Shown: one piece after another, positions 1 through 64,000 of the stretch
How positions within the stretch are numbered: position 1 is the first letter of the stretch
Layout of the letters: each line of letters starts with the position of its first letter
NCBI GenBank assembly: GCA_944389455.1
Contig: CALXMK010000005.1
Span: forward strand, 67,483 to 131,482
Reading direction: 5' to 3'
DNA length: 64,000 bases
Source: an uncultured Verrucomicrobiota bacterium
Lineage (GTDB): Bacteria; Verrucomicrobiota; Verrucomicrobiia; Limisphaerales; UBA1412
Translations under genes and position numbers: made by a program
The notes under the pieces: model-generated
Told to the model about the DNA's origin: nothing
What the model saw: the letters and a program-made list of their open reading frames with translations, nothing else
Databases searched by the model: none

Positions 1-52
1 AAACGAATTTGGAAAGGAATAGTGATATCATAGACTCAATTATAAAACTATA

Positions 53-487
53 ATGATTATGAAAATTAAAATTACACTTTTGCTTGCATTGGTTGCCGGA
101 TTGCTGCTAACAGAGGGATGCGCTACACGCTCGATGAATACAATCGATCCGGCTTCACCAGAAGGAATACCTCATATGGTCTCCGATAAACGCGTACTAA
201 CAGATCCTAATCTAAATCGTAATGTCTACGTTGTGGGAATCAATGATGCCTATACCGATGCTGGCTATAAAAAAATCCAAATACAGTTCTACAATAAAAC
301 TCGCCGGGCCAAATCATTTACTTATCGAGTAGAATGGTTTGATGCCGAAGGAATGAATGTAGGCTCTCCTATGGAGCATCGCACCCCTACCAGTATTGAA
401 GGCGGACAAATTAAAACCATCGTAATTGTAGCAACCTCTCCTAAAGCAGTTGATTTCAGAGTCTCACTGCTAGAATCAATGGACTAA
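53..487 (+). CDS. YcfL-like (DUF1425) lipoprotein
   Basis: This is a small outer-membrane lipoprotein of the YcfL type. Seen: a lipoprotein signal with a hydrophobic stretch at residues 7-19 and a lipobox ending in Cys23 (LLTEGC), then a single compact domain of about 105 residues with the beta-rich pattern of DUF1425 (YKKIQIQFYNKT, then FTYRVEWFDAEG). Known: in enterobacteria ycfL lies just upstream of lpoB, and the same order is found here with 27 bp between the genes, which supports both calls. The role of YcfL is not established; a link to the LpoB-activated peptidoglycan synthase is inferred from linkage only. A second Met at residue 3 is an alternative start. No clear ribosome binding site is visible. 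Confidence 0.75.
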   Translation: MIMKIKITLLLALVAGLLLTEGCATRSMNTIDPASPEGIPHMVSDKRVLTDPNLNRNVYVVGINDAYTDAGYKKIQIQFYNKTRRAKSFTYRVEWFDAEGMNVGSPMEHRTPTSIEGGQIKTIVIVATSPKAVDFRVSLLESMD

Positions 488-514
488 TTTAATAATTATA
501 AAATTAAAAATCGA

Positions 515-1129
515 ATGAAATTAACCACTCAAACACTTTGCGTATTAACCACATCTTTGGCCACTGTCTTCCTGAGTAGCGGGTGCTCATCCCCTAAAAC
601 TACTTACGTCGACAACGACAGCTCTCGACTCATTGCTAATGTGGATGAAATCAACATCCAAGATTTCTCCCGTGCCGCGGACGAAATGGTTCAAAGTATT
701 ATCGAGAACTGTATTTCCACAGGAGAACTGACTCCCACCTCCAGCGGCAAGCCCGTGTTGGCCATTAGCCGAATTGTCAATAACACCTCTACACAATTCG
801 ATACAGACCTTCTGGTAAAACGAATTCGCACTGCTTTGATGCGTACTGGAGCAGTTCAAACCACCACTACATTGAATTTGGGAGAAACAGAAGATCCCTT
901 AGCCAAAGAAGCTATGCTCCTGGAAGAAGCTCTTAATGAAGACACTGCTCCGCTCATGCACAACTACTCTCTTTCCGGAAAGATTATCGAATTAACTACC
1001 CGTACTGATAACCTACGCCAAAGCACATACGAATTCCAACTTACACTTAGTGATCGCCGCGGACTTGTTATCTGGGAAGATGTTAAAAGCATTACTAAAC
1101 AAGGCAAAAAGCCTTCTGTCGGTTTCTAA
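515..1129 (+). CDS. lpoB: Penicillin-binding protein activator LpoB
   Basis: Outer-membrane lipoprotein that in E. coli reaches through the periplasm to stimulate the peptidoglycan synthase PBP1b. Seen: lipobox with Cys24 (FLSSGC), a short spacer, then an LpoB-type domain from about residue 50 to the end, with the characteristic stretches KPVLAISRIVNNT, an ordered helix (TDLLVKRIRTALMRTG) and a final strand block around FQLTLSDRRGLVIWED. Length 204 aa is normal for the family. It follows the YcfL-like gene by 27 bp and the two probably share a transcript. The PBP1b partner is not in the window. The end KQGKKPSVGF is also family-like (the KxxKR...GF region), so the protein looks complete. Confidence 0.88.
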   Translation: MKLTTQTLCVLTTSLATVFLSSGCSSPKTTYVDNDSSRLIANVDEINIQDFSRAADEMVQSIIENCISTGELTPTSSGKPVLAISRIVNNTSTQFDTDLLVKRIRTALMRTGAVQTTTTLNLGETEDPLAKEAMLLEEALNEDTAPLMHNYSLSGKIIELTTRTDNLRQSTYEFQLTLSDRRGLVIWEDVKSITKQGKKPSVGF

Positions 1130-1152
1130 AAATCCAATTTTTCTATCATTTA

Positions 1153-1180
1153 TTGACTTATTAGAAATTATATATAAAAT
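1153..1180 (+). promoter_or_regulatory. Putative sigma-70 promoter of ppdK
   Basis: A TTGACT hexamer at 1153-1158 is followed after 16 bases by TAAAAT at 1175-1180, in the AT-rich gap between lpoB and ppdK. The expected start of transcription would lie near 1187, giving a leader of about 36 bases. This is a consensus match by eye only. Confidence 0.4.
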
Positions 1181-1222
1181 AACCACACCGCTTTTCAAAT
1201 TGCGGATAGCTATTCATAATTT

Positions 1223-4039
1223 ATGGCAAAATCCATTAAATACGTTTATACGTTTGGAAATAAAAAGGCCGATGGAGACGGCTCTATGAAAGCTCTCCTC
1301 GGAGGCAAAGGTGCAAACCTTGCCGAAATGACCAAAATTGGTCTTCCGGTTCCTCCCGGATTCACTATTACTACAGAAGTCTGCACCTATTACTATGCTA
1401 ACAAACGCAAGTACCCAACTGAGCTCAAAGCTCAAGTTAAAGAAGGGGTAGCCTTTTTGGAAAAAAGACTTGGGAAAAAGTTTAATGACAAGGAAAAACC
1501 ACTCCTAGTCTCCGTCCGCTCCGGAGCTCGAGTCTCTATGCCTGGCATGATGGACACCATTCTGAACCTGGGTTTAAATGATCAAACTGTTCTTGCTTTA
1601 GCTAAAGCCAGCAATAATGAGCGTTTTGCCTGGGATTGCTATCGCCGCTTTGTACAAATGTATGGCGATGTCGTCATGGGCGTTCAGAAAGGTCCAGGGG
1701 AGGATCGTGATCCCTTTGAAAAAATCATCGAAGAACTCAAAGAAGAAATCTTTGGTGGTGAATCAGTTGAAGACACTCGGCTAGATGTAGAAGCACTTCA
1801 GACACTCGTCTCTCGCTTCAAAAAACTAATCAAAGACCGTACACACTCTGAATTTCCCACAGATCCTTGGAAACAGCTTGAAGGAGCCATTGGTGCAGTC
1901 TTTGGCTCTTGGAACAACGAACGTGCCATTATCTACAGGCGCAAATATGGTTATCCAGATGACTGGGGCACTGCTGTCAATGTACAGGCAATGGTTTTTG
2001 GTAATATGGGTAACACCTCCGGCTCAGGCGTCGCCTTTACTCGAGATCCGGCAACAGGTGAAAAAATCTTCTATGGTGAATTCTTGATGAACGCTCAGGG
2101 TGAAGATGTCGTAGCTGGTGTACGCACTCCTCAGCCTGTAGCCAAGCTTGAAGAAGTCATGCCTCATGCCTTTGAAGAACTCTCCAATATCCGAAAGACC
2201 TTGGAAAATCACTTCCGTGACGTCCAAGATTTTGAGTTCACTATTGAGAACGGTGAAGTCTTCATGCTCCAAACCCGTAATGGCAAACGTACAGGTCTGG
2301 CAGCGGTTCGCATCGCGGTTGAGATGGTAAAAGAAAAACTTATTACCTGGCAAGAAGCGGTTGAAAGAGTCCCTGCTGAGCAGCTGGAACAAGTTCTCTC
2401 TCCGATCTTTGATTCGGAATCCCTTAAGAAAAACAAACCTGTTGCCAAAGGGCTACCTGCCGGTCCTGGTGCTGCCTGTGGTCGAATCTATTTTAATGCT
2501 GAAAGAGCAGAAGAAGCAGGCTCCAGAGGTGAAAAGGTTCTTTTAGTTCGCGTTGAAACATCTCCGGAAGACCTTCGCGGAATGATTGCCGCCGAAGGTA
2601 TCCTTACGGCAAGAGGTGGAGTTAGCTCTCACGCTGCTCTTGTTGCACGTCAGATGGGCAAAGTCTGCGTCTGCGGTGTCAATGAACTCCACATTAATTA
2701 CGAAAAACGCACAATGGAAGTGGGTGGGAAAACTCTTGCGGAAGGCGACTATGTTTCCATCAATGGAACTACCGGTGAAGTCTACTGCGGAGAAATCAAA
2801 ACAGCTCCTTCTGCTGTCATTCAAGCTCTTATTCATAATAATGAAGCAGCTAAAAAAGATAAGACTTATCTGAATTACGCCCAGCTCATGAGTTGGTGCG
2901 CTAAAGCCTCACGAATGAAGGTTCGCACCAATGCGGACTCTCCTTCTCAAGTAGCTGCGGCAATTGCCTTTGGCGCAGAAGGTATTGGACTCTGCCGTAC
3001 AGAACATATGTTCTTTGAAGGAGACCGTATCTATGCCGTTCGTGAAATGATTATGGCCACAACAATTGAAGGCCGAGAAGCTGCTCTAGCCAAACTGCTT
3101 CCATATCAAAGAGAAGACTTCACCAATATATTTAAGGCACTTGAAGGACGCCCGGCTACCATCCGCCTCCTGGATCCGCCGCTCCATGAATTCCTGCCAA
3201 AGGAAGATGAGGAAGGCGAAATGCAGGAAACCTGCAAAAAGACAGGTCTCTCCCGTGAATTTATCATTCAACGTATTCATGAACTTCATGAAGCCAATCC
3301 GATGCTCGGTCACCGCGGATGCCGCTTAGGAATTGCCTATCCTGAAATTACTCGCATGCAAGCCCGTGCTATCTTTGAAGCTGCTGCTGAAGTAATTAAG
3401 ATGAAGATTAAATGCGCTCCTGAAATTATGATCCCCCTGGTAGGATTCAAGAAAGAGCTCGATCTCCAAGCTGCTATCATCAAAGACGTTGCCGATGCTG
3501 TCATGAAAGAGACCAAAGTCCGCATCTCCTATAAGATTGGCACAATGATCGAAGTTCCTCGTGGAGCCCTGACTGCGGATGAAATTGCCCAAACAGCACA
3601 GTTCTTTAGCTTTGGCACTAACGACCTTACTCAGACAACTCTTGGCATGAGCCGTGATGACTCGGGTAAATTCCTTCCGGCCTATCAAAATGCGGAAATT
3701 ATTCCCACCAATCCTTTTGCCTCCATTGACCAAACCGGTGTAGGTAAACTGATTAAAATTGCTGTAGAAGGAGGTCGTTCCACTCGTCCCGACATCAAGC
3801 TCGGAATCTGCGGTGAACATGGCGGAGATCCTAACAGTGTCAAATTCTGCAATCAATTAGGATTGACCTATGTCAGCTGTTCTCCTTATCGTGTTCCGAC
3901 CGCTCGTCTGGCCGCAGCTCAAGCCGCTTTGGAACAAGAAGCTAAAGAAGAACAAGAAACAGATGTACCTGCCGCTGCCAGCTGTAAGATGAAGAAAGGC
4001 TGTGGCTGTAAGAAAAAAACAACCACTAAAAAGAAATAG
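1223..4039 (+). CDS. ppdK: Pyruvate, phosphate dikinase
   Basis: Interconverts pyruvate, ATP and Pi with PEP, AMP and PPi in the cytoplasm; in anaerobes it can serve either glycolysis or gluconeogenesis. Seen: an N-terminal nucleotide-binding domain with [14 protein letters not shown] and [15 protein letters not shown], the phosphohistidine domain with [12 protein letters not shown] (catalytic His470), and the C-terminal PEP/pyruvate-binding barrel ending in [10 protein letters not shown] (catalytic Cys863). Length 938 aa exceeds the usual 870-900 because of a tail of about 35 residues, acidic first and then Lys/Cys-rich ([12 protein letters not shown]). It has its own putative promoter and a strong terminator, so it appears monocistronic. 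In the phosphohistidine motif Val-Ser replaces the more usual Met-Thr, a conservative change. Confidence 0.96.
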
Positions 4040-4063
4040 TCTAATTTCAATTAGCACTTAAAA

Positions 4064-4098
4064 CGCCCTCCCGCCTCTGGGAGGGCGCTTTATTTTTT
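4064..4098 (+). terminator. Rho-independent terminator of ppdK
   Basis: A perfect 9-bp GC-rich stem (4064-4072 with 4079-4087, arms CGCCCTCCC/GGGAGGGCG) with a 6-base loop is followed by a T-rich tract. It lies 24 bp after the ppdK stop codon. Confidence 0.9.
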
Positions 4099-4112
4099 TA
4101 AAAAGAGATAAT

Positions 4113-4141
4113 AAAAAAAGCCGATTGGAAATATTCATCGG
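4113..4141 (-). terminator. Probable terminator of the M48 peptidase gene
   Basis: Read on the minus strand, a CCGAT/ATCGG stem that can be extended by three pairs across a small bulge is followed by seven T residues. It sits 41 bp after the stop of the minus-strand peptidase gene. Confidence 0.55.
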
Positions 4142-4181
4142 TCTCTGCGAACTTCTGTAAAAAAGAAAAAAGAATTGAATT

Positions 4182-6080
4182 CTAAGCGTCAAAAACCTGC
4201 CTGATCGCTCTAATCAAATTAGCCTCATCATCGCTTATTTGACCATTAGTAGAAGCTACAACAGCTTCACAAGCCTTTAAGATAATTGCCTTGGCTTCCT
4301 CGCTTGCTTGTGCGGCCACCGTCTCAAGAGCTATATCCAAATTCTCAAACCCACAATCTGAAACTGGCTTAAGGTGCAAACTCCCCGTTAGCCCCAAAAC
4401 CTTTCCTCCAAAATCAAAGGCTCGTTCCGCTTCTCTTTCATCACCTGCTTCTGTACGAGCTAAAATAGAAAGGATTACCTCTAAGTGCTCAGACAAATCT
4501 CTTACCCCAGCCTTTCCTTTCTTTTTCTTCTTAGAAGAAAAATATCTATTCAGATTCAAATCAATCGTCTTAAGAACACAATATTCAAAGACATCCACTT
4601 CCCCATTAGCCAAGACCAATGCGTGCAAGACATCAATAAAAGTCCTAAGCTGAGCAGAAGACATTTTATGCAGCTGAGATATGCAAAGCGAAACTAATGC
4701 CAATTTCTGAGAACGAGAAATAGAAATCATTGCTCTAGCTGTCCGAACGATCTGCTTAACAAAAACATCTCCGTAAACCTCTTCGATCTTCTCAAGCTGT
4801 AACTGATAAATTGTACTATCAGTTGAATCAAGCAAAACCGCATATGAAATCTCAATTGCGCCAAGAGTGTCATTTACTTTAGAACGAAAATCTGCCGGCA
4901 AACTTTCCAGTAAATCATGGGCTCCAGAAATAGGAGAAACATTCACATTTTTATCGCTTCCCAATATCACGGCTGTTCCTACAGCTCCGGTTATGAAATC
5001 TTGTCCTCGGGTCGACGAGTTTCTCCCAACACTGGTTGAAACCCTTTTGGCTCTTCTTTCTTCAGAAGAGGACTGCTCCGATGCCGAAGTAAGCACCTTT
5101 GAATAATTTCCATCAAAAGTAGGATCTAACAAGCGAATTCTTTCAGTCAAAGGAGGATGAGTCGCAAATACCCTGCTCCAAAAGCTATTCACACCTTGGG
5201 CAAAGAAGAGATGAGAAGCCTCCGTTGCCTCAGAAGATTTTATATAAGAATGAGACTGAATAGCACCAATCTTTTTCAAAGCCGAGGCTAACCCCATCGG
5301 ATTGCGAGTAAACTCTACTGCAGAAGCATCCGCAAGATGCTCTCTTTTACGAGAAACAGCCGCCTGAATAATCTTTCCAAAAAACACACTAATTGCTCCA
5401 AGCAATAGTGAAATAATCCCTATCAGCATAAGGGGTAACCCCCCCCCTTTTTCATCCTTTCTGGAAGAAGAAACTGCTCCCATATCAATCAGAATGCGCC
5501 CCAGAAGAGTAAAAAAGAATAATCCCGCAATAAAACCAATCAAGCGGATATTCAACCGCATATCCCCATTCAGAATATGGCTGAACTCATGAGCAATAAC
5601 CCCCTGCAGTTCCTCTCGATTGAGATTTGTAATTGCTCCGCGAGTTACACCTATTACAGCATCTGCCGGCGAATAACCAGCTGCAAAAGCGTTAATCCCC
5701 TCTTCATTATCTAACACATAGATTTCAGGTACAGGAACACCTGAAGCTATCGCCATCTCTTCAACTACATTGCGCAGTTTACGCTCTTCAGGATTTCTGG
5801 GAACTGAATCCATCAATCTTCCCCCCATGGCCTGGGCTATAACTTTCCCTCCTCCAGAAAGCTGCCAAATCTTAAACAGTGTTGTTATCCCCACTCCTGC
5901 TACTATGAAGATAAAAACACCAATAAATATATTGGGATCAAAGGAATTTGAACCAAATGAAATAAGCAGGCTTGGCACAACTGTTAAAGCAGCTATCCCT
6001 AAAATAAATAAAAATACTAGCCAAAAGGTCCCTGTACGAGCCGATTGCTGACGGGCAATAAAATTGGTAGCTTCACTCAT
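4182..6080 (-). CDS. M48 family membrane metallopeptidase with TerB-like C-terminal domain
   Basis: HtpX/Ste24-type zinc protease of the inner membrane, expected to act in membrane-protein quality control. Seen: two N-terminal membrane helices (about residues 18-42 and 50-70), the catalytic HEFSH at 164-168, two further membrane helices after it (about 180-200 and 215-240), and the downstream Glu ligand in REHLADASA. Beyond about residue 430 there is a long helical region (YAVLLDS..., LVSLCISQL..., LRTFIDVLHALVLANGEV, LIRAIRQV) resembling the acidic-helix TerB fold. This makes 632 aa, about twice HtpX. Known: M48 proteins of this long type occur in other Gram-negative bacteria, often beside LemA; no LemA gene is adjacent here. 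The gene stands alone with a probable terminator. Confidence 0.85.
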   Translation of the reverse strand: MSEATNFIARQQSARTGTFWLVFLFILGIAALTVVPSLLISFGSNSFDPNIFIGVFIFIVAGVGITTLFKIWQLSGGGKVIAQAMGGRLMDSVPRNPEERKLRNVVEEMAIASGVPVPEIYVLDNEEGINAFAAGYSPADAVIGVTRGAITNLNREELQGVIAHEFSHILNGDMRLNIRLIGFIAGLFFFTLLGRILIDMGAVSSSRKDEKGGGLPLMLIGIISLLLGAISVFFGKIIQAAVSRKREHLADASAVEFTRNPMGLASALKKIGAIQSHSYIKSSEATEASHLFFAQGVNSFWSRVFATHPPLTERIRLLDPTFDGNYSKVLTSASEQSSSEERRAKRVSTSVGRNSSTRGQDFITGAVGTAVILGSDKNVNVSPISGAHDLLESLPADFRSKVNDTLGAIEISYAVLLDSTDSTIYQLQLEKIEEVYGDVFVKQIVRTARAMISISRSQKLALVSLCISQLHKMSSAQLRTFIDVLHALVLANGEVDVFEYCVLKTIDLNLNRYFSSKKKKKGKAGVRDLSEHLEVILSILARTEAGDEREAERAFDFGGKVLGLTGSLHLKPVSDCGFENLDIALETVAAQASEEAKAIILKACEAVVASTNGQISDDEANLIRAIRQVFDA

Positions 6081-6146
6081 ACCAACTAGAAGGATAATCT
6101 ATCTGGAGATATTTGCCAAGAACTCTACTCTTTTTTCTAAATTTTC

Positions 6147-7031
6147 TTAATGGGGACTATTCTTTAATTCTGTAATAAATTCTCTCATTGCCGGTGATAA
6201 AAATTTATCTTTCTTGACTAATGCTGCTAAAGGACGATAAAGGACAACATCATTGAGTGGCAATACTGATAGAGAATGCGACTCCAACTCTAAGGAAACT
6301 GTCCGGCTCGGCACAAGCGCAACTCCATTGTTTATTTCCACTGCCCGTTTAACTGTTTCTACATTGTCAAACTCCATAACAATATCGACGCTGATCCCTT
6401 TCTCCTTTAAAACCTTATCTACCGCTTTGCGGGTGGGTGTTCCGGTTTCAAAGGCAATAAAATGTTGCCCATCCAATTCTTTAATAGAAATACTCTCTTT
6501 CTTAGCAAAAGGATGATCTGGACAAGCAATTATGACCATTGTATCCCGTTGAAGCTGAATTATATCTAATTTAGGATCCCGAGTTGGATAGGCAACCATT
6601 CCGATATCTGCCACATTACTGATAATATCCTCATAAACCTGTGTCGCACGCCGATATTCTACCTGCACACTAACCTCAGGATACTTCCTAAGATAATTTC
6701 TTAAATAAGATGGGAGATCGTGCAAACCAATACTATAAATTGTTGCCAACCTAATTGTTCCTGAAACAACGGATTGCAAATCCTGTAATTTGCAGCAAAG
6801 CTCATCGTATGTCTTAATTATATTCAAACCATATTGATTTAACATTTCCCCCTCCCGGGTCAAACGAAATTTCTTTTTGCTTCGTTCCACCAAATGACAT
6901 CCAAAATGCCTCTCCATTGCTCGGATCTGCTGACTCACGGCAGACTGGGTAATCCCGTTAATTTGTGCAGCCTTAGTAAAGCTCTCCGTACCGGAGAGAT
7001 CACAAAACATTTTAATACTTTCTATCTGCAT
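6147..7031 (-). CDS. LysR-type transcriptional regulator
   Basis: DNA-binding regulator of the LysR family. Seen: N-terminal winged helix-turn-helix at about residues 1-60 with the family signature (FTKAAQINGITQSAVSQQI, then LVERSKKKFRLTREG), a linker helix, and a two-lobed effector-binding domain from about residue 90 (GTIRLATIYSIG, IGMVAYPTRD, NNGVALVPS). Length 294 aa is typical. The effector is not recognisable; the family often senses small metabolites and binds upstream of a divergent gene. Here the divergent neighbour is the secreted esterase gene 356 bp away, so regulation of that gene is possible but not shown. The M48 gene starts 66 bp beyond its stop on the same strand. Confidence 0.9.
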   Translation of the reverse strand: MQIESIKMFCDLSGTESFTKAAQINGITQSAVSQQIRAMERHFGCHLVERSKKKFRLTREGEMLNQYGLNIIKTYDELCCKLQDLQSVVSGTIRLATIYSIGLHDLPSYLRNYLRKYPEVSVQVEYRRATQVYEDIISNVADIGMVAYPTRDPKLDIIQLQRDTMVIIACPDHPFAKKESISIKELDGQHFIAFETGTPTRKAVDKVLKEKGISVDIVMEFDNVETVKRAVEINNGVALVPSRTVSLELESHSLSVLPLNDVVLYRPLAALVKKDKFLSPAMREFITELKNSPH

Positions 7032-7387
7032 TTAGTTTTCTTTCGTTTTTATAAACCTTCCCTTTATTTCAAAGAGAAGATATTCTCATTTCACCTAGAG
7101 GAATTCGAGAAAATCTCTTTCCCTCTGTCTTTTAAACAGCTCTGAGACAATTTGCCCGATAAGCGTTTTTATTATTAGTTTTTTAAATATTCATTGCAAG
7201 AAAAATAAATAATACACATCGCATCTAAAATGCATTTTCTATTCTCCATTCAAATACCTTATCGCCTATTTTATATTTCAATCGGTTTACTGGACTCTTT
7301 CTATTCCTTTTCACTTTTTAAATGGAGGAAATTTATTGAAGTAAATTTCCTCTCTGATATACTCGTGTCGGCAATAACAGAATTGTT
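7032..7387. other. Divergent intergenic region between the LysR gene and the esterase gene
   Basis: 356 bp, strongly AT-rich, no coding potential. It should hold both promoters and any LysR operator. The one clear structure is the perfect 11-bp inverted repeat just before the esterase gene, listed separately. No LysR box could be fixed by eye. Confidence 0.6.
7325..7352 (+). repeat. Perfect inverted repeat in the esterase leader
   Basis: GAGGAAATTTA at 7325-7335 pairs perfectly with TAAATTTCCTC at 7342-7352 around a 6-base loop, ending 35 bp before the esterase ATG. No T-run follows, so it is not a standard terminator. It could be an operator or an mRNA leader hairpin. Confidence 0.6.
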
Positions 7388-8272
7388 ATGAGATATTGGA
7401 AGACTTTAACAGCTGTCGCAACCATCTTCTTTGCAATCAACTTCGCCCTGCAGGCAGAAGAAATACGCCTTTGGGAAGGTAATGCACCCGGAGCCCAAGG
7501 CTCAGAAGGCAAAGATATTCCTACCTTAACTATTTTTAAGCCTGAAAAGCCTAATGGAGCTTCGATTGTCATTTGCCCTGGTGGATCCTACTGGGGATTG
7601 GCTGATCATGAAGGAGCCGGCTATGCGCACTATTTAAATAAATTTGGCATCACTGCCTTTGTTTTAAAATACCGTCTCGCCTCTGGAAACTATCATCACC
7701 CTTGTATGCTTCAGGATGCATCACGAGCCATCCGTTTGGTTCGTTATCATGCCCCAGAATGGGGATTAGATCCTAACCGTATTGGCATTATGGGATCCTC
7801 CGCTGGAGGACATCTAGCCTCCTCGCTAATAACACATTTTGAAAAGGAAACTCCAGCAGAAATTGACCCTATTGAACGTCTCAGTTCCCGTCCTGATATA
7901 GGTATTCTCTGCTACGCTGTTATCACCATGGGAGAATTCACCCATAACGGAAGTAAAGAAAATCTTTTAGGGAAAAATCCTTCCGAAGGGATGATCAACT
8001 ATATGAGTAATGAAAAGATGGTCTCTTCCGACACTCCCCCTTGTTTCATCTGGCATACGTGGGAAGACAATGCTGTCCCGGTAGAAAATTCTCTTCAGTT
8101 TGCTGCTGCCTTGCGTAAAGCTGGCGTTCCCTTTGATCTGCATATTTATGAAAAAGGTAATCATGGCATTGGTCTTGCCGAAAAGAAAATAGAAGGAACC
8201 GATCAAACTGAAGTTCATCCATGGGGTAAAGACCTAATTTACTGGCTAAAAGTCCGAAAATTTGTGGAATAA
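7388..8272 (+). CDS. Secreted alpha/beta-hydrolase (acetyl-xylan-esterase-like)
   Basis: Probably removes acetyl or other ester groups from plant-type polysaccharides outside the cytoplasm. Seen: a signal peptide (about residues 1-22, ending at LQAEE), the oxyanion region VICPGGSYWGL, the nucleophile elbow GSSAGG with Ser138, the acid in WEDNAVPVENS and the catalytic His in the block GNHGIGL near the C terminus. The layout matches the BD-FAE-like acetylesterase/carbohydrate esterase proteins common in PVC and Bacteroidota, and 294 aa is normal. The true substrate cannot be read from sequence. It is divergent from a LysR gene, and its leader carries a perfect hairpin. Confidence 0.85.
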   Translation: MRYWKTLTAVATIFFAINFALQAEEIRLWEGNAPGAQGSEGKDIPTLTIFKPEKPNGASIVICPGGSYWGLADHEGAGYAHYLNKFGITAFVLKYRLASGNYHHPCMLQDASRAIRLVRYHAPEWGLDPNRIGIMGSSAGGHLASSLITHFEKETPAEIDPIERLSSRPDIGILCYAVITMGEFTHNGSKENLLGKNPSEGMINYMSNEKMVSSDTPPCFIWHTWEDNAVPVENSLQFAAALRKAGVPFDLHIYEKGNHGIGLAEKKIEGTDQTEVHPWGKDLIYWLKVRKFVE

Positions 8273-8384
8273 CATATCTTTCCACTCCAAAAACGATTTT
8301 AGCGGAGAAAAGATATTTCCTCTCTTAATAAGACAATATCCATAATAACGCTAATTCCCTTCATAAACAGGGAATGCGTTCTTT

Positions 8385-11300
8385 ATGTGTAAAGAAGCTA
8401 AAAAAAGCAAATCAAATAAAATTTTACAAATAAAATCTATGAATTTTTATCAACTATTAAAGGAACATTTTGGAGCAAATTCTGTTCAAAAGCCACTCTA
8501 CCGTAAAATTGATTGGATTACAATGGGCATTACCTTTCTGGTTGTCTTCATTGGATATCTGATTACCCTCGCTCCCGATTTAACTCTTGAAGATAGCGGA
8601 GAATTAGCTGTTGGTTCTTTCTATGCAGGAGTTCCACATCCTCCAGGTTACCCGGTATGGACAATCTACACTTGGCTTTTTACAGTACTAGTTCCTATCT
8701 CCAATATTGCTTATCGTGTTGCCATTTCCTCTGCCTTTGCCTCAGCTCTTTCCTGCGGACTCATCGCGCTCTTAACTTCCCGTGGAATCAGTTTGCTCAT
8801 TGAGTCAATGGAAGATCTCAAAAAGATATCTCCCAAAGTGCTTCAAAGCATCTGTATGCTTTGCGGTTTTCTGGCTGGATTTCTCTTTGGATACAATGGT
8901 TTTATCTGGAGCCAATCCGTCATTGTAGAAGTATATACTTTCTCTGTGCTCTCTCTGGTAGCAGTACTCGTCTTTATGATGCGCTGGATGTATGCACCTG
9001 ATCAAAGGCAATACCTTTATCTGGCTATGTTCATGTTCGGTATCTGCTTTACCAATCACCAATCCCTGCTCTTAGCCGCCATGGGAATTGAAATGATGGT
9101 TATTATCACTCGTCCAACTCTGGGACGCGAAATGTTGATGGGCAACTCCATCATTTTCCTTATAATGCTTTTTGGCGCTATACAAGGCAAATACGCCAAT
9201 TTAAGTCCCGAAAAAGCTATTTTTAACATTTTCCTTGCTGTCGGTATTTTTTCTTTGATCGGCTTTGCCTTTCTCGCTTTGAAAAACAAATACCTAACCA
9301 AGGAATTTTGGCACAATATCGCTGCCGTCATAGCATCTGGCTTCTGTTGGATTCTGGCTAATCTTTTCTATTTCTTTATGCCAATTTCCTCAATGACCAA
9401 TCCTCCAATGAATTGGGGCTATGCTAGAACAGTCAAAGGATTTTTTCACGCCTTAACTCGTGGTCAATATCAATCTGCCGAACCTACCAATGATCTTCTC
9501 AAATTCTTCGATCAAGTTCGGGTCTATGTCTACGGGGCCATTCAGGAATTCACTTTGCCTATCCTTCTTCTATCCCTGATTCCATTTGTGCTTCTCTTTT
9601 TCCTTAAACTAAATGAATCTCGTAAAAAACGCCTCTATTGGATTTCTTCCATTTACGCTGGGCTTTTCCTGATTGGCTTATTAATGGCACTTAAAGGTCA
9701 TGTTTCGGGCTCAGCGACAGACTTCTTCTATGCTTCATCCCCTTACACCTACATCGGTTTTCTAACCGGATGGCTTATCCTGTTAGTAGTATCAATTCCC
9801 TTTGTCTTCTTTAAAGATATTGCAGGAAACTTCAACCGCTCCTGGCTGGCAGGAACAACCAGTGTTTTTTTCTGTCTGGCAATTTTAATGCTGATTGTAC
9901 TTAATCCTAGCTCTGACAAACAAAGTCAAGACCTGCACAAAGTCTTCTTCACATCCTCCTATGCCTTCTTCTCTCTTTGGATAGGTTATGGTCTGGCTAT
10001 GATTCTGGCAATAATGTTCACCCATTACAAAAACTACCGAAACATTTTCATTTATGGAGCGACTATTGCCTTTGGACTTGCCCTGTATGGTCTGGCTGCA
10101 ACACTCAGCGATTCTAAAAATCCGCTCTTTATCTCAACTGCCGTCCTTGGGGTTTTGATTACTCTTGCACTTATCGGGTTGCTATTTTTCTCTAAAGAAC
10201 ACTCTCCTCTTAAATGGATAATGATAATACTGCTCTTTCTTCCTGTTCATACCGTAATGTCACACTGGTGGGATAATGAACAGAGAGGACACCTCTTTGG
10301 ATTCTGGTTTGGGCACGATATGTTCACTCCTCCCTTTGAAAAAGACGGCAAACCTATCTATCCTGAAATGACTCGAAATGCCATTCTCTTTGGAGGAACA
10401 GATCCGGGCCGTTTCTGCCCTACCTATATGATTTTTTGTGAGAGTTTTATTCCGCCTGAAAAAAGACGTGATCCAAATTTTGATCGTCGTGATGTCTATA
10501 TCATCACTCAAAACGCTTTGGCAGATGAAACCTATCTGGATTATATCCGAGCTCATTACTATCGCTCGATGCAGAAAGATGAACCATTTTTCCAAAATCT
10601 CATCACCGCTAAGTGGCTTCGCTGGTTGACAGTTCCCTTGGATAATTATTTCACTCAATTGGGTGCTCGTGTAGAAGCCAAACGCAGAGCTGAAGGTGTT
10701 TACCCTCAAAAAGAGATTTATATCCCCATGCCTATGGATTTTTATGAAGCTTATCGCAGTTACATGAATGATGCCATGGAACGTGCCGAAAGCGGACAAC
10801 TTAAATCCGGTGAAATCTTTGATCCTGCAACCAAAACCGTAACAGGACAAGGTGCTGTAATGGGAATCAACGGTCTGCTTACTAAATTAATCTTTGATAA
10901 GAATCCCGAACATGAATTCTTTGTAGAGGAATCATTTGCCCTAGACTGGATGTATCCTTACTTAACACCTTATGGCATTATCCTAAAACTCAACCGTAAA
11001 CCTCTGGAAACCTTCTCTCAGGAAATCATAGACAAAGATCATGAGTTTTGGTGCCAATACATGGAGCGTCTTTGCGGCAATTGGATCACCTATGATACAA
11101 CTATTGACGAACTCTGCGACTTCGCCGAACGAGTTTATCTACGTGGAGACTTTACTGATTTCAAAGGTGATATGAAGTTTTTACGAGATGATGATGCCCA
11201 AAAAGCTTTCTCCAAACTTCGCTCCGCTGGAACAGGTCTCTACTGGTGGAGAGTCAATTATGCCACCAGCGCTAGTGAACAGAGCCGATTACTCAAAGAA

Positions 11301-12095
11301 GCCGAGTTCGCCGGTAAACAAGCTTTTGCTATTTGTCCTTTTTCTCCGGAAGCTCTCTATAAATTGGTCAATGTTTTAGCCATTCAGAATCGCTTCGCCG
11401 AAGCCAAAAAACTGATTATGACCACCCTCGCTTTTGATCCTGAAAATCGCGCTATTGAAGATCTCTATGTGCGACTGGAAACTATGGAACAAGGTGTCAC
11501 ACAAGAACAAAATACTGCCCATCTTCAAGAGCTAGAAAAACTTTATTTGCAGGATACCAATAATATCTCCAATGCTGTCGTCTTGGCCTCTACTTATCTT
11601 GAAAACAAACAAGTCTCTCAGGCTCAGTCTATTTTACTTCATATCCTTCCTATTCTCAAAGAACAAACAGACAAAAATCCTTATGATCCGGCTCCGGTTA
11701 TGTATCTCTTTGAACTATATCGCCTTATTGGCCAAAAAGAGTTGGCACTCCAACTCTTCGATCGCTTACTAGAAGCTCCAGATCTCACACTTCCCGCCAT
11801 TGTTGCAATGGCTCAATCTGCTCTAAAAATCGATGAAATAGAAAAAACAGAACAAATTCTCCAAAAAGGGGTTGAAATAGCTCCATTTAATGCTGAACTC
11901 ATTTATGATTTAGCTGCTATGCAAGCAATGCTGGGTAAAAACGAGGAATCTATCGAAAATCTCCTTACCGCTCTACAACTCAACAAAGAACAAATGAAAA
12001 CCAACTCCAATACTAAAGATATTGTTCCTCTGCTGAAAAAGGATGCTCGTTTTGAAAAACTGCGTTCTTATCCCAGATTTCCACAACTCGATTAG
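8385..12095 (+). CDS. DUF2723 (TMEM260-like) membrane glycosyltransferase-type protein with TPR tail
   Basis: A large integral membrane protein. Seen: an N-terminal DUF2723 core starting near residue 45 with its signature TLEDSGELAVGSFYAGVPHPPG, about a dozen or more hydrophobic segments to around residue 640, a large soluble part (about 650-980) with aromatic and charged motifs, and C-terminal tetratricopeptide-like helices (about 985-1225, with FDPENRAIEDLYVRLE and AELIYDLAAMQAMLGKNEES). Known: DUF2723 belongs to the GT-C glycosyltransferase superfamily and the eukaryotic relative TMEM260 is an O-mannosyltransferase. The bacterial substrate is unknown. A Met at residue 19 (8439) is an equally good start; neither has a clear ribosome binding site. 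The subtilase gene follows by 40 bp, suggesting co-transcription. Confidence 0.85.
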   Translation: MCKEAKKSKSNKILQIKSMNFYQLLKEHFGANSVQKPLYRKIDWITMGITFLVVFIGYLITLAPDLTLEDSGELAVGSFYAGVPHPPGYPVWTIYTWLFTVLVPISNIAYRVAISSAFASALSCGLIALLTSRGISLLIESMEDLKKISPKVLQSICMLCGFLAGFLFGYNGFIWSQSVIVEVYTFSVLSLVAVLVFMMRWMYAPDQRQYLYLAMFMFGICFTNHQSLLLAAMGIEMMVIITRPTLGREMLMGNSIIFLIMLFGAIQGKYANLSPEKAIFNIFLAVGIFSLIGFAFLALKNKYLTKEFWHNIAAVIASGFCWILANLFYFFMPISSMTNPPMNWGYARTVKGFFHALTRGQYQSAEPTNDLLKFFDQVRVYVYGAIQEFTLPILLLSLIPFVLLFFLKLNESRKKRLYWISSIYAGLFLIGLLMALKGHVSGSATDFFYASSPYTYIGFLTGWLILLVVSIPFVFFKDIAGNFNRSWLAGTTSVFFCLAILMLIVLNPSSDKQSQDLHKVFFTSSYAFFSLWIGYGLAMILAIMFTHYKNYRNIFIYGATIAFGLALYGLAATLSDSKNPLFISTAVLGVLITLALIGLLFFSKEHSPLKWIMIILLFLPVHTVMSHWWDNEQRGHLFGFWFGHDMFTPPFEKDGKPIYPEMTRNAILFGGTDPGRFCPTYMIFCESFIPPEKRRDPNFDRRDVYIITQNALADETYLDYIRAHYYRSMQKDEPFFQNLITAKWLRWLTVPLDNYFTQLGARVEAKRRAEGVYPQKEIYIPMPMDFYEAYRSYMNDAMERAESGQLKSGEIFDPATKTVTGQGAVMGINGLLTKLIFDKNPEHEFFVEESFALDWMYPYLTPYGIILKLNRKPLETFSQEIIDKDHEFWCQYMERLCGNWITYDTTIDELCDFAERVYLRGDFTDFKGDMKFLRDDDAQKAFSKLRSAGTGLYWWRVNYATSASEQSRLLKEAEFAGKQAFAICPFSPEALYKLVNVLAIQNRFAEAKKLIMTTLAFDPENRAIEDLYVRLETMEQGVTQEQNTAHLQELEKLYLQDTNNISNAVVLASTYLENKQVSQAQSILLHILPILKEQTDKNPYDPAPVMYLFELYRLIGQKELALQLFDRLLEAPDLTLPAIVAMAQSALKIDEIEKTEQILQKGVEIAPFNAELIYDLAAMQAMLGKNEESIENLLTALQLNKEQMKTNSNTKDIVPLLKKDARFEKLRSYPRFPQLD

Positions 12096-12135
12096 AAAAT
12101 AACTGAAACTTTTCTCTTTCAACAGTGTTGCTAAA

Positions 12136-13584
12136 ATGATGAAAGGATTGAGAACACTTTATCGGAAGCTTCTGAAATTTAAAGTAGTACCTCTGATTCT
12201 AATTATGATCAGTCTGCTACTCTGTATTTCCGTTTCGATCAAAGCACAGGAATCAGCACCTGCCTCAACTTCACATCCAACACCAATACTAAAAAAAACT
12301 AAGTTCTTTTCTCAAAATGAAAAAAATACTGCCCATATCGACGGAACAATAGAGAAAGCTCCAATCAAAAATGTTCTTCGACAGCTCTCTACTGTTACTG
12401 GTTGGCGTATTTTCATGGAGCCTGGACTCTCTTATACGGTCGACTCAAAATTTAAAAATCTCCCTCCTCATGAAGCTCTGCCTCTAATTTTTGGAACTCG
12501 CAACTACGCTCTGGTATCAGACGGTAAAAACGGTCAGCGTTTACTTGTTTTCGTCAAAAATCAAGATGCTGCTACAGAATCTATTCGACCAGATCTCTCT
12601 GAACCTATTCCCAATGAACTCATCCTTATTCTGAAAAAAGGTTCCAAACTCACTCCACAAGAAATAGCTCAGCTCATAGGAGGTAAAATACTCGCTATCA
12701 GTAAAAGTGGGAATGCCATCCGATTTAGCTTTGAAGATAAGGAAGCCGTTGCCAAAGCCAAAGAAATTCTGGCAAAACTCATAGAATCTAATACTATTGA
12801 TTCCATTCAAAATAATTACTATATGATCTCTCCTGAAGCCGCTTTAGGAGTCGCTGCTTCAGGGTTGAAAATTCCACGTGAAGTCACTTTAACTCCCGGT
12901 ACAGGAACAACTATCGCCATGATCGATTCGGCACCTCATACTGAGGGTGTCTACTACTCGGACGTACTAATGGATCCCGTCTACTTTATTGACCCTAAGA
13001 ACGCGCCTCTCAGCTCTGATCCTACTCATGCGGACAGTTTGCTTGGCTCCTCTCTGTATTGGCTCCACAACAGTGGATATGACTCTCTTGACTTTAATTA
13101 TCTTCCCTTAGTTGTTCTTGACTCTTCCGGCAATGGAGATTCCTTTAGTGTCGCTGAAGCAGTACTTTATGCCAATACAGCTGGAGCCGACGTCATCAAC
13201 CTCAGTCTTTCTGGAGATGGGTACTCTCCCTACCTAGCAGATGCAATTCGAACAGCTATCAACAACGGGAAAATAGTTACCGCTGCCGCCGGCAATGAAC
13301 CTACCGGGCAAGTCACCTACCCGGCTGGCTACGAAGGAGTAATCGGTGTCACTGCTTTAGAAAATGGACAAATAGCATCTTATGCCAACCAAGGCAATTT
13401 TGTTGATGCTGCCGTAGCTGGCACAGGGCTTTTCTATTTTGATGAGAGCTGGTTTTTAAGCACTGGTACATCTATCTCCACAATTTACCTTTCATCTATG
13501 GTTGCAGCAGAAATGTCTGCTGGAGGTAAAACTGCAGAACAGGCTCTTAGTAGCATCCTCTCTAAATTCGGCTACAAAAAATAA
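12136..13584 (+). CDS. Secreted S8 (subtilase)-like peptidase with N-terminal extension
   Basis: Exported serine-peptidase-like protein. Seen: a signal anchor or signal peptide (hydrophobic stretch about residues 18-36), then a region of about 190 residues containing a secretin/TonB short-domain-like part (ENTAHIDGTIEKAPIKNVLRQLS style) and an inhibitor-I9-like part. The S8-like core follows from about residue 245: Asp in TTIAMIDSAPH, His in DPTHADSLLGS, oxyanion Asn in TAAAGNEPTG, and Ser in STGTSISTIYLSS. The boxes are divergent: the usual GTHVAGT is replaced by PTHADSLLG, and no Pro-His follows the Ser. It may therefore be weakly active or inactive. It lies 40 bp after the DUF2723 gene, which suggests joint processing or display of a surface product. 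Confidence 0.75.
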   Translation: MMKGLRTLYRKLLKFKVVPLILIMISLLLCISVSIKAQESAPASTSHPTPILKKTKFFSQNEKNTAHIDGTIEKAPIKNVLRQLSTVTGWRIFMEPGLSYTVDSKFKNLPPHEALPLIFGTRNYALVSDGKNGQRLLVFVKNQDAATESIRPDLSEPIPNELILILKKGSKLTPQEIAQLIGGKILAISKSGNAIRFSFEDKEAVAKAKEILAKLIESNTIDSIQNNYYMISPEAALGVAASGLKIPREVTLTPGTGTTIAMIDSAPHTEGVYYSDVLMDPVYFIDPKNAPLSSDPTHADSLLGSSLYWLHNSGYDSLDFNYLPLVVLDSSGNGDSFSVAEAVLYANTAGADVINLSLSGDGYSPYLADAIRTAINNGKIVTAAAGNEPTGQVTYPAGYEGVIGVTALENGQIASYANQGNFVDAAVAGTGLFYFDESWFLSTGTSISTIYLSSMVAAEMSAGGKTAEQALSSILSKFGYKK

Positions 13585-13633
13585 CATGTTTGTTCCGGAG
13601 ATCGATCTGAAATCGCAGTCTCTTGTGTTATAC

Positions 13634-13662
13634 TTGACAGCTACAAATTCGAAGCGTAGACT
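13634..13662 (+). promoter_or_regulatory. Sigma-70-like promoter of the BASS-family transporter
   Basis: A perfect TTGACA at 13634-13639 is followed after exactly 17 bases by TAGACT at 13657-13662. Transcription would start near 13669. This argues against translation from the TTG at 13669 and for the ATG at 13711. Confidence 0.55.
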
Positions 13663-13668
13663 CCCCCC

Positions 13669-13691
13669 TTGACAGGTTCTACTCCTGTCAA
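13669..13691 (+). repeat. Perfect hairpin at the predicted transcript start
   Basis: TTGACAGG at 13669-13676 pairs with CCTGTCAA at 13684-13691 around a 7-base loop. It begins about where transcription from the upstream promoter would start, so the mRNA would carry a 5'-terminal hairpin. No T-run follows. Confidence 0.6.
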
Positions 13692-13710
13692 AAGCACTGA
13701 TATCTTGTCT

Positions 13711-14712
13711 ATGCTAATTAATCTTTGGCTTCGCCCTGCGATGATTTTAATTCCACTATGCGCAGGAGCGTTTTTTCCTCAATGTCATGTTATGGAAGGC
13801 TGTATTCGCTGGGGACTTATTTTTATGCTCTTTATGTCCTATCTGCGAATTCAGCTTAACCAACTAACTCCGCGTAAAGCCCACTGGTATATACTTGCTC
13901 TAAATTTTGCCATGGGGATTATTCCCTTCCTCACTATCCGTGCTTTGGGACCCGAATATACTTCACTAGCACAAAGTGCCTTTTTTATCGGCATAACCCC
14001 GACAGCAACTGCAGCTCCTGTTATTGTTTCCTTTCTGCATGGGAGAGTCTCTTTTACCGTTACTGGTTTTTTAATTACTAATTTCTTTATTTCTCTCTCA
14101 TTTATTTTCTTAATCCCTTTTGTAACAGGAAGTTACTCTATAGAAGTTGTACTGAATATCTTCAAAAATCTAGCTCTTATCATCGGATTGCCATTAGGAA
14201 TGGCTGCCATCTGCCGCAAGTTTTTCCCAAAATCCAAAAATTGGCCTCTTAAATATAGCCTTCTCTCCTTGGCCGTATGGTCATTCCAACTTTTTATTCT
14301 TTCGGCTATCGCACGCCAGCATTTTATTGATCAGCCCGATGAATCGCCTTCTCTCGTCCTGGCCATCGTAGGAATTGCTCTTATCATCTGTATTCTTAAC
14401 TTTACTCTCGGAAAATTAGTAGCTCCTAAACGCTTTAAACGGGAATGTGGACAACTGCTGGGGCAAAAGAATACCACACTGAGCATCTACCTGGCTCTCT
14501 ACTTCGTACATCCATTAGTAGCACTGGGGCCCACCTTTTACATTCTATTTCATAATGCATGGAATGCCTATCAGATGTTCCAATACGGTCGGCATCGCAT
14601 TCGTAGGCAAAAAATCTCAGCCCGTCTCAAAGAATCTCACGAGTCCTGCAATATCTACACACCTGTTGGGACTGAAGCTCAAGCCACCTTACACAACTCC
14701 GGACATTGCTAA
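13711..14712 (+). CDS. Bile acid:Na+ symporter (BASS)-family-like transporter
   Basis: An integral membrane transporter of about 333 aa with eight to nine hydrophobic segments. Seen: repeated features of the BASS/arsenite-permease fold, including FMLFMSYLRIQLNQL, the crossover helix motif FFIGITPTATAAPVIVSFL, and LGQKNTTLSIYLALYFVHP, which matches the family's second crossover (GxxNxxLAxxLA). Substrate is not readable: relatives move bile acids, pyruvate, arsenite or other organic anions, often with Na+. The reading frame is open upstream to a TTG at 13669, but a promoter and hairpin fall there, so the ATG at 13711 is chosen. The C-terminal tail of about 40 residues is polar and has no recognised motif. 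Confidence 0.75.
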   Translation: MLINLWLRPAMILIPLCAGAFFPQCHVMEGCIRWGLIFMLFMSYLRIQLNQLTPRKAHWYILALNFAMGIIPFLTIRALGPEYTSLAQSAFFIGITPTATAAPVIVSFLHGRVSFTVTGFLITNFFISLSFIFLIPFVTGSYSIEVVLNIFKNLALIIGLPLGMAAICRKFFPKSKNWPLKYSLLSLAVWSFQLFILSAIARQHFIDQPDESPSLVLAIVGIALIICILNFTLGKLVAPKRFKRECGQLLGQKNTTLSIYLALYFVHPLVALGPTFYILFHNAWNAYQMFQYGRHRIRRQKISARLKESHESCNIYTPVGTEAQATLHNSGHC

Positions 14713-14868
14713 TTGCAAGAAAACAGCAAAGATAGCTGATTAATTATTCTTTCCTTAAAAAGAGATATCAGAAAAAATACAATACAAAACAAGAATGCCT
14801 TATAATTAAAAGCATTACTGGAAAAGCATTACTGGCACCAGGACTGCACAAACTAAAATATCTTCTTT

Positions 14869-15414
14869 CTACAGTTTCCAATCAGCGGGAACCGCCATAA
14901 TTTTGCCAGAACGCTCTTGATAATATAGCCTCCCATGCTTGGCACCATATTCATGAAGAAGTCGGGTAATTTTAACATCATAACAACAATACTCTGCTAT
15001 CTGAAGCAATTTACCCTCCTTATACCACTTTAAAGCTTGAAGTCCCTCCGCTGTTTTACCTATTCCCAATGTCACCTGTGCTAAGGAATCCATAGCCAAT
15101 CGGTGAGGAACATACTTCTTAATAGCTAACAATAAATCCAGAGAAGGAACACTTGCACCCAGATCCATCGGATAATACCCTCGCAGCACTCCATAATCAA
15201 ATCCACAATGATTATATCCCACAACCAAATCTGCATGCTGAAGCTCATAAATTAAATCATTCACATGTTTTTCATCATAGATTTTATATTCTCCACTGGC
15301 TGTGCTATAAGTAACACCAACACTCATCCCCATGCGATCGGGGTAATCCCATCCTCCTACTTCATTAGCAGAACGCTGGGTTTCTAAATCAAAATAGACA
15401 ATATTTTTCATCAC
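14869..15414 (-). CDS. RNase H-like 3'-5' exonuclease-type protein (DEDD fold, YprB-like)
   Basis: Probable nuclease of the DEDD exonuclease superfamily, cytoplasmic. Seen: motif I NIVYFDLETQ with the paired acids, motif II VGYNHCGFDYGVL, and motif III IAEYCCYDVKITRLL with Tyr and Asp spaced as in DEDDy enzymes. Length 181 aa is just the catalytic domain. Known: relatives include the predicted exonuclease YprB and Rv2179c-like proteins; the substrate is not established. It stands alone between the BASS transporter (convergent) and the LVIVD gene upstream. A start one codon later (second Met) is possible. Confidence 0.7.
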   Translation of the reverse strand: MMKNIVYFDLETQRSANEVGGWDYPDRMGMSVGVTYSTASGEYKIYDEKHVNDLIYELQHADLVVGYNHCGFDYGVLRGYYPMDLGASVPSLDLLLAIKKYVPHRLAMDSLAQVTLGIGKTAEGLQALKWYKEGKLLQIAEYCCYDVKITRLLHEYGAKHGRLYYQERSGKIMAVPADWKL

Positions 15415-15442
15415 TCTGCTTTCAGCATTTTCGCTTTTTTCA

Positions 15443-15502
15443 AATAAAATGCGCCTTTGTTACTCTCTCCACTACTATATGGAGATGTTCTCCAAAGGCG
15501 CA
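15443..15502 (-). terminator. Terminator of the LVIVD-repeat gene
   Basis: On the minus strand a perfect 10-bp stem (TGCGCCTTTG/CAAAGGCGCA, plus-strand 15450-15459 and 15493-15502) encloses a second small stem (CTCCA/TGGAG) and is followed by TTTTATTT. It lies 37 bp after the stop codon of the LVIVD gene. Confidence 0.75.
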
Positions 15503-15538
15503 ATAAGATTTTTCTATCTTAGAAACTGTTTCTGGCAT

Positions 15539-17812
15539 TTACTGCCATTGATAGATACGGAAGTAACAGCTCAAATTGGAACTTATAACCGAGGACGGTA
15601 CTGTAATCTGGGCTTCATCTATAATTGCAGCCGACTCCTCTATCCAAGTCACTCCGTCCAAAGAACGCTGCAGAACCAGATTTCCTGAAAGCGGAGCTAC
15701 TGTCATCACAAAATCACCACTCTCATTAAACTTCCAATCGATAATCGTTGTTTGTACTAAGGGTGGATTTTCCTTACGAAGAAAATAAAATCCGGTATAA
15801 TTCCCCGCCATTATCACAGTTTCTTCATTAGGACTCATGAATGCCCCCTCCACTGCTCCTACCCCCAAATCTGAGAAATAAGACTCCTTTAAAATAGGAT
15901 TCTTAGGAGAAGACACATCCACTATATCAAATCCACCATATTGAGAAGCCACCAATAGATTTGTTTCTTTGACTGAAATCCCCGTTCGAAATCCATCCAA
16001 AGGCAAATAACTCAAAATTTGAACTTGATTGGAAACCGAATCTCCTCCATCCGGAACTACTGTTCCAATATTTGCTGCATTAGAAAAATCGATTACAGCC
16101 AACCCATTAGTTCCTACTGTTGAATAACCAATAGGACCTGTCAACTCCGGAATAACTGTTTGTCCACAAGCATCTGGCATATAGAAATGTCCTTTATAAC
16201 GAGGAGTAGTATATGATGAACCGGAATTGAGATAGCTCACATCTACTGAAATATATCCGGTAGATCCATTGAGCAAAACTGTATCACCATATTTGGCTAT
16301 AGAATCACAAACAGATCCCCCAATTCCAATATATCCAATATTATTGGTAAGAGAACTTAGATCCTCCAATGAAATAACCTCCAAACAAGCATAATTGTTA
16401 AAGAAAGTCGTAATCTCTACTCCTAAATAAGCCACATCCCCCTCAATGATAAAATCCGTTATTGAGCCTGAGAATTTAGTTCCCAATTCTGTCGCGCTGA
16501 TTAGGCTCTTATAAGTAACCACTTCAACTGGTTCCTCTGGATTAGTAATATCTAAAATATGGATTCCCTCCTCTCCAGAAGCCAAATAAAGCAAATTCCC
16601 ATCGACTTTTACTTGATTTGCATATCCTTGGTAATTAAGTGTTTTCACATAAACTGGATTAGAAGGATCAGCTATATCCATAATATGACAACCAGCCAAC
16701 TGATCTGCCAAATAAGCATAATTTCCAGAAAAATCCACAGCAAGCGCAGCTCCATCCGCACTAATAGCCTCTGCCAAAGGAACCGGAACTAACGGATCAT
16801 CCCACAATCCATACAACAAGAGATTACTGTGAACATACCCTAACGAATCTACCGTTTTATAAAATGCCAACGCTTGATATCCACTTCCTCCAGCATAAGG
16901 GTAAAAATGATAAAAATCAGAACCATAATACCAATTCTCCTTTGCCACAAAAGGAGAACTGGGATTAGTGACATCCATTACCATTACAGCTCCCCAACCT
17001 CTTTCATAATTGTAATATGTGGAAACATACAAAAGTTTTCTGCCATCAACCTCAATCTGCTCCACATCCGCAGCTAAATTATTACCAAAAATCGTACTGT
17101 CATGATAAAGAAGTTTGATATCCGAAGGATTACTTACATCTACAATATGAATCTTATCTGTTACACTTGAAAGATAAACTGTATTGCCATCCTCACTTAC
17201 ATCCATTCCACGCGGTAACATAGATCCTTCCTGATAGACATCTAACTCAATCGGTACAGTAGGATTACTTAAATCCATTGTACGAAATCCCTTAGCAAAA
17301 AGAGAAAGATAAAAAATATTCCCCTTCTTATACAAATCAAGCACATTGTAATAAGCAGTGTTTGTCGTAATGACTCCGGTAGAGGAATTAGTTGAAATAT
17401 TTTCGTAAGGTAGAAGCCATTTATCTCCCAATTTCATATTCAATGGATCAGCAATATCAATCAGCTGAATTCCATCCGATTGTCCCACATAAAGGGTATC
17501 TCCATCAATACACATTCCATAAGAATAGGCATCATTCAAATGCAATCTAGACAACACCTTAAAATCTACCGAATTAGCATTCATTACAATCAATTCTTGA
17601 GAATTAACCATGCTGCCAATCAGATAATCACCTTTCTTCTTTAAATCGTAAATCTCATCTCTAGGAGTTCCTGGCCAATTAAATATCTGTTCATACTCCG
17701 CATGCGCTATTGGAATAATTGATGCTGTTCCAATCCACAATGCACATAAAGCCAAAGTGATTCCTTTCCAAGAACACCTATTTATTATCCTTTTTATTAT
17801 TTTCTCTATCAT
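15539..17812 (-). CDS. Secreted LVIVD-repeat beta-propeller protein
   Basis: An exported protein of 757 aa built largely of LVIVD repeats, which form beta-propellers on bacterial surfaces; the role is unknown, with binding or scaffolding as the usual guess. Seen: signal peptide (about residues 1-38, cleavage after AHA), then at least seven copies of a pattern I-x-x-(V/M/L)-D-(I/V)-(A/S/T)-(D/N)-P, for example GIQLIDIADP, IHIVDVSNP, VMVMDVTNP, CHIMDIADP, IHILDITNP and FDIVDVSSP. A short C-terminal beta-rich part (about 690-757, GNLVLQRSLDGVTWIEES) resembles domains at the end of Verrucomicrobiota secreted proteins. The gene has its own terminator and a palindromic promoter region, so it looks autonomous. 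Confidence 0.85.
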   Translation of the reverse strand: MIEKIIKRIINRCSWKGITLALCALWIGTASIIPIAHAEYEQIFNWPGTPRDEIYDLKKKGDYLIGSMVNSQELIVMNANSVDFKVLSRLHLNDAYSYGMCIDGDTLYVGQSDGIQLIDIADPLNMKLGDKWLLPYENISTNSSTGVITTNTAYYNVLDLYKKGNIFYLSLFAKGFRTMDLSNPTVPIELDVYQEGSMLPRGMDVSEDGNTVYLSSVTDKIHIVDVSNPSDIKLLYHDSTIFGNNLAADVEQIEVDGRKLLYVSTYYNYERGWGAVMVMDVTNPSSPFVAKENWYYGSDFYHFYPYAGGSGYQALAFYKTVDSLGYVHSNLLLYGLWDDPLVPVPLAEAISADGAALAVDFSGNYAYLADQLAGCHIMDIADPSNPVYVKTLNYQGYANQVKVDGNLLYLASGEEGIHILDITNPEEPVEVVTYKSLISATELGTKFSGSITDFIIEGDVAYLGVEITTFFNNYACLEVISLEDLSSLTNNIGYIGIGGSVCDSIAKYGDTVLLNGSTGYISVDVSYLNSGSSYTTPRYKGHFYMPDACGQTVIPELTGPIGYSTVGTNGLAVIDFSNAANIGTVVPDGGDSVSNQVQILSYLPLDGFRTGISVKETNLLVASQYGGFDIVDVSSPKNPILKESYFSDLGVGAVEGAFMSPNEETVIMAGNYTGFYFLRKENPPLVQTTIIDWKFNESGDFVMTVAPLSGNLVLQRSLDGVTWIEESAAIIDEAQITVPSSVISSNLSCYFRIYQWQ

Positions 17813-17832
17813 AAAATAAATTATTACTCATT

Positions 17833-17847
17833 GAAGGAGACTCCTTC
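17833..17847. repeat. Short palindrome upstream of the LVIVD gene
   Basis: GAAGGAG and CTCCTTC form a perfect 7-bp inverted repeat around a single A, about 20 bp upstream of the minus-strand start codon. The position fits a leader hairpin. On the minus strand it also contains GGAG, a possible ribosome binding sequence. Confidence 0.5.
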
Positions 17848-17861
17848 TATAAATTCTTCTA

Positions 17862-17880
17862 TTGGCATAAATTATGCCAA
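17862..17880. promoter_or_regulatory. Perfect 19-bp palindrome, operator-like
   Basis: TTGGCATAA and TTATGCCAA form a perfect 9-bp inverted repeat about a central A, 50-68 bp upstream of the LVIVD gene start. The length and symmetry suit a dimeric repressor site. The same half-site TTATGCCA recurs in the long inverted repeat before mpl (24072-24107). Confidence 0.5.
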
Positions 17881-17913
17881 ACTCAATATCATTATCTCTT
17901 TGCTAAAGTAAAT

Positions 17914-18594
17914 TTACCCTTGAAAATACTGCCAAACATAATCAACTAATTGTTCTCCAAGTAAAACAGCCCCCACAATCCAAATCAATGAGCAAAGCGA
18001 AAGTAAATATCCCAGCCAAACTAAAACCCCATCCCTCTCCATCACTGCTGCCGCCATTAATAAAAGAGCATAGGCAGGAATAGTATTCGTCCCGGGCACC
18101 GGCAAAGGCAGAGCCAGTAAAAAAGCTAAAAAACCAATCATTACCCAATTGAAAAGCCTAATTCCCGGAAGCATTAACCACCAAGAAAAACGAGGTTTGG
18201 CCAGCTTTTCTAACATCTTTAATATTTTAAAAGCTCCTGAGACCAGCTTATCAAATCGCTTTTTACAAAAAGTCCTATCTCCTACCCAACTTGGGAGACG
18301 ACCACTCTTGCCTAAGATTCCTCTCAGAGCCAAATAAAAAATAGCTACCCCAAAGGGAGTGCTCATTCCGGGTAAAACCGGTACCAGAAAAGGGAGTGTC
18401 AATAATATAACAGTAAGAAAAATCCCCTGTCCTGATGTACGGCTCAATAAATAATTGATTGTTAAAGAATCACCCTCCAATGAATCGGCTGAAATCGATT
18501 GTAGAATCTCCGACAACTTAGGTGGCGGTGGAGGATGGATTTTTTTAATACGATTCTTTTTTCTCTTGGAAGAGTGGCGTACTCGCCTGCTCAT
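17914..18594 (-). CDS. ExoD-family membrane protein
   Basis: Integral membrane protein of the ExoD (exopolysaccharide synthesis) family; the name comes from a rhizobial mutant, and the biochemical role is unknown. Seen: a basic, proline-rich N terminus (RKKNRIKKIHPPPPP), then the family core from about residue 35 (LSEILQSISADSLEGD..., GIFLTVILLTLPFLVPVLPGMSTPFG) with four to five membrane segments, and a second Pro-Gly-rich hairpin (LALPLPVPGTNTIPAYALLL). The frame stays open into terC, to 18624. The ATG at 18594 comes directly after the terC stop and is preferred because it leaves the neighbour intact. It is the last gene of the run yajC-secDF-terC-exoD. Confidence 0.8.
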   Translation of the reverse strand: MSRRVRHSSKRKKNRIKKIHPPPPPKLSEILQSISADSLEGDSLTINYLLSRTSGQGIFLTVILLTLPFLVPVLPGMSTPFGVAIFYLALRGILGKSGRLPSWVGDRTFCKKRFDKLVSGAFKILKMLEKLAKPRFSWWLMLPGIRLFNWVMIGFLAFLLALPLPVPGTNTIPAYALLLMAAAVMERDGVLVWLGYLLSLCSLIWIVGAVLLGEQLVDYVWQYFQG

Positions 18595-18596
18595 AA

Positions 18597-19580
18597 TTAA
18601 TTCTTTTTGCTCTTCTGAGCCCAACGATTTATTAGGGAAGCTAAAACAGAAGTTCCTAAAATCACAACCACTACCCCTAGAGAGATCGCCGTATTAATAT
18701 GAAACCAATCCGCAATCAACATTTTTACCCCGATAAATATCAGAACTACCGAAAGTCCTATTTTCAAATATCTAAAATATTCTACTGCTCCGGCCAAGGC
18801 AAAATACATTGATCTCAACCCTAAAATCGCAAATACATTTGAAGTAAAAATAATAAACTTATTCTGCGTAATTCCAAAGATCGCTGGAATACTATCTAAT
18901 GCAAAGATTAAATCCGTCGTTTCAACGACAATGAGTACCATCACCAGTGGAGTAAAAAATCTTTTTCCGTCAATTTTGACAACAAAATGCTCTCCATGGA
19001 GTTCATTTGTCACAGGAAAGAATTTGCGAAACCACTTCAACATGACATTCTTGGATGGATCTACATCATCGCTTCCTCCTGCAAACACCATCTTGAAGCC
19101 ACTATAAATTAGGAACGCACCAAAAATAAGCAGAACCCAATGAAACCTTTCCACCAATACTGCTCCGCCGCATATCATAATGCCGCGCATGACCAACGCT
19201 CCTAAAATTCCCCAAAAGAGCACCTCATGCTGATACTGACGGGGAATTTTAAAATATCCAAAGATCAATGCTATTACAAATACATTATCCATGGATAGCG
19301 AGAGCTCTATCAGATAACCTGTTAAAAATTCAGTTCCCTCAGCGGCTCCGCGCCAATGCCAAATTGCTCCAGCGAAAATCAGAGAAAGGCAGACCCATAC
19401 ACTTGTCCAGGCCAAAGCTTCTTTAACCCGCACGACTCTTGCATGACGATGAAAAACTCCAAGATCCAGAGCCAGAAAAAAAAGAATACAAACAATAAAA
19501 ATAACCCAGTGCTGCCACTGGATATTTACCAATGACAACACTGGGTTATTTATCAAAAGAGATGAAAAGCTCAATTGCAA
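18597..19580 (-). CDS. TerC/Alx-family membrane protein
   Basis: A TerC-family inner-membrane protein with about nine hydrophobic segments. Known: Alx/TerC/MeeF members export Mn2+ and can supply metal to secreted enzymes. Seen: the two family signatures with acidic residues inside membrane helices, IELSLSMDNVFVIALIF and VETTDLIFALDSIPAIFG, plus HEVLFWGILGALVMRG and FTSNVFAILGLRSMYF. Length 327 aa is standard. It follows secDF by only 17 bp and touches exoD, so it is probably co-transcribed with the secretion genes. This fits reports that TerC proteins work at the Sec translocon in metalation of exported proteins, but that role here is inferred. Confidence 0.9.
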   Translation of the reverse strand: MQLSFSSLLINNPVLSLVNIQWQHWVIFIVCILFFLALDLGVFHRHARVVRVKEALAWTSVWVCLSLIFAGAIWHWRGAAEGTEFLTGYLIELSLSMDNVFVIALIFGYFKIPRQYQHEVLFWGILGALVMRGIMICGGAVLVERFHWVLLIFGAFLIYSGFKMVFAGGSDDVDPSKNVMLKWFRKFFPVTNELHGEHFVVKIDGKRFFTPLVMVLIVVETTDLIFALDSIPAIFGITQNKFIIFTSNVFAILGLRSMYFALAGAVEYFRYLKIGLSVVLIFIGVKMLIADWFHINTAISLGVVVVILGTSVLASLINRWAQKSKKN

Positions 19581-19597
19581 ATCCTCTCTCTAAAATT

Positions 19598-22141
19598 TTA
19601 TTTCTGAGGCTCTCTATACACAGTAGGATCAACCACCTCTACCGTTTCCGCACCTAATTTCGGTTTGCGTCCACCGGTAATCCAAAGCACCACTTTGCTG
19701 GAAATAAAGAGTGAAGACCACACACCAATAATTACACCTGACATGAAGGTAAAAGCGAAATCATTGATAACAGATCCTCCAAATACATACAATGCTACTA
19801 CTGCCAGCAATACCGTCAAAGAGGTAATAATCGTTCGTGAAAGAGTCTGATTTAATGCCATATTGAATATCTCACTCAAAGTACCCTTCACACCCAAACG
19901 AATATCTTCGCGAACTCGGTCAAAAATAACAATCGTATCATTGATAGAGAAACCAACAATTGTCAGAATAGCCGCTATCACCGGACCATTAAACTGACGT
20001 CCTGAAATCACAAAAAGCGCTATCGTCAGCAATACGTCGTGAACCAATGCGACCACAGCTCCTATAGCAAAAGAGAATTCATACCTCATTGCTACATAGA
20101 TCAAGATTCCTAACATCGCCAATAATAATGATTTAATGGCTCCAATCATAATCTCTCCCCCTACCGTGGCACCAATATGATCCAAAGAAAGACGGGTAAA
20201 TCCTGCATCCGGATAAACCTCTATCAACTTATCTTCAACTTTAATTCCAAAATTTTCCGGAACAACTACATTCAATGTTTCTTCTCCACCAGAAATTGGA
20301 GCTTGATAGCCAACCCTATTTTCATCGGTAATCTCTGTGACAGTCGCACGAAGCTGCTCTAGAGGCACTTTATTCTCAAAAGCAAGCATCAAGGAATCAC
20401 CACCTTTGAAATCGACGCCCAACGCATCACTTCCGCGATGAGCTGTATATCCAATTCCTATCAAAATCAACAACCAGGAGAAAATAAAAGCATATTTGGC
20501 AAACTTCATAAAGTCGATATGCGTTTCTCCAACCACATGGAGCATCTTCATTGATTTCTTTCCTCGAGCTAAAGCAAAATCGAAAATCAAACGAGTTACA
20601 ACCAGCGCTGTATACATAGATGTAGCAATACCGATTGAAAGTGTAACACCAAAACCACGAATCGGACCCGAGCCCAGATAAATCATGATTACGCCTGCAA
20701 TTAAAGTTGTAATATTTCCGTCAAAAATAACACCAAAAGCGCGGTCATAACCGGCAGCCACTGCTGACCTTAATGATTTTCCTTTAGCTAACTCTTCACG
20801 GATGCGCTCATAAATCAGCACATTGGCATCCACCGCCATACCAACGGTCAACACCACACCAGCAATACCTGGAATGGTCAAAGTTGCCCCAATTAAGCAC
20901 ATAACCCCCATCAGAATCAGCAGGTTCAAAACCATAGCAATATTAGCCACCACACCCGCAAACATATAGTAAACAAGCATGAAGACAGAAACTAAAATCG
21001 CACTGATAATACAAGCTACAATACCACTGCGAACCGAGTCAGCACCCAAAGATGGATCTACACGCCGTTCCTCTAATACCTGCACCGGGGACTCCAATGG
21101 ATTCATCAGCACATTGGCCAACTCGATACCTTCTTCAATCGTAAAATCACCTGTAATCTCACCTTGACCAGCTGGAATTTCTCCATTGATGCGAGGGGCA
21201 CTAGCTAATTCTCCATCTAAAACGATACCTAATAGCTGCCCAACATTTTCACGGGTCACTTTGGCAAATTTCTGTGCTCCTTCGGAATTTAGACTAAAGG
21301 CAATGGCTACACTGTTATCAACAGGATTACGATGCGCAACCGCACGAGTGATATATTTACCTGTTAACCCCTCTTCCGGTTTAATTTTTACCAGATAACG
21401 ACGAGGCTCTTCTCCCGCCTTTCTACGGCTTGCCTTCATCGTTTCGGTCAAAACCTCATAACCCGGTTCGATATAATCTTGTGCTAATAACTCTGCACTC
21501 TGTGGATGAACCATGCGGAATTCCAAAAATGCCGCGCGCTCAATCTGCCGGCGAGCCGCTTCATTTTCAGCCTCACTTAAACCAGGCAATGCAATTTCTA
21601 TACGGTCACTGCCGCTTGGAGAGATTTGTGGCTCGGCAACACCCATGCTGTCGACACGTTTACGAAGAATCTCAACCGCTTTAGAAAGCGCTTCTGTTTT
21701 TTGATTATCATCCATCGACAATTCAGTAACTGTTCCATCCTCGTTCACCTCTTGTTTTGTCGTTTGCATTCCAACCAAGAAAGAAGTACCGCCTTTGATA
21801 TCCAATCCCAGTCTGATCTTACCAGCAATACTCTTTTGGAGTCGGTTCAAAACAGCTAAATTCGGATTCTCCTCTTCCGACACATCTCCCAAATTCGGGA
21901 AATACTTGGATAAATCATTTGTGCCTGCGGCCTCATACAGAGATTGATAAGCAGTTCCGGTCTTCTGCTTTAACTCCGTCTCCGCTTTCTGGACAATCTC
22001 TTCAAAAATCGCATCTTTATTAGATGCCTGCTCCTTGAACGCTTCCATCAAATCCCCGCTTTTTAGCGGAAGCATAGCATAAAGCGCCCATAACACGATA
22101 AAAATCAGGGCTATCGTCCTGCCTGTCAACTTTCTTTGCAT
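19598..22141 (-). CDS. secDF: Fused protein-export protein SecD/SecF
   Basis: Accessory subunit of the Sec translocase that uses the proton gradient to pull proteins out on the periplasmic side. Seen: SecD half with N-terminal membrane helix, the D1 motif IRLGLDIKGGTSFLVGM, the large P1 region (about 100-360) and five helices carrying VDANVLIYERIREEL; then the SecF half from about residue 550 with LGVDFKGGDSLML and INDTIVIFDRVRED. The two are joined in one 847-aa chain with twelve predicted membrane helices, a fusion also known in Bacillus and several other phyla. yajC lies 61 bp upstream and terC 17 bp downstream. Confidence 0.97.
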   Translation of the reverse strand: MQRKLTGRTIALIFIVLWALYAMLPLKSGDLMEAFKEQASNKDAIFEEIVQKAETELKQKTGTAYQSLYEAAGTNDLSKYFPNLGDVSEEENPNLAVLNRLQKSIAGKIRLGLDIKGGTSFLVGMQTTKQEVNEDGTVTELSMDDNQKTEALSKAVEILRKRVDSMGVAEPQISPSGSDRIEIALPGLSEAENEAARRQIERAAFLEFRMVHPQSAELLAQDYIEPGYEVLTETMKASRRKAGEEPRRYLVKIKPEEGLTGKYITRAVAHRNPVDNSVAIAFSLNSEGAQKFAKVTRENVGQLLGIVLDGELASAPRINGEIPAGQGEITGDFTIEEGIELANVLMNPLESPVQVLEERRVDPSLGADSVRSGIVACIISAILVSVFMLVYYMFAGVVANIAMVLNLLILMGVMCLIGATLTIPGIAGVVLTVGMAVDANVLIYERIREELAKGKSLRSAVAAGYDRAFGVIFDGNITTLIAGVIMIYLGSGPIRGFGVTLSIGIATSMYTALVVTRLIFDFALARGKKSMKMLHVVGETHIDFMKFAKYAFIFSWLLILIGIGYTAHRGSDALGVDFKGGDSLMLAFENKVPLEQLRATVTEITDENRVGYQAPISGGEETLNVVVPENFGIKVEDKLIEVYPDAGFTRLSLDHIGATVGGEIMIGAIKSLLLAMLGILIYVAMRYEFSFAIGAVVALVHDVLLTIALFVISGRQFNGPVIAAILTIVGFSINDTIVIFDRVREDIRLGVKGTLSEIFNMALNQTLSRTIITSLTVLLAVVALYVFGGSVINDFAFTFMSGVIIGVWSSLFISSKVVLWITGGRKPKLGAETVEVVDPTVYREPQK

Positions 22142-22202
22142 ACCAGTTTTTATATCTTTTTTAGCCGATGGCTTGAAAACTGAATTTTTTGTTCATGCTG
22201 CT

Positions 22203-22556
22203 CTATGATGCTGAACTAGAAGCTCCACGTTCAATGATTTCTGACACTGCAGCTTGAACTACCTCCAGCTTAGAATCCCCAGAACGAATCGAAACCGTTT
22301 TCTCTTTTACAGCGATTACCACACCCACAATTCCTGAATTGGTCATCACTTTATCCCCAGCCTTTAGCGTACTAAGCATTTCTCGATGTTCCTTGACCTT
22401 CTTCTGCTGGGGTCTAAATACAAACAACCACATTATCAACATGAAAAGACCAATCATTGCAAGCATCTGCAAAAGTTGCGCCTTTGCATTCACCTGCTGC
22501 CCTTCTTGTGGGGCAACCATTGCCAACATATCTATCCAGTTACATTCCATAACCAA
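22203..22556 (-). CDS. yajC: Sec translocase accessory subunit YajC
   Basis: Small single-pass inner-membrane protein associated with SecDF. Seen: a helix at about residues 30-47 (MLAMIGLFMLIMWLFVF) followed at once by the family signature FRPQQKKVKEHREML, then a short soluble beta domain (LKAGDKVMTNSGIVGVV). Length 117 aa is typical. The N terminus before the helix is about 20 residues longer than in E. coli; a Met at residue 3 is an alternative start. It is the first gene of the secretion run, so the promoter should lie in the intergenic region above 22556. Confidence 0.95.
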   Translation of the reverse strand: MVMECNWIDMLAMVAPQEGQQVNAKAQLLQMLAMIGLFMLIMWLFVFRPQQKKVKEHREMLSTLKAGDKVMTNSGIVGVVIAVKEKTVSIRSGDSKLEVVQAAVSEIIERGASSSAS

Positions 22557-22875
22557 AGCAGCTTATTAAAGCCCTATAATTCCTCTGATTGCAAGTCAGA
22601 ATTTATTCTCTCTGCTTTACTGGAATAATTTTCTTCTCTCAAAATCCGACTCTTACACCATCCAACTTTTCAAAATATTGTAATAGTAATATTCTTTATT
22701 TCAGATACTTATAAAACAACAAAAGAACTCTTTTTTCTTTTCTGCAAATCTCTTCGCTAAGCAAAATCTTTAAAATTCACTGTTTGATAAATGTTAAATC
22801 TCAAGAAATAAAACTTCCTCTGCGTCCATTTCTGAATAAAATTTTTTCTGCAAGCGTCTAAAGGCGTGGAGTGAT
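22557..22875. other. Divergent intergenic region, yajC / secreted protein
   Basis: 319 bp of AT-rich DNA with no coding potential. It should carry divergent promoters for the yajC run and the 386-aa secreted protein. I see no strong hairpin, riboswitch or RNA gene. Confidence 0.5.
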
Positions 22876-24036
22876 ATGAGAAAATTATTCTTTCTGAGTT
22901 TAATCGTGCTGGGAACTTTAGCTTCTCAAGCGCAAACCACCAATGTTGTTAATACCAACACCGTTCCGTCATCCCCAACTACACCAACCGCACCAGTTGC
23001 TCCCGCAGCTCCTGCTCCTACAAAAAATTCTGAGGACTCTATTAGCCACAAAATCAAGCTTATTGATGAGAAAATAGCTCTTATCTACGAAAAGGAGAAA
23101 AAGACTCCGCTGACTGAGGCTGATTTCCTTCGTCTGGATCGTCTTCAAGAAGCCCGTATGATTGCCGAACTCCGCCTCCAAACCGGTTTTGGCGATACTA
23201 ACCGTTTGAATGAATTACTAGCTGATGAAATAAACGTTGCCACCAATCTCAATAATGCTCCCACCCCACCTAAGACTCCATCCTCTGAGGAAATAATCCA
23301 GAATACTCCTTTGTTGCCACAATCTCCTTCTATCCCGACAAACTCTCCTGCCAATCTGGAAGAGATACTCCACCAAGTTCGAGAAGAATATCAACGAGAA
23401 AACAATCTCTCCTCAATGGATACCAATAATATTCCTTCAGAACAAAATTCTCTTATAGATCTATCCACTCAGCAACCGATTTCACCCTCCCACGTAATAA
23501 ATTCATCTCTATCAAATGCTGCTTCGCAAATCTCTTCCCCACTTACTGATTCTCAAATGGAAGCACAAATCGGCCTCCGTGAAGATCAAATTGAATCTTA
23601 CAGAAACATTCTTACAACTTTTAAAACCCGAATCCGGGAATTAAATCAAAAAATCGAAAACTCTCAAAAAGAGATAAATTCTCTGATTGACCAGGAATTC
23701 CCTGATTATAGCCTGATCTTTGATCATTCGCGTTCTATTATGGATATGGTGTATGAATCAGCTATCACGCAAGTAGAACTGCGCCGCGAACTGCGCATAG
23801 TTTTAACCGAAGAGCAATTTAAACGCTGGATCCAACTCAATAGCCCCAGTCAACAATTATCTCCTATTGTTTTAAACCGTTCTGTATCGGCTTCGCAGAT
23901 TATTTCAAACTCTGAGGATGGCTCTCTGGTTTATGTTCCCATGCGCCTTATTCCAACTCAAACTCAAGATGGTCGAACAATCAACATAGCAGCTCCGCTT
24001 AAATCAACTGGAAACAATCTGGAAGAATTGCGATAA
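22876..24036 (+). CDS. Secreted protein with Spy/heavy-metal-sensor-like helical domain
   Basis: An exported protein without an assigned function. Seen: signal peptide (residues 1-19, ending SQA-Q), a Pro/Thr/Ala-rich linker (about 20-50), a helical stretch, a second Ser/Pro/Asn-rich linker (about 120-225), then an amphipathic helical domain at about 230-330. That domain contains LREDQIESYRNILTTFKTRI, a long Gln/Lys/Glu-rich helix and VLTEEQFKRWIQL, the pattern of the Spy/CpxP/periplasmic heavy-metal sensor fold (LTxEQ repeated). Relatives are periplasmic chaperones or stress sensors; that role is inferred for this protein. A long inverted repeat separates it from mpl. It is probably a lineage-specific gene. 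Confidence 0.6.
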   Translation: MRKLFFLSLIVLGTLASQAQTTNVVNTNTVPSSPTTPTAPVAPAAPAPTKNSEDSISHKIKLIDEKIALIYEKEKKTPLTEADFLRLDRLQEARMIAELRLQTGFGDTNRLNELLADEINVATNLNNAPTPPKTPSSEEIIQNTPLLPQSPSIPTNSPANLEEILHQVREEYQRENNLSSMDTNNIPSEQNSLIDLSTQQPISPSHVINSSLSNAASQISSPLTDSQMEAQIGLREDQIESYRNILTTFKTRIRELNQKIENSQKEINSLIDQEFPDYSLIFDHSRSIMDMVYESAITQVELRRELRIVLTEEQFKRWIQLNSPSQQLSPIVLNRSVSASQIISNSEDGSLVYVPMRLIPTQTQDGRTINIAAPLKSTGNNLEELR

Positions 24037-24071
24037 GAGGCTGGTTTTTCATATATCAAGAGACATATAAT

Positions 24072-24107
24072 TTATGCCAGTGAGTTTTCTATTCCTCACT
24101 GGCATAA
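24072..24107. repeat. Long perfect inverted repeat before mpl
   Basis: TTATGCCAGTGAG (24072-24084) pairs with CTCACTGGCATAA (24095-24107), a perfect 13-bp stem with a 10-base loop. It lies between the Spy-like gene and mpl. No T-run follows on either strand, so it is an atypical terminator at best. It could be a leader structure or an operator, since its outer ends repeat the half-site TTATGCCA. Confidence 0.65.
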
Positions 24108-24128
24108 CATCATTATCATTACAACACC

Positions 24129-25544
24129 ATGTTTATCTATTTTGCCGGAATCTGCGGCACTGCGATGGCCTCTGCCGCCGTAGCACTTAAACAACGCGGC
24201 CATCAAATTATTGGCTCTGATGCCAATGTCTATCCGCCCATGTCTGATTTCCTCCTCCGAAACGGAATCAATATTTTGACCGGTTATCGAGAAGAAAACA
24301 TCTCTTCTCTATCTCATACTCCGGATCTAGTCGTTATCGGCAACGCTCTTTCCCGTGGAAATTCAGAAGTGGAATATATTCTTAATCGACGATTAAAATT
24401 TACCTCCCTGCCAGAACTTCTTAAAAACCATTTTATCTCAGGTAAACGATCCATTGTTGTCTGTGGAACTCACGGAAAAACCACTACTACCTCCCTGCTG
24501 ACATGGGTCTTTGAACACAGCAATCAAAACCCCTCCTATTTTATTGGGGGAATCCCATCAAATTTTACTCAAGGAGCACGTTTTACAGAAAGTCCTTGGT
24601 TTATCATTGAAGGAGATGAGTATGATACAGCTTTTTTTGATAAGCGGAGTAAATTTATTCATTACACTCCCGAAATTACTCTGATTAATAATCTTGAATT
24701 CGATCACGCCGATATTTTTGAAAATCTCGCTGCTATCAAAAAAACTTTTCGCCACCTGATCAATACTGTCCCCAACAACGGATTAGTCCTTTATAATGGG
24801 GATGATCTCAACCTTCGTGATATTACCCGTGGAATCACCTTCTGCCCTTTAAAATCCTTTGGGTTGGGACCAGAAAACGATTTTCGTGCAATTGACTGTA
24901 TTATTAAACCAGAGGGATCTCACTTTACTTTAGGTAATACCACCTATACCCTCCCCAGAACTCTCTCCGGCGAGCTCAATATCCGAAACGCTCTGGGCGT
25001 CGCCAGCTGTGCACTGCACTGCGGCCTAACACCTACTCAAATTCAATCCTCTTTTGATACATTCCTTGGTATCCGCCGCCGTATGGAAGAGGTCGGAACT
25101 CAAGCGGGAATCACTATTATTGACGATTTTGGCCACCATCCGACAGCCATCTCTCAGACTCTGCTTTCTCTCCGAGCACGTTATCCTAAACGCCGAATCT
25201 GGGCAGCCTTTGAACCTCGCTCTAATACCACTCGCCGCAATATCTTTCAAAAGGAAATTGCTGATGCTCTATCTCTCAGCGATGGTGCTGTTATTGCTGC
25301 TGTCGCACGTGAAGAAGCTCTTTCTCCGGAACTTCGTCTGAATCCGGCTAAAGTAGCAGAAGATATCCGTTCTCAAGCTCATATTCCCGCTGCTTATTTT
25401 CATGAGACAGAAGATATTATCCACTGGTTATTAGAACAAACTCATTCAGGTGATGTTATATGTTTTTTCAGCAACGGTAAATTTGACAGTATCCATCAAC
25501 GTATTCTGCAAGCACTTAGAAAAAAAAGTTTCAAAGAAAATTAA
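24129..25544 (+). CDS. mpl: UDP-N-acetylmuramate:tripeptide ligase (Mpl), peptidoglycan recycling
   Basis: Joins the tripeptide L-Ala-gamma-D-Glu-meso-DAP, recovered from old wall material, to UDP-MurNAc in the cytoplasm. Seen: N-terminal Rossmann-like domain (IYFAGICGTAMASAA..., HQIIGSDANVYPPMS), the ATP-binding loop CGTHGKTTTTSLL, Mpl-type central motifs (IEGDEYDTAFFDKRSKF, NLEFDHADIF) and the C-terminal Mur ligase domain (GITIIDDFGHHPTAI). IEGDEYD and DDFGHHPTA distinguish Mpl from MurC. Length 471 aa is normal. It implies meso-DAP peptidoglycan. Mpl acts after amidase and permease steps that are not in this window. Confidence 0.93.
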   Translation: MFIYFAGICGTAMASAAVALKQRGHQIIGSDANVYPPMSDFLLRNGINILTGYREENISSLSHTPDLVVIGNALSRGNSEVEYILNRRLKFTSLPELLKNHFISGKRSIVVCGTHGKTTTTSLLTWVFEHSNQNPSYFIGGIPSNFTQGARFTESPWFIIEGDEYDTAFFDKRSKFIHYTPEITLINNLEFDHADIFENLAAIKKTFRHLINTVPNNGLVLYNGDDLNLRDITRGITFCPLKSFGLGPENDFRAIDCIIKPEGSHFTLGNTTYTLPRTLSGELNIRNALGVASCALHCGLTPTQIQSSFDTFLGIRRRMEEVGTQAGITIIDDFGHHPTAISQTLLSLRARYPKRRIWAAFEPRSNTTRRNIFQKEIADALSLSDGAVIAAVAREEALSPELRLNPAKVAEDIRSQAHIPAAYFHETEDIIHWLLEQTHSGDVICFFSNGKFDSIHQRILQALRKKSFKEN

Positions 25545-26695
25545 AGAAGTTTTTCTCCTTTCTATAATTAAAATATTAAAATAGTTGCTTTATTTTTCTT
25601 CCTCTAATTTTTCGGTACCAAGTTCTCATTAAGCGATGAACTTCGTCTTGCTTTGATCATTTGGCATAAGTTAAATATATAATTACCAGTTCATGGCAAG
25701 TACTCTTTTAATACTAATGGGAATAAAGGACCCTCATAAAACAACTTGAGCAGAAACAATCTTATAAAATCCAGCTCTGACTGTTATGGAACAGATAAAT
25801 ATTTATAATATATCCCCTTGGAATACAAACTTTCAAGAATTTGAGAAAGGAGAACTGCTCTATATCAGATAAGACTGGAAACCGGCTGGAATCAATATCC
25901 AATTAATTATCTGTCTCAATTTGACTCCGGCCAAGCTGAAAGACCCTATAAAGGCTCCACCTCCTCTGGTTCTATAATTCTTCCAGTCCTCTCAATGCTC
26001 CTTCTTCTAAGAAGAAAAAATCTTTCTGCTTTGAAAGCAATACTCCCACTTATCTATTCCTCCCCTATGATCACCAAGCCAGAAACCTATGCTTCCACAT
26101 TTGACGCTTCCGAACACTTGCACTATGGGATTCCTCTCCTCTCTCAAAGTGGATAATATCACCATTACCGTTTACGATGCCCATTGCAATCCCATACCCT
26201 GAATATCGACTAATAAGATAAAGTTCCGAATCTATACTTCTGCACATTTCTCTTCACTACCTTATTGTGACAATAGCGATTATGAGGAACATCATCACTA
26301 GTCGGCCTATACCACTTTCTCCTCTAAGAATACTATTCTGATGGGAAAATCCTCCATCGATGGGTGAACCCTATTTGTATCAGATAGATACTTCTCTCTA
26401 TTCTTAAAACAAGTATTAGCTTTGATAAAAAACAACTTCCCCACAGACAACTAATAATAGAATAGTTAACCGGATAAATTTTCTCAGAATCTGATTTTAA
26501 CAAAGAATATCTTCCTTGATGCTTTCTCTTAGTTTTATAAACTTTTCAAATATAGATAATCATCTCTCTTTAAAAGAGTAATAATAAAATAAGTAAAAAA
26601 TAACTTTTTTATTATTTTCCCTCTTACTTACTCTTTGCCAATATGCTAGTTCTTACTTATATAGTTAATCATCTAAATTTAGAAGAAAAAACTCA
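25545..26695. other. Long region without intact genes, probable decayed coding DNA
   Basis: About 1.15 kb with stop codons in all frames. Between about 25780 and 26440 short stretches read like broken protein, for example a plus-strand frame giving WDSSPLKVDNITITVYDAH and then KFRIYTSAHFSSLPYCDNS, interrupted by several stops. After about 26440 the sequence is simple AT-rich DNA. TTGGCATAA occurs at 25661-25669. I recognise no family, mobile-element end or RNA. The best reading is a pseudogene of a secreted protein, with low certainty. Confidence 0.4.
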
Positions 26696-26854
26696 GTGAT
26701 AAAATACATTAAAAATCATCTGTCGCCCCCAAAATTAAGACGCAGTACAATCATCATGATTCTGCTTCTGATCATAGGTCTTTCGCTATTTAAGCCAATT
26801 TTATTCTATACATGGACCTATTTAGAAAACCGAACAATCTTAATCTTATTCTGA
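26696..26854 (+). CDS. Small membrane protein (52 aa), GTG start
   Basis: A short open frame that ends 4 bp before the ATG of the next gene. Seen: a basic N terminus (KLRRS), one strongly hydrophobic helix (IIMILLLIIGLSLFKPILFY) and a short polar/hydrophobic end. The gene-like spacing, positive-inside topology and position at the edge of otherwise decayed DNA favour a real small membrane protein translated with the HEAT-like gene. Against it: GTG start, no ribosome binding site, and no family recognised. It could be the remnant C-terminal part of a larger lost protein. Confidence 0.35.
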   Translation: MIKYIKNHLSPPKLRRSTIIMILLLIIGLSLFKPILFYTWTYLENRTILILF

Positions 26855-26858
26855 ATCT

Positions 26859-28079
26859 ATGAAATCAATCGTACCTATTTTAGTATTCTGTCTTTTAACC
26901 CTATTCGGTTATTCCGAAATATTTGCTTCCCCCTTAGATTCAGCCAAGGGGACAAAAAAAGGAGAACCTATTACCCCGCAACTTATCATAAAAGCGCTTA
27001 ATGAAAGTCTGCATAAAAACACGGGCCAATTTCTCCCATTAAATGAAAATCTATATCTGATAAACAATAGGGAAAAGCTGCGGTTAAACTCGACTGAAAT
27101 CAAAGAAACGGTAAAGCTCCTCGAACGGCTGGATATAGGGCGAACCTGTTTTGATTTAACGAATCGAATTGCCAGATACAACAAGCCTGTTTTCCCTCTG
27201 GATGATAGAGAAGGCAGCTGCGCCCCGGCTTATCTTGAAATCCATCAAATCGGCCAGATTCTCAATACCAATCTAATTCCGCTGATTCCTTTTTTGGAAA
27301 TGCAGTTTAAACCGAATAAGGCTTACCCCTCCGCAATGTATCTTCTGATTCATCCCCGACAGAATGGGATCGCTTCTCTAATCAAAACTCAACAGAGCGA
27401 TGCTGCCCCCATCCGGGAACTGGGACTCTGCTCCCTGGCAGCCGCCGCTCAATCCGTTTACTTAGAATCGCTTCCCCCTCAAGAAATCTCCAATCAGGTT
27501 CTCCCGCTCTTTAAACAATACCTGGCCCATCCTTCCACGAACCGGCTTGATAAAAGCAACTCCGATTATTTCCACTTTGGAATCTATCTGGATACCGTTC
27601 GCTGCATGGCAATAGATGGACTTTTCTTTTACAGCCAAACTCCGGAAGACTGCCGCGAGATTCTAATCCGTGAAACAAAGGAATCCACCAACCCTGTTCA
27701 CCGTTTTCACGCTCTAACCCGCCTATGGCTTCTTCAAGAGCGCTTTGAAACACCGGACTCCATAACTCATAAAACTTTTCAGGAGATCGCTGCTAATCCC
27801 AAAGAAGAAATCTTTATCCGAAATCTGGCTCAACAGGCATCCCTTTGCCCTGCCAGACAATTCTTTCTGGAAACCGATATGGAACATCTGCTTCCGGATG
27901 AATACTATATCTACTCCAAAGCAGCTGATATGACTAAAAACCTGTTAATCTCTCTCCCTTCTTTTCAATCGCCGCTTCTGCCCATTGCAGGGACTCAATC
28001 CCCTCTGGTAAATATGGATCTTCCGGAAGAGGTCCTTCAGCAGCTTTTAGAGGAGGAAAACGCAGCTTCCGAAAAATAA
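26859..28079 (+). CDS. Secreted HEAT-like helical repeat protein, paralogue 1
   Basis: Unassigned exported protein of 406 aa. Seen: signal peptide (residues 1-24, ending IFA-S), then an all-helical body with Pro-bounded helix pairs of the HEAT type (LIPLIPFLEMQF, PIRELGLCSLAAAAQ, NPVHRFHALTRLWLLQE, FQEIAANPKEEIFIRNLAQQ), and an acidic C terminus. No catalytic motif is seen. The next gene is a diverged tandem paralogue with similar blocks in the same order. Codon use looks like that of the neighbours, though the pair seems slightly richer in G+C than the decayed DNA before it. Such repeat proteins often mediate protein-protein contacts; the partner is unknown. Confidence 0.65.
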   Translation: MKSIVPILVFCLLTLFGYSEIFASPLDSAKGTKKGEPITPQLIIKALNESLHKNTGQFLPLNENLYLINNREKLRLNSTEIKETVKLLERLDIGRTCFDLTNRIARYNKPVFPLDDREGSCAPAYLEIHQIGQILNTNLIPLIPFLEMQFKPNKAYPSAMYLLIHPRQNGIASLIKTQQSDAAPIRELGLCSLAAAAQSVYLESLPPQEISNQVLPLFKQYLAHPSTNRLDKSNSDYFHFGIYLDTVRCMAIDGLFFYSQTPEDCREILIRETKESTNPVHRFHALTRLWLLQERFETPDSITHKTFQEIAANPKEEIFIRNLAQQASLCPARQFFLETDMEHLLPDEYYIYSKAADMTKNLLISLPSFQSPLLPIAGTQSPLVNMDLPEEVLQQLLEEENAASEK

Positions 28080-28140
28080 TGACTTTACCCAATAAAAACA
28101 TACTAAAACCGAATTATAAACTATTAAACTCATATTAAAT

Positions 28141-29408
28141 ATGAAAACTCCATTTCTCTATATATTTATCATCACCAGTGCAATTACTCTCTCCGGCGCC
28201 CTCAATCTCAACGCTTCTCCTTCCTCTGCTGAAGAGAGAAACGATTCCTCCGAAAAAATAGCATCCTCCTCGGCAGGCGGAGAAACTCGAAAACTCCTCT
28301 CCGAAGAGATACTCTCTCAATTGGACTTGCTGGAAATCAGTGATCTGCTGGGAATTAATAGCCAATATAATAAAAAACGGTTCCTCAACAGCCAGAAAGG
28401 CCTTGTCCCGGATGACTATCTGGCCGCCGCAGAAGAAAAAGTAAATCAGCAGCTTGATAAACAAAAAAACAGAAATATTAAAACCCAAAGAGCCTATCAG
28501 GCATACGAGTTGTTATCCGATAAGATGTCCTCTATTTCTACCAATGAACTCCGCTCCTATCTGGCAGAGCAACTGGACTCCTTCCAAACGATAAATATCT
28601 ATACTCCAACTTCAGGATGGGAATCGAATCATCTTTTGCATTTCAAACGAACTCAAAAACTGTTCCACTTTGTCGCAAACAACGATCCTAATCTTCTGGC
28701 TATGATCCCCCATTTTGAAAAACATCTTACGACTAACACCACCGGCTCGCTCTATCTGGCCGTGGAAGGATTGATCAAAACCGGAACCAACGGCTATCCT
28801 ATACTCATGAATGCCATGACAAATCAATCTATCGGACTTCAATCCGTCATTCTGCAAGGATTTGCCGAATACTTCTGCCAGCCCTTAAAAACTCCCTTCA
28901 TTAAAGAAAAAACAATCTTACCCCTTTGGGAAGATGATTATCCCAAAGCCGATCCCGGATCCCTCCATGAAAAAGCTCTTCAATACTTACAAAACCCTCC
29001 GGACAATCCTTTTTCGGAAGAGGATCCTTATTGGCTGCCCTGCGAGGCACGAAATAGTATCGCTCATTGTTCGGCAATTATCATTCTTAAATCATCCAAC
29101 ACGACTTAAAATCCACGGAACAAATCATTACCGCTCTGGCTCTTTATGATCCTGACCCTGTTGTAAGATGTACCGCTCTCCAAGCCATTCAGCCGGCCTC
29201 CCCCATGCCCCAATCACTCTCTATCCGAAATCTGCGCCCCCAATTGACACAAATCGCCAATGATGAAAAAGAGCTATCCTTTATCCGATACAGAGCCAAA
29301 TCCATGCTTATTATACACCCATACAGATGGAATCCGGAGATAAGTCATCCAACATCTTATCCCACCTTCTGCTACCCCTTCTATGGAACATATATTTTTA
29401 TTCCCTAA
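28141..29408 (+). pseudogene. Secreted HEAT-like protein, paralogue 2, frameshifted
   Basis: A second exported helical protein, 61 bp after its paralogue. Seen: signal peptide (about residues 1-27, ending LNA-S), a Ser/Glu linker, then helices to residue 322, where the frame ends at 29109. The adjoining frame is open from 29091 to 29408 and continues the protein: DPVVRCTALQAI and LTQIANDEKELSFIRYRAKS match NPVHRFHALTRL and FQEIAANPKEEIFIRNLAQQ of paralogue 1. A single frame change between about 29091 and 29106 therefore splits the gene. It could be a true pseudogene, a programmed shift or a sequencing error. The end overlaps the stop of convergent yraN. Confidence 0.6.
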
Positions 29409-29851
29409 TACTTTCTGTTCCATGGATAAAGATGAATGCCGGGAATGTGATTAACTAGAAGAAGACGCTCTCTGGAATCTAAAATCACTTCAACAATATC
29501 AGACCTCCATTGAACCTGCGAGATATGAAGCATCCGCAGATAACTCCGAGCCGACTCTCGGATATGACGCCGTTTTTCAAAATTTACAGCTGCTGCCGGA
29601 CGAACAAAAAGCTCTTTTCCTTCCTGCCGCGTCCGAGTTTTAACTTCTACAAAAACCAGGATATCCCCTTCACGAAAAACCAAATCTATCTCTCCCTTTT
29701 TACAACGAAAATTCCTCATCAGGAATTTCATTCCTTTTTTGGAAAGATATTTTTGCGCATACTTCTCTCCAAGACGACCTATCCGAAGATTAGGGGACTG
29801 GGAGGAAAATTTAAACCATTTCCAAAAATCCTTTATCACCTTGCTCCACAT
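29405..29851 (-). CDS. UPF0102 (YraN) family nuclease-like protein
   Basis: A small protein of the YraN/UPF0102 family, with a restriction-endonuclease-like fold. Seen: LRIGRLGEKYAQKYLSKKG followed by FLMRNFRCKKGEIDLVFREG and LVFVEVKTR, which contain the expected E-x(n)-D-x-V and E-V-K catalytic-type residues (GEIDLV, FVEVKTR). Length 148 aa is slightly above the usual 115-130, with an extension at the N terminus. Known: the family is widespread, and some members bind or cut branched DNA, but the physiological role is unsettled. It is convergent with the frameshifted HEAT-like gene and touches its end. Confidence 0.85.
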   Translation of the reverse strand: MWSKVIKDFWKWFKFSSQSPNLRIGRLGEKYAQKYLSKKGMKFLMRNFRCKKGEIDLVFREGDILVFVEVKTRTRQEGKELFVRPAAAVNFEKRRHIRESARSYLRMLHISQVQWRSDIVEVILDSRERLLLVNHIPGIHLYPWNRKY

Positions 29852-29976
29852 AAAAGATTTTATTTTCTGACCTTAAACAAACTCAAGATAACATCTGTTT
29901 GGCTCTTCTGCAAGATTCCTACAAATTTTATCACTCCTCTTTTTATACCAAAATTACTTCTTTCATAAATAATATA

Positions 29977-30005
29977 TTGACAATCAGAATTTAGAAAGAG
30001 ATACT
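29977..30005 (+). promoter_or_regulatory. Sigma-70-like promoter upstream of the hydG operon
   Basis: TTGACA at 29977-29982, a 17-base spacer, then GATACT at 30000-30005. A start of transcription near 30012 would give a long leader of about 230 bases before the first gene. Confidence 0.45.
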
Positions 30006-30174
30006 TGCGATTGAACAGAATAAGTCCTATTCCAATGGAATTTCTGAGGATGTGGACCTGCAAAAAATCGTTATTCTGAGCACAAAGGCTCCATGCCCAA
30101 GTAGGAAGAGAAGATTTGACCACTCCAAAAATGAAGTGTAAAACGCAATCATCATTCGGAGTTCTTTCTCCTAC

Positions 30175-30196
30175 GCAAACCGTTTAAGGTTTTTGC
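30175..30196 (+). repeat. Small hairpin with T-run in the hydG operon leader
   Basis: GCAAACC pairs with GGTTTTTGC (two extra T residues) around GTTTAA. The descending arm is T-rich, so the structure could act as a weak attenuator about 47 bases before the first start codon. Support is by eye only. Confidence 0.3.
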
Positions 30197-30242
30197 ACTC
30201 TTCCGCTTCGCTCAGAAAATATTTGTCAGAGTTGAGATTATT

Positions 30243-30527
30243 ATGCAAAAAGAAAAAGAAGGAAGAATAGCCTTAATCGGCATCATTGTGGAAGACTTAG
30301 AAGCTTCCCGAAAAATCAATGAAATCCTCCATCAATATAGTGATTTCATCGTAGCGCGCATGGGAATTCCCTATCGGAAAAATAAAATCTCTATTCTCAG
30401 TATTGTCATTGACGCAAAGAATTCTGTCATCAGCGCACTCTCGGGTAAACTAGGCAATATACCTCAGGTTAGAGTCAGGACAATGTATGCCCCCCTTTCC
30501 AACTCCCAAATAAACGAAGAACCTTAA
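30243..30527 (+). CDS. TM1266-type iron-only hydrogenase system regulator
   Basis: A small ACT-like (ferredoxin-fold) protein of the family typified by TM1266 of Thermotoga, named putative iron-only hydrogenase system regulator because it travels with [FeFe]-hydrogenase maturation genes. Seen: IGIIVEDLEASRKINEILHQYSD, RMGIPYRK, and the strongly diagnostic VISALSGKLGNIPQVRV, equivalent to the GALSGKLGQISGVRVKT of TM1266. No DNA-binding domain is present, so regulation may be by ligand or protein binding. Length 94 aa. The stop is 18 bp before hydG, consistent with one operon and reinforcing the hydG call. Confidence 0.9.
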   Translation: MQKEKEGRIALIGIIVEDLEASRKINEILHQYSDFIVARMGIPYRKNKISILSIVIDAKNSVISALSGKLGNIPQVRVRTMYAPLSNSQINEEP

Positions 30528-30545
30528 TCTCTTAACCGTTTTACC

Positions 30546-31964
30546 ATGTATAATCCTAAATCATCTACTGCTGAAGAATTTATCGATCACAATGAAGTTC
30601 TAGATACTTTACGCTATGCCCAAGATCAGAAGAATAATCTGGAACTCATGCGAGAAATTCTAAAAAAAGCCTCTTTAGCTAAGGGGCTGACACACCGGGA
30701 AGCAGCCCTCCTACTTTACTGCAATTCAGAAGAAATCAACCGGGAACTTTTCGCGCTGGCTCAGCGTCTGAAACAGGAATTTTATGGAAACAGAATTGTT
30801 CTCTTTGCACCGCTTTATCTCTCCAACTACTGCGTCAACAGCTGCACTTACTGTCCCTATCACCAATCCAACCATCAGATTCGACGCAAAAAACTTACTC
30901 AAGAAGAAATCCGTCATGAAGTCATTGCCCTTCAAGATATGGGACACAAACGCCTGGCTCTGGAAACCGGAGAACATCCTCTATTCAACCCCATAGAATA
31001 TGTGCTGGAAAGTATTCAAACCATTTACAACATCAAACATAAAAACGGAGCAATACGCCGCGTAAATGTCAATATTGCAGCTACTACTATAGAAAATTAT
31101 CGCAAACTCAAAGAAGCCGGTATCGGAACTTATATCCTCTTTCAGGAAACTTACCACAAGCCCTCTTATCTGAACCTTCATCCGGCCGGTCCTAAACATG
31201 ATTACGCATGGCATACCGAAGCCATGGACAGAGCCATGCAAGGCGGTATCGACGATGTGGGCTGCGGAGTCCTCTTTGGTCTCAGCGATCATCGTTATGA
31301 CTTTACGGCGCTGCTTATGCATGCGGAACACCTCGAAGCCGCTTTCGGTGTCGGTCCTCATACCATCAGCGTACCTCGCATTCGCTCAGCCGATGATATC
31401 GACCCCAAAGATTTCCCCAACGCTATCAATGATGATATATTTGCCAAGCTTATAGCCCTGTTGAGAGTCGCAGTTCCTTACACTGGATTGATTATCTCCA
31501 CCCGTGAATCCAAATCCAGTCGTGAAAAAGTTCTTAAACTCGGAGTTTCTCAAATCAGCGGAGGCTCATCTACCAGTGTAGGCGGATACGCTGAACCTGA
31601 AATTCCTGAAGAAAATACTTCTCAATTTGATGTCAATGATAGTCGACCTCTAGATGAGGTTATCAACTGGCTTCTTTCTCTTGGATATATTCCCAGCTTC
31701 TGTACTGCCTGTTATCGTGAAGGAAGAACTGGAGATCGATTCATGTCTCTGGTAAAATCAGGGCAGATAGCGAACTGCTGTCAACCTAACGCACTCCTCA
31801 CCTTAAAGGAATACCTGGAAGATTATGCGGCTGAGGATACACGGCAAAAGGGGGAAAAGCTCATCAGGAAAGAATTGGAGCGAATTCCTCATCCAAAAGT
31901 CAGAGCCTTGACTCAAGAGCGCTTAGAGGATATTCACGTTGGCAAGAGAGATTTTCGCTTCTGA
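30546..31964 (+). CDS. hydG: [FeFe]-hydrogenase H-cluster maturase HydG (radical SAM)
   Basis: Splits tyrosine to p-cresol and dehydroglycine, then makes CO and cyanide and delivers the iron-carbonyl unit of the H-cluster. Seen: radical-SAM cluster motif with Cys96, Cys100 and Cys103 (YCVNSCTYC), barrel motifs LALETGEHP and GIGTYILFQETYH, and the C-terminal second-cluster motif FCTACYREGRTGDRFM with a further Cys about 22 residues on (ANCCQPNAL). That motif separates HydG from the thiazole enzyme ThiH. Length 472 aa is exact for HydG. HydE, HydF and the hydrogenase are not in the window and must lie elsewhere if this enzyme serves a hydrogenase. It is flanked by TM1266 and thi4. Confidence 0.95.
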   Translation: MYNPKSSTAEEFIDHNEVLDTLRYAQDQKNNLELMREILKKASLAKGLTHREAALLLYCNSEEINRELFALAQRLKQEFYGNRIVLFAPLYLSNYCVNSCTYCPYHQSNHQIRRKKLTQEEIRHEVIALQDMGHKRLALETGEHPLFNPIEYVLESIQTIYNIKHKNGAIRRVNVNIAATTIENYRKLKEAGIGTYILFQETYHKPSYLNLHPAGPKHDYAWHTEAMDRAMQGGIDDVGCGVLFGLSDHRYDFTALLMHAEHLEAAFGVGPHTISVPRIRSADDIDPKDFPNAINDDIFAKLIALLRVAVPYTGLIISTRESKSSREKVLKLGVSQISGGSSTSVGGYAEPEIPEENTSQFDVNDSRPLDEVINWLLSLGYIPSFCTACYREGRTGDRFMSLVKSGQIANCCQPNALLTLKEYLEDYAAEDTRQKGEKLIRKELERIPHPKVRALTQERLEDIHVGKRDFRF

Positions 31965-31987
31965 TTGATTAAAATAGAATCATAAAT

Positions 31988-32770
31988 ATGTTATCGGAAA
32001 ATATCATTTCATCGGCAATCGTACAAAGTTTTTGCACCAAACTTGATCAGGCATTGAATCTGGATGTCGCTATTGTCGGCGCAGGTCCTTCTGCTCTGGT
32101 TGCAGCACGCGACATTGCTCTCGCCGGACGCCGCGTAGCCATCTTTGAACGTAAACTTGCTCCTGGTGGCGGCACTTGGGGCGGAGGAATGCTTTTTAAT
32201 GAAGTTGTCGTTCAAGATTCCGCGATCTCTATCCTCGACTCTTTCCATATTAACCATCATCCGGTAAATAATACTCCCGGATATCACACATTAGACTCTG
32301 TCGAAATGGCCAGCGGTCTTATTTTTGGAGCTGTCTCTGCCGGAGCTAAAATTTTTAATGCCATCAGCGTGGAAGATATTGTATTCAAAGAAGGTAAAAT
32401 CGGAGGACTTGTTATCAATTGGACTCCGGTTCAACGCCTGGGAATGCATGTTGATCCCCTGACGGTACTCTCCAAAGTAGTTTTAGACGGAACAGGACAC
32501 CCTAGCGAAATCCTTCGCATGGCTACAGATAAAGCGCAAATTCGTCTCAATACTGAAACAGGATTCATCATGGGAGAAAAACCGATGTGGGTAGAAAGCG
32601 GAGAAAACTCCACCATTGAAAACACTCGAGAATACTTCCCCGGCCTCTTTGCCTGCGGCATGAGTGCTAATAATACAGCTGGAGGCTATCGCATGGGACC
32701 TATTTTTGGAGGAATGCTTCTTTCTGGGCAAAAAGTCGCACAACTAATTTTAAATAGTTTAAAGTCGTAG
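31988..32770 (+). CDS. thi4: Thiamine thiazole synthase, sulfide-dependent type (Thi4)
   Basis: Makes the thiazole moiety of thiamine from NAD and glycine. Seen: Rossmann motif [42 protein letters not shown], a central [17 protein letters not shown], and the C-terminal [18 protein letters not shown]. The residue matching the suicide cysteine of the yeast enzyme is His154 here (GMHVDP), so by the known distinction this should be a true catalyst using free sulfide and Fe(II), as in methanogens, which suits anoxic life. It lies 23 bp after hydG and shares its transcript; HydG and ThiH are relatives, but this organism seems to use the Thi4 route. A terminator follows. Confidence 0.92.
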
Positions 32771-32789
32771 ATTTCTAAATTTGATATTG

Positions 32790-32818
32790 GCGGTTTCCTT
32801 ATACAGAAACCGCTTTTT
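32790..32818 (+). terminator. Rho-independent terminator after thi4
   Basis: A perfect 8-bp stem (GCGGTTTC/GAAACCGC, 32790-32797 and 32806-32813) with an 8-base loop is followed by a T5 run. It lies 20 bp after the thi4 stop and closes the TM1266-hydG-thi4 operon. Confidence 0.9.
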
Positions 32819-32865
32819 ATTTATTATTTTTTCGATTCAATACTTTCTATTCTCTTTCTTCTTTT

Positions 32866-32874
32866 TGCTATAAT
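32866..32874 (+). promoter_or_regulatory. Extended -10 promoter of the GH2 gene
   Basis: TGC followed by TATAAT (32869-32874) matches the extended -10 form (TGnTATAAT). No -35 hexamer is clear. It would give a leader of about 70 bases before the glycosidase ATG. Confidence 0.4.
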
Positions 32875-32951
32875 CTCAAGTTTATATAATAATCTTTTCT
32901 ATCTGTTTTTAGCTAGACGAAACTTCTTTTAATTCGATATACTTAAATCAT

Positions 32952-35222
32952 ATGAAGTTAAGTTTAACTTTATCTTATGGATTCATCGCCGCTCTTACAC
33001 TAACGGCAATGAATGCAAACGCTCAAACCGAATACAAACAAGCTCCAGTCCCTATCTCCACTGTTTGGGGAGAAAACATGACCCCCGAAACGGCTTGGCC
33101 TAATCACCCCAGACCCAATCTGGAACGTGCTAACTGGGCCAATCTCAATGGACTCTGGGACTATGCGATTACAACAGCTAATGCCAAAGCTCAACCCGAA
33201 ACCTGGGAAGGTAAAATTCTGGTTCCCTTTGCCATAGAATCCTCTCTCTCCGGTGTAGGACGCCCCATTGAACCTAATGAAGCTATCTGGTATCGCCGTT
33301 CTTTTAATGTAGAAGATCTGGAAGGACAACGCTTGTTGCTTCACTTTGACGGAATCGATTTCCGCAGTCAAGTTTTTGTCAACGGAATTGAGGTAACCGA
33401 TATCCCTCATGAAAGTGGAATTTTGCCACAGACTTTGGATATTACAGAGGCCGTCAAGATTGGTAATAACGAACTCGTGGTCTATGCATGGGATCCTACT
33501 AACACTTGGCAAGTTGCCAGCGGTAAACAATATGTAAATCCTCACGGTATTTGGTATACCCGTGTATCCGGTATCTGGCAAACAGTCTGGACCGAAATCG
33601 TCCCCGAGACCTATGTCACAAGTTATGAAGTCTACCCTGATATTAATAATGAAACCGCTTTCGTTAAAATCAATACCAGCGGCAACTTGATGGGAGCCAA
33701 AGCCAAAATTGTTGTAAAAGACGCCAACAATAAGAAAGTTGCCTCCGGCAAAGTCAAAAACTGGGATGAACCTGTTGCTTTAAAAATCGACGAGGCTCAG
33801 CTTTGGTCTCCGGAGAATCCATATCTTTACAATATGGAAATTACACTAGACTCCAAATCAGGAACCGATGAAGTCAAAGGTTACTTTGGTTTGCGTAGCA
33901 TCGAAATGCGTAAAGATAAAAATGGCATCCAAAGCTTCTATCTTAATAACAAAAAAATTTATATGCTTGGTACCCTTGATCAAGGATGGTGGCCTGATGG
34001 ACTTCTTACCCCACCCAGCGATGAAGCCATGGAATTTGATATCCGATTCCTCAAGGAAGCCGGTTTCAACATGATGCGTAAACACATCAAAGTCGAGCCC
34101 ATGCGTTATTACTATCTCTGTGATAAGCTAGGTATCCTTGTTTGGCAGGATATGCCCTCCGGCGCCGGCGATGTTAATCAACGCTATGGAATGTATCGTC
34201 GAGAACTCAAAGGAATGGTCGATTACCTACAAGCCATTCCATCTATTGTCATGTGGGTTCCCTACAATGAAGGTTGGGGTGAACAAGATGCTTTCATGGT
34301 CAATTCAACCCTTACCTGGCTCATGAATTACGATACAACTCGTTTGGTTGATGGACCTTCCGGATGGACAGATCATGGTGTAGGTCATGCCAAAGATATG
34401 CACAACTATCCTGGTCCAGGGATGTTTGACCTCATGCAGGATCGCATTTCTGTCCTTGGGGAATTCGGTGGCTTAGGTCTTGCTATCAAAGAACACCTCT
34501 GGCAAGACAAAGGCAGCTGGGGTTATGTAAGCGACACTGAGACAAAAGACTCTTTTGAACGCTACGTCAGCCTTATGAACAGACTCTCCTTCCTTGCCAG
34601 TAGAGGATTAGGAGCTTCTGTTTATACCCAAACCACCGACGTAGAAATTGAAATCAACGGACTGCTCACCTATGATCGTAAAGTTGACAAATACGGCCGT
34701 GAAAACCTTCGCGCTATTCATCAAAAAGTCTATGACAGTGTAGACAAATATTACGAGGAAATTGCTCTAATTAAACCTGAAGAAAACTGGAAATACACAA
34801 TTGAAGCTCCTGCTAATGGCTGGGAACAGCCTCAGTTTGACGATTCCAAATGGAAAACAGGTAAAGCTGGTTTTGGCAATCAAGTTATTAAAAAAGACAG
34901 TCAAAATGCTCACGTAAACACCTCATGGGAAACACCTAATATCTGGCTACGCAAGAGTTTTGAATGGGATGGAATAGGTACATTCGATCTGGCTTTTTTG
35001 AATATCTACTTTGATGAAAACCCTGTTATTTATCTCAATGGCCAAGAAATCGCTCAATTCAAGGATTGGAATGGTAACTATGATCCTAAATATATCGTAG
35101 ACATCCAAGCCTTCCAAAAAGCTCTGAAGAAGGGAACCAATGTTCTAGCTGTTTCATGCCAAAACGCTCAGGGCGGGGCCTATATTGACCTTGGGTTATA
35201 TATCCTAAAAGAATCAAAATAA
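32952..35222 (+). CDS. Secreted glycoside hydrolase family 2 enzyme
   Basis: An exported GH2-type glycosidase (beta-galactosidase, beta-mannosidase or beta-glucuronidase like). Seen: signal peptide (residues 1-24, ending ANA-Q), sugar-binding domain with NWANLNGLWDYAI and IWYRRSFNVEDL, an immunoglobulin-like domain, then the catalytic barrel from about residue 330. The acid/base Glu is in VPYNEGWGEQD and the nucleophile Glu in SVLGEFGGLG. A further beta-sandwich of about 150 residues ends the protein (NGWEQPQFDDSKW..., VIYLNGQEIAQF), a binding-type domain. Substrate is not readable. With the esterase and EEP protein it points to growth on host or plant glycans. Confidence 0.9.
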   Translation: MKLSLTLSYGFIAALTLTAMNANAQTEYKQAPVPISTVWGENMTPETAWPNHPRPNLERANWANLNGLWDYAITTANAKAQPETWEGKILVPFAIESSLSGVGRPIEPNEAIWYRRSFNVEDLEGQRLLLHFDGIDFRSQVFVNGIEVTDIPHESGILPQTLDITEAVKIGNNELVVYAWDPTNTWQVASGKQYVNPHGIWYTRVSGIWQTVWTEIVPETYVTSYEVYPDINNETAFVKINTSGNLMGAKAKIVVKDANNKKVASGKVKNWDEPVALKIDEAQLWSPENPYLYNMEITLDSKSGTDEVKGYFGLRSIEMRKDKNGIQSFYLNNKKIYMLGTLDQGWWPDGLLTPPSDEAMEFDIRFLKEAGFNMMRKHIKVEPMRYYYLCDKLGILVWQDMPSGAGDVNQRYGMYRRELKGMVDYLQAIPSIVMWVPYNEGWGEQDAFMVNSTLTWLMNYDTTRLVDGPSGWTDHGVGHAKDMHNYPGPGMFDLMQDRISVLGEFGGLGLAIKEHLWQDKGSWGYVSDTETKDSFERYVSLMNRLSFLASRGLGASVYTQTTDVEIEINGLLTYDRKVDKYGRENLRAIHQKVYDSVDKYYEEIALIKPEENWKYTIEAPANGWEQPQFDDSKWKTGKAGFGNQVIKKDSQNAHVNTSWETPNIWLRKSFEWDGIGTFDLAFLNIYFDENPVIYLNGQEIAQFKDWNGNYDPKYIVDIQAFQKALKKGTNVLAVSCQNAQGGAYIDLGLYILKESK

Positions 35223-35275
35223 GTGGATAAGAACACAATTATCCTTTCGAGATCGATCTAAACGATCCTTATAAA

Positions 35276-35319
35276 AGAGGGCGGCTCAACAAATCAATTC
35301 GACAAATGAGCCGCCCTCT
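35276..35319. terminator. Bidirectional terminator between GH2 and thpR
   Basis: A perfect 13-bp GC-rich stem (AGAGGGCGGCTCA at 35276-35288 with TGAGCCGCCCTCT at 35307-35319) has an 18-base loop. It serves the plus-strand GH2 gene, and read on the minus strand it ends in CTCTTTTAT, so it may also stop thpR transcription. Confidence 0.8.
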
Positions 35320-35443
35320 CTTATTGACTAAAAGTGCTTCCTTAATAAAAACTATTGAAATCTATCTCCTCTCGGCGCTACCTACAGTAGCTAGTTTAAA
35401 AACAAATTCCACGAGATTTATAAAACTACTCTATCTAAAAATC

Positions 35444-36043
35444 TCACTGTAATGGCACAATTTTGCTAACAATAGGTGCATGAATCAAACCTCCTTCCAG
35501 ACTGAAATAACTTTGGAAAAGAGTCATTTTATTTCCTGCTGAGCTGAAAATATTTTGCATAAGTCCCCATTCTAAAAAACTCTTACACTCCTCTGGAGAA
35601 ATCACTTTGCGAATCCGATAAAGAGTAATATGAGGAATATATCTATCTGGATCCTCAGGCTCCATGCCTAAAGATTCCTCTAACAATTTATCCACTTTTA
35701 CTTTCAACTCTTTTAATTCAGGGAAAAACTTTAAACGCAAATGGAAACTGGCTGGTTTTCTGAATGAAGGGAAAAAACCATATCTATCTACAGAAAAAGG
35801 AACCGGCTTAAAATCAATTTTCCGACAAATTTCTGACACCTTTTGTTCTTCCTCCGGCCCCATATCTCCCAAAAAGCGTAAAGTCAAATGCAAATGCCCT
35901 CGTGAAGTCATTTTGCCATATTGAGAAGATAAAGGATTCCTTAATAAATCATCTTTAAAAATCTCCGGTAGTTCCAATGCCAAAAATAATCTTTTTTTCC
36001 CTTTTTCGATCGCAAACATACTCCCTCTTTCATAGCACGTCAT
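35444..36043 (-). CDS. thpR: RNA 2',3'-cyclic phosphodiesterase (2'-5' RNA ligase family)
   Basis: Cytoplasmic 2H phosphoesterase that opens 2',3'-cyclic phosphates on RNA and was first seen as a 2'-5' RNA ligase in extracts. Seen: both HxTx motifs, HLTLRFLG (His52, Thr54) and PHITLYRI (His138, Thr140), with the spacing of the ThpR family, and the N-terminal RLFLALELPE strand. Length 199 aa is slightly long; a Met at residue 9 (36019) may be the real start, since the family usually begins just before the RLFxAL strand. It is divergent from the EEP-phosphoesterase gene, whose promoter lies 47-71 bp above its own start. Confidence 0.88.
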   Translation of the reverse strand: MTCYERGSMFAIEKGKKRLFLALELPEIFKDDLLRNPLSSQYGKMTSRGHLHLTLRFLGDMGPEEEQKVSEICRKIDFKPVPFSVDRYGFFPSFRKPASFHLRLKFFPELKELKVKVDKLLEESLGMEPEDPDRYIPHITLYRIRKVISPEECKSFLEWGLMQNIFSSAGNKMTLFQSYFSLEGGLIHAPIVSKIVPLQ

Positions 36044-36088
36044 ACCCTATATTCCAATATCAAAATTCTATTCTTCCTTCTACTCTGC

Positions 36089-36117
36089 TTGACAAATATT
36101 CTTTTATTCCCTATTAT
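36089..36117 (+). promoter_or_regulatory. Strong sigma-70-like promoter of the EEP-family gene
   Basis: TTGACA at 36089-36094, a 17-base spacer and TATTAT at 36112-36117. An AGGAG ribosome binding sequence at 36126-36130 stands 7 bases before the ATG at 36138. It is one of few clear Shine-Dalgarno sequences in the window. Confidence 0.7.
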
Positions 36118-36137
36118 TCCGGCATAGGAGTTTTTCT

Positions 36138-37043
36138 ATGCTAAAACAAATCTTATCAAAAATAAAAAACAAACTAATATTATTCTGCACTGCGTTGGCA
36201 GCTTTGCTACTTTATCTCTCACCCAATCTTTCAGCCGATGAATCCGTTCCCCTTGGTGAGAAAAATCAGCTTACAGTGATGACATTTAACCTTCGTTTTG
36301 CTAATGAAAATGACCCTTATCCGTGGTCCATTCGCAAAGAAGCAGTAAGAGAATTTCTTAAAGAACGTCAACCAGACATATTTGGAACTCAGGAAGGAAT
36401 ATATAGTCAACTTCAAGATATTATCGGCAAAGAATCTGCCTACGACTGGATTGGTACTGGTCGTGATGGCGGAAGCAATGGGGAATTCATGGCAATCTTT
36501 TATAAAAAAGATCGTTTCTCTCCGATTAAATTTGATCATCTCTGGCTCTCAGAAACCCCACGCCTCATCGGTTCTCGTTCCTGGGATACTGCCTGTACCC
36601 GTATGGTCACCTGGGTTCTTTTTGAAGACAACCAAACCCATCAACGCTTCTATTTTGTCAATACTCACTTGGATCATGTCAGTCAAAAAGCTCGTGTTAA
36701 TGGAGCCAAAGTCATCTGTTCTGTAATTAAAAACTTTGATAAAAAACTTCCAGTCTTTCTTACTGGAGATTTTAATGTTTATGCAGATAATACTGAAGTT
36801 CACAGCCAATTTGAAAAAATCGGTATGACCGACACCTGGGAAGCTCCTAATCAAATACGAAGCGAAAGTTATAATACTTTTAATGATTTTAAATTACCAG
36901 GTAAAGATGGGCAGAGGATTGACTGGATCTTTACTAACAATAAAGTTAAAGTTCTCTCTACAGAAATTGTTCCTCCTCAAGAAGGTAAAACTTGGCTAAG
37001 CGATCACTCTCCTGTAATTTCTGTAGTTAATTTGCAGAATTAA
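36138..37043 (+). CDS. Secreted endonuclease/exonuclease/phosphatase (EEP) family protein
   Basis: An exported metal-dependent phosphoesterase; relatives include DNase I-like nucleases, sphingomyelinases and inositol phosphatases. Seen: a signal peptide (hydrophobic about residues 12-32, ending LSADES), then the EEP core with LTVMTFNLRFANEND, PDIFGTQEG (metal-binding Glu), FVNTHLDHVSQKAR, VFLTGDFNVYADN and the final LSDHSPVISV with catalytic Asp-His. Length 301 aa is normal. The sugar-linked or lipid-linked substrate cannot be told. It has a strong promoter and ribosome binding site and its own terminator, so it is monocistronic and probably well expressed. Confidence 0.9.
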   Translation: MLKQILSKIKNKLILFCTALAALLLYLSPNLSADESVPLGEKNQLTVMTFNLRFANENDPYPWSIRKEAVREFLKERQPDIFGTQEGIYSQLQDIIGKESAYDWIGTGRDGGSNGEFMAIFYKKDRFSPIKFDHLWLSETPRLIGSRSWDTACTRMVTWVLFEDNQTHQRFYFVNTHLDHVSQKARVNGAKVICSVIKNFDKKLPVFLTGDFNVYADNTEVHSQFEKIGMTDTWEAPNQIRSESYNTFNDFKLPGKDGQRIDWIFTNNKVKVLSTEIVPPQEGKTWLSDHSPVISVVNLQN

Positions 37044-37087
37044 AGCAAAAAACAACTCGCAAAATCATTTGAATTTCGCGATTAATT

Positions 37088-37135
37088 GCCGAGTTTTGGC
37101 TCTTTTAGTTACAGTCAAAACTCGGCGTATTTTTT
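37088..37135 (+). terminator. Rho-independent terminator of the EEP-family gene
   Basis: A perfect 11-bp stem (GCCGAGTTTTG, 37088-37098, with CAAAACTCGGC, 37116-37126) with a 17-base loop is followed by a T-rich tract. Confidence 0.85.
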
Positions 37136-37336
37136 GAAAATAAAATCGACTTTTTGTATAAAATATCCCCCAAACTAAATTTAGCTGCTAACAAAGGAGC
37201 AGACTCCTCTTCCTGATAAAATTACGATATGACGATAGAAAAACATTAACCCTTAATAATCAAAATAGAACACTCTCTTCCTTTCCATCTTTTAAAAAAT
37301 CTTTAAGGACTCTATAAATCGTAATACTAAATTTTG

Positions 37337-37831
37337 CTATAATTCTTCATCCGAAATATCCACCCCTACTGAAGGAATATCCTTTACCGGAGGCACCTTA
37401 GTCATTAATCTAACGGATGTAGGGACTAACTGAACTATTGTATACTCGCTAGGAAGTGAATATTTAATTTTTTTGGGAATCTGGACTAAATTGGTATTGG
37501 CACTCAGCGGAGCTTGTAAAACCTCTGAGGGATCAATTGTAACATACAGCAAAATCTCATCTGCTGTTGCTCCTAAAATATCTGTATTCTCCCCTGCAAT
37601 CTCTACTGTCGCATAAGAAGGATACAATTCATAATTATTTGTATCATCCGATCCCTGGAGAATATATATCGGTATCCGAGTCAAACTCAGTGTTTCTATA
37701 CTTCCTTTGCGATGATATGCATTAAGTTCTCCTTCCCCAATTTGCATCTTGACTACAGCCCAAACTATCAATGCTAGAGTTACAGAGAAAATCTTCATGA
37801 AAAGATTATTCAATGAAAACAGATTTTTCAC
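37337..37831 (-). CDS. cdaR: CdaR-like (YbbR-domain) regulator of diadenylate cyclase
   Basis: Membrane-anchored partner of CdaA. Seen: a single N-terminal membrane helix (about residues 10-28, MKIFSVTLALIVWAVV) and then an extracytoplasmic beta region with YbbR-like strand patterns (LTRIPIYILQGSDDTNNYEL, YATVEIAGENTDIL, PSEYTIVQLVPTSVRLM). Length 164 aa allows only one to two YbbR repeats; Bacillus CdaR has four. Its start overlaps the end of cdaA by 4 bp (ATGA), implying translational coupling. In Firmicutes CdaR modulates CdaA; the same role is inferred here from fused position and topology. Confidence 0.75.
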   Translation of the reverse strand: MKNLFSLNNLFMKIFSVTLALIVWAVVKMQIGEGELNAYHRKGSIETLSLTRIPIYILQGSDDTNNYELYPSYATVEIAGENTDILGATADEILLYVTIDPSEVLQAPLSANTNLVQIPKKIKYSLPSEYTIVQLVPTSVRLMTKVPPVKDIPSVGVDISDEEL

Positions 37832-38667
37832 GACTTACTCCCTCCTCCTTGCTTTTTAAGTTTATTACGGAAAAATCTCGTTAAGAAACCGATTCTATTC
37901 TGTTTTTTCTTATCAGAAGTCTTCACAGATTTTGGTACAAACATTTGTGTAAGGAAATCGCGCAAACTCTCATCACTCACATTTGTCACCAAAAGCCCAT
38001 TAAACACATAACCGATATAGCCAGTCTCCTCGGAAACAATAATTACAACAGCATCAGTCTCCTCTGAAAGTCCCAACCCCGCTCGATGTCTCATTCCCAT
38101 AGAAGGACTTAAATCCTGTCTCTGCGAGAGAGGGAATATCACTGCCGCCCGTTCAATCCGATCTTCCTTCATGATAACACCCCCATCATGAATTGCATTA
38201 TTTGGAAAAAAAATCGTCTCCAACATTTCTGGTGTAGCTTCACAATCCAAAACCACTCCCCCTTCTGTGACTGTACTCAGATCAACTCGACGTTCCAACG
38301 CAATCAACGCCCCAAAACGCTTTTCAGCTAACTGACGGGCTCCCTTAATAATTACCTCTATATTCTCTCGCTGTTTACGCAGAGAATGCAAAGTTGCATT
38401 ATTCCCTATTTCCGCCAACATTCTTCTAATCTCCGGCTGAAAGAGAACCAATACGGAAATTGCAAATAATCCTACAAACCAAGAAAGAATCCACGTCAAT
38501 ACCTCCAAATGAAGAACCGTTGCCAAAAACGCAACAAATACTAATACCGTAAAAAAACCCGTTACAGCAGGAGCCCCCCTTGTTCCCCTGATAAACTTAA
38601 GAATGTAATAAATACCTATCGATAAGATAGTTACTTCCACAAATGCTTTAAAAATATCAGCATACAT
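37828..38667 (-). CDS. cdaA: Diadenylate cyclase CdaA (c-di-AMP synthase)
   Basis: Joins two ATP to make cyclic di-AMP, a messenger controlling potassium, osmolyte and wall homeostasis. Seen: three N-terminal membrane helices (about residues 10-80), a linking coiled helix, and the DAC domain from about 105 with the motif NAIHDGGVIM (DGA box, Gly for Ala) and GMRHRAGLGLSEETDA (RHR box). Length 279 aa fits CdaA. It lies 1 bp after folP and overlaps cdaR. GlmM, the third partner in Firmicutes, is not adjacent; instead nfo and folP precede. A basic tail of about 30 residues follows the domain. Confidence 0.93.
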   Translation of the reverse strand: MYADIFKAFVEVTILSIGIYYILKFIRGTRGAPAVTGFFTVLVFVAFLATVLHLEVLTWILSWFVGLFAISVLVLFQPEIRRMLAEIGNNATLHSLRKQRENIEVIIKGARQLAEKRFGALIALERRVDLSTVTEGGVVLDCEATPEMLETIFFPNNAIHDGGVIMKEDRIERAAVIFPLSQRQDLSPSMGMRHRAGLGLSEETDAVVIIVSEETGYIGYVFNGLLVTNVSDESLRDFLTQMFVPKSVKTSDKKKQNRIGFLTRFFRNKLKKQGGGSKS

Positions 38668-38668
38668 T

Positions 38669-39493
38669 TTACTCTGCCCATGTAAGCTTTTCCATTAATC
38701 GTACAGCTTGAACAGTTTCCTTTACATCGTGTACCCGTAATATTTCGATTCCACGTTCTGCAGCGTAGCATGCCACCGCCAAACTGCCTCCCAGCCTTCC
38801 TCCCCCTGCAGGAGTTGCCCCTCCAGGAAGAATTTTCATAAAAGACTTTCTGGAACACCCTAACATTAAAGGTCTTCCTAATTTTTTACCGAGAATTGCC
38901 TTTTTAATCAATAATAAATTTTGCTCTACAGTCTTTCCAAAGCCAATTCCAGGATCAAAAACAATCTGATCCTCCCTCATTCCTTCATCCAAAGCCACTT
39001 GCAATTCCCTTTGAAAAAAAGAATTCAACTCTTTCTCCGGCTCTAAACTCCCTGTAATATCTCCCGAATGCATCAATATATATCCAGCCCCATACTCCGC
39101 CAATAACTGATACATCTCACGACCCTTTCTTCCTAATCCCACGTCATTAATAATATCCGCCCCCAATCTCAATACTTTTTCCGCAATTTCAACATGTCTA
39201 GTATCGACCGAAATAGGTATTTTAAGCCGGCTCTTCAATTCCAAAACAACAGGCTGTAATCTTTTATATTCTTCCTCCGGAGGAACCTCAACAAAACCAG
39301 GGCGAGTTGACTCTGCCCCAATATCTATTATATCCGCTCCCTGAGTCTGCATCAAAATACCCTCTTCTACCGCCGACTCAATATCAACAAAACGCCCTCC
39401 ATCTGAAAAAGAATCTGGTGTTACATTCAAGATCCCCATGATTAAAGTGGGTCTTGGAAAAACAAACTCAAACTCTTTTCCTTTAAAAGTCAT
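38669..39493 (-). CDS. folP: Dihydropteroate synthase
   Basis: Condenses p-aminobenzoate with dihydropterin pyrophosphate in folate synthesis; target of sulfonamides. Seen: the N-terminal signature IMGILNVTPDSFSDGG, ADIIDIGAESTRPG, PISVDTRH, DIINDVGLG, VFDPGIGFGKTVEQN and the C-terminal HDVKETVQAVRLM, all in family order along 274 aa. It overlaps the last base of nfo and is followed by cdaA after 1 bp, so the three are clearly one transcript. The FolK and FolB enzymes are not in the window. Confidence 0.95.
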   Translation of the reverse strand: MTFKGKEFEFVFPRPTLIMGILNVTPDSFSDGGRFVDIESAVEEGILMQTQGADIIDIGAESTRPGFVEVPPEEEYKRLQPVVLELKSRLKIPISVDTRHVEIAEKVLRLGADIINDVGLGRKGREMYQLLAEYGAGYILMHSGDITGSLEPEKELNSFFQRELQVALDEGMREDQIVFDPGIGFGKTVEQNLLLIKKAILGKKLGRPLMLGCSRKSFMKILPGGATPAGGGRLGGSLAVACYAAERGIEILRVHDVKETVQAVRLMEKLTWAE

Positions 39494-40335
39494 TATCTAA
39501 CAAGCTCTCTCAATATTTTTAAATTATCACGATCCTCATGAAAATCTTTTGACTTAGGCGTCTCCAAGCATCCGGGTATGTCTTTCAAACGAGAATCATT
39601 TACAATATAAGCAAAAGCCTCTACCCCAATCTTCCCCTTCCCAATATGGTCATGTCGATCAACATGCGATCCCAACTCTGCCTTAGAGTCATTAAGATGA
39701 ACACCTAATAAATTATTCAAACCTACCAGTTGATTCAACTTCGTCAGTACGCCATCCCAAACCTCCGGCAGGCGAATATCGAAACCAGCTCCAAATAAAT
39801 GAGCTGTATCTAAACAGATTCCCAACCTCTCCGGTTTCTCCACCTTTTCCATAATTTCCGTCAGATGCTCCAACTTATATCCCAGGCAAGTTCCTTGGCC
39901 TGCCGTAATTTCTAATGCTACCCGTGGTCCGGAAGGCAAAGAATCAAATACTTCATTCAATGCCTTAATAACATTTTTGATTCCCTCCTCTTCCCCCTGT
40001 TTTAAATGAGCCCCCGGATGCAAAACTAAAAAAGGAAGCTCCAATTGAGCGCAAAACTCCAATTCCTGCTTTAAGGATTGAATTGATTTTTCTCGATTTC
40101 CTTCCGGAGGTGAGGCCAAATTAATTAAATATCCGGCATGAGCAAAAATGACCTGAGGATTATGTTTTGCCGATTCTTCTTTCCAACTCTGTAACTCAGA
40201 CTGAGAATAAGGAGTTCCAAACCAGCGCATATTATTCTTTACAAAAATCTGTATGCAATCGCACCCCAATTCTCTTCCTCGGATAATCGCCTTATCTACT
40301 CCCCCCGTCGTTGATGTATGTGCACCAAAAATCAT
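39493..40335 (-). CDS. nfo: Deoxyribonuclease IV (AP endonuclease Nfo)
   Basis: Cuts DNA at abasic sites in base excision repair. Seen: the TIM-barrel zinc ligands in family order: FGAHTSTTGGVDKA, IFAHAGYLINLA, VLHPGAH, ALEITAGQGTCLG (metal Glu), LGICLDTAHLFGAGFD, GVHLNDSKAELGSHVDRHDHIGKG and CLETPK. Length 280 aa is standard. It is the first gene of the run nfo-folP-cdaA-cdaR, 118 bp downstream of hemB, which is transcribed the same way. Confidence 0.96.
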   Translation of the reverse strand: MIFGAHTSTTGGVDKAIIRGRELGCDCIQIFVKNNMRWFGTPYSQSELQSWKEESAKHNPQVIFAHAGYLINLASPPEGNREKSIQSLKQELEFCAQLELPFLVLHPGAHLKQGEEEGIKNVIKALNEVFDSLPSGPRVALEITAGQGTCLGYKLEHLTEIMEKVEKPERLGICLDTAHLFGAGFDIRLPEVWDGVLTKLNQLVGLNNLLGVHLNDSKAELGSHVDRHDHIGKGKIGVEAFAYIVNDSRLKDIPGCLETPKSKDFHEDRDNLKILRELVR

Positions 40336-40453
40336 AACTAATATTCACTCCTCTCCAGAAATGATTTTCCTCTCATTCCACTCTTTGCACTAAAGAATAG
40401 CAGTGAATTGATCTCACTTTCTTCTCTTCGCACATACCCATACCAGTCTCATT

Positions 40454-41461
40454 TTAACTTATCAACATCTGGCATAGTTCTTTAGCTGCATATGTAATAA
40501 TAAGATCCGCTCCTGCCCTGACCATAGATAAATGAGCCTCGTACATCACCCGCTCCTCATCTATCCACCCATTGAGCCCAGCCGCCTTGATCATGGCATA
40601 CTCACCACTGACCATATAAGCCGCTGTAGGATATTTAAAAGTTTCTTTTACTCGATACAAAATGTCCAAATATGGCAAACCTGGCTTAACCATTACGATA
40701 TCAGCCCCCTCCTCGATATCCATCTGAACCTCTCGCAAAGCTTCATCTCCGTTAGCAGGATTCATCTGGTATGCACGGCGATCACCAAATTGCGGGGCTG
40801 AATCCGCAGCATCCCTAAAAGGCCCATAAAAAGATGAAGCAAATTTTGCCGCATAAGACATGATAACAGCATTCTGATAACCATTTTCATCTAATTTTGT
40901 ACGAATAGCTCGAACGCGTCCATCCATCATATCACTTGGGGCCACAATATCCGCTCCGGCCTGAATATGACTTAACGCAGTCTGGGCCAACAATTCCAAT
41001 GTTGAATCATTATCCACTATCACTTCATTCCGATCATTCTTTTTCAACATACCGCAATGACCATGATTAGTATACTCACAGAGACACACATCTGTAATAA
41101 TGATCAAATTCTTAAATTCCTTCCTCAATGCACGAATTGCCTTCTGTGTAATTCCTTCTGAGGAATAAGCTTCTGAACCTCTATCGTCCTTGGAAACGGG
41201 AATTCCAAAAAGTAAAATACTCTTTACCCCCATAGAAATCGCAGAACGCACCTCTTTTATAAGGTTATCGATGGATAATTGAAAAACTCCAGGCATCGAT
41301 TTCACAGGAACTTTCCGATCTTCTCCCTCTACAACAAACAGAGGCAGAATTAACTGCTCTGCCCTCAAATGAGATTCTTGAACCAATACTCTAAGAAGTT
41401 CTCTTTGTCTCAAACGACGAGGACGATAAATTGGAAAATGAGCGGATGGCACACTTTGCAT
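40454..41461 (-). CDS. hemB: Porphobilinogen synthase (delta-aminolevulinate dehydratase)
   Basis: Condenses two 5-aminolevulinate molecules to porphobilinogen, the second common step of heme and corrinoid synthesis. Seen: the triple-Cys zinc site DVCLCEYTNHGHCG, the substrate-binding Lys blocks MSYAAKFASSFYGPFRDA and IVMVKPGLPYLDI, and the C-terminal ITYAAKEL. The Cys-rich form is the zinc-type enzyme. Length 335 aa is normal. It is divergent from prs with a 127-bp gap holding a small hairpin. Its product can feed the adenosylcobalamin used by the B12-type radical-SAM enzyme HpnJ encoded further on. Confidence 0.96.
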   Translation of the reverse strand: MQSVPSAHFPIYRPRRLRQRELLRVLVQESHLRAEQLILPLFVVEGEDRKVPVKSMPGVFQLSIDNLIKEVRSAISMGVKSILLFGIPVSKDDRGSEAYSSEGITQKAIRALRKEFKNLIIITDVCLCEYTNHGHCGMLKKNDRNEVIVDNDSTLELLAQTALSHIQAGADIVAPSDMMDGRVRAIRTKLDENGYQNAVIMSYAAKFASSFYGPFRDAADSAPQFGDRRAYQMNPANGDEALREVQMDIEEGADIVMVKPGLPYLDILYRVKETFKYPTAAYMVSGEYAMIKAAGLNGWIDEERVMYEAHLSMVRAGADLIITYAAKELCQMLIS

Positions 41462-41588
41462 TGCACCTAATATAACTCTAATTCTGCTAAAATCGCAAGA
41501 AAAAAGAGAAAAGAAGCAAGAAAAAGCGTTTTTCTAAAAAACGTTCTTGCCTTTATTATAATAATGAGAGATTCTTGATTGTCCTTCG

Positions 41589-42557
41589 GTGGCAGAGCTG
41601 CCTACCGAAGTGCTTTTATTTCCTGAAACGGTGAAAATTTATAGCGGCAATTCAAATCCGGCGCTAGCCAAAGCTATTTGTCAATATATTGGCATAAATT
41701 TGGGGCGCTGTAATGTATCTCAATTCCCTGATGGAGAAACATTTGTAAAAATAGATGAAAATGTTCGCGGCAGCGATGTTTTCGTCATTCAATCCACATG
41801 TCCTCCTGCAAACCATTATCTGATGGAATTATTCATCATGATAGATGCTCTCAGGCGAGCTAGCGCCGCTAGAATTACTGCCGTTATTCCATTTTATGGA
41901 TACGCTCGTCAGGATCGCAAAGATCAGCCCAGAGTGCCCATTACTGCAAAACTCGTTGCAAATCTGCTAATTGCGGCAGGAGCCAATCGAGTTTTGACAA
42001 TGGATCTCCACGCTCAACAAATTCAGGGATTTTTCGATATTCCGGTGGATCACCTCTATGCCTCACCTGTACAGCTTGACTACATTCGTTCGCTGGAGCT
42101 TGAAAATTTAACAGTTGTCAGCCCCGATGCTGGCGGCATCAAGCGCGCTCACGATATAGCTACAATTCTTGACAGGCCATTAGCAATTGTTTCAAAACAG
42201 CGCAAAAGCGCACAAGATGTGGAAGCCACCACTCTTATCGGAGAAGTAAACGGCATGAACATATTATTGGTAGACGACCTGACAGAAACGGCAGGGACTC
42301 TCACCTCCGCTGCGGGTCTGCTTAAGCGCAGAGGAGCTAAAAAAATTTATGCTTGCGTCTCACATGCACTGCTCAATGACCTGGGCATTGAGAGATTGCG
42401 CAAATCCGATATTGATGAACTTATCGCTACAGACAGTGTTCCCAATAAACTTGTAGAAGGGGTGAATCTAAAAATTCTCTCCGTCGCAGGTCTTCTAGGT
42501 GAAGCCATCGTTCGAATCCATAAAAATCTTTCAGTAACATCACTTTTCAACCATTAG
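41589..42557 (+). CDS. prs: Ribose-phosphate pyrophosphokinase
   Basis: Makes PRPP from ribose-5-phosphate and ATP, for nucleotide, His and Trp synthesis. Seen: N-terminal KIYSGNSNPALAKAI, FPDGETFVKIDENVRGSDVFVIQST, YGYARQDRKDQPRVPI, TMDLHAQQIQGFFDIPVDHL, VSPDAGGIKRAH and the PRPP loop LLVDDLTETAGTL. The listed start is a GTG that adds 14 residues before the usual family N terminus. A second GTG at 41631 gives VKIYSGNSNPAL, which matches other PRPP synthetases better, so the start is uncertain. It opens the run prs-rplY-pth-rpsF-ssb-rplI. Confidence 0.95.
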   Translation: MAELPTEVLLFPETVKIYSGNSNPALAKAICQYIGINLGRCNVSQFPDGETFVKIDENVRGSDVFVIQSTCPPANHYLMELFIMIDALRRASAARITAVIPFYGYARQDRKDQPRVPITAKLVANLLIAAGANRVLTMDLHAQQIQGFFDIPVDHLYASPVQLDYIRSLELENLTVVSPDAGGIKRAHDIATILDRPLAIVSKQRKSAQDVEATTLIGEVNGMNILLVDDLTETAGTLTSAAGLLKRRGAKKIYACVSHALLNDLGIERLRKSDIDELIATDSVPNKLVEGVNLKILSVAGLLGEAIVRIHKNLSVTSLFNH

Positions 42558-42584
42558 TATAATACAAGGTTATCTTAAAATAGA

Positions 42585-43238
42585 ATGAAAGCTGAGTCAT
42601 TAATTGTATATCCGCGCTCATTAACAAAGCGGACAGGTGTCAAAAAGCTGCGCACCCAGGAACGTGTTCCCGCTGTGATGTATGGCACCAAAGTAGAACC
42701 CCAAAATCTGGAAATTAATCAGAGAGATATCGAACACCTTTACAGTCATTCGGTCTCTGAAATTCTGTTGGTCGAATTAACCATCAATGGGAAAGAAGGC
42801 GAAACCAAGCCTCTAGCCATGGTTCAAGAAGTGCAGCACCATCCGCTGTCAGGGAAAATTCTGCATGTCGATTTACGTGCTGTCTCTAATGACGAAGAAG
42901 TCGAAATCAGCGTTCCCATCGAATCTGTAGGTGATGCAGTAGGAGTAAAAGCCGGCGGCGTTTTAGATCACGCACTGCAAAAAGTTCGTGTTCGCGGCTC
43001 GGTTCGCGCTCTGCCTGAAATTATTACCATTGACGTCTCTTCCCTGAATCAGGGTGATACACTTTCCGTCAAGGATCTTCCCTGCCCTGAAGGAGTAACA
43101 ATATTGGCAGATCCTTCATTAACGGTATTCTCCATCACTGCACCGGTTGAAGAAATAGAATCTACAACTGCCGAAGGAGAAGAAGAATCTATGAATGAAC
43201 CGGAAGTAATTCGCGAAAAGAAACCGGTTGAAGAATAG
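42585..43238 (+). CDS. rplY: Ribosomal protein bL25 (long form, CTC/TL5)
   Basis: Binds 5S rRNA in the large ribosomal subunit. Seen: N-terminal L25 domain (RSLTKRTGVKKLRTQERVPAVMYG, then HHPLSGKILHVDLRAVS) and a C-terminal TL5 beta domain (EVEISVPIESVGDAVGVKAGGV..., LPEIITIDVSSLNQGDTLSV), with a short acidic tail. Length 217 aa marks the long CTC form. It lies 27 bp after prs and 42 bp before pth, the same prs-ctc-pth order known in many bacteria. Confidence 0.95.
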   Translation: MKAESLIVYPRSLTKRTGVKKLRTQERVPAVMYGTKVEPQNLEINQRDIEHLYSHSVSEILLVELTINGKEGETKPLAMVQEVQHHPLSGKILHVDLRAVSNDEEVEISVPIESVGDAVGVKAGGVLDHALQKVRVRGSVRALPEIITIDVSSLNQGDTLSVKDLPCPEGVTILADPSLTVFSITAPVEEIESTTAEGEEESMNEPEVIREKKPVEE

Positions 43239-43280
43239 AAAGCTTGCTTTTAGTTAAATAATTTTGCAGTATAGCTGCTC

Positions 43281-43883
43281 TTGAGTGTGGTAGAAACACT
43301 TCTTATCGCCGGACTCGGTAATCCTGGGAGTCAATATACTCATACCCGTCATAACATAGGGTTTATGGTTACGGATTTACTGGCAGAGCGTTGGGGAATT
43401 ACCTTTTGTGAAGCTAATTCGTTTGATGCAGAATTAGTTTCTACCAACATCCAAGATAAAAAAGTTTATCTTTGTCAACCTATGACTTTCATGAATTTGA
43501 GTGGCAAAGCAATCAGTGCTCTCATGCGCTATTATAAAATTGCGGCTGATCAAGTTCTGATAATCTTAGACGACGCAGATCTCCCTTTGGGAACGATTCG
43601 TCTTCGTCCGGCTGGTGGAACAGGTGGTCATCACGGACTGGAATCCGTGATTGATCACATCGGAACTAACTCCATAGCTCGTCTGCGAGTTGGAATTGGC
43701 GACGCTGGAAAAACACAGATTACAAGTCATGTTTTGGGAAAATTTCAAGCAAATGAACTTTCCTGTCTCGAGGCATCTCTTCAAAGAGCGGCTGATCAAG
43801 CTGAATGCTGGGTCAAACAGGGACTGCAAAGAGCAATGAATGAATTTAATGGGGCAGTATGCCCAGTTGAAAAGGAAAATTGA
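43281..43883 (+). CDS. pth: Peptidyl-tRNA hydrolase
   Basis: Frees tRNA from peptidyl-tRNA that drops off ribosomes. Seen: LLIAGLGNPGSQYTHTRHNIGFMV (Asn and the catalytic His), LCQPMTFMNLSGKA, ILDDADLPLGTIRLRPAGGTGGHHGLESV and LRVGIGD, all diagnostic. The start is TTG; a GTG two codons on is an alternative. It is followed directly by rpsF with no intergenic base between the TGA and GTG codons, which implies translational coupling. Confidence 0.95.
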   Translation: MSVVETLLIAGLGNPGSQYTHTRHNIGFMVTDLLAERWGITFCEANSFDAELVSTNIQDKKVYLCQPMTFMNLSGKAISALMRYYKIAADQVLIILDDADLPLGTIRLRPAGGTGGHHGLESVIDHIGTNSIARLRVGIGDAGKTQITSHVLGKFQANELSCLEASLQRAADQAECWVKQGLQRAMNEFNGAVCPVEKEN

Positions 43884-44243
43884 GTGAAAAAGTACGAAGG
43901 TCTGTTTATATTCAATGTTGACGAAAGTTCTGTCAACGACATGATCGAAAAAATAAGCGCTGAGATTTCCGCGCAAGGCGGCAAAGCCGGAACCATCACT
44001 AAGATGGGGAAACGCAATTTTGCCAGAACCCCTGATAAGAAAGTAACTTCAGGGCAATATGTTAATATTGCTTTTGAAGCAGAACCCGCATCCATTCAGG
44101 TCTTGCGTTCTCGCTTTGCGATGAATCACAACATCTATCGTGTGGGATTTACGGAAGGATTCAAAGCTGTCTTTACTCAGGAAGAGCCCGTTGCTTCTCC
44201 TGCTTCGGCCCCTGCAGCTCCTGCAACGCCGGAAAATAATTAA
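43884..44243 (+). CDS. rpsF: Ribosomal protein bS6
   Basis: Small-subunit ribosomal protein. Seen: KKYEGLFIFNVDESSVNDMI at the start, a long amphipathic middle, GKRNFART, and YVNIAFEAEPASIQVLRSRFAMNHNIYRVGF, matching bS6; the tail after residue 100 is Ala/Pro-rich. Length 119 aa. Start codon GTG directly follows the pth stop. It precedes ssb by 32 bp. The usual next gene, rpsR for bS18, is not between ssb and rplI here. Confidence 0.92.
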   Translation: MKKYEGLFIFNVDESSVNDMIEKISAEISAQGGKAGTITKMGKRNFARTPDKKVTSGQYVNIAFEAEPASIQVLRSRFAMNHNIYRVGFTEGFKAVFTQEEPVASPASAPAAPATPENN

Positions 44244-44275
44244 TCCACTCCTGCCGATTATTTACAATTTGAGTT

Positions 44276-44833
44276 ATGGCCAATTTCAATAAAGTCATCC
44301 TGCTGGGCAACCTTACTCGGGATCCTGAGCTTCGTTATACTCCTCGAGGAACTCCTATTGCCAGTTTTGGTTTGGCAGTAAATCGCTCTTGGAAAGATGA
44401 ATCTGGACAACTTATTTCAGATGTCCTTTTTATTGATGTTGATGCTTTCGGCAGTCCAGCCGATCTCATTAGCCGTAGTCTCAAAAAAGGGAATCCTCTC
44501 TTTGTTGAAGGCCGACTCAAATTAAACACTTGGGATGACAAACAAACTGGACAGCGTCGGAATCGAATTTCAGTAGTTCTGGAAAATTTTCAGTTTATTG
44601 GCCAACGTCAGGACTACCCCCAACAGGATCATGTCATACCATCATCTTACGGGGTACCTCCTCAAGGACAGCCGACTTATCCAAATCAACAGACTCCTCA
44701 AGGGATGGGAGCCTATGCTCCTCAGCCCCCTTCTCCTACAATGCCTCCTAACTATGGGATTCACCCCAATCAATCTATCCCTCCGGGGGTACCCGATGCT
44801 GATCCTAATCAAGAGGATGATGTTCCATTCTAA
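44276..44833 (+). CDS. ssb: Single-stranded DNA-binding protein
   Basis: Coats single-stranded DNA during replication and repair. Seen: OB fold with FNKVILLGNLTRDPELRYTP, SFGLAVNRSW, DVLFIDVDAFGSPADLI, GNPLFVEGRLKLNTWDD and RISVVLENFQFI, then a Pro/Gln/Gly-rich flexible tail (about 115-175) and the acidic tip EDDVPF that recruits partner proteins. Length 185 aa, normal. It lies between rpsF and rplI in a ribosomal-protein run. Confidence 0.96.
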   Translation: MANFNKVILLGNLTRDPELRYTPRGTPIASFGLAVNRSWKDESGQLISDVLFIDVDAFGSPADLISRSLKKGNPLFVEGRLKLNTWDDKQTGQRRNRISVVLENFQFIGQRQDYPQQDHVIPSSYGVPPQGQPTYPNQQTPQGMGAYAPQPPSPTMPPNYGIHPNQSIPPGVPDADPNQEDDVPF

Positions 44834-44857
44834 AATTTATAAAATAAATAGAAACTT

Positions 44858-45349
44858 ATGCCGAAAGTAGATGTGATATTGGTCCGGAATGTAGCCGGAC
44901 TTGGTGCAGAGTCAGATCAAGTTAAAGTCGCTGCTGGCTATGCGCGCAATTATTTAGTTCCTCAGGGATACGCTAGCCCTGTTACTCAATCAAACAAACG
45001 CCATTTAGAGGCGCTTAAACAGCGCCGTGCAGAACGTGAAGCTCGCGAAATCGCCAGCATGAAAGAGCTCGGCGCTATGCTTTCCAAATTATCTTTGGAT
45101 ATCGCTGTCAAAACAAGCGAAGATAACAGCAGAATGTATGGCTCCGTAACTGCAACTTCTGTTGTGGATGAGTTAAAATCTAAATTTGACATTACACTGG
45201 ATAAACACAAAATCGAGATTGCTAAGCCAATTCGCAGCCTCGGAGAACATGAGGTTACAGTAAAACTGCATCCAGAAGTTGTCATCTCTCTCAAGATTGT
45301 TGTAAAAAGCTCCAATCCCGTTGTTTCAACCAACGCTTCTGCTCAATAA
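44858..45349 (+). CDS. rplI: Ribosomal protein bL9
   Basis: Large-subunit ribosomal protein. Seen: the N-terminal L9 signature VDVILVRNVAGLGAESDQVKVA followed by GYARNYLVPQGYA, the long connecting helix (HLEALKQRRAEREAREIASM) and a C-terminal domain with RMYGSVTATSV and HEVTVKLHPEV. Length 163 aa. It ends the prs-to-rplI run, with a strong palindromic terminator after it. Confidence 0.95.
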   Translation: MPKVDVILVRNVAGLGAESDQVKVAAGYARNYLVPQGYASPVTQSNKRHLEALKQRRAEREAREIASMKELGAMLSKLSLDIAVKTSEDNSRMYGSVTATSVVDELKSKFDITLDKHKIEIAKPIRSLGEHEVTVKLHPEVVISLKIVVKSSNPVVSTNASAQ

Positions 45350-45372
45350 TTAAGAGTTTTACAAAATTATTT

Positions 45373-45407
45373 ACCCGGATAGAATTCTATCCGGGTTTTA
45401 TTTTTTG
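45373..45407 (+). terminator. Rho-independent terminator after rplI
   Basis: A perfect 12-bp inverted repeat with no unpaired centre (ACCCGGATAGAA/TTCTATCCGGGT, 45373-45396) is followed by a T-rich tract. The tightest 3-4 bases form the loop. Confidence 0.9.
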
Positions 45408-45455
45408 GGGAAAGCCAAAAAACTTTTCTTTAATTTCGATTTGCTTAAAGCAGTC

Positions 45456-46175
45456 CTAATCTATTTTCATCTCTGAACTGTAATAGAGCAAACGTCCGCA
45501 ATTAATGCAAATCACCTCTTGCTCCTCGGATTTACAGCTCAGTACCAGCTGCTGCGGAAGCTTAATATGACACCCTCTGCAAGCTCCTCCATCAATTCCT
45601 ACCAACACATGCCCCTTTTTATTCTTAATCATGCGTTCATATTTGATTCTCAATGCAGCAGGAACCTGATCGGCAAACCTTTTTCGATGTTCCCGTCTTT
45701 TCTCTAAAAGTTTTAAGTTCTCTTGCTTTCGTGCATCAATAGCTATAATTTGCTCTTTACATCTCTTTTCTACTCTTTTCTTCTCTTTAAGGACCTCTTC
45801 ATACTGCTGACGAATTAGATCTTCCTTTTCCATCATCTCTAATAACCTTGTCTCTAAATCACTGATTATTCCCCGAGTTGCCTCCATTTGAGATTCAAAA
45901 GCCTTATATTCATCATTCTTACGAGTCTGCATCTGCTGAGCAGAAAACTTACTCAAATTCTGCTCTTGTTGATTAATTTGCAGCTCAATGTCTCTGCGCA
46001 TACTGCCGCTCTGGGCCAACTTTTCTTTGAGAGAATCTGCCCTTTTTCTGCTGGATAAGACTTCCTCTACCATAACTTCTCTCTGAGAAGGAAAAGAAGA
46101 AAGTTCTTGTTCCAACCGAGCCGTTTCCAAATCCCAATTCTGCAAATCCAATAATTTTGCGAGATCCTCTCTCAT
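45456..46175 (-). CDS. C4 zinc-ribbon coiled-coil protein (CT398/HP0958-like)
   Basis: A helical-hairpin protein ending in a zinc ribbon. Seen: a long coiled coil with few breaks (about residues 10-165, for example ELSSFPSQREVMVEEVL and EEVLKEKKRVEKRCKEQI), then the ribbon with GACRGCHIKLP and VICINCGRLLYY, giving four Cys ligands. Length 239 aa from the chosen ATG at 46175. The frame is open upstream to 46274, but the extra 33 residues are hydrophobic and Cys/Phe-rich, unlike the family, so they are left out. Homologues (CT398 of Chlamydia, HP0958 of Helicobacter) bind type III secretion or flagellar factors; here the partner is unknown. Confidence 0.82.
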   Translation of the reverse strand: MREDLAKLLDLQNWDLETARLEQELSSFPSQREVMVEEVLSSRKRADSLKEKLAQSGSMRRDIELQINQQEQNLSKFSAQQMQTRKNDEYKAFESQMEATRGIISDLETRLLEMMEKEDLIRQQYEEVLKEKKRVEKRCKEQIIAIDARKQENLKLLEKRREHRKRFADQVPAALRIKYERMIKNKKGHVLVGIDGGACRGCHIKLPQQLVLSCKSEEQEVICINCGRLLYYSSEMKID

Positions 46176-46381
46176 ATGGAAATATCCTGCCAAAAAAAAA
46201 CACCAAAAACAAACACTTTTATAAAAGCATTGCTTATCAAAAAGATACAAAATACTTTTAGTAAAACAGAACAAAAATCAAATATCTTTTTAATACTTTT
46301 TATTAGTAAAACACAAAATATGCTTAAAAGAAGAAAAAAACATGGACCCTTTCTCATTCTTTTGATAGAATCGGCCTCGCC

Positions 46382-46825
46382 ATGAAGGTACTTTATCTGA
46401 ATGGACCTAATTTAAATATGCTCGGCATTCGCGAACCAACTATCTATGGAGCGTTGACGCTAAAGCAAATTGAACACCAAGTTCAAGAAAAAGCTCAAGA
46501 ATTAGGAATCCAAATAGAGTTCCGACAAAGCAATCATGAAGGCTCTCTGATAGACTGGATTCATGAAGCATCTGGTATATTTGATGCAATTATTTTAAAC
46601 GCAGGGGCTTATACTCATACTAGCATCGCTATCCGTGACGCAGTAAGCAGTATTAAAGTCCCAGTCGTAGAGATTCATCTCTCTAATGTTCATGCAAGAG
46701 AAGAATTTCGTAAAAAGTCGTTTATTGCTCCTGTCTGTGCAGGGGTAATTGCAGGCTTTGGGGCTGAAAGCTATACATTGGCACTGATAGCTGTTAGCGG
46801 TTTACTCGCGAAGCAGCATCATTAA
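46382..46825 (+). CDS. aroQ: 3-Dehydroquinate dehydratase, type II
   Basis: Third step of the shikimate pathway. Seen: KVLYLNGPNLNMLGIREPTIYG at the N terminus (catalytic Tyr), QSNHEGSLIDWIHEA, ILNAGAYTHTSIAIRDA and PVVEIHLSNVHAREEFRKKSFIAP, all diagnostic of the small dodecameric type II enzyme. Length 147 aa. It is 43 bp upstream of accB; the same gene order is common in many bacteria. Confidence 0.96.
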   Translation: MKVLYLNGPNLNMLGIREPTIYGALTLKQIEHQVQEKAQELGIQIEFRQSNHEGSLIDWIHEASGIFDAIILNAGAYTHTSIAIRDAVSSIKVPVVEIHLSNVHAREEFRKKSFIAPVCAGVIAGFGAESYTLALIAVSGLLAKQHH

Positions 46826-46868
46826 AACTATAGAAAAAGCGACGAATAATCGCTGCCTATTTGACATT

Positions 46869-47333
46869 TTGGATATAAACGATATTAAATCTATTATTGA
46901 TCTAATGAAGATCAACTCCCTTTCCGAATTTGAACTCGAAAAGGAAGGCTTTAAGATAAAACTAAAACGTTCTGTTGACGAAACCGAAGAAAAAGAGATC
47001 TCAGCTCAGGTTAGCCCTGCCGCTATAGCAACGGCCTCTGTGCAACCTACGGCCCCACAAACCTCAGAACAACAGTCTCAGCCTAAACAAAACCTGGCTG
47101 AAGTAAAAGCACCTATGGTGGGAACCTTCTATGTTTCTCCTTCTCCAGATGCCGCTCCTTTTGTTGAGATAGGTTCACAAGTTAATCCGGATACAGTTAT
47201 CTGCATTGTTGAGGCAATGAAAGTCATGAACGAAATCAAAGCAGAAATACGAGGGACCGTCGTCGAAGTAGCAGCTACTAACGGAAAACCCGTAGAATTT
47301 GGTCAAACCCTTTTCAGAATTAATCCCAACTAA
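46869..47333 (+). CDS. accB: Biotin carboxyl carrier protein of acetyl-CoA carboxylase
   Basis: Carries biotin for acetyl-CoA carboxylase, the first step of fatty-acid synthesis. Seen: N-terminal helix (DIKSIIDLMKINSLSEFELE), an Ala/Pro/Gln-rich flexible linker (about 45-75) and the biotinyl domain with APMVGTFYVSPSPDAAPFVEIG and the attachment motif EAMKVMNEI (Lys118). Length 154 aa. The start codon is TTG; no better in-frame start fits the family N terminus. It is followed by accC after 35 bp. Confidence 0.95.
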   Translation: MDINDIKSIIDLMKINSLSEFELEKEGFKIKLKRSVDETEEKEISAQVSPAAIATASVQPTAPQTSEQQSQPKQNLAEVKAPMVGTFYVSPSPDAAPFVEIGSQVNPDTVICIVEAMKVMNEIKAEIRGTVVEVAATNGKPVEFGQTLFRINPN

Positions 47334-47368
47334 AGGGAGCCCTCTAAACTACAATACTCTCCGCTCTT

Positions 47369-48730
47369 ATGTTTGAGAAAATTCTGATTGCGAATCGCGG
47401 TGAAATTGCTGTTCGGATTATTCGCACCTGCAAAGAGATGAATATCCGTACAGTTACCGTATATTCTGAAGCTGACGCTAATTCCATGCATGTCCAATTG
47501 GCAGATGAAGCCATCTGCATTGGCAAAGCTCCCGTCTCTGATAGTTATCTGCGAATAGACCGCATTATCAGTGCGGCTGAAATTACCGATGTAGATGCTA
47601 TTCATCCAGGATATGGATTACTCTCAGAAAACGCTCACTTTGCAGACGTCTGCGAAAACTGTAATATCAAATTTATCGGTCCCAACTCTGATGCAATGAA
47701 TGCATTGGAAGATAAAGCCGTCAGTCGCCGTTTGGCTCAAAAAGCAGGAGTTCCCACTCCTCCTGGTTCAGAAGGTACAGTAGACAACCGTGAAGACGCC
47801 CTAGATATAGCACGTAAGATTGGTTATCCTGTCCTCATCAAAGCGGTTGCTGGAGGTGGTGGCTGTGGAATGAGAGTCGCTCACAATGACATATCCCTAA
47901 TCAATAGCTTCCACGCAGCCAAAACAGAAGCAGAAAAGGCTTTCGGTAATGCCGGGGTCTATATCGAAAAATTTATTGAAGTCTCTCACCATGTTGAATT
48001 TCAGATTCTTGCCGATACTAGAGGCAACGTAATACATCTGGGGGAAAGAGACTGCTCCATCCAGCGTAGAAATCAGAAACTAATTGAAGAAACTCCTTCT
48101 CCTCTGATTGACACAAGATTCAAAGATCTACGCAAGAAAATGAGCAAAGCTGCAATTGCTATTGCCAAAGCAGCTAATTACAACAATGCTGGGACTGTTG
48201 AATTTATCGTTAGCGAAAAAGGTGAATTCTATTTCCTGGAAATGAACAAGCGTATCCAGGTTGAACACCCTATTACAGAAGAAGTAACAGGTGTTGACAT
48301 TGTCAAGGAACAGATCTCTATCGCTGCCGGAAATCCTCTTAGCATTAAAGGTGATATTCAACCAGAAGGTCACGCTATTGAATGCCGTATCAACGCAGAA
48401 GATCCTGCCAATAACTTCCGTCCCTCTCCTGGAACTATCCAGATGCTCTACACTCCAGGTGGACGAAATGTCCGCTTTGATAGTCACATCTATGCTGGAT
48501 ACACTGTTCCTCCTTATTACGACTCTATGCTGGGGAAATTAATTGTATGGGGAAAAAATCGCTCGGATGCAATTGAGCGTATGGCTCGAGCTCTCAGTGA
48601 AACCATGATAACCAATATCAAAACAACCATTGGTTTCCAACAAACGATTTTAAACAACCAACAATTCCGCAGAGGCAATTATGCTACAAACTTCATCGAA
48701 AAACTTCTGCAAGACTCTGAGAACAAATAA
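47369..48730 (+). CDS. accC: Biotin carboxylase subunit of acetyl-CoA carboxylase
   Basis: Carboxylates biotin on AccB with ATP and bicarbonate. Seen: [37 protein letters not shown], the ATP-grasp loop [71 protein letters not shown] and [16 protein letters not shown]. Note [15 protein letters not shown], where the usual sequence has Asn-x-Arg (EMNTRIQVEHP); this is a conservative change. Length 453 aa is standard. It ends with a probable terminator. The carboxyltransferase subunits AccA/AccD are not in this window. Confidence 0.96.
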
Positions 48731-49113
48731 TTCAGCCCTTACAAAATATCATTTTAGTTAAATATGCTAAAGACCAGCAGATTCAAACTGCCGGTCTTTC
48801 TCTTTAATTATTATATCTTCCTTGCTTTGGCATTTGAGCAACCAATTGCTCTTATAATCCACGCTCATGATGGTATCCTCATTCTTACTGAATCACTATC
48901 CATGAAAATCAGCAAATTCTTTCTCAAATACACTCCTTATTTCAGAATTAAGTCAGGAGAGAAGATTCTCTAATTGAAATTTTGTTTTCCATTCTGGACA
49001 AGAAGTTTTTCCCCTCTTTTTCACCGATTTCTATGCTCTGAGCATAGAGTCGGAGTCATGGAGTTCTCTATCTAAACATATTGGGAGATACTGCAAAAAG
49101 TTTTAACTCCACA
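48731..49113. other. Intergenic region between accC and dsbD
   Basis: 383 bp without a credible gene; a plus-strand 69-codon frame (48764-48973) starts inside the accC terminator and looks spurious. It holds that terminator and a second hairpin at 49024-49053 (CCGA..CTATGCT, loop CTG, AGCATAG..TCGG), 61 bp past the dsbD stop on the minus strand and lacking a T-run. Confidence 0.5.
48769..48808 (+). terminator. Probable terminator after accC
   Basis: AAAGACCAGCAG pairs with CTGCCGGTCTTT with one internal mismatch, around a 7-base loop, followed by CTCTTTAA. It is 38 bp past the accC stop. Confidence 0.65.
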
Positions 49114-50844
49114 CTATTGTTTTATCTCTTCTAAAGGAGATAAAATTAGATAAGTAGGTAACCCCATTACCTGATAATAATCCAACACTTCCTTTACCCC
49201 TGACTGTTTCGGGTTTTCCGCCTGAAGCTTAAGCACAATGAAATCTTTTTCCAACCGTGCTTTAACTTCCTCTTCGTTAAATGTTGTTCTCTCCATATAC
49301 ATACAACTCTTGCACCAGGTAGCCCAAAAATCAATAAAGACAGGTTTCTTTTCCTCTATCGATTGTTTCAGTCCTTCTTCCAGCTGAAGCACCATATTCT
49401 TCGTCATATCCATCTCAGTTGACACAGTCTCTCCGGTTTGGCTTAATTCTGTCACATTTCCTCTCTCTTGCAATAAATGATACCCAGTATAACCATAATA
49501 AGCCGCCATAAACAAAATTAAGATTCCAAATCCCTGTTTTACACGGGTCATCCACATCCCCGGTTTAGGTAAAAAACCTATTCCTGCTCCAGCAATTGGC
49601 CAAGGCAGAGCCATTCCTAATCCTAAGAAGAAAGGTAAAGTCAATCCTGCATAATTCCCTGCACTATAAAGATCCGCAGAAAGCAGAAGCACCGCAATTA
49701 ACACCGGAGCAACACAAGCCCCTGCTAGCAAAGCAGAGAAAACCCCTAATCCAAAAATGAGCAGATATTTTCCTATTCCGTTTTTTGAATCAACATTACG
49801 ATTCGTATTAAAACGACTTAAATCGATATTAAAAACATCAAACATTGCTAATGAAAGCAATATAAAAATAATCGCCGTAATAAAATTAAACCATGGAGAA
49901 GAATTTAGCACTCCAAATGTAGCACCCGCCAATACAACAGCCAACCCCAAACAACCATAGGAAATTGCCATTCCCAGTCCATAAATTCCTCCCAAGAAAA
50001 AGCCATAACTTCTGTTATCAGCTTTAACTCCCGCTCCAATAATCGCCAAATTAATTGGAATCATTGGCAAAACGCAGGGTGTCAAATTCAATCCAATTCC
50101 TAGAAAAACAATCAACGGAATAGTCAGCATCAATCCCCATTTGGCAAAAATCCCCATCACTCCGCTTTCCTGGTTTTCCTCATAAATCTGGTCGAGAAAA
50201 CTAAAAAATTCATCCTTTCCCATGGAACCGGAAGCCGTTGCTTTTACTATAAATAGCTCTGCCAACTCTCTCCATCCTTCAGTCACTGAATCTCTCTCCC
50301 GATTCCCTTCCGCAGCAACATCTATTTCTTCGATTTCAGTCTTTACTTTAGGAAGCCATGAGAATTCATACACCAGCTCTTGTGGCATAAAACACATCTC
50401 TTCATTGCAGCCCATATATTCGACTTTAATAGATCCATCAGGAACATTATCAGGAAACAGATACTCTGCTTCAAAACTTTGATTATAAACATCTTTATCT
50501 TCATTGGTAAACGGATCCTTAATACGCACCTCAGGTAAAGCTTTCACCGGTGTCAATACTGTTTTATCCGAAGCTGTCACAATAAAATACTCTTTATAAA
50601 GATAATGGTCAGGAGCAATCTGTACGGAAATTTTGGCACCTCTCTTCTCTTTCTCCTCCAGAGGAACAATAGATACTTTAAATGGTTCTCCCGACTCCAC
50701 AGAATCACTTGTAAAAGTCTGTTTATTCGGAATTTCCCATTCACTCGGCAAATCGGAAAGAAAATCCTGTGCCTGTAAGCTCAGAATCATTCCAACAAAA
50801 ACCGTCAAAATATACTTCCAAAAACTCTTCATTTTAAATTTCAT
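49114..50844 (-). CDS. dsbD: Thiol:disulfide interchange protein DsbD-like
   Basis: Inner-membrane protein that passes electrons from cytoplasmic thioredoxin to periplasmic thiols. Seen: signal peptide (about residues 1-26), an N-terminal immunoglobulin-like domain with YMGCNEEMCFMPQ (the Cys pair of the alpha domain), eight membrane helices (about 230-460) with NLTPCVLPMIPINL and GACVAPVLIAVLLL, and a C-terminal thioredoxin domain with WATWCKSCMYMERTTF. Length 576 aa fits. The chain stops just after the cis-Pro segment LPTYLILSPLEEIKQ, about 25-30 residues shorter than E. coli DsbD, so the last strand and helix of the thioredoxin fold seem absent. Confidence 0.88.
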   Translation of the reverse strand: MKFKMKSFWKYILTVFVGMILSLQAQDFLSDLPSEWEIPNKQTFTSDSVESGEPFKVSIVPLEEKEKRGAKISVQIAPDHYLYKEYFIVTASDKTVLTPVKALPEVRIKDPFTNEDKDVYNQSFEAEYLFPDNVPDGSIKVEYMGCNEEMCFMPQELVYEFSWLPKVKTEIEEIDVAAEGNRERDSVTEGWRELAELFIVKATASGSMGKDEFFSFLDQIYEENQESGVMGIFAKWGLMLTIPLIVFLGIGLNLTPCVLPMIPINLAIIGAGVKADNRSYGFFLGGIYGLGMAISYGCLGLAVVLAGATFGVLNSSPWFNFITAIIFILLSLAMFDVFNIDLSRFNTNRNVDSKNGIGKYLLIFGLGVFSALLAGACVAPVLIAVLLLSADLYSAGNYAGLTLPFFLGLGMALPWPIAGAGIGFLPKPGMWMTRVKQGFGILILFMAAYYGYTGYHLLQERGNVTELSQTGETVSTEMDMTKNMVLQLEEGLKQSIEEKKPVFIDFWATWCKSCMYMERTTFNEEEVKARLEKDFIVLKLQAENPKQSGVKEVLDYYQVMGLPTYLILSPLEEIKQ

Positions 50845-51032
50845 TTAAATCTGCAGCTCAATAATAAGCTCATTCGAAGGATGACTAAAAAATCAGGAAA
50901 AATCAAAACCTTTATAAATATCTTCTTCATTTACTCATCCCCCTCCGGGATCTTTATTTGCCTTTTTACACACGCATAGCTATACTCTCTTCTAAAGAGA
51001 CGGCTCTTGGATAAACAAAGCTGACTTTTGAA

Positions 51033-51548
51033 ATGACGTTGAATGATTCTTTCTATATTCTCTTAGAAAATGAAAACGGAGAATTGATTCTCTGCCAAGC
51101 GGATGACATCACCCCTGAAATGCTTCAAATTGAAAGCCCCGGTGAGGAATACTTCTCTGCTGCGGTGGAGGCCTCTATTCTCTATATTAATCAGAAAAGC
51201 AGCCTCAATACCGTAACACTAGCCCAACTGCATGACTACGTCTCCATGGCACTTATTACTCCTAGGGGAAAATTAATTTACCGGATTAATCTCCTCGAAA
51301 CCTTATCACAGGAAGCTTTATTTGGAGAACTGCCTTTCTTACAAAAACTAAAAAATATCCTCCTCTCTTTAAACAAATTAAAAGTAGATCTGGTCTTTAT
51401 AGAAGGAATTCGAGAATGTTCCAGAATGTGCACTCATCGGCAATATCAATGCAAAACTACACGCCATCTAACAGACTATGCCGTTAATTTTATCCGTGAT
51501 TTTACCCGTTTTAATCTTAAATCCCATTGCACCTTGGTTATTTTATAA
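51033..51548 (+). CDS. Unrecognised 171-aa cytoplasmic protein with a Cys cluster
   Basis: I do not recognise this protein. Seen: no signal peptide or membrane helix; a beta-rich N-terminal half (FYILLENENGELILCQADD, TPRGKLIYRINLLET), a helical middle (FLQKLKNILLSLNKLKVDLVF), and a C-terminal segment ECSRMCTHRQYQC with three closely spaced Cys and a His, which could bind zinc or an Fe-S cluster. The ATG at 51033 has GACTTTTGAA upstream, not a good ribosome site. It is 8 bp before the HIT gene and 377 bp before panB, so it may be in that operon. It may be lineage-specific. Confidence 0.6.
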   Translation: MTLNDSFYILLENENGELILCQADDITPEMLQIESPGEEYFSAAVEASILYINQKSSLNTVTLAQLHDYVSMALITPRGKLIYRINLLETLSQEALFGELPFLQKLKNILLSLNKLKVDLVFIEGIRECSRMCTHRQYQCKTTRHLTDYAVNFIRDFTRFNLKSHCTLVIL

Positions 51549-51556
51549 TAAGCTTT

Positions 51557-51901
51557 ATGTCCAAAACAATATTTGAACGTATCCGCGATCGCGAAATCCC
51601 CGCTTCTATTGTCTTTGAAGATGAAGATGTAATAGCTTTCCGCGATATTGATCCTCAAGCACCCATTCATATTCTGCTCACTCCCAAACGAGTAATTCCC
51701 AGAATTAACGAAGCACTCTCCAGCGACAAAGAACTCTTAGGAACACTGCTTCTGAAAGCGGCAGAAATTGCCCGTAATCAAGGACTCGCAGAAAACGGAT
51801 ATCGCCTAGTAATTAACAATGGTCCCGATGGCGGAGAAACAGTTCCACATCTTCACTGCCACATTCTAGGCGGTCGTACAATGAAATGGCCTCCCGGCTA
51901 A
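51557..51901 (+). CDS. HIT family hydrolase (Hint-like)
   Basis: Small nucleotide-binding protein of the histidine-triad family; Hint-type members hydrolyse AMP-lysine or adenosine phosphoramidates. Seen: TIFERIRDREIPASIVFED, IAFRDIDPQAPIHILLTPKR, and the triad HLHCHILGGRTMKWPPG with three His. Length from the chosen ATG is 114 aa. The frame is open 30 bp further up, but that start overlaps the previous gene's stop codon, so 51557 is preferred. The in-vivo substrate is unknown. It lies 24 bp before panB. Confidence 0.92.
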   Translation: MSKTIFERIRDREIPASIVFEDEDVIAFRDIDPQAPIHILLTPKRVIPRINEALSSDKELLGTLLLKAAEIARNQGLAENGYRLVINNGPDGGETVPHLHCHILGGRTMKWPPG

Positions 51902-51925
51902 TCTCAGATAATTGGAAACATATAA

Positions 51926-52714
51926 ATGACTGATCATTTATTCACACCGGAGAATTTAGTCTCTCGTCTAAAATCGATGAAGGAACGCGGCGAAAAAATT
52001 GCCGCTCTAACCGCCTATGACTACCCTATGGCAAAACTTCTGGACGAAGCGGGTGTAGATATTCTTCTGGTAGGAGATTCTCTCGGAATGGTTGTACTCG
52101 GCTATCCCGATACCACCTCTGTTACAATAGAAGACATGGTTCATCATACTTCTGCCGCCGCGCGTGCCAAACCCCACGCCCTTTTGACAGCAGATATGCC
52201 TTACCGCAGTTATGACACCCCCTCGGAAGCGCTGACCAACGCTCAAAAACTTATTGCAGCCGGAGCTCAGGCTATCAAAATGGAAGGAGGAATAGAAATT
52301 CTTCCACAAATTGAAACTATACGCAGTGCAGGAATCCAAGTTATAGGTCACCTGGGGATGCTCCCTCAACATATTCTGGAAGAAGGAGGCAAATATCATA
52401 TTAAAGGCAAAATGGAAGAAGAACAGCAACAGCTGATTCAAAGCGCTGTCGCTCTGGAAAAAGCTGGGGTTGCAGCCATCGTCTTAGAGTTAATTAAACA
52501 TGACTTTACCACTCAAATCACCCGGTCTATACAAATTCCGACAATCGGTATTGCCTCAGGACCAGACTGCGACGGTCAAATTCTAGTTATCCATGATCTA
52601 ATAGGAGCATTTCCTTGGTTTACTCCAAAATTTATCACTCCTGTACTGAAAACAGGCGCCGATACACGACAAGCCGCAGCTGACTGGATACAAAAATTGA
52701 AAAAAAACAAATAA
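51926..52714 (+). CDS. panB: 3-Methyl-2-oxobutanoate hydroxymethyltransferase
   Basis: First committed step of pantothenate (hence CoA) synthesis: adds a hydroxymethyl group from methylene-tetrahydrofolate to ketoisovalerate. Seen: KIAALTAYDYPMAKLLDEAGVDILLVGDS, the metal-binding DIL...GDSLGMVVLGY, MPYRSYDTPSEAL, IKMEGG, VIGHLGMLPQH and IGIASGPDCDGQILVIHDLIG. Length 262 aa is normal. The folate cofactor ties it to folP elsewhere in the window. No panC neighbour is present. It is convergent with the adenosyltransferase gene. Confidence 0.96.
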   Translation: MTDHLFTPENLVSRLKSMKERGEKIAALTAYDYPMAKLLDEAGVDILLVGDSLGMVVLGYPDTTSVTIEDMVHHTSAAARAKPHALLTADMPYRSYDTPSEALTNAQKLIAAGAQAIKMEGGIEILPQIETIRSAGIQVIGHLGMLPQHILEEGGKYHIKGKMEEEQQQLIQSAVALEKAGVAAIVLELIKHDFTTQITRSIQIPTIGIASGPDCDGQILVIHDLIGAFPWFTPKFITPVLKTGADTRQAAADWIQKLKKNK

Positions 52715-52735
52715 CTCTGACAGAAAGTTCATATT

Positions 52736-53296
52736 CTACTCTTGTTTAGTAGAAACAATTCTCGCGGACAAAGTCATTAGCCATAAAAGATCCGAGAGCC
52801 GATTTAAATATACAGGCAATCGATTAAATTGGGATTGTGCCGGTGTATTTTCAAATTCTTTTGCCAAAAACCATAACTCCCTCTCAGCTCTCCGGCAAAC
52901 AGTGCGGGCAAAATTCAAAACAGCTTCCAACTCATTATCTCCCGGAATCAGCCATTCTTTAAAAATTGGTAAGGAGGATTCGTAACTTTCTATCGATGAA
53001 TCTAAAAATGAAATATCCTCCTGGCTAATCTGAGACAAAGTTCTTTTCTTTGGAGAATTCCACTCGGAAGGCAATACCATCAACTCTGTCATCAAACAAC
53101 TTAACCTCTTTTGAACCTGAAAAATAAGTTCTCGCATCTCGGGAGAAGCTTCTTCTCTCGCACGAACCATCCCCAGCAAGGCATTCAACTCATCTACTGC
53201 ACCGCAAGCACAGACGTATTCCGAAGTCTTATGAATTCTTTCCCCAAAAAGTAGTGATGTGCTGCCAATGTCTCCTTTTCCTGTTGAAATCTTCAT
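52736..53296 (-). CDS. pduO: Cob(I)alamin adenosyltransferase, PduO type
   Basis: Transfers adenosine from ATP to cob(I)alamin to make adenosylcobalamin. Seen: the N-terminal P-loop-like ISTGKGDIGSTSLLFGERIHK, the helical core AVDELNALLGMVRA, IQKRLSCLMTEL-like helix and ARTVCRRAERELWFLA, and the C-terminal YLNRLSDLLWLMT, matching the PduO/EutT trimeric family. Length 186 aa is typical. No cobalamin operon is nearby, but a B12-dependent radical-SAM gene (hpnJ) lies 2 kb away. It is convergent with panB. Confidence 0.92.
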   Translation of the reverse strand: MKISTGKGDIGSTSLLFGERIHKTSEYVCACGAVDELNALLGMVRAREEASPEMRELIFQVQKRLSCLMTELMVLPSEWNSPKKRTLSQISQEDISFLDSSIESYESSLPIFKEWLIPGDNELEAVLNFARTVCRRAERELWFLAKEFENTPAQSQFNRLPVYLNRLSDLLWLMTLSARIVSTKQE

Positions 53297-53379
53297 TCTG
53301 CTCTAACTACTCAAAATACAAATACACTCCTCCTTATATTCAAATAACAGGGGAATAAAATAATTACTAATCAGCTAAA

Positions 53380-53454
53380 TGGTGCTCGCTAGAAGATTCG
53401 AACTTCTGACCTCTTCCGTGTGAAGGAAGCGCTCTTCCACTAAGCTAAGCGAGC
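53380..53454 (-). tRNA. tRNA-Val (anticodon CAC)
   Basis: A complete cloverleaf on the minus strand: acceptor GCTCGCT/AGCGAGC, D arm GCTT/GAGC, anticodon stem CTTCC/GGAAG with loop TTCACAC (anticodon CAC), T arm AGAAG/CTTCT with loop TTCGAAT, discriminator A and an encoded CCA end at 53380-53382. Reads GTG codons. The variable loop is short. It stands alone, with no other tRNA beside it. Confidence 0.95.
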
Positions 53455-53729
53455 CAGCTTCATTGAGTTAAAAGTCTATACTAATCTGAGCTAATTGCAA
53501 GTCTTTTAAAGTTTAATTCCGTTTTTTACTTTTCTTCACACAACACCCCTAAACTATGGATTCATTCAACCATCTGTACATAAATAAATTATAAAAATCA
53601 CTTTTTCATTCCTACCTGCTCTAACTTTAAACAGAAAAAACTCTTCTTACTTTTCTGAAAAACACAAAATTACTTCACTCTAGCTCTTTATTATTTGCCT
53701 CATCTCTCTCAATGGAATAAAATAAGTGC

Positions 53730-53996
53730 ATGAAATACCTGCTTTCAGGTAAATATGGCATTTTAGCCTTATTATTAGCATCCTCAGCTCTGGTCTTAAC
53801 TGGATGTGGAGGAATTGGAGCAACTCACAGTGTATCTCCGGCATCCTTCTTTATACCCGGTCTGGTGGAGAATACTCCTAATTCATCATTTGAAGAATAT
53901 CTATCTCACACTCAAACAGGGAAATCCATTTCCGATACTCAACTTGAATTTTTCTCTTCTGATAATTTAAAGGTTATTTGCAGCAATCCTGAATAA
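53730..53996 (+). CDS. Small lipoprotein, unrecognised
   Basis: An 88-aa protein, probably an outer- or inner-membrane lipoprotein. Seen: a signal with hydrophobic stretch (about residues 9-22) and lipobox LVLTGC (Cys26) followed by GGIG, then about 58 residues of polar, Ser/Thr-rich sequence (HTQTGKSISDTQLEFFSSDN) with no motif I know. The Gly-Gly after Cys suggests the outer membrane by the +2 rule. It precedes hpnH by 36 bp and may be co-transcribed. Not a known hopanoid gene. Confidence 0.6.
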   Translation: MKYLLSGKYGILALLLASSALVLTGCGGIGATHSVSPASFFIPGLVENTPNSSFEEYLSHTQTGKSISDTQLEFFSSDNLKVICSNPE

Positions 53997-54032
53997 CCTT
54001 TTCTTTTTTAGATATCTAGTTCTTTTTTATTT

Positions 54033-55289
54033 ATGCGTTTTCCTTTAAAAACAACTCTTAAGATCGCCTCCCACATCATCAAACACAAAGTACTGCATAC
54101 TCCGCGCTTTGCGATGGTATTGCAATTGGAACCTTTGCACACCTGTAATCTTGCCTGCACTGGATGTGGAAGAGTGCGAGAGTATTCAACTAATATCAAT
54201 GATCGGATGAAGTTAGAGGCCTGTCTGGATGCCGCTAATCAATGCGATGCCCCTATGGTCTCTATTTGCGGAGGAGAACCTCTTCTCTATCCGGAAATTG
54301 AGCTGCTAGTAGAAGGACTTCTCCGGCAAAAACGCATCATCTATATCTGCACAAACGGTATTCTGCTAAGACGTAAGCTCAAAGAATATATGGCTGCAGC
54401 ATATACCGCCGATATGGACCCCCTGATCCAAAAACTCATCTCTGAAAAACTAATCACTCAACAGGATTCGGAAACTATTCGTAAGGGAAATAATAAACCG
54501 GTCATATCACCTCATTGGAGTATCTACTGGAACATACACTTGGATGGCATGGAAAAAACTCATGATACCATTGTGGAACGTGAAGGAGTCTTCCGTGAAG
54601 CTATAGCTGGAATCCGGCTAGCCAAAGCTCTCGGCTTTCAAGTCGCTACTAATGCCACTGTTTATGGGCAAACAGATATGGATGAATTGGAACATCTTTT
54701 GGAATATCTCTCTTGGATTGGAGTCGATGGTCACACCATCTCTCCTGGCTATGATTATGACGCAGCTAAAATTGATATGGCTAAGCGTTTAGGGAAAAAC
54801 CCAGAAGAATTTTATCTGTCCCGCAAACAGACTCGTGAAAAATTTAAAGATTTTGAACGCTGGGGACAAAAATTCACACTCTTTGGCACTGTTGTCTATC
54901 AAGAATTTCTGACTGGAAAACGTGATCTTTCATGCACCGCATGGGCTATCCCCACTGTCACTCCTCGGGGATGGCGCTCTCCCTGCTACATGCTGGCAGA
55001 TACGCACTACCCCACGTATAAAGATCTTTTAGAAAAAACTGATTGGAATAAATATGGAGTCACAACTACAACTATTCGCGATCCACGCTGCTCTAACTGC
55101 ATGGTTCACTGTGGCTTTGATCCTTCTGGAGCATTAGGTGTAGATTCTAAACCAGGAGATAATTGGAAAAACTTTAAATTTAACTTTTCACCTCGCCCTC
55201 TAAGATGCAAAGAGGGAGCTAACATTAATCCTTTTAATGGTGTCTCTGCTGGGAAAGGACATCTTACGGAAACCAAAACAAATAATTAA
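54033..55289 (+). CDS. hpnH: Adenosyl-hopene transferase HpnH (radical SAM)
   Basis: Adds an adenosyl group to diploptene, the first step in making extended (C35) hopanoids. Seen: radical-SAM cluster motif with Cys38, Cys42 and Cys45 (LHTCNLACTGCGR), ISICGGEPLLYPE-like strand (MVSICGGEPLLYPEIELL), WNIHLDGMEKTHD, VDGHTISPGYDYDAA and a Cys-rich C terminus (CSNCMVHCGFDPSGAL) of HpnH type. At 418 aa it is longer than usual; a segment of about 35 residues (roughly 117-152, rich in Asp, Gln and Lys) between CTNGILLRRKL and WNIHLDG appears to be an insertion. It is followed by hpnJ after 28 bp. Confidence 0.88.
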   Translation: MRFPLKTTLKIASHIIKHKVLHTPRFAMVLQLEPLHTCNLACTGCGRVREYSTNINDRMKLEACLDAANQCDAPMVSICGGEPLLYPEIELLVEGLLRQKRIIYICTNGILLRRKLKEYMAAAYTADMDPLIQKLISEKLITQQDSETIRKGNNKPVISPHWSIYWNIHLDGMEKTHDTIVEREGVFREAIAGIRLAKALGFQVATNATVYGQTDMDELEHLLEYLSWIGVDGHTISPGYDYDAAKIDMAKRLGKNPEEFYLSRKQTREKFKDFERWGQKFTLFGTVVYQEFLTGKRDLSCTAWAIPTVTPRGWRSPCYMLADTHYPTYKDLLEKTDWNKYGVTTTTIRDPRCSNCMVHCGFDPSGALGVDSKPGDNWKNFKFNFSPRPLRCKEGANINPFNGVSAGKGHLTETKTNN

Positions 55290-55317
55290 TTTATTCTGAT
55301 AAAATAGGAAATAAACA

Positions 55318-56739
55318 ATGACACTCTTTCTTTCTCCGCCTTCGTTTGATGGCTTTGACGGTGGGGCTGGCTCTCGTTATCAAGCCAGACGTGAAATTCG
55401 GTCTTTCTGGTATCCAACATGGTTGGCGATGCCTGCGGCTCTTGTCCCCAACAGCAAATTAATGGACTGTCCTCCTCATGACATTGGCGTTGACGAATGC
55501 CTACAAGAAGCTAGAAAATATGATCATGTTATCATTCATACTTCTACCCCATCATTAGCCAATGACTGTAAAATCGCAGAAGCCATTAAACAGCAAAAGC
55601 CCTCCACAACCATTGGTTTTATCGGAGCGCATGCGATGGTTCTACCAGAGGAGACATTGAAAAGCTCTTGGGCCGTAGATTGGGTAGCTCGTCGGGAATT
55701 TGACTATACCTGTAGAGAAGTCTCAGAAGGAAGGCCTCTTTCTGAAATTAAAGGGCTAGCCTACAAGCAAGGAAATAAAATCATCTATACGCCTGAACGT
55801 GAATTGATTCGCAATCTGGATGAACTTCCTTGGGTCACCGACGTCTACAAGAGAGATTTAGATATCCGTAAGTACTCTATTGGCTATCTCAAAGAACCTT
55901 ATATATCTCTATATACTGGTCGTGGATGCCCCTCCAGATGCACTTTCTGTCTCTGGCCTCAAACAATCGCTGGACGCCGTTACCGTACTCGTTCCGCGGA
56001 TAATGTTGTAGCTGAAATGGCTCATGCTCAAAAACTCTTCCCAGAAGTTGAAGAATACTTCTTCGACGATGACACCTTTACCGCCAATCTCCCTAGGGCA
56101 AGAGAAATTGCTTCCAAACTTCAAAAGCTGGGCATTGTATGGTCCTGCAATAGCCGAGCTACTGTAGACTATGAAAGCCTGAAAGCTATGAAAGACGGAG
56201 GATTAAGACTTCTTCTGGTTGGTTATGAATCAGGAAGTCCAGAGATCCTCAAACGCATCAAAAAAGGTATCACCATTGAGCAAGCTAAAGAATTTACTAA
56301 AAACTGTAAAAAACTCGGTATTGTTATCCATGGCACCTTTGTTTTGGGACTTCCGATAGAGACCCCTGAAACAATTGAGCAAACTATTAAATATGCAATG
56401 GAACTGGATGTATTTAGCATCCAAGTCTCACTGGCTGCTCCTTATCCTGGCACAGAACTCTACGAAGAAGCCAAACAAAACGGCTGGTTCTCAAAAACTC
56501 GCCAAACCGGTCGCCAACTTACCAACGATGGTATTCAGCAAAGCGCTTTAGAATATCCCGGTCTATCCAAAGAAGAGATTTTTGACGCCGTTGAACGCTT
56601 TTACAAAACCTACTATCTCCGTCCAAAACCGATTTTACGAATTCTTAAAACAATGTTTGAAGATAAACATGTCATGGTTCGCCGTCTGCGTGAGGGATAT
56701 GAATTCTTCAACTTCATGTCTAAACGCAAAAAAGATTAG
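55318..56739 (+). CDS. hpnJ: B12-binding radical-SAM hopanoid protein HpnJ
   Basis: Member of the HpnJ family, linked to converting the bacteriohopanetetrol side chain to a cyclitol ether. Seen: N-terminal family stretch LSPPSFDGFDGGAGSRYQARREIRS (here split into short blocks), an N-terminal Rossmann-like B12-binding-type domain (about 1-180), the cluster motif GRGCPSRCTFCLWPQ, YFFDDDTFT, LLVGYESGSPEIL and VIHGTFVLGLPIET. Length 473 aa is normal. Known: such enzymes use adenosylmethionine and often cobalamin; the PduO gene nearby could supply the cofactor form, an inference. It lies between hpnH and lepB (7 bp to lepB). Confidence 0.88.
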   Translation: MTLFLSPPSFDGFDGGAGSRYQARREIRSFWYPTWLAMPAALVPNSKLMDCPPHDIGVDECLQEARKYDHVIIHTSTPSLANDCKIAEAIKQQKPSTTIGFIGAHAMVLPEETLKSSWAVDWVARREFDYTCREVSEGRPLSEIKGLAYKQGNKIIYTPERELIRNLDELPWVTDVYKRDLDIRKYSIGYLKEPYISLYTGRGCPSRCTFCLWPQTIAGRRYRTRSADNVVAEMAHAQKLFPEVEEYFFDDDTFTANLPRAREIASKLQKLGIVWSCNSRATVDYESLKAMKDGGLRLLLVGYESGSPEILKRIKKGITIEQAKEFTKNCKKLGIVIHGTFVLGLPIETPETIEQTIKYAMELDVFSIQVSLAAPYPGTELYEEAKQNGWFSKTRQTGRQLTNDGIQQSALEYPGLSKEEIFDAVERFYKTYYLRPKPILRILKTMFEDKHVMVRRLREGYEFFNFMSKRKKD

Positions 56740-56746
56740 TAAAAAA

Positions 56747-57964
56747 ATGCAATTCATTTTCACCTGGTTTTTAAATAAAAAAATCCGCGAAATATGGGAA
56801 TACCGTAAGGCTATTCTCAAGCAATTACGTGCTAGAGAAGATCTGCTTCAACCGGAAGAAGTCGTTTTAATTAAAGAAAAAGCAGAAGTATTGAAAAAAG
56901 CTCTTCTTAGAAACGCTTCCGAAGAAGAAATCAATGCCGCTGTAGAAGCACTGAATCAAGTCTCCGAATCTGCCGTTAAACCCTATCCTCATGCGACACT
57001 GCGAGATATATTCGAAGTAGCACTGGTTGCGGTAGCTATTGCTCTTGCAGCAAGAACGTTCTTCATTCAGCCAATGAAGATACCTACCAGTTCCATGCAG
57101 CCAACCCTCTACGGAGTAACAGGTGAAAATCTCAAAGAAACCGATCCGGACACGGAGATTCCTAATATCTTCAATCGCTTTATAGATAAATGGTTTTATG
57201 GAATTTCCTACCACCATCTTATTGCCAAATGTGATGGTCAACTCGCTGCCGTTGAAAAACCTCAAATGGTTCTTCCTTTTATCAAAAAACAGCGTTATCT
57301 AATTGGCAATGAATGGCATACTCTTTGGTTTCCCCCTACAACGCTTCCCTCTACAGGACCTGCGTCAGATTACCAGGCATTGCTCTATTCAAACGTCAAA
57401 ATAGGTGACTCCTTCAAAAAAGGAGAAGACGTTATCAAACTCAAAGTTAAAACAGGAGATCATCTCTTTGTCAATCGCCTAGTCTACAACTTTAGGAAAC
57501 CAGAAGTAGGAGAAATTGTTATCTTTGAAACAAGCGGTATCCAGGGATTACCTTCTGATACTTTTTACATCAAACGTATGGTCGCTGACAGCGGTGATAC
57601 TATATCTATCGGCAACGACCGCCATTTAATTCGAAATGGGAAAAGGATAGATGCTTCAACTCCACATTTTGAGATCATCTACGGATTTAACTCCAATGAT
57701 CCCTACATTCCCAACCACTACTTTGGCCATGTTAATGCAGAAACCTCTCGTGCTAATCATAATTACATGCGAATGCTGCCTGAATTTGAAAATGAATCTG
57801 GCATATTTAAAGTTAGACCAAACCATGTTCTTACACTGGGAGACAACACAATGAACAGTTCAGACTCTCGAGCCTGGGGTGACTTTGAACGATCTAAAAT
57901 CATTGGGCGCGCAGGATTTATCTACTGGCCGATTAGTGAACGCTGGGGCTGGGGATATCGATAA
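56747..57964 (+). CDS. lepB: Signal peptidase I (large form)
   Basis: Cleaves signal peptides from exported proteins at the outer face of the inner membrane. Seen: a cytoplasmic N-terminal helical part with coiled-coil character (about residues 12-80), one membrane helix (about 88-106), the Ser motif IPTSSMQPT (Ser116), box C GDHLFVNRL, the Lys motif FYIKRMVADSGD (Lys276) and LGDNTMNSSDSRAWG. Ser and Lys are 160 residues apart; in E. coli they are 55 apart, so about 100 extra residues lie between them. Length 405 aa from the ATG at 56747; the frame opens 165 bp earlier inside hpnJ and those residues are not family-like. A terminator follows. Confidence 0.93.
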   Translation: MQFIFTWFLNKKIREIWEYRKAILKQLRAREDLLQPEEVVLIKEKAEVLKKALLRNASEEEINAAVEALNQVSESAVKPYPHATLRDIFEVALVAVAIALAARTFFIQPMKIPTSSMQPTLYGVTGENLKETDPDTEIPNIFNRFIDKWFYGISYHHLIAKCDGQLAAVEKPQMVLPFIKKQRYLIGNEWHTLWFPPTTLPSTGPASDYQALLYSNVKIGDSFKKGEDVIKLKVKTGDHLFVNRLVYNFRKPEVGEIVIFETSGIQGLPSDTFYIKRMVADSGDTISIGNDRHLIRNGKRIDASTPHFEIIYGFNSNDPYIPNHYFGHVNAETSRANHNYMRMLPEFENESGIFKVRPNHVLTLGDNTMNSSDSRAWGDFERSKIIGRAGFIYWPISERWGWGYR

Positions 57965-58008
57965 AATAAGTTCACGGCATTCTCTTAATCCTTAATTTTA
58001 TTTTTTGG

Positions 58009-58045
58009 AAGCTCTTTCCCTGCATCTGGTGATGAAAGAGCTTTT
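58009..58045 (+). terminator. Rho-independent terminator after lepB
   Basis: A perfect 10-bp stem (AAGCTCTTTC/GAAAGAGCTT, 58009-58018 and 58034-58043) with a 15-base loop is followed by T residues. It is 44 bp after the lepB stop codon and closes the hpnH-hpnJ-lepB run. Confidence 0.85.
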
Positions 58046-58232
58046 TACTTAATAACTCTAAGACAAAAACAATTTAAACTCATCCATTATTATTCTCTGA
58101 AATGTTATTTTACAGCTCTGCCGCCCCCCTTTGCTCAATGAATCCAATACATTTTGCTGGCGAAAAATTATTCTGAAACATTTTATCTTAAAAAAAATTC
58201 AGCAAAGCACACCCAAATCATTCAAGAACAAA

Positions 58233-58796
58233 TTAATGGGTAAACAAATGCTCCAAAAGAATTTTTACTCCTAAAAGACAAAGAATTCCTCCTCCTGCCA
58301 CAATCATCTTCTGCCCAAACCGAACTCCCAAAAATCTGCCAAAATACATTCCAATCGAACATAAGACAGCCGTAATAACTCCGATCATGATGCTGGGCAC
58401 CCAAATATCCACTCTCAGCATACTCAAGCTAAAACCCAAAGCAAAAGCATCAATACTTGTAGCCAAACTTAAAACGACCAAAATTCCCTTTCTGGATGGA
58501 TCTCTACTCCAAACTAATTCCTCTCCCTTAAATCCATCATAGACCATCTTGCTACCCACATAAACTAAAAGAGTAAAAGCAATCCAATGATCAAAAGTTT
58601 CCACATAAGAGGCAACTTTCCATCCAATGAACCACCCTAAAATAGGCATTAGAAACTGGAATAAACCAAAATGGAAAGCTATCCTAAACATTGGACGAAA
58701 TCCTACATTAAAAGGGGTCCCTCCTACCACGATTGATACGGCAAACGCATCCGCAGCCAAACAGAATGCCATTAGTATTATCTCTATCCAGCTCAT
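58233..58796 (-). CDS. mntP: Manganese efflux pump MntP
   Basis: Inner-membrane Mn2+ exporter. Seen: six hydrophobic helices in two related halves, each with the acid-in-helix signature: CLAADAFAVSIVVGG in the first and ATSIDAFALGFSLSML in the second, plus FHFGLFQFLMPILGW and LGVKILLEH at the end. Length 187 aa matches MntP. No yybP-ykoY (manganese) riboswitch was recognised in the region above its start. It is downstream of hflC on the same strand, behind two hairpins that probably end the hflKC transcript. Confidence 0.93.
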   Translation of the reverse strand: MSWIEIILMAFCLAADAFAVSIVVGGTPFNVGFRPMFRIAFHFGLFQFLMPILGWFIGWKVASYVETFDHWIAFTLLVYVGSKMVYDGFKGEELVWSRDPSRKGILVVLSLATSIDAFALGFSLSMLRVDIWVPSIMIGVITAVLCSIGMYFGRFLGVRFGQKMIVAGGGILCLLGVKILLEHLFTH

Positions 58797-58828
58797 CTCA
58801 TCCGAATCAATTTTTCAAAAGAATAACA

Positions 58829-58866
58829 GAGAGAAGCCCCTCCGTTTCACAAAACAAGCTTCTCTC
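58829..58866. repeat. 9-bp inverted repeat between hflC and mntP
   Basis: GAGAGAAGC (58829-58837) pairs with GCTTCTCTC (58858-58866) around a 20-base loop, 33-70 bp above the mntP start. It could be an mntP leader hairpin or part of the hflC terminator. The T-run on the minus strand is poor. Confidence 0.5.
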
Positions 58867-58869
58867 GAC

Positions 58870-58894
58870 AAATAAAAAGAGAATCCACTCTCTT
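58870..58894 (-). terminator. Probable terminator of hflKC
   Basis: On the minus strand AAGAGA and TCTCTT form a 6-bp stem around six bases, followed by TTTATTTG. It is about 80 bp after the hflC stop and just before the hairpin ahead of mntP. Confidence 0.5.
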
Positions 58895-58971
58895 CTTTAC
58901 ATATATGCCTGCACCTCAAATAAATAGATTATTTTGAAGTTACAGGCAGTTCACAATTTGATTTTCCGTTT

Positions 58972-59904
58972 TTATTTTTCCTTCTGAAGATAATCAAAGA
59001 TATCTCCATCTGTAGAAAGAAGCAGCGTATCCTTATCGCTGACTACTTTTTCATACAGCTCCATCTTCTTTGTCAGTTCATAAAGTTCACGCGATTGCTC
59101 ATCAGCATTATAAGCATCATTATATATTTTAGCCGCAATAGCATCCGCAGCACCCTCTATTTCTTGTTTTTCCCGGTAGGCCTGACTCATGATTTGTTTG
59201 AGATCACGCTCTTTTTCACCGGTAATACGCTGCATTTCACCCTGACCTTCAGAACGAAGTTTTTCAGCAATTCGTTGACGTTCACTGGACATACGCTGCA
59301 TTGTTTTAGCCTCAGTCTCAGGTTCTAAATTAATAAGCTTAATTTGTACATCGATTAACTCAATTCCCCAACCGCTGGTGCGTTCTTTAGCACTAGCTAA
59401 AATATTCTGAGTGATAGCAGACCTGCCTAAGCGAAAATCGAGAAGATTACTCTCTGTATCATAATCGCCTCCCTCAATTACTGGTGTTCTCTGCTCTGAA
59501 CGCACAACATCAATTAACCTGTGTTTAGCAATTTCAGTACGAATTGCTCCATCAATTCCATCATCTAAACGTGTTTTAGCTCCCCGTTCATCTCTCACTC
59601 GTTCATAAAACAGAACCGGATCTAAAATCTTCCAACGTGCATAAGCGCCCACAACAATATACCGTTTCTCCATATCCTGCATCAGACTAGATTCACTCTC
59701 CCACTCCAGGATACGTTTTTCAAAACGATGTATTTGGTCAATAAAAGGAACTTTCAAATAAAGTCCAGGCTCAGTTTTAGCCTTATCTACAACCTTTCCA
59801 AAACGGGTAATGAATGACTGTTCCCATTCATTAACAACAAACGCACTGTTAAGAATTACCAAAGCCAACAAAATAGCTAAAAAAGCCAATAATTTAATCT
59901 TCAT
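58972..59904 (-). CDS. hflC: HflC, SPFH-family membrane protein
   Basis: Forms with HflK a large periplasmic-side cage around FtsH protease complexes and limits its action on membrane proteins. Seen: an N-terminal membrane helix (about residues 4-22), then the SPFH/band-7 domain (VVNEWEQSFITRFGKVV, GLYLKVPFIDQIHRFEKRILEWE, RYIVVGAYARWKI) and a long charged coiled coil (about 200-270). Length 310 aa. It overlaps no gene; hflK lies 14 bp upstream, the classic pair. Confidence 0.93.
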   Translation of the reverse strand: MKIKLLAFLAILLALVILNSAFVVNEWEQSFITRFGKVVDKAKTEPGLYLKVPFIDQIHRFEKRILEWESESSLMQDMEKRYIVVGAYARWKILDPVLFYERVRDERGAKTRLDDGIDGAIRTEIAKHRLIDVVRSEQRTPVIEGGDYDTESNLLDFRLGRSAITQNILASAKERTSGWGIELIDVQIKLINLEPETEAKTMQRMSSERQRIAEKLRSEGQGEMQRITGEKERDLKQIMSQAYREKQEIEGAADAIAAKIYNDAYNADEQSRELYELTKKMELYEKVVSDKDTLLLSTDGDIFDYLQKEK

Positions 59905-59918
59905 CTTGTTCTTCTCCC

Positions 59919-61034
59919 CTATTTATTTGTCTGCACCTGCTGACTCTCTTTGCCAATTTGATTAACCATTGGAATTAAATTAGGCACTGTCGGATCCACA
60001 ACAATTTTACTTCCCGCCTGCGGCAAAATCTCCATCAGGGACTCCAAATATAAACGTTTTCTTGTCGCTTCCGGAGCCTTCTTATACTCCACTAAGAGCG
60101 CATTAAACTTCGCCACATCACCATAAGCTCTATTGGTTCTATCAGCAGCATATCCTTGTGCTTGACTAATCATCCCCTGGGCCTGCCCTCTAGCCTCGGG
60201 AATAACCTTATTATATTCTCTTTCTGCTTGATTGATAAGGCTCTCTCGCTCCTGTTGAGCCTGATTAACCTCTTTAAAAGCAAACTGAACCGCCTCCGGA
60301 GGTGCGACATTTTGCAAAATCACCTGATCAACAGTTAATCCCAACCCATAAGCCTTACATAGCGCTTGAAGCTCCTGTTTAGCCATTGTTTCAATTTCAG
60401 AACGCCCTGTTGTAACAACCTCACTCATGGTACGATCTCCCACCAGTTTACGCATCACAGCAATATTTGCATCTCGAAAAGTATCCATTGGCTGCCTATT
60501 CTGAAAAAGGCACTGACGAATATCGCTCACATGACTCTGTGCCACCCACTCTACCTCAACCAGATTCAAATCCCCTGTCAGCATAACGGATTCATTCTTA
60601 ATTTTCTCCCCCGAAAAATCCGCTCTATTTTTCATCCATGAAGAAAGACTTGGAGCCTCCGCTCTCATATCTTGGATATACACCTCCGATTCCCCTCTCG
60701 CTCCGGCGGCTGTTCTAAAGCCAAACTCTTCTTTAAGCTGCCGCTTAACTGGAAACTTATAGACCTTTTGAATTCCCAAAGGCCATTTAAAATGAGCTCC
60801 GGATTCCACAGTGCTTGTATGTTTACCAAAAGTAAGAACTATCCCTTCCTCCTCAGGCCCTACGGTATAAAAACTGGAATAAAGCAAGACGATTGGAATG
60901 AAAATCAATACCCCCACAATGATCATACGCCTAAACGCCATCAACTGCCACAGAGGTCCATTCACATCAAATACGGGGCCTTGTCTTCGACCTCCCCCGG
61001 AATTAAAAGTTTTAAAATGAATACTCATACCCAA
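59919..61034 (-). CDS. hflK: HflK, SPFH-family membrane protein
   Basis: Partner of HflC. Seen: a short cytoplasmic N terminus rich in Gly and Arg, one membrane helix (about residues 33-53, MIIVGVLIFIPIVLLYSSFY), then the SPFH domain with YTVGPEEEGIVLTFGKHTSTVESGAHFKWP, MLTGDLNLVEVEWVAQS and YGLGLTVDQVILQNVAPPEAV, followed by a coiled coil and a family-like end (VDPTVPNLIPMV). Length 371 aa. A Met at residue 3 is an alternative start. Upstream, a poly-A tract (about 61067-61077) and a TTGACT-type box on the minus strand may form the promoter. Confidence 0.93.
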   Translation of the reverse strand: MGMSIHFKTFNSGGGRRQGPVFDVNGPLWQLMAFRRMIIVGVLIFIPIVLLYSSFYTVGPEEEGIVLTFGKHTSTVESGAHFKWPLGIQKVYKFPVKRQLKEEFGFRTAAGARGESEVYIQDMRAEAPSLSSWMKNRADFSGEKIKNESVMLTGDLNLVEVEWVAQSHVSDIRQCLFQNRQPMDTFRDANIAVMRKLVGDRTMSEVVTTGRSEIETMAKQELQALCKAYGLGLTVDQVILQNVAPPEAVQFAFKEVNQAQQERESLINQAEREYNKVIPEARGQAQGMISQAQGYAADRTNRAYGDVAKFNALLVEYKKAPEATRKRLYLESLMEILPQAGSKIVVDPTVPNLIPMVNQIGKESQQVQTNK

Positions 61035-61191
61035 ATCACAATACCTTTATAGGCATTGCGCATGGTAAAAAAAAAAACTGGCTAAGTCAAAGCAAAACGC
61101 CTCCTTATCAATGGAGTCAAAATCTTTATTCTCGCCCTTTACAGTTCTCCGATCTTGTAAAATAATTCTATTTTGGGATAATTTTCTTAGG

Positions 61192-61605
61192 ATGTCTGAA
61201 AATAACACCTTCATCAAACTGACTTGGGAACAATTTGACCAAGCTGTAATCTCTCTGGCAAATCAGCTGCGAGGAAGAAACTTTTCCAGTATCTACGGAG
61301 AACCTCGGGGAGGTCTTCCTTTAGCAGTGGCTCTCTCTCATCGACTTAAAATTCCTTTAAAGTTAGAACCTTCTCCCGACTGTCTCTGGTGTGACGATAT
61401 TATTGACAGCGGATATACCTATTCTCAAACAATTACACGCTATCCAAAAGTGACCTATTGCGTCTGGGTAACAAAAAAAGAGCATATAAATGCTCTTTTC
61501 GCGCTTAACCTCTCAAAACACTCTGAATGGATACTCTTCCCTTGGGAAATCCAAGAATTCATTCAACAGGAACAACTCGCGTATCAAAGACGGATTCAAT
61601 CCTGA
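61192..61605 (+). CDS. Phosphoribosyltransferase-like protein
   Basis: A small type-I PRTase fold protein, probably cytoplasmic. Seen: SIYGEPRGGLPLAVALSHRL, which resembles the PRTase pyrophosphate loop, and the PRPP-binding acids in WCDDIIDSGYT; the flexible loop and base-binding hood are short. Length 137 aa from the chosen ATG at 61192, with AGG just before it. The frame opens 81 bp earlier, but that part is Phe/Ile-rich and not family-like. Relatives include xanthine/guanine PRTases and uncharacterised small PRTases; the base or role cannot be read. It is convergent with the large TPR-like gene, 4 bp apart. Confidence 0.72.
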   Translation: MSENNTFIKLTWEQFDQAVISLANQLRGRNFSSIYGEPRGGLPLAVALSHRLKIPLKLEPSPDCLWCDDIIDSGYTYSQTITRYPKVTYCVWVTKKEHINALFALNLSKHSEWILFPWEIQEFIQQEQLAYQRRIQS

Positions 61606-61609
61606 TTTA

Positions 61610-63205
61610 TTATCTCTCGGGAGTATTAGCAACCACAGGAGACATCGTCGAGGTCGACGTTTTATTTGTCCTGGAAGAAGTGCCAGTTGAACTTCCTCCT
61701 TTGTTGTTCTCTTGAGCCGTCGAAGAGGTCTGCTCTCCATTTGCTTGGGTACCGGAAGATGTTTCATCTCGTTTGGGCAAATTCAACCTCACTCTCAGAG
61801 CATCTCCCATTAAGGGTTCCCGTTCGTCAGCTATCTGCAAAAATTGTTTCAAAGCAGATCTGCGCATACTCTGAAAATCAGGCAAGCCAACCCTCTCCTC
61901 GGAAGCTGTATCATTCACCTCACTCTGATATTTCTGCCAAATTTTCAATGCCATTGCTGCATTGCCTGTAGCCTCATCTTCCTGAGACAACGCAAGAGCA
62001 TAGAAAGAACTAAAAAGCAATCCATCAATAATTCCTCGAACTCGATCTGGTGAATTATCTCGAACATCCTCTTCCACTCGTTCTACAACAAATTCATCCA
62101 ACGCAATTTTATCTGGAGTTGAAGTAGAATCACCACTTAAAAGATTTTGATCCGGATAACGTTCAGCAAATTCTCTAAAATAATTTGCTGCTTCTGAAAT
62201 ACGATTATAACTATAGAGAAAATAAATAGCATCTTTGAGAAAATTCTTGTGCGCAGACAGGATATGCGCACGATTTACCTCATCCTTCTCTGCAAATTCC
62301 AGATAAGCCTTATCCGTATTTGGAATCGCATCCAAATTCGGACGATATTCATAGGTATTATTAAAAGGATTAGTAATCAAACGCCCACGATGAAAGTTAA
62401 TCAACATCGGCTGATAAATTGAACGCTGCAGCGGCATCAGATCATCTCCTTTACGTGACTTCTCCATCCCGAGCATTGCCCAATAAATAGCATGAACTTC
62501 CGCCAGACGCCAATCCAAAGGTCCAAATTTGTCATCCACTTTTTTCATAAACTGCGGATCTAATTTATACTCTTCCTTCAATCGGCGGACATTCTCTTTC
62601 TCATCATCCGTCTGCGGATTCAGCACTTTCTCCCAATTCAAGGGCATCGTCTCTCCGAGTAACGACTCCATTTCCTGAGCCCAAAAAGTCTTATAATACA
62701 TATGGTAATCATCCAGATAATAACCGATTTTATGCTGGAAAAACCATGAAAGCTCCCGATACATTGAAGCTCGATCCGGATTATATACCAACCCCTCATC
62801 CCTTAATAATTTGATACCAGAATTGACCCAATGCCAACGCTGACGCGGGTCATTAAACTTAATTGAAATATTATAGGCCAAATTCCATGCCTGCCAATTC
62901 CAGACAGGGGCAAAAGTAGGCTCTAATTTAGTAATCCAATCCGCCAGTTGTATCGTTTCAAAATAACGACCTTGATCGCCTAGGTCTGTCATGCGAATCC
63001 AAAGAACATTAGCAATTAATCCACGAAATCCACCTAAGGCCACTGTCGTAAAAGCCAACATCGGAGGCGCATTTTCCAACACCTCTAACCGAGTCAACCC
63101 CAATTCTCCTCTTTTGATATTTATTTCTTTCTGCAAGAAATTAACACCAATCATGCAAATGAGGACAATACCCAACATTAGCGATTTAAACACTTTGGAA
63201 TTCAT
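61610..63205 (-). CDS. Unassigned protein with N-terminal membrane helix and helical repeats
   Basis: A 531-aa protein I do not recognise. Seen: a single N-terminal membrane helix (about residues 8-24), then a soluble helical region with TPR-like pairs and many aromatic residues (TKLEPTFAPVWNWQAWNLAYN, MYRELSWFFQHKIGYYLDD, FLYSYNRISEAANYFREFAERYP), and a Thr/Ser/Asn-rich C-terminal tail of about 40 residues. Its start overlaps the stop of the upstream gene (63205), so the two are coupled. The most likely topology is one helix with the body outside the cytoplasm. A link with a transporter is suggested by the neighbour. Confidence 0.6.
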   Translation of the reverse strand: MNSKVFKSLMLGIVLICMIGVNFLQKEINIKRGELGLTRLEVLENAPPMLAFTTVALGGFRGLIANVLWIRMTDLGDQGRYFETIQLADWITKLEPTFAPVWNWQAWNLAYNISIKFNDPRQRWHWVNSGIKLLRDEGLVYNPDRASMYRELSWFFQHKIGYYLDDYHMYYKTFWAQEMESLLGETMPLNWEKVLNPQTDDEKENVRRLKEEYKLDPQFMKKVDDKFGPLDWRLAEVHAIYWAMLGMEKSRKGDDLMPLQRSIYQPMLINFHRGRLITNPFNNTYEYRPNLDAIPNTDKAYLEFAEKDEVNRAHILSAHKNFLKDAIYFLYSYNRISEAANYFREFAERYPDQNLLSGDSTSTPDKIALDEFVVERVEEDVRDNSPDRVRGIIDGLLFSSFYALALSQEDEATGNAAMALKIWQKYQSEVNDTASEERVGLPDFQSMRRSALKQFLQIADEREPLMGDALRVRLNLPKRDETSSGTQANGEQTSSTAQENNKGGSSTGTSSRTNKTSTSTMSPVVANTPER

Positions 63206-63996
63206 TAGCTTTGCCCTCCTTTAGCTAATGCCAGCTCCCGGCGAGAAAAACAATAAATTCCTAAACACGCAAAAAGACCTCCTGATACAATCACAATCTG
63301 CCCTATTGCCGAAAAAATCATCATCCAGGTAATCGTCCTTCCCTGACTAAGTAATTCAACTGGTGAAAAATCCCTTACCAAATTAACAGCGCTCCTTAAC
63401 ACTTTAAAGATATACACCGTCGCCTTATCAAAAGGCGTCTGAACATCTATTCTGCCTGTTTCATGATTGACTCCCGCAATTCCACCCTCGTCAATTACCT
63501 GTGTCATCGTACTAGTTGAAAGTCCCATGATCAAAATAAAAATTGCAAAGAATGAAGCTACAGGAAAGGAGAGAAAACTGGATGCCGAGAGTCCAATCGC
63601 CCCTAATAATGCCAGCCAACAGAAAAGCACAAATAATCCTTTGGCATAATTAACTAAAAATCCTCCCTGCCGATAAAGCACCTCCATCCCACCGTTTACA
63701 TCAAAGAAAAAGGTATCGGCCTGATTATTTAAAAACCTGATATGTAAAACTCCATTTTCATCAAGCAAATTGGGTGGTATCTCTAATTCATTTGGAGTAT
63801 TAGGAACCATCATCACTACTGTCCGCATGGATTTTGGAGTATTCGCAGGCCCCAATTCCCACATCATCGGGAAAGTGCGGGTATCCTCAAAAGTTGAAGT
63901 GTGGCTCATTGCAACAAACTCCACTCTCATATATAAAGGCTTATCCTTAAGCCCAGCCGCCGCCATCCCCAATGGAATACTCCACTCACGCATCAT
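63205..63996 (-). CDS. Membrane protein, C-terminal part of an ABC-2-permease-like protein (partial)
   Basis: The gene runs off the window edge, so only the C-terminal 263 residues or so are seen; the apparent Met at the edge need not be the start. Seen: an extracytoplasmic-type beta region (about residues 1-120), then four hydrophobic helices (about 125-255). FSPVELLSQGRTITWMMIF resembles the last-loop motif of ABC-2 permeases such as NosY-type proteins. The call rests on that alone. It overlaps the start of the TPR-like gene by one base, so they are probably one operon with further genes outside the window. Confidence 0.5.
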   Translation of the reverse strand: MMREWSIPLGMAAAGLKDKPLYMRVEFVAMSHTSTFEDTRTFPMMWELGPANTPKSMRTVVMMVPNTPNELEIPPNLLDENGVLHIRFLNNQADTFFFDVNGGMEVLYRQGGFLVNYAKGLFVLFCWLALLGAIGLSASSFLSFPVASFFAIFILIMGLSTSTMTQVIDEGGIAGVNHETGRIDVQTPFDKATVYIFKVLRSAVNLVRDFSPVELLSQGRTITWMMIFSAIGQIVIVSGGLFACLGIYCFSRRELALAKGGQS

Positions 63997-64000
63997 CCCC

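Follow-up and report, generated by a model that had tools for sequence, protein, structure and literature searches.

We analysed a window of 64,000 nucleotides, the whole stretch of DNA studied here, which derives from a draft genome assembly (42 contigs) of an uncultured Verrucomicrobiota bacterium. At positions 53730–57964, open reading frames and sequence place four genes in the order lipoprotein, hpnH, hpnJ and lepB, all on the (+) strand. The intergenic gaps measured 36, 28 and 7 bp, in agreement with the gaps of 7–36 bp and the operon-like layout that an earlier note had described for this DNA. The run and its flanking signals comprise the following features:

53695..53723, + strand: promoter-like site (TTGCCT, 17 bp, TAAAAT), ending 6 nt 5′ of the lipoprotein start codon
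53730..53996, + strand: small lipoprotein gene, 88 aa, with the lipobox LTGC containing Cys26, then GGIGATHSVSPASFFIPGL; as a rule found beside hpnH in this order
54033..55289, + strand: hpnH, predicted adenosyl-hopene transferase (radical SAM), 418 aa, TIGR03470; putative divergent subfamily with a helical insertion
55318..56739, + strand: hpnJ, B12-binding-type radical SAM protein, 473 aa, TIGR03471; its name refers to the final step in forming bacteriohopanetetrol cyclitol ether
56747..57964, + strand: lepB, signal peptidase I, start ATG at 56747, TIGR02227; last gene of the run
58007..58045, + strand: terminator-like hairpin followed by a U tract, 3′ of lepB; fold −14.8 kcal/mol, z −2.78

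The hairpin matches the single terminator noted earlier; 4 of 200 shuffles folded equally well, and it was missing from a consensus scan that permits loops of 3–8 only. The identities proposed for hpnH, hpnJ and lepB held, as all three products exceeded their NCBIfam cut-offs: HpnH with 357.6 bits (curated equivalog cut-off 225.05), HpnJ with 748.9 bits over residues 2–472 of 473 (cut-off 577.6) and LepB with 104.7 bits (cut-off 47). In HpnH, C38, C42 and C45 were invariant across 20 and across 31 aligned sequences, forming a CxxxCxxC motif that we take to be the radical SAM cluster motif. The protein carries a helical insertion of ~40 residues (approximately residues 120–158) that was missing in all five canonical Verrucomicrobia HpnH sequences aligned, and an AlphaFold2 model gave a pLDDT of 90–95 over residues 111–160, indicating that the insertion is ordered. 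Judging from the alignments and this model, HpnH here is a putative divergent subfamily with an ordered insertion, and by homology it is the predicted adenosyl-hopene transferase that would make adenosylhopane. Among solved structures none was close to HpnH, the best profile match being another radical SAM protein (E 1.3e-5).

The cyclase and hpnG do not adjoin hpnH and hpnJ in the window, and the two genes do not lie in a compact hpn cluster beside shc, hpnG, hpnI and hpnK. The earlier note had called the cyclase and hpnG absent here; this held for the neighbourhood, but the cyclase lies elsewhere in the genome. Searching the genome for shc, hpnG, hpnI and hpnK, as that note had suggested, recovered squalene-hopene cyclase (TIGR01507) on contig C18 (686.8 bits, cut-off 431.1) and HpnK on C33 (274.2 bits, cut-off 232.6). 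An HpnI-like gene on C8 (287.7 bits, cut-off 310) and an HpnG-like gene on C27 (105.4 bits, cut-off 187.1) fell below their cut-offs, as did an HpnD-like gene (270.3 bits, cut-off 278.6). A second SQS_PSY (squalene/phytoene synthase) gene is also present, on a sixth contig. The missing cyclase is thus a missing neighbour only, and the genomic cyclase rules out that these proteins are relatives acting on another lipid in a genome without cyclase. As in Proteobacterial and other hpn systems, HpnH, HpnJ, HpnK and the cyclase are all represented here over NCBIfam cut-offs, and HpnI-, HpnG- and HpnD-like genes below them. According to the part of PMC12583986 available to us, HpnI, HpnK and HpnJ account for the three steps from bacteriohopanetetrol to its cyclitol ether, and most of six key hopanoid genes are co-localised in Alphaproteobacteria; whereas those genes form one cluster there, here they are dispersed over five contigs, hpnH and hpnJ on C5 and the rest on four others. 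A further difference from known hpn systems is the operon headed by a lipoprotein gene and encoding the divergent HpnH with its insertion. The run forms one arm of a gene set for extended hopanoids that is largely complete, though scattered over the genome.

The 88-aa lipoprotein showed no Pfam or NCBIfam family over cut-off, in line with its earlier description as unknown. Its hydrophobic signal segment leads into a lipobox Cys within the expected range of residues 20–26, and members of its family share the lipobox and the motif GC[GS]G-x4-S[VI]SP-xxF[LF][LI]PG. G25 and C26 did not vary in alignments of 33 and of 46 members, which had themselves been picked by a lipobox pattern. A larger set comprised 92 proteins after identical ones were kept once and seven matches outside the pattern were dropped; in these seven, the residue after Cys was Gly in three, Ser in two and Arg in one, and the last, L119, has Ser instead of the lipobox Cys. 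After Cys the pattern admits no residues but G, S, A, T and N, so that its residue count cannot reveal Asp, and Asp was absent from the seven dropped matches too. Assignment to LptM or to any Pfam, NCBIfam or PDB family was rejected, with no match over cut-off: on the LptM model NF047847 the window protein reached 14.5 bits where 27.7 is the cut-off, and 3 of 33 members matched at E 0.1, and PF13627 was not among the Pfam matches of the 33 members at E 0.1. The family is undescribed. Its structure model was of low confidence (pLDDT 64, pTM 0.27). The invariant Ser, Pro and Gly are encoded by several synonymous codons and dN was below dS in all four close pairs, showing that the lipoprotein is constrained at the protein level.

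We then asked how far the arrangement is conserved in relatives. Among named loci of the Limisphaerales/Pedosphaera group of Verrucomicrobiota, the lipoprotein gene immediately preceded hpnH in 71 of 76, with a gap of −4 to 209 bp (median 7). The host group is described as a large one of soil and water bacteria. Across 78 genomes, 62 had both genes, one the lipoprotein only, three HpnH only (3 of 65 with HpnH) and 12 neither, nine of these 12 being <90% complete; this table leaves out two weak second matches (G009, E 0.005; G007, E 0.008). In 61 of the 62 genomes with both, the genes were adjacent on the same strand, with 8–204 bp between the matched stretches. The co-occurrence gave a Fisher p of 1.3e-10 over the 78 genomes and of 0.002 over the 50 that were ≥90% complete (both 44, lipoprotein only 1, HpnH only 2, neither 3), values that overstate the association because the genes are neighbours and one assembly gap removes both. 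The lipoprotein gene occurred in 58 of 66 sampled genera; in a sample of the phylum scanned on both strands, it was absent from all 13 canonical HpnH. Clustering of all neighbourhood ORFs was swamped by antisense shadow ORFs and served as a lead only. The lipoprotein family therefore sits beside hpnH across the order with few exceptions, and its proposed place with the hopanoid genes is borne out; this pairing suggests an unrecognised partner in hopanoid handling.

The other neighbours were less constant. The suggested order lipoprotein–hpnH–hpnJ–lepB is conserved in its first pair, partly so for hpnJ, which was downstream of hpnH in 42 of 66 named loci (HpnJ exceeded its cut-off in 45 of the 78 genomes, the source genome included), and not for lepB. 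At E 1e-15, the window LepB had no match in any of 80 named loci, taken with up to 4 kb of flanking DNA; 14 of these loci have <2.5 kb downstream. It likewise gave nothing above 60 bits in 40 further loci, drawn from the 44 other genomes whose HpnJ exceeds its cut-off (G007, G021, G043 and G059 were omitted). Since lepB was unmatched in both sets, its place here looks local: it appears to be a passenger whose position is not conserved, and the link between hopanoid tailoring and protein export drawn in the earlier note was rejected.

A conserved promoter accompanies the lipoprotein gene. Of the 92 genes, 88 offered both a start codon and 70 bases of upstream sequence; 77 of these 88 carried TTGNNN-16..18-TANANT (or TATNNT) ending 3–13 nt before the start, compared with a mean of 0.44 and a maximum of 3 in dinucleotide shuffles, which are the sole control for patterns picked after viewing the same sequences. 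TTGC was present in at least 69 of the 77, and SD-like 4-mers were found in just 4 of the 88. Of 27 promoter sites, 25 were lipoprotein-linked (24 flagged by script and L070 by its protein). A sigma-70-like promoter so close to the start codon would yield a nearly leaderless message. Five of seven lipoprotein-less hpnH loci retain TTGC-18..20-TATANT at a distance of 211–276 nt 5′ of hpnH, whereas shuffled sequences gave it in 0.01 of 7 on average and in 1 at most.

On this basis we propose, tentatively and short of calling it probable, that the protein is an outer-membrane lipoprotein with a part in the placement of C35 hopanoids in the envelope; the evidence for this is indirect, and we infer the function. 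The promoter beside the start codon would give a leaderless or nearly leaderless lipoprotein message, and the precursor would be exported and lipidated at Cys26. As Cys26 is followed by Gly and not by Asp, the protein would be sorted to the outer membrane, if the +2 rule of E. coli applies. At the inner membrane, HpnH would couple adenosine to hopene, and HpnG-, HpnI-, HpnK- and HpnJ-like enzymes would convert the product to bacteriohopanetetrol and its cyclitol ether. The conserved stretch of ~20 residues may dock on an envelope lipid-transport partner, and the docked lipoprotein may then help to bring these bulky C35 lipids to the outer membrane or to place them there, with co-transcription matching its amount to side-chain synthesis. 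The transport or assembly role raised earlier is thus plausible as a candidate function.

Known systems offer partial parallels. LptM (YifL), a lipoprotein of the LPS translocon, is a proposed mimic of a lipid substrate, and the accessible portion of PMC10567701 describes a very small lipoprotein with Gly after the lipidated Cys, a short conserved N-terminal part and a tail that is variable outside Enterobacteriaceae. The logic here may resemble it in its lipidated Cys, short conserved motif and variable tail, whereas the window lipoprotein lacks PF13627, stays below the NF047847 cut-off and has its own motif, SVSPASFLLPGL. HpnN has the same proposed task, hopanoid delivery to the outer membrane (PMC12583986, in the part available), but is an integral membrane RND transporter rather than a short lipoprotein. 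A single genome, G058, hints at an Mla-type link: its lipoprotein gene lies apart from hpnH and precedes, by 61 bp, a run of MlaE, ABC ATPase, MlaD and ABC_trans_aux-like genes, the point of contact with Mla/MCE phospholipid transport systems. No family search makes the lipoprotein an Mla component, and in the other 61 of the 62 genomes with both genes it is beside hpnH. In its most specific form, which we regard as distinctly unlikely, an order-wide, dedicated LptM-like lipopeptide sharing its nearly leaderless message with HpnH would serve an envelope machine, of Mla/MCE type or another, as a mimic or chaperone of extended hopanoids, coupling side-chain synthesis to outer-membrane placement.

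The lipoprotein could instead be a general envelope factor of the order with no functional tie to hopanoids, sharing a promoter with hpnH because their pairing was fixed once in an ancestor and rarely broken, which we consider somewhat unlikely. The G058 arrangement fits such a factor, as does G061 (96% complete), which keeps the lipoprotein gene and promoter although neither HpnH nor the cyclase matched at E 1e-30, HpnI did not match at 1e-10 and HpnK did not exceed its cut-off, so that the lipoprotein may not be hopanoid-specific; the weaker conservation of neighbours beyond hpnH (hpnJ and lepB) points the same way. However, 12 of the 13 HpnH-less genomes among the 78 also lack the lipoprotein (with the incompleteness of nine noted above), as do three of four at ≥90% completeness, and the gene is widespread among genera and, in 61 of the 62 genomes with both, stays next to hpnH while other neighbours vary.

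Two narrower roles would tie the lipoprotein gene to hpnH itself. A chiefly cis-acting small ORF, a leaderless leading gene that sets or regulates hpnH translation with a peptide of little importance, is improbable. The promoter 3–13 nt from the start, the scarcity of SD-like 4-mers, the median gap of 7 bp and the promoter retained at lipoprotein-less loci would all suit it, but the lipobox and 20-residue motif are conserved despite free synonymous change, dN is below dS and two copies are kept at sites apart from hpnH, none of which a pure leader needs. Quite improbable, too, is that the lipoprotein serves HpnH or HpnJ directly, assisting assembly or anchoring on the membrane side, perhaps by way of the HpnH insertion. 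Presence of the lipoprotein in 22 of 24 hpnH loci without downstream hpnJ, together with the extra well-ordered helical insertion, is in keeping with such contact; yet the phylum sample held four insertion-type HpnH outside the order, all without the lipoprotein, and HpnH has no export signal visible by eye and should be cytoplasmic, whereas the mature lipoprotein should be periplasmic.

Hopanoids are bacterial counterparts of sterols and a main source of molecular fossils. Beyond a few Proteobacteria, there is little understanding of how they get to the outer membrane and are retained there. For the preferred reading, a role in hopanoid placement, a small lipoprotein that is fixed to hpnH across an order and has a conserved promoter to itself offers a specific candidate, open to deletion, tagging and localisation. 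The locus also teaches that an absent neighbouring cyclase does not equal an absent cyclase. These Verrucomicrobiota should produce extended hopanoids, perhaps with the cyclitol ether, and such hopanoids would bear on the reading of hopanes in sediments.

The four genes under study lie on the plus strand between a tRNA-Val gene and a terminator-like hairpin, on contig C5 of their own assembly (2.62 Mb, 42 contigs, 93% complete), as follows.

53380-53454, minus: tRNA-Val gene flanking the four-gene run
Plus, ending 6 nt before the ATG at 53730: promoter-like site TTGCCT-17-TAAAAT
53730-53996, plus: small lipoprotein, 88 aa, first gene of the run
54033-55289, plus: hpnH (NCBIfam 357.6 bits, cut-off 225.05)
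55318-56739, plus: hpnJ (NCBIfam 748.9 bits, cut-off 577.6)
56747-57964, plus: lepB, signal peptidase I (NCBIfam 104.7 bits, cut-off 47)
58007-58045, after lepB: terminator-like hairpin

The earlier note's gene names hpnH, hpnJ and lepB were borne out by scores above the NCBIfam cut-offs. Its gaps of 7-36 bp were confirmed (36, 28 and 7 bp in order), and its single terminator corresponds to the terminator-like hairpin. The lipoprotein matched no family in NCBIfam or Pfam. Both the gene identities and the association of the lipoprotein with hpnH, described below, are firm. Just upstream of the run, a PduO-type cobalamin adenosyltransferase gene (52736-53296, minus strand; TIGR00636, 120.1 bits) is divergently oriented, and HpnJ contains a B12-binding-like stretch (PF02310, 27.1 bits, under the gathering score of 32.1); judged from these matches, a link between the two is possible.

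Among the HpnJ loci of 40 relatives, hpnH was in view in 34 and a small lipoprotein gene lay directly upstream of it in 32; with the window added, the count was 33 of 35. An alignment of these 33 lipoproteins, its rows chosen by lipobox pattern, showed invariant Gly-Cys, Gly and Ser-Pro (consensus GCGGIxASxSVSPAxFLLPGL), and a second alignment of 46 members chosen in the same way (window plus named loci, defined below) gave much the same consensus. One member has Ser for the lipobox Cys (TTGSGG; locus L119, about 3607-3910, plus strand, 90 bp upstream of hpnH); this copy is perhaps decaying or no longer lipidated.

A lipoprotein profile search of 78 genomes gave matches in 63, compared with 65 for HpnH (E 1e-30; 64 over the cut-off) and 66 for the cyclase (1e-30; 63 over the cut-off). 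Lipoprotein and HpnH were both present in 62 genomes, the lipoprotein alone in one (G061), HpnH alone in three (G036, G062, G072) and neither in 12, nine of which were <90% complete (Fisher p 1.3e-10); in the 50 genomes ≥90% complete and ≤5% contaminated, the counts were 44, 1, 2 and 3 (p 0.002). Both p values are too favourable, as neighbouring genes drop out together. The two genes were adjacent on the same strand in 61 of the 62 genomes with both. We also examined 80 named loci, the best of 397 relatives from an HpnH-alignment scan; with ≥300 bp upstream available, the lipoprotein preceded hpnH in 71 of 76 (gap -4 to 209 bp, median 7). These loci are not independent of the first set: the order supplied the 33 loci behind the profile, and for 11 of the 80 a stretch of 500 bases is identical to sequence in the 40 loci fetched around HpnJ. 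Their titles read Verrucomicrobia subdivision 3 (7), Pedosphaera (9) or Limisphaera/Limisphaerales (5) in 21 cases and Verrucomicrobiales in 15, most others being broader; NCBI divides the group into Limisphaerales and Pedosphaerales, and we call it the Limisphaerales/Pedosphaera group. The statistics are weakened by incomplete genomes and lipobox-pattern selection, whereas the adjacency is untouched, so our confidence in the favoured reading is unchanged. The earlier hunch that the lipoprotein belongs with the hopanoid genes is thereby upheld.

The rest of the proposed gene order held only in part. Downstream of hpnH, hpnJ was found in 42 of 66 named loci with ≥2.5 kb of sequence, and 22 of the 24 lacking it still carried the lipoprotein. 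The window LepB protein matched none of the 80 named loci at E 1e-15 (flanks up to 4 kb; in 14 the downstream flank was shorter than 2.5 kb, and a divergent lepB might escape such a search), and, with window proteins as queries, lepB was found in the window and in none of 40 other fetched loci. The position of lepB is incidental, and the suggested link of hopanoid tailoring to protein export through it falls. In G036, a UbiE/MenG methyltransferase gene lies divergently upstream of hpnH (L195:2471-3223, minus strand; TIGR01934, 223.5 bits); antisense shadow ORFs hint at a recurring divergent neighbour in other loci.

The earlier note was right that the run holds no cyclase, but the genome encodes a squalene-hopene cyclase on contig C18 (TIGR01507, 686.8 bits, cut-off 431.1). 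Of the other genes it proposed to seek, HpnK exceeded its cut-off on C33 (274.2 bits against 232.6), whereas an HpnI-like glycosyltransferase on C8 (287.7 against 310) and an HpnG-like phosphorylase on C27 (105.4 against 187.1) fell below theirs. Because none of the 78 genomes had an HpnG over the cut-off, we read the latter as divergent rather than HpnG as absent; in G069, the cyclase gene is closely followed by an HpnG-like gene. An HpnD-like squalene/phytoene synthase (270.3 bits, below 278.6) adjoins HpnK, and a second such synthase is on C2. Within the limits of a draft assembly, the hopanoid genes are scattered instead of forming one cluster. PMC12583986 attributes the conversion of bacteriohopanetetrol into its cyclitol ether to HpnI, HpnK and HpnJ, and PMC9543262 reports hpnF, hpnG and hpnN in Limisphaera ngatamarikiensis, so that hopanoids in this group had already been predicted. 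Adjoining hpnK and the HpnD-like gene are an MftF-resembling glycosyltransferase (L192:2855-3808, minus strand; 87 bits, under the cut-off of 280) and a 219-aa ORF without a name (L192:3865-4524, minus). Beside the cyclase in locus L002 are a homospermidine-biosynthesis protein (7818-8942, minus; NF001980, 552.9 bits, cut-off 450) and, 5 bp upstream of the cyclase gene, a YbgC/FadM-type thioesterase gene (9292-9771, plus).

The lipoprotein is a real protein under selection: its invariant Ser, Pro and Gly residues are encoded by four or five synonymous codons, and the four closest pairs gave dN of 0.006-0.27 against dS of 0.08-0.84. Between locus L126 and the window, where synonymous sites are saturated, the lipoproteins are 46% and the HpnH proteins 80% identical. 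An AlphaFold2 model showed hardly anything beyond a signal helix (pLDDT 64, pTM 0.27). In E. coli, the residue after the lipidated Cys sorts lipoproteins. This residue was Gly or Ser in 86 of 90 lipoproteins, selected by a pattern that could not show Asp, and none of the seven matches dropped by the pattern had Asp. By the E. coli rule, the predicted location is therefore the outer membrane; PMC10567701 applies the rule to LptM (YifL), a small lipoprotein of the LPS translocon.

The lipoprotein gene also has a recurrent promoter-like site, described by patterns picked after viewing the same sequences. TTGNNN-(16-18)-TANANT or TATNNT ended 3-13 nt before the start codon in 77 of 88 upstream regions (6-9 nt in 70 of those), against a mean of 0.44 and maximum of 3 in dinucleotide shuffles. 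The first hexamer began TTGC in at least 69 of the 77, and AATT stood a few bases before it in most of 60 aligned sites. SD-like 4-mers preceded only 4 of 88 starts, and we infer a putative leaderless, or nearly leaderless, message. Across 40 fetched loci (1.10 million strand-bases), TTGC-N18-TATANT occurred 27 times (mononucleotide shuffles, 0 to 3), 25 times at a lipoprotein start and once before an hpnH without lipoprotein. Such lipoprotein-less hpnH loci had TTGC/TATANT 211-276 nt upstream in five of seven distinct cases (L053, L112, L150, L162, L195; shuffles 0.01 of 7), and none was found in L136 and L196. By a simple sigma-70 scan alone, the window promoter was unremarkable (8 promoter-like sites against 11.6 expected). 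A second TTGCNN/TATACT site lies at 50958-51010 (plus), upstream of an ORF at 51033.

Across 387 genomes drawn from the phylum, with at most 15 candidates scored per genome, the lipoprotein occurred in two (G000, G046), both of the order. HpnH occurred in 19: 13 canonical, four insertion-type (G090, G243, G334, G389) and two of the order; no lipoprotein lay upstream of hpnH in the 17 loci outside it. HpnH of the window type is longer than five canonical Verrucomicrobia HpnH proteins, by ~40 residues inserted near 120-158 and by an extended C-terminus; its model places the insertion in helices (pLDDT 90-95; overall 74.7, pTM 0.82). The family match was split at the insertion in 64 of 65 HpnH-positive genomes, G043 having the N-terminal part only. 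On the simplest reading, the lipoprotein would be younger than insertion-type HpnH. Insertion-type hpnH also occurs in public MAG records titled Akkermansia muciniphila, Planctomycetota, Rhodospirillaceae or Omnitrophota (L119, L129, L136, L150, L151, L163, L177), which were probably misnamed or misbinned; upstream of hpnH, the supposed Akkermansia locus L150 has sequence in common with L066 from G058, a genome of the same order.

Two exceptions bear on function, and a literature search, mostly of the openings of abstracts, returned no description of the lipoprotein or its promoter. In G058, no lipoprotein gene precedes hpnH. The copy in that genome stands 61 bp ahead of what is, by its families, a putative lipid-transport operon, with genes for MlaE (PF02405, 230.2 bits), for an ABC ATPase, for MlaD (PF02470, 52.2 bits) and for a lipoprotein resembling ABC_trans_aux (23.6 bits, cut-off 26); this arrangement favours a lipid-transport role. 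G061 (96% complete) has a solitary lipoprotein gene (L188:4768-5034, minus) that keeps a complete TTGC/TATATT promoter and is followed by an ABC-F ATPase gene. Neither HpnH nor the cyclase gave a match there at 1e-30, nor did HpnI at 1e-10, and this weighs against a function confined to hopanoids. We tentatively infer, with somewhat less than even confidence, that the lipoprotein may place hopanoids, working like LptM without belonging to its family.
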